This document shows, piece by piece, positions 1 through 14,218 of a stretch of 14,218 bases of DNA. The position numbers and the translations under genes were made by a program. The DNA is taken from NCBI GenBank assembly GCA_002686955.1, contig NYZA01000044.1, positions 1-14,218 on the forward strand, given 5' to 3'. The DNA comes from Gemmatimonadota bacterium (lineage in GTDB: Bacteria > GCA-2686955). Below the pieces are notes generated by a model that saw only the letters and a program-made list of their open reading frames with translations, was not told the origin of the DNA and ran no database searches. The stretch's first letter is position 1. The number at the start of each line of letters is the position of its first letter.

Positions 1-84
1 ACAAGGCGAAACGGTGGGAAGTGCCGGCAGGGCAGGGAGATGTGCGGTCGCAGCAGGAATCTCGTGAGATATCCGGGCTAGTCC

Positions 85-1503
85 TCAGGGCAAGCGAAAA
101 AGCTCGCTCACGCCCGGCTCGAAGACCCGGCGGCGGTTGGGAAGCGGTGGAAGCGGCTTCTGCGGAGCGATCGCCGCGACCGTGATGGCGGCCTCGCCTT
201 CAACCGGGCAGGCAACCTGGCAGAGCGCGCAGCCAACGCAACGATCCTCCACGACGCGAGGATGCCCTAGCGAATCGCCCCACTCCGAAGTGATATCCAC
301 GCCCACGAGAAACACTGCCTCGAAAGGACATGCAGCCACGCAGCTCAAGCAAGGTTGGTTCTTCCCAATCGCCAGACATCGCGTCTGGTGGATCGAGGCC
401 ACTCCGATCTGAAGCCCCTGCTTATTGCCCAAGGAGAGCTCCTCAATCGCGCCGGTCGGGCAGACCGCGCCACACAAATTGCAGTCGTGCAGACAACCGC
501 CGACGTCCGGATCGAATACGGGCGCCTGGTAGGCCAGCAGTCCGCTCTCCAGGCCGGCGGGGATCAGTGTGGATGTCGGGCAAACTCTCGAACACGATCC
601 ACATCGGATGCAGAGGTTGATGAAACGGTCCTCCGGAACCGAGCCTGGAGGGCGAATCACGGGCCGCATCGCCGCGTGAGCGGCTCTCAATGGGCGCAGA
701 CCGAGCATCGCGATCGCGGCCAGGCCGGCGGTGAGCAGAAAGGCGCGGCGTGGAGGTTGAGGTGGCGCGGGCAGATGGGTCGACGTGTAATGAAACTCGA
801 GCGCATCGGTTGGGCAGACATCCACGCAATGACCGCAGTGAACGCATTCCATCGGATCGTACGTTTCAGGTCGCTCGACGATGGCACCGGTTCTGCATTG
901 CTTGACGCACAGATCACAATCGATGCAATCAGGCTCGATAAACTCCCTCTTGAACAGCCCCAGTTTGGAGACGACTCCCAAAGCAGCGCCCAGTGGGCAG
1001 AGCACACGACAGAACGCGCGGCGCCCGAAGATGGCGTGGAGCGCCAAGAGCGCCACTGCGAGAACGAACAACCAATGGTACTCGACATAGCGAGGGGCGA
1101 AGCCGCCGCCGATCCGAGAAGACCAGTTGAGTGGATCGAAGAGCCAGAAGAAGGTCGCCCCTCCACAAGACAGCATCGCAAGCGCCAGCAACAGATGGTA
1201 TTTGAACGCCCCCGCGGCGGAGTATCGGCTCTTGAACGAAAACATCTTGTCCAACAAATCGCCCATCGTTCCCATCGGACATACATAACCACAAAACACC
1301 CTGCCCCAAGCCACCGTTGTCGCGATCAGCACCGCGCAGAAGAGCAGCGACGAGCTCCAACTGAGGGAAGCTATCGCAGCGAAGGGGACCGTAAGGGCAT
1401 CCGCGCGGAAAAAGTACTCTCCGGCGGACACCCTCACCGTCGAGCTGACGAAGAACACGAAGAAGAGGATAAAGAGCAGTTGGCAAGTCTGGCGCACTTT
1501 CAC
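85..1503 (-). CDS. Membrane polyferredoxin, NapH-NapG-like fusion
   Basis: Seen: 472 residues from a GTG start one base after the stop of the upstream ferredoxin gene; the frame stays open further upstream but would overlap that gene. Residues about 5-185 carry several membrane segments and two CxxxCP motifs (about 71-76 and 165-170), as in NapH. Two 4Fe-4S motifs follow (Cys 193/196/199/203 and 220/223/226/230). Next come a twin arginine with RRAFLL (252-257) and a hydrophobic stretch, as in a Tat signal. Then a NapG-like domain starts with RPPGSVPEDRF (about 284) and has four more Cys motifs (298-308, 337-348, 376-392, 422-432). Known: NapH is a membrane quinol-oxidising protein and NapG a Tat-exported polyferredoxin; together they pass electrons outward. 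Inferred: this one chain does both jobs, with the last four clusters outside the membrane. It is the last gene of the redox operon. The partner enzyme is unknown, since no napA is nearby. Confidence 0.85.
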   Translation of the reverse strand: MKVRQTCQLLFILFFVFFVSSTVRVSAGEYFFRADALTVPFAAIASLSWSSSLLFCAVLIATTVAWGRVFCGYVCPMGTMGDLLDKMFSFKSRYSAAGAFKYHLLLALAMLSCGGATFFWLFDPLNWSSRIGGGFAPRYVEYHWLFVLAVALLALHAIFGRRAFCRVLCPLGAALGVVSKLGLFKREFIEPDCIDCDLCVKQCRTGAIVERPETYDPMECVHCGHCVDVCPTDALEFHYTSTHLPAPPQPPRRAFLLTAGLAAIAMLGLRPLRAAHAAMRPVIRPPGSVPEDRFINLCIRCGSCSRVCPTSTLIPAGLESGLLAYQAPVFDPDVGGCLHDCNLCGAVCPTGAIEELSLGNKQGLQIGVASIHQTRCLAIGKNQPCLSCVAACPFEAVFLVGVDITSEWGDSLGHPRVVEDRCVGCALCQVACPVEGEAAITVAAIAPQKPLPPLPNRRRVFEPGVSELFRLP

Positions 1504-1504
1504 G

Positions 1505-1825
1505 CTATGCAATGTCTCGGCCCTGCAACACACGGATGCCGTCGACCGCACACCCCGCCTGACAGTAGCCACAGCTTACGCAGAGCTCATCGATCACCGC
1601 GATACCGTCAGGAATCGCTTCGATCGCCGCGGTGGGGCAGACGGCCGCGCAGCCTGTGCATCCGATACAGCTTTTCGTAACTTCGATGCGCCGGGCGTCG
1701 CGTAGCCCGCGTCTTTTGAGATCGACTGTTGCCCGCCATGCGACTGCACCGAGGCCCGCGCCCGCCACCGTTCGCAGGAAGTTCCTGCGGGCTCTCCTCC
1801 TCGCGCGTCGCTGACTCTCAGCCAC
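1505..1825 (-). CDS. Tat-type 2x[4Fe-4S] ferredoxin
   Basis: Seen: a small protein of about 106 residues with an arginine-rich N-terminus, a twin-arginine motif RRNFLR (13-18) and a short hydrophobic run (about 20-30). The first cluster motif is CIGCTGCAAVCP (Cys 53/56/59/63). The second is CVSCGYCQAGC (Cys 82/85/88/92), where the usual proline after the last Cys is alanine. I chose the GTG at 1825 because a GAGG lies 6 bases upstream and the overlap with the preceding flavoprotein gene is only 8 bases. An ATG at 1855 would add 10 residues but lacks a clear ribosome site. Known: bacterial 2x[4Fe-4S] ferredoxins carry low-potential electrons, and a Tat signal exports the folded, loaded protein. 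Inferred: it is exported or membrane-anchored and trades electrons with the NapHG-like protein encoded immediately after it. The hydrophobic segment is short, so cleavage versus anchoring cannot be told. Confidence 0.8.
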   Translation of the reverse strand: MAESQRRARRRARRNFLRTVAGAGLGAVAWRATVDLKRRGLRDARRIEVTKSCIGCTGCAAVCPTAAIEAIPDGIAVIDELCVSCGYCQAGCAVDGIRVLQGRDIA

Positions 1826-2831
1826 TGCGTGCCTCGCGCTTTCGTCTCTTGGCATACCCGTGCCGAAGAGGGCCGTACAGGCGATCGACTCGATCTCTGT
1901 ACGATGCGAGCTCTTGCGCCGAGGTGCCACGCTCCCCTACATCGACGTAGGTCTCTCCCGCGGCGGCACCACTGAACGCGGCCTGCCATAGCCCCTCTCC
2001 CAGCTCTGCATCGATCAGCCGCGCGGCCGTCCCGGTGACCAAGAGTCCGTCAACGAAAGGAGTCTCGAGTGGCAAGGTGCTGGGATACCATCCGACGATC
2101 GTCTGGATTCTCTTTCCCCCCGTGAGCGCGCCCGTCTCGTCCATGAGGCGATCGAGCAGGGGGCGAGCGGCGTGGCCACGGTGAGCGGGAACACCCAGGC
2201 CGACATTGGCCTCGCTCGGTCCCGAGGGGATGACCCAGAAGTAGTGAGGATTCAGCACTGGCGGGAATTCGAAGCGAATGTTGTTCGCATTCTCGAGCGT
2301 GGTGTCGATGATGCGATAGGCCAAACAAGAAACCGTTTCGAGCGGACTGATCAGGGTATCGATGCCCGCCAAACGCGCCACTCGCGAGGGGGCGCCGTCC
2401 GCCGCGATCACCAGCCGTGCGTACACTTCCATCGATCCGTGGGACGAGCGCAGGCGTGCGGTCCGACCCACGCCGTCGTACTCCCCCAGCCCCATGAGAG
2501 CACAGCCTTCGGCGACGCTGGCTCCTCGCCGAGATAGAATCCTCGCGGCACCGCTCTCTGTCGCGCTGCGGTTGAGCACCGGCATGTTTCCGAGCTCGGC
2601 GATTCTCCATCGGACCCAATCCGGCTCGGGATCGAATCCGAAAACCTCCATGAAGTTGTCTCTGGCGAGTTCCCCGCAGCGCGGTGGGTTGCCGATCCGG
2701 GCGCGCGCATCCACGATCAGAACCGTGGCGCCGGCGTCGACGATCCTGCGGCCGGCCGCCAGCCCAGCGGGACCGGCACCCACGATCAAGACGTCGACGC
2801 GATCCGGAATCTGAAGGGATGTCTGGGGCAA
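1818..2831 (-). CDS. Geranylgeranyl reductase family FAD oxidoreductase
   Basis: Seen: 337 residues from a TTG start with GGAG six bases upstream. The frame is open up to 3008, but that would run into the divergent gatE leader. A Rossmann FAD motif VGAGPAG lies at 17-23. RCGE (51-54) matches the conserved Cys-Gly-Glu of the family, and ADGAPSRVAR (144-153) is the DG motif. PHYFWVIP (195-202) matches the P-x-x-Y-x-W-x-F-P substrate-cavity signature of geranylgeranyl reductases with Ile for Phe. Odd: the usual GDA that contacts the FAD ribityl chain reads TGTAA (about 266-270), and the protein is shorter than most archaeal members (about 390). Known: the family saturates prenyl chains (chlorophyll phytyl, archaeal lipids, menaquinone tails), some members using ferredoxin as reductant. 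Inferred: as first gene of an operon with two iron-sulfur proteins, it probably receives electrons from them. The substrate is not shown; a menaquinone or polyprenyl chain is a guess. Confidence 0.8.
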   Translation of the reverse strand: MPQTSLQIPDRVDVLIVGAGPAGLAAGRRIVDAGATVLIVDARARIGNPPRCGELARDNFMEVFGFDPEPDWVRWRIAELGNMPVLNRSATESGAARILSRRGASVAEGCALMGLGEYDGVGRTARLRSSHGSMEVYARLVIAADGAPSRVARLAGIDTLISPLETVSCLAYRIIDTTLENANNIRFEFPPVLNPHYFWVIPSGPSEANVGLGVPAHRGHAARPLLDRLMDETGALTGGKRIQTIVGWYPSTLPLETPFVDGLLVTGTAARLIDAELGEGLWQAAFSGAAAGETYVDVGERGTSAQELASYRDRVDRLYGPLRHGYAKRRKREARSG

Positions 2832-2959
2832 CTGAAACTCCGACGGTGCAGGCTCCTTGAAAACAGGACCAGAATAGTCCTTTTCCAAGATGATTCGGAG
2901 TGAGAATACCAGCCCGGCCCGAGTGCCTCTCCAAAGAGACAGCGTCGGTGGAGTGGGGC

Positions 2960-2968
2960 TGCTAGAAT
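2960..2968 (+). promoter_or_regulatory. Candidate extended -10 promoter for gatE-gatD
   Basis: TGC-TAGAAT is an extended -10 element (TGn plus a 5/6 match to TATAAT) ending 23 bases before the ATG at 2992. No good -35 box sits 17 bases upstream, as expected for an extended -10 promoter. It lies in the gap between the divergent redox operon and gatE. The resulting leader would be very short, consistent with the lack of a clear ribosome site before the ATG. Call made by eye. Confidence 0.3.
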
Positions 2969-2991
2969 GCACGATCCAAAATGGACCCCGC

Positions 2992-5046
2992 ATGCAGCCA
3001 GAATCCACTCCATCCCAGCCGAAAATCCGACCGCCGACCGAGCTGAATCCCCGGCGAGACGCTCCGCTGGATTTCCCTGATCGACAATACGGCGAGATGA
3101 CTCCGGCCGACTATCGTGAATTGGGGTTCATGGCGGGGCTCGAGGTCCATCAACAGCTGCGAACGAAAAGCAAGCTCTTCTGCCGCTGCCCCGCCGGGCG
3201 CTATGTGGACCACTTCGATGCGGAGGTGCTGCGTCACATGCGCCCCACTCTCTCGGAGCTCGGTGAGTACGACGGTTGCGCTTTGATGGAGTTCAAAACG
3301 AAGAAAGAGATCGTCTATCTCTTGGAACGCGGAACCGTCTGCACCTATGAGATCGACGACACCCCTCCATTCGAAATCGACGCAACGGCGGTGAAGATCG
3401 GGATCGAGATCTGCTCCCTCTTCAAATTGAATCTGGTTTCCGAGCTGCACGTGATGCGCAAACAGTACCTCGACGGGTCGATTCCGACGGGTTTCCAACG
3501 CACGGCCATGCTGGGGCTGACCGGCGAGATTCCCTTCGTCGTTCCCTCTCTCGGTGTGGATCGCGAACTACGAATCAGACAGCTCTCGCTCGAAGAAGAT
3601 TCATGTCGTGAAGTATCGGACTTCGGCCACCGCATCGTCTTCCGCACCGATCGGCTGGGAATGCCGCTGACGGAGATCGTGACCGAGCCCGACATGGTCA
3701 CTCCGGAAGAACTGGAGGCTGGCGCTCGCGTGATCGCGCAACTGACTCGAACCACGAATAAAGTTCGACGCGGCGCCGGCGCAGCCCGCCAGGACGTCAA
3801 CGTGTCGATCGCCGGTGGTCGCCGAGTCGAGATCAAAGGTGTCGATCGCCATCGAGGCTTGCCGAGACTGGTACACATCGAGGGGTTTCGGCAACTCGGT
3901 CTCTTGCGAATCCGTGACGAATTGGATCGCCGTGGCGTCGAGAAGGAGACACTCGAGCTCCCTTCGAATGGGTTGGCGTGGAATATGTCGGACCTGGCGA
4001 TCGAGGCAACGGCTTCTCTTCGCCGCTGCGACTTCGCGCCGATCCGTCATGCGCTCGAACAGGGAGAAGTGATCTGCGCTCTCAAACTTCCGGCTTTTGC
4101 CGGAATCTTGACGCATCGCACCCAGCCTGGGATCACCTTCGCCAGCGAGCTGGCCGATCGCGTACGGGTCATCGCCTGCATCACCTCCCGCCCCTTCATG
4201 ATCCACTCCGATATCGAAGGGTATGGGCTGAACCACTCCGAGTGGCGCCAACTCAGGGCCGCTCTTCGGGCCACCGAAGACGACGCGATCATCGTTTTGT
4301 GGGGCTCGGCGACCGATGCCAACACTGCCACGCGGGAGATCCTAATTCGCGCTCAACAGGCGCTCGTGGGAGTGCCCGCGGAGACCCGGCAGGCCCATCG
4401 CGACGGGAGGACCGGATTCGAACGGATCCTGCCGGGCGCGGACCGCATGTACCCCGACACCGACACTCCACCCCTACCGATTCCCGACTCCTGGGTGCGA
4501 GAGGTCACCGCCCGACTTCCCGAACCCCCCTGGGAACGGGCGGAACGCTACGCCGCTCTTGGCCTGGAACCGCTTCTGGCCACACGCCTCGCCACCTCCA
4601 CGTGGGCGAGTCTTTTCGAGGCCATCGGGCCGACCGAGGGCGCAGCGGCCCGATTGCTCGCGTTCACGTTGGAAAAACGGATCCCGTATTTGCGGCGCAA
4701 GTCAGGGCTCGATCGGCTTCCGGAGCCGGCCAGACTGAAACCACTACAGAGCGCCTTCGAGCAGGGCGAGATCCGCCGGGAGGGGTTCGAAGCCGCCTTC
4801 GATCGACTACTCATCGAGGCCGACCGAGAGACCGGCCAGATCCTCGAAAAGTATCGAGTGGGGCTGAGCGACGCGCAGGAGCTCGATCAGTTGCTTGCCT
4901 GGACCACGATCGGAGCGCGTCGCATGGAAGGCGAGCCGCAAGAGAAGATCTTGCGATGGTCCATGGGGCAAGTCATGCCCAAGCTGCTCGGCCGCCTCGA
5001 CCCGAAGCTGGTTCGCGAGCGACTGCTCGAAACCATCGAAAGCTGA
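2992..5046 (+). CDS. gatE: Glu-tRNA(Gln) amidotransferase subunit E (archaeal type)
   Basis: Role: binds Glu-tRNA(Gln), phosphorylates the glutamyl group with ATP and amidates it with ammonia from GatD. Seen: 684 residues with a GatB/GatE catalytic fold: MAGLEVHQQL (47-56), SKLFCRCP (60-67), RKQYLDGSIPTGFQRT (156-171), LEEDSCR (200-206), EIVTEPDM (228-235), and RRGAGAARQDVNVSI (259-273) followed by EIKGV. An inserted domain at about 361-496, ending in PGADRMYPDTDTPP, corresponds to the AspRS-like GAD domain that separates GatE from GatB. A helical YqeY-like tail follows (about 551-681). Start: the frame is open from 2890. ATG 2992 adds a proline-rich leader, while ATG 3097 (649 residues) fits the family length of roughly 620-640 better; both lack a well-spaced ribosome site. 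gatD follows after 3 bases. Odd: GatDE is considered an archaeal enzyme, whereas the neighbours are bacterial. Identity is firm because of the GAD domain and the adjacent gatD. Confidence 0.93.
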   Translation: MQPESTPSQPKIRPPTELNPRRDAPLDFPDRQYGEMTPADYRELGFMAGLEVHQQLRTKSKLFCRCPAGRYVDHFDAEVLRHMRPTLSELGEYDGCALMEFKTKKEIVYLLERGTVCTYEIDDTPPFEIDATAVKIGIEICSLFKLNLVSELHVMRKQYLDGSIPTGFQRTAMLGLTGEIPFVVPSLGVDRELRIRQLSLEEDSCREVSDFGHRIVFRTDRLGMPLTEIVTEPDMVTPEELEAGARVIAQLTRTTNKVRRGAGAARQDVNVSIAGGRRVEIKGVDRHRGLPRLVHIEGFRQLGLLRIRDELDRRGVEKETLELPSNGLAWNMSDLAIEATASLRRCDFAPIRHALEQGEVICALKLPAFAGILTHRTQPGITFASELADRVRVIACITSRPFMIHSDIEGYGLNHSEWRQLRAALRATEDDAIIVLWGSATDANTATREILIRAQQALVGVPAETRQAHRDGRTGFERILPGADRMYPDTDTPPLPIPDSWVREVTARLPEPPWERAERYAALGLEPLLATRLATSTWASLFEAIGPTEGAAARLLAFTLEKRIPYLRRKSGLDRLPEPARLKPLQSAFEQGEIRREGFEAAFDRLLIEADRETGQILEKYRVGLSDAQELDQLLAWTTIGARRMEGEPQEKILRWSMGQVMPKLLGRLDPKLVRERLLETIES

Positions 5047-5049
5047 ACG

Positions 5050-6438
5050 ATGGCTCCAAACAGCGACAACGGATATCGCGACCCCTGTCTGAGCGTCATG
5101 GAGAGGTTCGGAATCACGGTCTGGTGTGAAGTCATCGCGCGAACGACGCGTGGTGATTTCGAGGGGCTCGTTCTTCCGCGCTCCGAGACCGCGGACGCGG
5201 AGCATCTCGTACTCAAGCTCGGCACCGGGTACAACGTCGGATTGCGTCACGACACCATCCTCGGCATCGAAAAGATCGGCTACAGGGAGGCGAAATACAA
5301 GATCCCGGAAAAGGAGTTCCCGATCGACGACAAGAAACCGACGGTGAAGCTCTTCGGCACGGGGGGAACGATCGCCTCCCGCCTGGACTATCGCACCGGT
5401 GCGGTCATTCCGGCTTTCAGCCCCGGGGAGCTCTACGGTTCGGTTCCCGAGTTGGCCGATGTGTGCAATCTCGAAACGGTGAAGCTCTTCGGCGTCTTCT
5501 CGGAAAATATGGGACCTGAGCAGTACCTTGTGCTCGCCGAAGAGACCGGTGCGGCAATTCGCGAAGGTTACGACGGCGTCGTGATCGGACATGGGACCGA
5601 TACGATGCACCATACCGCCGCGGCGTTGAGCTTCATGGTGCAGCGACCTCCGGTGCCGATCGTCATGGTGGGAAGCCAACGATCATCGGATCGTCCCTCC
5701 TCCGATGCGGCACGGAATCTAATCAGTGCCACCTGGGCTGCCGCGCACGGAGAGATCGCCGAGACGATGGTCTGCATGTTCGGCCCTACTTCGGATCGGT
5801 ACAATCTGCTGCATCGTGGCACGCGTGTGCGCAAGATGCACAGTTCCTATCGCAGCACTTTTCGCACACTCGGTGATTTGCCTCTGGCTATGGTGGAACA
5901 GGGGAAGATCACGCCGATCAAAAAGGACTTCGCGACGCGTCGTAGTGATAGAGATGTCGAGATCAATGCCGTATTCGACGAGAAAGTGTCACTTGTCTAC
6001 TACTATCCGAATATGCAGGCAAACGTGATCGATGGGTTGATCGATGCCGGCTACAAAGGAATCATCATCGCCGGTACGGGTCTGGGCCACGTCAATCGCC
6101 TCCTCTATCCCGCCCTGGAGCGAGCCCGCGACGCGGGGGTTCTGATCTTCATGACCCTGCAGACGCTGTGGGGATTCGTCCAGATGTATGTCTATGAAAC
6201 CGGCCGGGAGATCATGGAGCTGGGGGTGGTCCCGCTGGCCAACATGCTCCCCGAGGTGGCCTATGTGAAGCTGGCGTGGGCATTGGGGATGCACCCGGAC
6301 GACCCGCGGGCCGTGGGGGAGCTGATGAGTCGACCTGTCGCCGGAGAGATGACCGAGCGGGAACCTCACGACGGGTACCTGGTCTTTCAGGGTGGCGTGC
6401 CGGAGATCAAGGGATTCCTGGGTCGGGTCTGGAAGTAG
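5050..6438 (+). CDS. gatD: Glu-tRNA(Gln) amidotransferase subunit D (archaeal type)
   Basis: Role: the asparaginase-like subunit that hydrolyses Gln or Asn and feeds ammonia to GatE. Seen: 462 residues. The first 95 or so form the small N-terminal domain specific to GatD (GYNVGLRHDTILGIEKIG at 60-77), which plain L-asparaginases lack. The type I asparaginase domain follows, with GTGGTIAS (103-110), GHGTDTM (180-186) and GSQRSSDRPSSDA (208-220). The four catalytic residues expected for the family are present: Thr104, Thr183, Asp184 and Lys262. The ATG lies 3 bases after the gatE stop, so the two are co-transcribed and probably translationally coupled; an internal ATG at residue 16 is a less likely start. 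Alternative: an ordinary cytoplasmic asparaginase, made unlikely by the N-terminal domain and by gatE. Confidence 0.94.
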   Translation: MAPNSDNGYRDPCLSVMERFGITVWCEVIARTTRGDFEGLVLPRSETADAEHLVLKLGTGYNVGLRHDTILGIEKIGYREAKYKIPEKEFPIDDKKPTVKLFGTGGTIASRLDYRTGAVIPAFSPGELYGSVPELADVCNLETVKLFGVFSENMGPEQYLVLAEETGAAIREGYDGVVIGHGTDTMHHTAAALSFMVQRPPVPIVMVGSQRSSDRPSSDAARNLISATWAAAHGEIAETMVCMFGPTSDRYNLLHRGTRVRKMHSSYRSTFRTLGDLPLAMVEQGKITPIKKDFATRRSDRDVEINAVFDEKVSLVYYYPNMQANVIDGLIDAGYKGIIIAGTGLGHVNRLLYPALERARDAGVLIFMTLQTLWGFVQMYVYETGREIMELGVVPLANMLPEVAYVKLAWALGMHPDDPRAVGELMSRPVAGEMTEREPHDGYLVFQGGVPEIKGFLGRVWK

Positions 6439-6510
6439 TTTCCGCCCCGAAATCGCCGGCGCGCGCGGATCGCACTTCAGAAGAGTCAAGGAGGGCCGAA
6501 TCGCAGAAGA

Positions 6511-6538
6511 GGGACCGGCATCGCAAGTGCCGGGACCC
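6511..6538 (+). terminator. Candidate intrinsic terminator after gatD
   Basis: An exact inverted repeat CCGGCA/TGCCGG (6515-6520 and 6528-6533) has a 7-base loop and is extended by GGG/CCC outside a small internal loop. It is followed by TTCTCTCGCTCT, a pyrimidine-rich but imperfect U-tract. It lies 73 bases after the gatD stop, so it would separate gatE-gatD from the membrane-protein gene downstream. Confidence 0.45.
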
Positions 6539-6640
6539 TTCTCTCGCTCTGGCCACGACCACCGTCAGAGCAATCCACCCACAGGACAACCGCATGAGTT
6601 GCTTTCACATAGACTTGTTCTGCTCCCCCGAGACGCGTAC

Positions 6641-8056
6641 ATGAGCTCGGCCGTTCTGGGGATTCGGGACAACCGAGCAATGGTGCCGATCCTGACCGGA
6701 GTTGGGGCGCTCATCGGATATGCGATCGCGGGTTCCATGTGGGACTCGTTGATCGCCTCTCTCTTGCTTCCGTCGCTCCTCGTGCTTCTCGTATACCTGC
6801 CTTCCATCAATGCGGTGGTCTTCTGGATCGCACTGGTGCCCCTGCTGCAGTTCTACATGCGAGTGGAACTCCCGACGGGAATCCCGGATCTCACACCGCC
6901 TCGAGCGATGGCGATAGTTGCGCTGGTGGCAAACCTCGCTCAAGTAGTTCGTCGAGATCACTTGCGTGTCGAGAGAGCCGATCTCATCAACGGGGCTCTC
7001 CTGCTTTTCGTGGTTGTCCGTACTCTCTCGGCAGCCTGGTCGCCGCTTTCGCTGAGCAAAGCGTTCTTGCCGATCGTCGATAGTGTGTGGATTCCCTATC
7101 TGCTCTATCGGCTGACTCTGGCCGGTATTCAGCGGCCGGAAGGTGTCGACCGATTCCTCCGAGTGCTTCTTGTCATTGTCATAGTGGGGGGCGCACTGGG
7201 GCTGATCGAAAGCGTTCTCCGGCTCGACAAAGTGATCTTCTCGTATCTGGGGGCGCCGAGAACCGACTATATCGTATGGACCACCGATGGCATTCGCAGA
7301 GCCGCCGGTCCCTATCTCAACCCCGCCATCTACGGCCTACAGCTCGGACTCGGAATGCTGATCGCACTCCACCGTGTGCGAAGCACCTCTCAAAAAGAGG
7401 GTTCGATGCTGACCTTCGCGTTCTGTCTGATCTGCGTCTTCGCCTGCTTCACGCGGGGTTCGTGGCTCGGCGTGCTTGTGGGACATCTGCTCTTCCTCGC
7501 CCTGACCGGCGATTGGAAACTGCTTCGCCCGATGCTGCTCGTCGCCGTCCTTGCGGGTTTCGCGACTGTCTTTGCGTCGATGGAACAGCACGAGCTCCTC
7601 GCGCAGAGAATGGGGAACGAAGGCACCGCGACAACCCGTCTGGCGTTGGCGGACCGCGGGCTCCAGATGATCGCGGCGAAGCCAATGCTCGGACGGGGCG
7701 TTGGTGGCTATGAGGCGGCGCACCATAGCTTCGGATCGGCATTCGGTGATCCCGACGGCGTCTCGAGCCACAACACCTACCTGACGGTGGCCGTAGATTC
7801 CGGCTTGCCCGCCCTCTTCTTGCTCCTGCTCGGATTTGGCCGACCGATAAGGCGTTCCCTTCTCTGGGCGAACCGCCAGCCACGCGGGCATGACTCTCGC
7901 TCCAGGATCACCCTCCTCGTTGCGGCCATAGCGGCCTTAGCGATAGGCAGCGCCTTCATCGATCTGACCTCGGCCACATACCTCATGGCCGTCACCTTCG
8001 TTTTTCTCGCTCTTCTGGAGCGTTCGGTTCCAAATGCAGGGAGAGTTGATGCATGA
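6641..8056 (+). CDS. O-antigen ligase/polymerase (Wzy_C) family membrane protein
   Basis: Role: members join or polymerise lipid-linked glycans on the outer face of the inner membrane (WaaL, Wzy and relatives). Seen: 471 residues with about ten or more hydrophobic segments, for example 15-50, 58-72, 88-102, 115-130, 173-190, 228-245, 258-288, 298-312, 388-400 and 423-458. RGSW (272-275) and a long polar loop (about 311-385) follow the family pattern. In the loop, MIAAKPMLGRGVGGYE (343-358) and SSHNTYL (375-381) match the conserved G-x-G and S-H-N elements; His377 corresponds to the conserved loop histidine. Start: the ATG at 6641 has only a weak GAG upstream, and an ATG at 6680 is possible. 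It stands alone between two gat loci, with no glycosyltransferase in view, so the glycan and the choice between ligase and polymerase are open. Confidence 0.8.
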   Translation: MSSAVLGIRDNRAMVPILTGVGALIGYAIAGSMWDSLIASLLLPSLLVLLVYLPSINAVVFWIALVPLLQFYMRVELPTGIPDLTPPRAMAIVALVANLAQVVRRDHLRVERADLINGALLLFVVVRTLSAAWSPLSLSKAFLPIVDSVWIPYLLYRLTLAGIQRPEGVDRFLRVLLVIVIVGGALGLIESVLRLDKVIFSYLGAPRTDYIVWTTDGIRRAAGPYLNPAIYGLQLGLGMLIALHRVRSTSQKEGSMLTFAFCLICVFACFTRGSWLGVLVGHLLFLALTGDWKLLRPMLLVAVLAGFATVFASMEQHELLAQRMGNEGTATTRLALADRGLQMIAAKPMLGRGVGGYEAAHHSFGSAFGDPDGVSSHNTYLTVAVDSGLPALFLLLLGFGRPIRRSLLWANRQPRGHDSRSRITLLVAAIAALAIGSAFIDLTSATYLMAVTFVFLALLERSVPNAGRVDA

Positions 8057-8255
8057 CACCGGTCAGCGAGACACCGGAGAGTAACCGTCGCGTTCAACCA
8101 GTCCCGTAGTCCGATGAACCCACTGGCATCGCCTGAAAACTGTTGCGCACATTCGACGGGACAATACGACTCGATACCTCATGGCGCCAACGCATAGACC
8201 CCGCCGATGCCGCGACGGTATTCCGTACTACCGAGAGCGTTGCCGGGCGATACGG

Positions 8256-9746
8256 CTATTCAGCCGCGCCTTGATCCGCGCTCCCGTCAGGCCACGAAGA
8301 CAGTCTCTCCGCTGCATCTCGGCAGCTCGGAGTCGCCGCCGCCGCGCGCGCTACATCGAAGACCAAGTCGTCTCCCAGGCGGGGTCCCATGATCTGCAAT
8401 CCGATCGGCAAGCCGCGCGCATGTCCAGCGGGAATCGAGATCGCGGGGAGGCCGGCGAGATTGGCCGCCACGGTGTAGGTGTCGGATAGATACATCGCGA
8501 GAGGATCTTGCAGACGCTCCCCCAGCTCGAAGGGCAAGGTCGGCGTCGTGGGCCCAACGAGAACATCTACCGCCGCAAAGGCACGGGCGAGCTCTTCCCC
8601 CATTCGGTGGCGCATTCCTGACGCCTGCCCGTAGAAGGCATCGTGATAACCAGCCGAGAGAGCAAAGGTCCCCAACATGATCCGTCGTTTGACTTCATCG
8701 CCAAAGCCGGCGGTTCGGGTGGCGCGGATCATCGCATCGGCGCTCGGCTCTCCCTCGATTCGCGCGCCGAACCGCACTCCGTCGAAACGTGACAGATTCG
8801 ATGAAGCCTCCGCGGCGGAGATCAGGTAGTACACCGGAATCGATGCATCGAGTAAAGGAATATCGAGCTCGATGATCTCGGCGCCGTCTCGTGCCAGCTC
8901 CCCCAAAACCGTCAGAATCAAGTTTTCGATCACAGGGTCGAGACCTGCTTGGAAGAACTCCCTCGGAACCCCAATCCGCGGTCCGCCATCCTCCATCCCC
9001 GGATCGTGTCTCCCGCCCCGCGCTTCTCCCTCCAAGCAGGTGGCATCCTTTTGATCGGGACCACTGATCGCTTCAAAAAGCATCTCGACGTCATCCACGT
9101 TTGTCGCTATCGGTCCAATCTGGTCCAGGCTCGATCCGAAGGCGACCAATCCGAAACGGCTCACCATTCCGTAGGTCGACTTGAAGCCGACCACGCCACA
9201 GAAGGCAGCGGGCTGCCGGATCGAGCCGCCGGTATCCGACCCGAGTGCGATCGGCACCATGCCGGCGGCTACCGCCGCTGCCGAGCCACCACTCGACCCC
9301 CCAGATGTTCGTTCCCGATCCCATGGATTCCGCGTCGGACCATGGCATGAGTGCTCCGTCGAAGAGCCCATCCCGAATTCGTCCAGATTCGTCTTTCCGA
9401 TGATGATGCACCCGGCCTCGCGGGCTCTGCGCACCGCCGTCGCGGTATATCGTGAGATGTGACCATCCAGGATCCGGCTTCCGCAGGAGGTCGGCAGCCC
9501 TTCGATGCAGATATTGTCTTTCACCGCAATCGGCACACCTGCCAGCGGCGGAACCGCGCGACCTGAATCTCGGCGCGAATCGATCTCCTCCGCCGCGCGA
9601 AGTGCCCCGGCCTCGTCTACGTGCACAAACGCCGAAATCGTACGATCCAGACGCGCTATCGTCTCGAGAGAGAGTTCCACGCACGAGCGAGCGCTCCGCT
9701 CACCGAGACGCACCGCGCGCGCCATCTCCCGCGCCGTCTCTCTCAT
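8256..9746 (-). CDS. gatA: Asp/Glu-tRNA amidotransferase subunit A
   Basis: Role: the amidase subunit of GatCAB; it releases ammonia from glutamine for transamidation of Glu-tRNA(Gln) and/or Asp-tRNA(Asn). Seen: 496 residues, near the usual 485. The amidase-signature triad is intact: Lys76 in AVKDN, cis-Ser151 in TSGGSSGGSAAAVAAG, and nucleophile Ser175 in GSDTGGSIRQPA. GFKSTYGMVSRFG and SSLDQIGP follow, as in true GatA. The ATG overlaps the gatC stop by four bases (ATGA), which points to translational coupling. The gene normally next in line, gatB, is absent: downstream is a gap of about 200 bases and the convergent O-antigen-ligase-like gene. A small inverted repeat, CGGCT/AGCCG (8253-8266), spans the stop codon but lacks a U-tract. 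Confidence 0.96.
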   Translation of the reverse strand: MRETAREMARAVRLGERSARSCVELSLETIARLDRTISAFVHVDEAGALRAAEEIDSRRDSGRAVPPLAGVPIAVKDNICIEGLPTSCGSRILDGHISRYTATAVRRAREAGCIIIGKTNLDEFGMGSSTEHSCHGPTRNPWDRERTSGGSSGGSAAAVAAGMVPIALGSDTGGSIRQPAAFCGVVGFKSTYGMVSRFGLVAFGSSLDQIGPIATNVDDVEMLFEAISGPDQKDATCLEGEARGGRHDPGMEDGGPRIGVPREFFQAGLDPVIENLILTVLGELARDGAEIIELDIPLLDASIPVYYLISAAEASSNLSRFDGVRFGARIEGEPSADAMIRATRTAGFGDEVKRRIMLGTFALSAGYHDAFYGQASGMRHRMGEELARAFAAVDVLVGPTTPTLPFELGERLQDPLAMYLSDTYTVAANLAGLPAISIPAGHARGLPIGLQIMGPRLGDDLVFDVARAAAATPSCRDAAERLSSWPDGSADQGAAE

Positions 9747-10036
9747 CGCCCTTGGATTGTAGGCGGCACCCTGAAATGGCCCCGCGCCGATGCCGGGGAA
9801 CCGAGAGTTCCGCTCTCATTCGGCAGGGCCGGATCGGGGTCATCTTCCCGCTCGACTCGACAGCCCCCCTCGGTCCCGATCTCGGGCTCTTCGTGCCCCG
9901 CTGACCAGGTGCCCAGGGTCTCGAAATGGGTCAGAATCTCGCGCAATTCGACCGCTAAGCCCCCCACTTGGTCGTCGTTGAGAGTGAGCCCAGCCAACCT
10001 CGCGACGTGACGCACGAGCGCTGGATCTACGTTCAT
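9743..10036 (-). CDS. gatC: Asp/Glu-tRNA amidotransferase subunit C
   Basis: Role: a small non-catalytic subunit that wraps around GatA and GatB and stabilises GatCAB. Seen: 97 residues, the usual size. The N-terminal helix VRHVARLAGLTLNDDQ and the helix ELREILTHFETL match GatC. The C-terminal part has an acidic stretch and ends with the family's FRVP signature before the stop. The ATG lies 6 bases after the stop of the pcrA-like helicase gene, and its own stop overlaps gatA. Known: pcrA, gatC, gatA and gatB lie in one neighbourhood in Firmicutes such as Bacillus, so the pcrA-gatC-gatA order looks ancestral. Confidence 0.92.
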   Translation of the reverse strand: MNVDPALVRHVARLAGLTLNDDQVGGLAVELREILTHFETLGTWSAGHEEPEIGTEGGCRVEREDDPDPALPNESGTLGSPASARGHFRVPPTIQGR

Positions 10037-10042
10037 TGTGGG

Positions 10043-12196
10043 CTACGACACCTTCTTGAGCTTCGCGTACCGCAGCAACAGTTTCTTCAGCCCGATCGTC
10101 TCGAACTGAATCTGTAGCTTGAGATCTTGCCCCAGCCCCTCGGTCTCGAGCACGGTTCCCTCACCCCATTCCGCGTGTTGCACGCGGTTTCCGATCTCGA
10201 AGCGCACCCACTCACCAGCTCCCGGAGGTGGAAGATCCCTCTTCTCCGCCGCGTCGAATATCTCGGTTTCGCGGCTGAAGGTCTGCAGATGTTCGCGCAG
10301 CTCGTCTGGGATCTCGGCGATGAATCTCGATGGCTCTCCCCGAAATCCGGTGCCGGCTCTCTTTCGATTCCGTGCGTGACAAATTGTGACGCTTTCGGAC
10401 GATCGGCTGATCGCCACGTGGAAGAGCCTGCGCTCCGCCTCGATCTCGTCGGGCTCGTCGGAACGCGGGAAGACGCCTTCTTCAGCTCCGGCCAAGATGA
10501 CATGCGGGAAGGCCAGACCCCGAGACACCGGCACCGTCATTAGATGGACGACATCGAGATTGGGATCGTATCGATCGGCGTCGACCCTTAGAGAGGTTTC
10601 GCGCAAGAATGCCTCGGTCGTTCCTGGGTTTCGGCGTTCACAGAATTCCCGCGCGAAGGCTTGGAGTTCTTTGACCCCCGCCTCCCTGGCGTCTCGATCC
10701 GCGACGTTCTGCTGGTGGATGTCTTCGATGTAGCGGGTTCGCTCAACCACCTGATCGAGCATCTCGGCCGCGTCGAACTCGCCCAACTTCGAGCTGAGAT
10801 CGTCGATCTGTTCGCAGAAATTGAGAATCTTCGTCTTGGAGTTCTTCGGCAGATCTTCGATCGCCTCGGCATCGCGAAGTGCCGCGAGAAAACCGAGCTC
10901 TTGGGCCTCGGCATGGGCCTCGACACGTCTGAGCGTGAGCTTTCCTATGCCTCTACGGGGAACATTGATGATTCGGCGAAGGGAGAGCAGATCGGCTCTG
11001 TTGGTGATCACCTTCAGGTAGGCGAGCAGGTCTTTCACCTCTTTGCGCTCTGAGAAACGTTCTCCGCCGAGCACACGATGAGGAACGACCAGCTTTCGCA
11101 ACAGATCGCGAATCGTGCGGAACTGCTCCACTGTTCGAGCCAGAATTACGACATCGGATCGTCGAATTCCGATGCTCTGTAGGTCGCGCAAGCTCTTTTC
11201 GATGTCGGTGGCTTCGGCTCGTTCGTTCCAGCTCTCGAGCACCCTGACCGCGGTACCCCCCTTTTTCGCCGCGGTGCGTAGTTTCGCGCGCCTGTTCTGG
11301 TTTTGGGCGATCACCTCATTGGCCGCCTCAACCACGGTCTTTGGCCCTCGGTAGCAACGGTTCAGCTCTATCTCGACCGCGCCCCCGTGCCGCTCCACGA
11401 ACTCGAGCATTCCCACCGGCTGGGTGGCCGTACCGTCGATGATCGATTGGTCCTCATTGCCGCAGACAAAGAGCGACCCCTTTGAGGAAAGCGCCTGGAC
11501 CAAACGACACTCCGCCGGGCTGAGGTCCTGGTAATCATCGACGATCAGGTGCTCGATCTTCTTCGATTCTTCTTCGAGCGCCCCTTCGACCGACTCGATC
11601 ACTTCGACCGCCTTGCATGCCAGATCTTGTCGGTCGAATGCGTCGCAATCGCGCAATCCCTCGTTGTAGTCGTGGAAGACGCGGGCCGCGGCCACCGCGA
11701 CGTCGTTCTGGGCGAGAAGCTCGATCCCCTTCTGGGTGAGCAAGTTCGCCTTTGCGGTCCAGATCAGATCGACCACCTCTTCGGCGCTGATCTCTTCCGA
11801 TGCACGTTCTTTCAGCAGCGCGGTTATCAGCTGCTTGGCATCCGCACGGTCGTGGATGACGTAGCGCTCCGAGCGGCCCAGATTCCGCGCGTGCCGACTC
11901 AGGATCTCAGACCCGAGTCGGCGCGGTGTCGTGACGATGAGAGTGGGTTGCGCACTTCCGGCGACCGCTTCGATACGCTCGCGCATCAAGCGGCCCGCCG
12001 CATGGTTCGCGACCAGCACCACGATCCGTTGTGGATCTCGATCGCCCTTGATCAGATGAGCTACGCGGTGTGCGGCGACCTCGCTCTTGCCCGTGCCGGG
12101 GCCCCCAACAATCGAGGCAACCGCGTGTTTGGAACGGACCGCTTGGGTCTGCGCCCGATCCAAACTGTTCGTTCCGCTCATCTGCGACGATCCCAT
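10043..12196 (-). CDS. PcrA/UvrD-like superfamily 1 DNA helicase, divergent motifs
   Basis: Role: a 3'-5' DNA translocase/helicase of the PcrA/UvrD/Rep group, expected in repair and in clearing proteins from DNA. Seen: 717 residues, close to PcrA. Walker A is GGPGTGKS (31-38) and motif Ia contains VANHAAGRLMRERI. Motif II is VDDYQD (219-224) in place of the usual DE. Motif III is GNEDQSI (246-252), lacking the following Y-x-W-R-G, and the YR of motif IV is at 282-283. The 2B-type NVPRRGIGKLTL is at 411-422. Motif V reads TVPVSRGLAF (554-563) where T-x-H-x-S-K-G-L-E-F is usual, and motif VI is ERRLFHVAISRS (588-599). The C-terminal tail GNRVQHAEWGEGTV (669-682) is the PcrA-type Tudor-like domain that binds RNA polymerase. 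Start: the ATG at 12196 has no clear ribosome site, and ATG 12181 is equally possible. The changes in motifs II, III and V suggest a divergent paralog; activity cannot be judged. Confidence 0.88.
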   Translation of the reverse strand: MGSSQMSGTNSLDRAQTQAVRSKHAVASIVGGPGTGKSEVAAHRVAHLIKGDRDPQRIVVLVANHAAGRLMRERIEAVAGSAQPTLIVTTPRRLGSEILSRHARNLGRSERYVIHDRADAKQLITALLKERASEEISAEEVVDLIWTAKANLLTQKGIELLAQNDVAVAAARVFHDYNEGLRDCDAFDRQDLACKAVEVIESVEGALEEESKKIEHLIVDDYQDLSPAECRLVQALSSKGSLFVCGNEDQSIIDGTATQPVGMLEFVERHGGAVEIELNRCYRGPKTVVEAANEVIAQNQNRRAKLRTAAKKGGTAVRVLESWNERAEATDIEKSLRDLQSIGIRRSDVVILARTVEQFRTIRDLLRKLVVPHRVLGGERFSERKEVKDLLAYLKVITNRADLLSLRRIINVPRRGIGKLTLRRVEAHAEAQELGFLAALRDAEAIEDLPKNSKTKILNFCEQIDDLSSKLGEFDAAEMLDQVVERTRYIEDIHQQNVADRDAREAGVKELQAFAREFCERRNPGTTEAFLRETSLRVDADRYDPNLDVVHLMTVPVSRGLAFPHVILAGAEEGVFPRSDEPDEIEAERRLFHVAISRSSESVTICHARNRKRAGTGFRGEPSRFIAEIPDELREHLQTFSRETEIFDAAEKRDLPPPGAGEWVRFEIGNRVQHAEWGEGTVLETEGLGQDLKLQIQFETIGLKKLLLRYAKLKKVS

Positions 12197-12208
12197 TGGT
12201 TCGCGATG

Positions 12209-12248
12209 GTCGAGTCGCCTTGATTGCGCTGCTTATCTTCGACTCGAC
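12209..12248 (-). promoter_or_regulatory. 9-bp inverted repeat in the helicase leader
   Basis: Perfect 9-base arms GTCGAGTCG and CGACTCGAC (12209-12217 and 12240-12248) flank a 22-base loop. The repeat ends 12 bases before the helicase ATG at 12196. In RNA it could form a hairpin just upstream of the start; as DNA it could be an operator. No U-tract follows, so a terminator is unlikely. Confidence 0.35.
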
Positions 12249-12292
12249 GGGCGTGAGGAGTAGAAGCGTCGCGGCACGCTCATGCGAACACA

Positions 12293-12321
12293 ACCGTAGC
12301 GAAGGGCGCGCGATCAGTCAA
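12293..12321 (-). promoter_or_regulatory. Candidate sigma-70 promoter for pcrA-gatC-gatA
   Basis: On the minus strand TTGACT (12316-12321, 5/6 to TTGACA) and TACGGT (12293-12298, 3/6 to TATAAT) are separated by exactly 17 bases. This leaves a leader of roughly 90 bases before the helicase ATG, containing the inverted repeat at 12209-12248. The -35 box is good and the -10 box is weak. It lies in the 150-base gap after the sigma-factor gene. Confidence 0.4.
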
Positions 12322-12346
12322 CGGGGAGCTTCGGGAATCTGCTTCG

Positions 12347-13171
12347 CTACACGTAGCTCCGCAGAGCTCGCGAAGTGTCGGATTGGCGGAGCCGCGCGAG
12401 TCCCGCATTGCGAATCTGTCGGATGTACTCCTTCGTGACCCCGAGGGCATCCCCGATCTCCGCCAACGTGCGCGGCCGGGCTCCACCCAGGCCGTAGTAG
12501 AGTCGCAGCACGGTCGACTGGCGATCGGAAAGACCGCCGAGGGCGCGCGCGACGTCGCCACGAAGCTTCTCTCGCGCGATCTGTTCCAACGGATCTTCGA
12601 CCCTCTCGTCAGCAACGGTTTCGGCGACGGTTCTTCCTTCTCCCTGTGCCCCACCCCCACGCGGCCCCGAGAGAGGCACCATCCTGTATTGGGACTCAGG
12701 GAATTCCTCGTCGGCCCGTTGGCTCGGCGGCTCGCCGCCGCATCGCTCGCGTTGCTCCTTGATCGCCTTCCGCAGCCGGTTTTGTCGATACACCGGGATC
12801 CGGATGGTCGAGCGCTGGTCCATCACGGCCTTGCGTATTGCCTGCCTGATCCAATAGAAGGCATACGAAGCGAAGCTGTTCCCCCGATCCGCGTCGAAAC
12901 GCCGCGCCCCTTCGATCAAGCCGATGTTCCCCTCGTTGACCAGGTCGGCCAAGAGAACGCCCATCCTCTGATAGCGTCGCGCCACGAAGATCACCAGGCG
13001 CAGATTCCTCTGAACCAACTCTTCCAAGGCACCAGGCTTGCCATCACGCACATCGTAGAGCAGCCGGCGCTCCTCCTCGGAATTGAGAAGATCGTAACGC
13101 TCCACATCGCGGCGATAGAGCTGCAGGCTATCCTGCTCGAAGCCAATTGGGCGGGTGGCGGTTGCCGGCAT
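12347..13171 (-). CDS. RNA polymerase sigma factor, sigma-70 family, shortened region 3
   Basis: Role: directs RNA polymerase to promoters. Seen: 274 residues. Region 1.2 is about 11-45 (DSLQLYRRDVERYDLLNSEE). Region 2 is about 46-118, with DLVNEGNIGLIEGARRFD (76-93) for core binding and NSFASYAFYWIRQAI (98-112) for -10 recognition and melting. IRIPVYRQNRLRKA (123-136) is region 3.0. Instead of a full region 3 there is a glycine/acid-rich linker (about 142-195, with GPRGGGAQGEGR). Region 4 is about 195-262, with the helix-turn-helix TLAEIGDALGVTKEYIRQIR (235-254) for -35 recognition. The ATG has a strong GGGAGGT six to seven bases upstream. No region 1.1 is present. This fits a group 2/3-type alternative sigma, smaller than the housekeeping RpoD. 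It is preceded by a repeat-rich region and by a sigma-54 activator gene on the same strand. Its regulon is unknown. Confidence 0.9.
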   Translation of the reverse strand: MPATATRPIGFEQDSLQLYRRDVERYDLLNSEEERRLLYDVRDGKPGALEELVQRNLRLVIFVARRYQRMGVLLADLVNEGNIGLIEGARRFDADRGNSFASYAFYWIRQAIRKAVMDQRSTIRIPVYRQNRLRKAIKEQRERCGGEPPSQRADEEFPESQYRMVPLSGPRGGGAQGEGRTVAETVADERVEDPLEQIAREKLRGDVARALGGLSDRQSTVLRLYYGLGGARPRTLAEIGDALGVTKEYIRQIRNAGLARLRQSDTSRALRSYV

Positions 13172-13176
13172 GGGTG

Positions 13177-13183
13177 ACCTCCC
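13177..13183 (-). promoter_or_regulatory. Strong ribosome binding site of the sigma factor
   Basis: GGGAGGT on the minus strand, about 5 bases before the ATG at 13171, is the best Shine-Dalgarno match in the window and fixes this start. Most other genes here have weak sites, so this factor may be translated efficiently when transcribed. Confidence 0.75.
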
Positions 13184-13232
13184 GGGACGGGGCGAGCGTG
13201 GTGCGTTTGGAGCGGGAAGATTAAAAAAGGAG

Positions 13233-13267
13233 CAACAATTGGACCAAACTGCTCAACAATTGAGCAG
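13233..13267 (-). promoter_or_regulatory. Direct and inverted repeats upstream of the sigma factor
   Basis: Two exact copies of CAACAATTG (13233-13241 and 13254-13262) start 21 bases apart, two helical turns, placing them on the same DNA face. The second is nested in a perfect inverted repeat, CTGCTCA-5 bases-TGAGCAG (13249-13267). Between this block and the sigma gene there is an A/T-rich stretch (13221-13228). The layout suggests a regulator-binding region for the sigma gene. The bound protein is unknown, and no clean promoter boxes could be assigned. Confidence 0.45.
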
Positions 13268-13354
13268 CCCGATGGGGGCCTTTTCCCCACAACAGGTTCG
13301 CCGTCGGTGTTTGCCCGGATCCGGCTGAGTCGAATGCCGCGGATCGTCCAATAA

Positions 13355-13383
13355 CTCGACACCTTGAGGATGGGTGCGTCGAG
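13355..13383 (-). terminator. Candidate terminator after the sigma-54 activator
   Basis: On the minus strand CTCGAC and GTCGAG arms (13378-13383 and 13355-13360) are extended by ACC/GGT across a two-base bulge, with a loop of about nine bases. TTATTGG follows, a weak U-rich tail. It begins 12 bases after the activator stop, which suits a terminator between the activator and sigma genes. Confidence 0.35.
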
Positions 13384-13394
13384 ATTCTAGACGT

Positions 13395-14218
13395 CTAACC
13401 CCGGGTGGTCGCTTTTCCGCGCGGGCGGGACTTCCGGAGCTTCTGGTAGAGCGTGTCGCGACTGATCCCCAAGATTCTGGCGGCTTCGGTCTTGTTTCCG
13501 CCGGCGTATTCCAGTGTTTGTACCGCTGCGAGATGCTCGATCTCGCTCATCGCGAGCGGGATCGGCAGGCGCGGTGCCGCTGTTGATGTCGACTCCGACC
13601 GGGGATGACCGTCGAGAATCTCGACGGGAAGGTCCTCTCGAACCAGGGTACGTCCCGAACCGAAGATGACCGCTCGCTCGATCGCGTTCTCCAGCTCCCT
13701 GACATTCCCCGGCCACGGGTGGGTCATCAAGACACGCATCGCCGCGGGAGAAAGCGCCCGCGTGTCCCGACGATGGCGTTCGCCAAAAACTCGAAGAAAA
13801 TGATCGGCCAAGAGGGGGATGTCTTCGATTCGGTCTCGCAGCGGCGGCAGCGGAATCGGTGCCACATTGAGGCGATAGAAGAGATCTTCTCGAAGCTTGC
13901 CCTCCCCTACCGCCTGAAGTGGTTCTCGGTTCGTCGCCGCGATCACGCGCACGTCGGCGATCAAGGTCCTCTGACCGCCGACTCTCTCGAACTCGCCTTC
14001 CTGCAGCACGCGCAAGAGCTTGGTCTGCAACAAGGGAGCCATCTCCGTCACCTCGTCGAGCAGGAGTGTTCCTCCCTTGGCCCGCTCGAAGATCCCGATG
14101 CTCCTAGCAACGGCACCCGTAAACGCACCTCGCTCATGTCCGAAAATCGCCGATTCGAGCAAACCGTCGGGCAGCGCCGCGCAGTTCACGCGCAGAAAGG
14201 GACGGCGCGCGCGCGACG
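13395..14218 (-). CDS. Sigma-54-dependent transcriptional activator, partial (C-terminal part)
   Basis: Role: an AAA+ enhancer-binding protein that remodels sigma-54 RNA polymerase to open promoters. Seen: the frame is open to the window edge, so the sensory domain and Walker A are outside. The visible part begins with [12 protein letters not shown], a typical mid-AAA+ segment. GAFTGA, the sigma-54 contact loop, lies at 14112-14129. Walker [10 protein letters not shown] lies near 14050-14075. The run [21 protein letters not shown] includes the arginine-finger region, and [12 protein letters not shown] is the sensor II region. A Fis-type helix-turn-helix near the end (about 13431-13499, [20 protein letters not shown]) binds the enhancer. 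The GTG at 14189 is internal, not the start. Its stop overlaps the 10-base palindrome TAGACGTCTA. Its presence implies sigma-54 elsewhere in the genome. The signal cannot be inferred without the N-terminus. Confidence 0.93.

Follow-up and report, generated by a model that had tools for sequence, protein, structure and literature searches.

A bacterial GatDE gene pair from a second, GlnRS-associated clade of the tRNA-dependent amidotransferase

The amidotransferase GatDE, known structurally from Pyrococcus abyssi (1ZQ1) and Methanothermobacter thermautotrophicus (2D6F), is exclusively archaeal according to two published reviews. In the review literature, arguments about the last universal common ancestor draw on its supposed absence from bacteria, and GatDE is offered as the reason why archaea lack GlnRS. 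One review holds that GlnRS is missing from every known archaeon. The tRNA(Gln) substrates reported for archaeal GatDE carry A1:U72 and A73 (PMC9499178). The bacterial Asp-tRNA(Asn)/Glu-tRNA(Gln) amidotransferase GatCAB performs the same chemistry, and its GatB subunit shares the cradle and YqeY tail with GatE; the two enzymes differ in that GatD is an asparaginase-type glutaminase whereas GatA is an amidase, and in the GAD domain of GatE. Deinococcus, Thermus and Bdellovibrio are reported to retain GatCAB although they have both GlnRS and AsnRS (PMC4206432). No description of a bacterial GatDE was apparent in the open-access literature naming GatDE. Annotated bacterial copies may nevertheless sit undiscussed in databases, since the NCBI models for the two families already assign the names GatD and GatE to genes of this kind.

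In this work the window, a 14,218-nucleotide stretch of DNA from contig C44 of a draft Gemmatimonadota genome (G000, GCA_002686955.1), was analysed. The original prediction, made from the sequence alone, had placed an adjacent and intact gatE and gatD in it, the former with a GAD insertion and the latter with its own N-terminal domain and a full Thr/Thr/Asp/Lys set. The genes of two amidotransferases are present in the window:

2992..5046, + strand: gatE (GatE2), 684 aa, with a cradle/amidation domain, a GAD insertion and a helical and YqeY tail
5050..6438, + strand: gatD (GatD2), a GatD_N domain followed by an asparaginase-type glutaminase with Thr/Thr/Asp/Lys
8256..9746, - strand: gatA of GatCAB (TIGR00132, 557 bits, cut-off 481.1), not part of GatDE
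9747..10042 (approximate limits), - strand: gatC of GatCAB (TIGR00135, 33.2 bits, E 5e-8, below the cut-off of 47.1)

Each element of that prediction was recovered at the GatDE locus. GatE exceeded the cut-offs of both NCBIfam gatE_arch (TIGR00134; 434.7 bits against 319.6) and NF003107 (506.1 against 456), and GatD that of gatD_arch (TIGR02153; 479.6 against 324), scores that exclude a chance match for either gene. By Pfam, GatE contains GatB_N, a GAD insertion and a YqeY tail, while GatD contains GatD_N (39.9 bits, cut-off 25.7), Asparaginase and Asparaginase_C. Against the GatB model of GatCAB (TIGR00133) the window GatE reached 112 bits, below the cut-off of 314.8, and so falls outside GatB. 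When the AlphaFold model of GatE (pLDDT 87.4) was compared with the PDB, the top matches were GatE chains, those of 1zq1 and 2d6f. Both genes lie on one strand, with three bases between the gatE stop and the gatD start. Position 2992 is the best choice of start for gatE, given that close relatives share residues encoded between it and the next Met ('...DLNPR...LDFPD...'). The pair has the same subunits, domains and catalytic residues as the P. abyssi and M. thermautotrophicus enzymes, with identities to the two structures of 36% for GatE and 45-47% for GatD.

The source genome is a draft of 270 contigs and is 84.5% complete, and a chimeric contig had been named as a possible refutation. That the contig is chimeric or carries contaminant archaeal DNA is hardly credible: in GC, GC3 and codon usage, gatE and gatD match gatA, pcrA, glnS and gltX of the same genome, and the closest homologues, at about 60% (GatE) and 78-80% (GatD) identity, come from other, independently assembled bacteria. 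The genome itself bears bacterial signs, with sigma-70, gatCA and bacterial GluRS and GlnRS, and together with the family scores these uphold a true GatDE in a bacterium. Divergently upstream of gatE lie genes for NapG/NapH-like multi-cluster ferredoxin proteins (85-1930, - strand), adjoined by a geranylgeranyl-reductase-like flavoprotein gene, likewise divergent, from 1818 to about 2830.

The prediction had set GatDE against bacteria that use GatCAB or GlnRS, a contrast that does not apply to this genome, which has all three. The gatC-gatA pair, not mentioned in that prediction, lies 2-4 kb downstream of gatED, and the gatB of the genome lies in two pieces, one at an end of contig C222 and one at an end of C224, which looks like a break in the assembly and not like a pseudogene. 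GlnRS is full-length (701.6 bits by profile, about 726 bits against a GlnRS from the PDB) with intact HIGH and SKRKL signature motifs, and this sets the bacterium apart from hosts that lack GlnRS and have canonical archaeal GatDE as their sole source of Gln-tRNA(Gln). With GatCAB genes and a full GlnRS also present, the cell need not depend on GatDE alone for its Gln-tRNA. AsnRS was not found in the 84.5% complete genome, and given this and the full GlnRS, a plausible division of labour is that GatCAB provides Asn-tRNA and GlnRS provides Gln-tRNA.

Two tRNA(Gln) genes were found in the same incomplete genome, with UUG and CUG anticodons, and both carry U1:A72 and G73 in place of the A1:U72 and A73 of canonical archaeal GatDE substrates, which counts against a Glu-tRNA(Gln) role. 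The four tRNA genes examined (two Gln, two Glu) encode CCA, a further bacterial sign. D-loops are 7 nt in tRNA(Gln) and 8-9 nt in tRNA(Glu), and amidotransferase tails use the D-loop shape difference between these tRNAs (PMC4810234), a point in favour of that role. The GluRS of the source genome keeps Arg at the position of Thermus thermophilus GluRS Arg358. We take this position to be a site of discrimination against tRNA(Gln), in which case little Glu-tRNA(Gln) may be made; this is a weak indication, as M. tuberculosis GluRS has Arg there too.

Trees of GatE and GatD, proposed as a check with the original prediction, placed the bacterial sequences together within one of two deep clades. In the unrooted GatE tree all 56 bacteria formed a single clade, joined by 10 Thermoplasmatota copies in a deep clade II (here labelled GatDE2), while clade I held P. 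abyssi, M. thermautotrophicus and most Thermoplasmatota, that is, canonical archaeal GatDE. Rooting with GatB under a mixture model kept the clades separate, each with support of 100/99, and nested the bacteria (100/96) among the archaeal clade II copies. The source GatE belongs to clade II and does not group with the P. abyssi and M. thermautotrophicus enzymes. An unrooted GatD tree recovered the same bacterial clade with the same archaeal copies closest to it, although the clade I part of the GatD tree is poorly resolved and long-branched. The node placing archaea G051 and G065 nearest to the bacteria is weak (89/53), so their sister position is tentative. Archaeal sampling covered Thermoplasmatota and the two structures, which limits how closely the donor lineage can be named. 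Clades I and II behave as paralogues, since archaea G071 and G080 each possess a GatE from both. In the two archaea with GlnRS and both GatE clades (L144, L137), the canonical GatD has a branch of great length (1.35-1.6), suggestive of relaxation. Judged from these sequences, gatE-gatD represents, in a bacterium, a second GatDE clade that is associated with GlnRS. The clade probably originated in Thermoplasmatota-like archaea or close to them, with a single entry into bacteria and a patchy spread thereafter.

A GatD scan of 84,980 species genomes yielded at least 577 relatives. The best 80 of these, examined as loci, comprised 79 labelled bacterial and one from a Thermoplasmata archaeon. The bacterial loci among them spanned more than a dozen phyla, with record labels, given as submitters' names of which some may be wrong, of Gemmatimonadota, Krumholzibacteriota, Planctomycetota, Myxococcota, Calditrichota, Latescibacterota, Zixibacteria, Fermentibacterota, Cloacimonadota, Aminicenantes, Acidobacteriota, Ignavibacteria, Bacteroidota, KSB1, Eisenbacteria and Bipolaricaulota. 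The view of GatDE as restricted to archaea is thus what the reviews state, but the enzyme is in fact found across many bacterial phyla. Prevalence is patchy, at 39/149 (26%) in the Ignavibacteria class and 5/121 (4%) in Gemmatimonadota (class of G042 and phylum of G004, respectively, by submitter label), and GatE was not found in one other genome of the source phylum that is 83% complete. The choice originally posed, between transfer from archaea and a settled bacterial trait, dissolves: entry from an archaeal-like GatDE2 lineage appears to have occurred once and the spread is wide and patchy, so that this is no isolated transfer.

In the suggested search for shared synteny, 68 of the 69 loci holding both genes had gatE immediately followed by gatD on the same strand, an order that differs from Thermoplasmatota clade I, where gatD mostly precedes gatE. 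No other conserved neighbour of gatED was seen with a crude gene caller. One of 80 loci (L035, a Planctomycetota MAG) has glnS just upstream of gatE-gatD, and the GlnRS of that MAG (L197/L035) appears to bear a YqeY-like C-terminal domain. No GatE relatives were found among viral contigs. A plasmid search returned one long archaeal match, the other matches being weak and short and several of them annotated gatB; the long match is an unannotated gatE on Natrinema thermotolerans plasmid CP031304 (L159:3001-4859), its frame broken over two reading frames.

GlnRS accompanies GatDE2 in 44 of 50 bacterial hosts, made up of 40 of the 49 sampled genomes over cut-off, three fragments (G002, G015, G044) and the source genome. 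Three of the six hosts without it (G016, G029, G039) lacked a match even to GluRS, suggesting missing sequence. AsnRS was present in 51 of 60 hosts, leaving GatDE2 unsupported as a maker of Asn-tRNA, and GatB exceeded its cut-off in 21 of 51 genomes examined. GatDE2 hosts thus resemble Deinococcus, Thermus and Bdellovibrio in that an amidotransferase coexists with a direct synthetase; in those bacteria, however, the enzyme is GatCAB, whereas GatDE2 hosts mostly have AsnRS and GlnRS and often lack GatCAB. Across 60 Thermoplasmatota, GlnRS occurred in 9 of 10 clade II hosts against 6 of 50 others (Fisher p 3e-6, relatedness ignored). Placed on a GluRS tree, this archaeal association reduces to three lineages, a number too small to reach significance in a test that takes phylogeny into account. 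Within Gemmatimonadota, GlnRS was found in all five carriers (two as fragments) against 76 of 116 non-carriers, a difference that is not significant (p 0.17).

The 15 of 60 Thermoplasmatota with GlnRS over the curated cut-off (L160-L174; L157:8217-10251) form one clade, and at most of their GlnRS loci a tRNA-Gln or tRNA-Glu gene flanks the synthetase gene. Archaeon G051 has an extra tRNA-Gln(CTG) directly downstream of gatE2 (L138:3423-3496), which differs from the glnS-linked CTG copy in a D-loop one base longer and in T-stem changes. A tRNA(Gln) beside gatE2 as dedicated substrate was considered and dropped, as the arrangement was seen in this one archaeon only.

All 82 clade II rows and all 24 clade I rows carry the GatD Thr/Thr/Asp/Lys tetrad. 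The Mg2+/ATP ligands of yeast GatB (E34, H36, E156, E186, T189, N230 and S232; PMC4027206) have conserved counterparts in the GatE cradle. From this sequence evidence it can be strongly inferred that GatDE2 is an active amidotransferase. The clades are fixed for different residues at about 16 columns of GatE, the majority of which fall within residues 83-184, near the amidation motifs. In the cradle, the canonical CLVEADEEPP, RKxVIDGSNTxGFQRT and LEEDAAR become CTYE.DDTPPF, RKQYLDGSIPTGFQRT and LEED[AS]CRE, respectively, in GatDE2. The GatB state at fixed columns is matched by clade II in two and by clade I in two, and this even split makes the direction of change unreadable.

The differences near the amidation motifs could reflect another substrate, and GatDE2 might then be a glutamine-dependent amidotransferase acting on another aminoacyl-tRNA, a tRNA-like molecule or a small molecule. 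The concentration of fixed differences in the cradle would fit such a switch, as would the presence of GlnRS in almost all hosts and of AsnRS in most, but GatDE2 retains the catalytic residues as well as the GAD insertion and the YqeY tail, and no conserved neighbour genes hint at another pathway; a changed substrate is therefore considered rather unlikely. That GatDE makes the Gln-tRNA(Gln) of the source bacterium as it does in archaea is less probable still. GatD and GatE do pass the equivalog cut-offs, but this reading must contend with a full-length GlnRS with intact motifs alongside GatCAB, with tRNA(Gln) of bacterial identity and with a sequence outside the canonical clade. A redundant pair in the course of being lost would account for the patchy distribution, including the low prevalence in Gemmatimonadota and Ignavibacteria and the second source-phylum genome in which GatE was not found. 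Selection is nonetheless implied by catalytic residues invariant over many phyla and by the lasting gatE-gatD linkage, and a remnant or neutral passenger is very improbable.

We give an even chance to the reading that gatE-gatD encodes a bacterial GatDE2, of a clade distinct from the canonical archaeal enzyme, with an accessory role in converting Glu-tRNA(Gln) to Gln-tRNA(Gln) as repair or back-up. An accessory role is the most likely one since GlnRS already supplies Gln-tRNA(Gln), and our best guess from the sequences is that Glu-tRNA(Gln) is what GatDE2 repairs or backs up. In this accessory role, GluRS would charge tRNA(Gln) to give Glu-tRNA(Gln), which GatE2 would bind as a glutamylated tRNA. 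GatD2 would release ammonia from glutamine, and GatE2 would phosphorylate the side-chain carboxyl with ATP and then amidate it, yielding Gln-tRNA(Gln). For the family as a whole, it is tentatively proposed that GatDE2 is an undescribed amidotransferase clade of many bacterial phyla and GlnRS-bearing archaea, with a function tied to cells that already have GlnRS, be it Glu-tRNA(Gln) repair or a new substrate.

GatDE is thus found in many bacterial phyla, and one GatDE clade coexists with GlnRS in both domains. Two questions become testable as a result: what job an enzyme of the indirect pathway performs in a cell that also has the direct enzyme, and whether GatDE and GlnRS are truly mutually exclusive.
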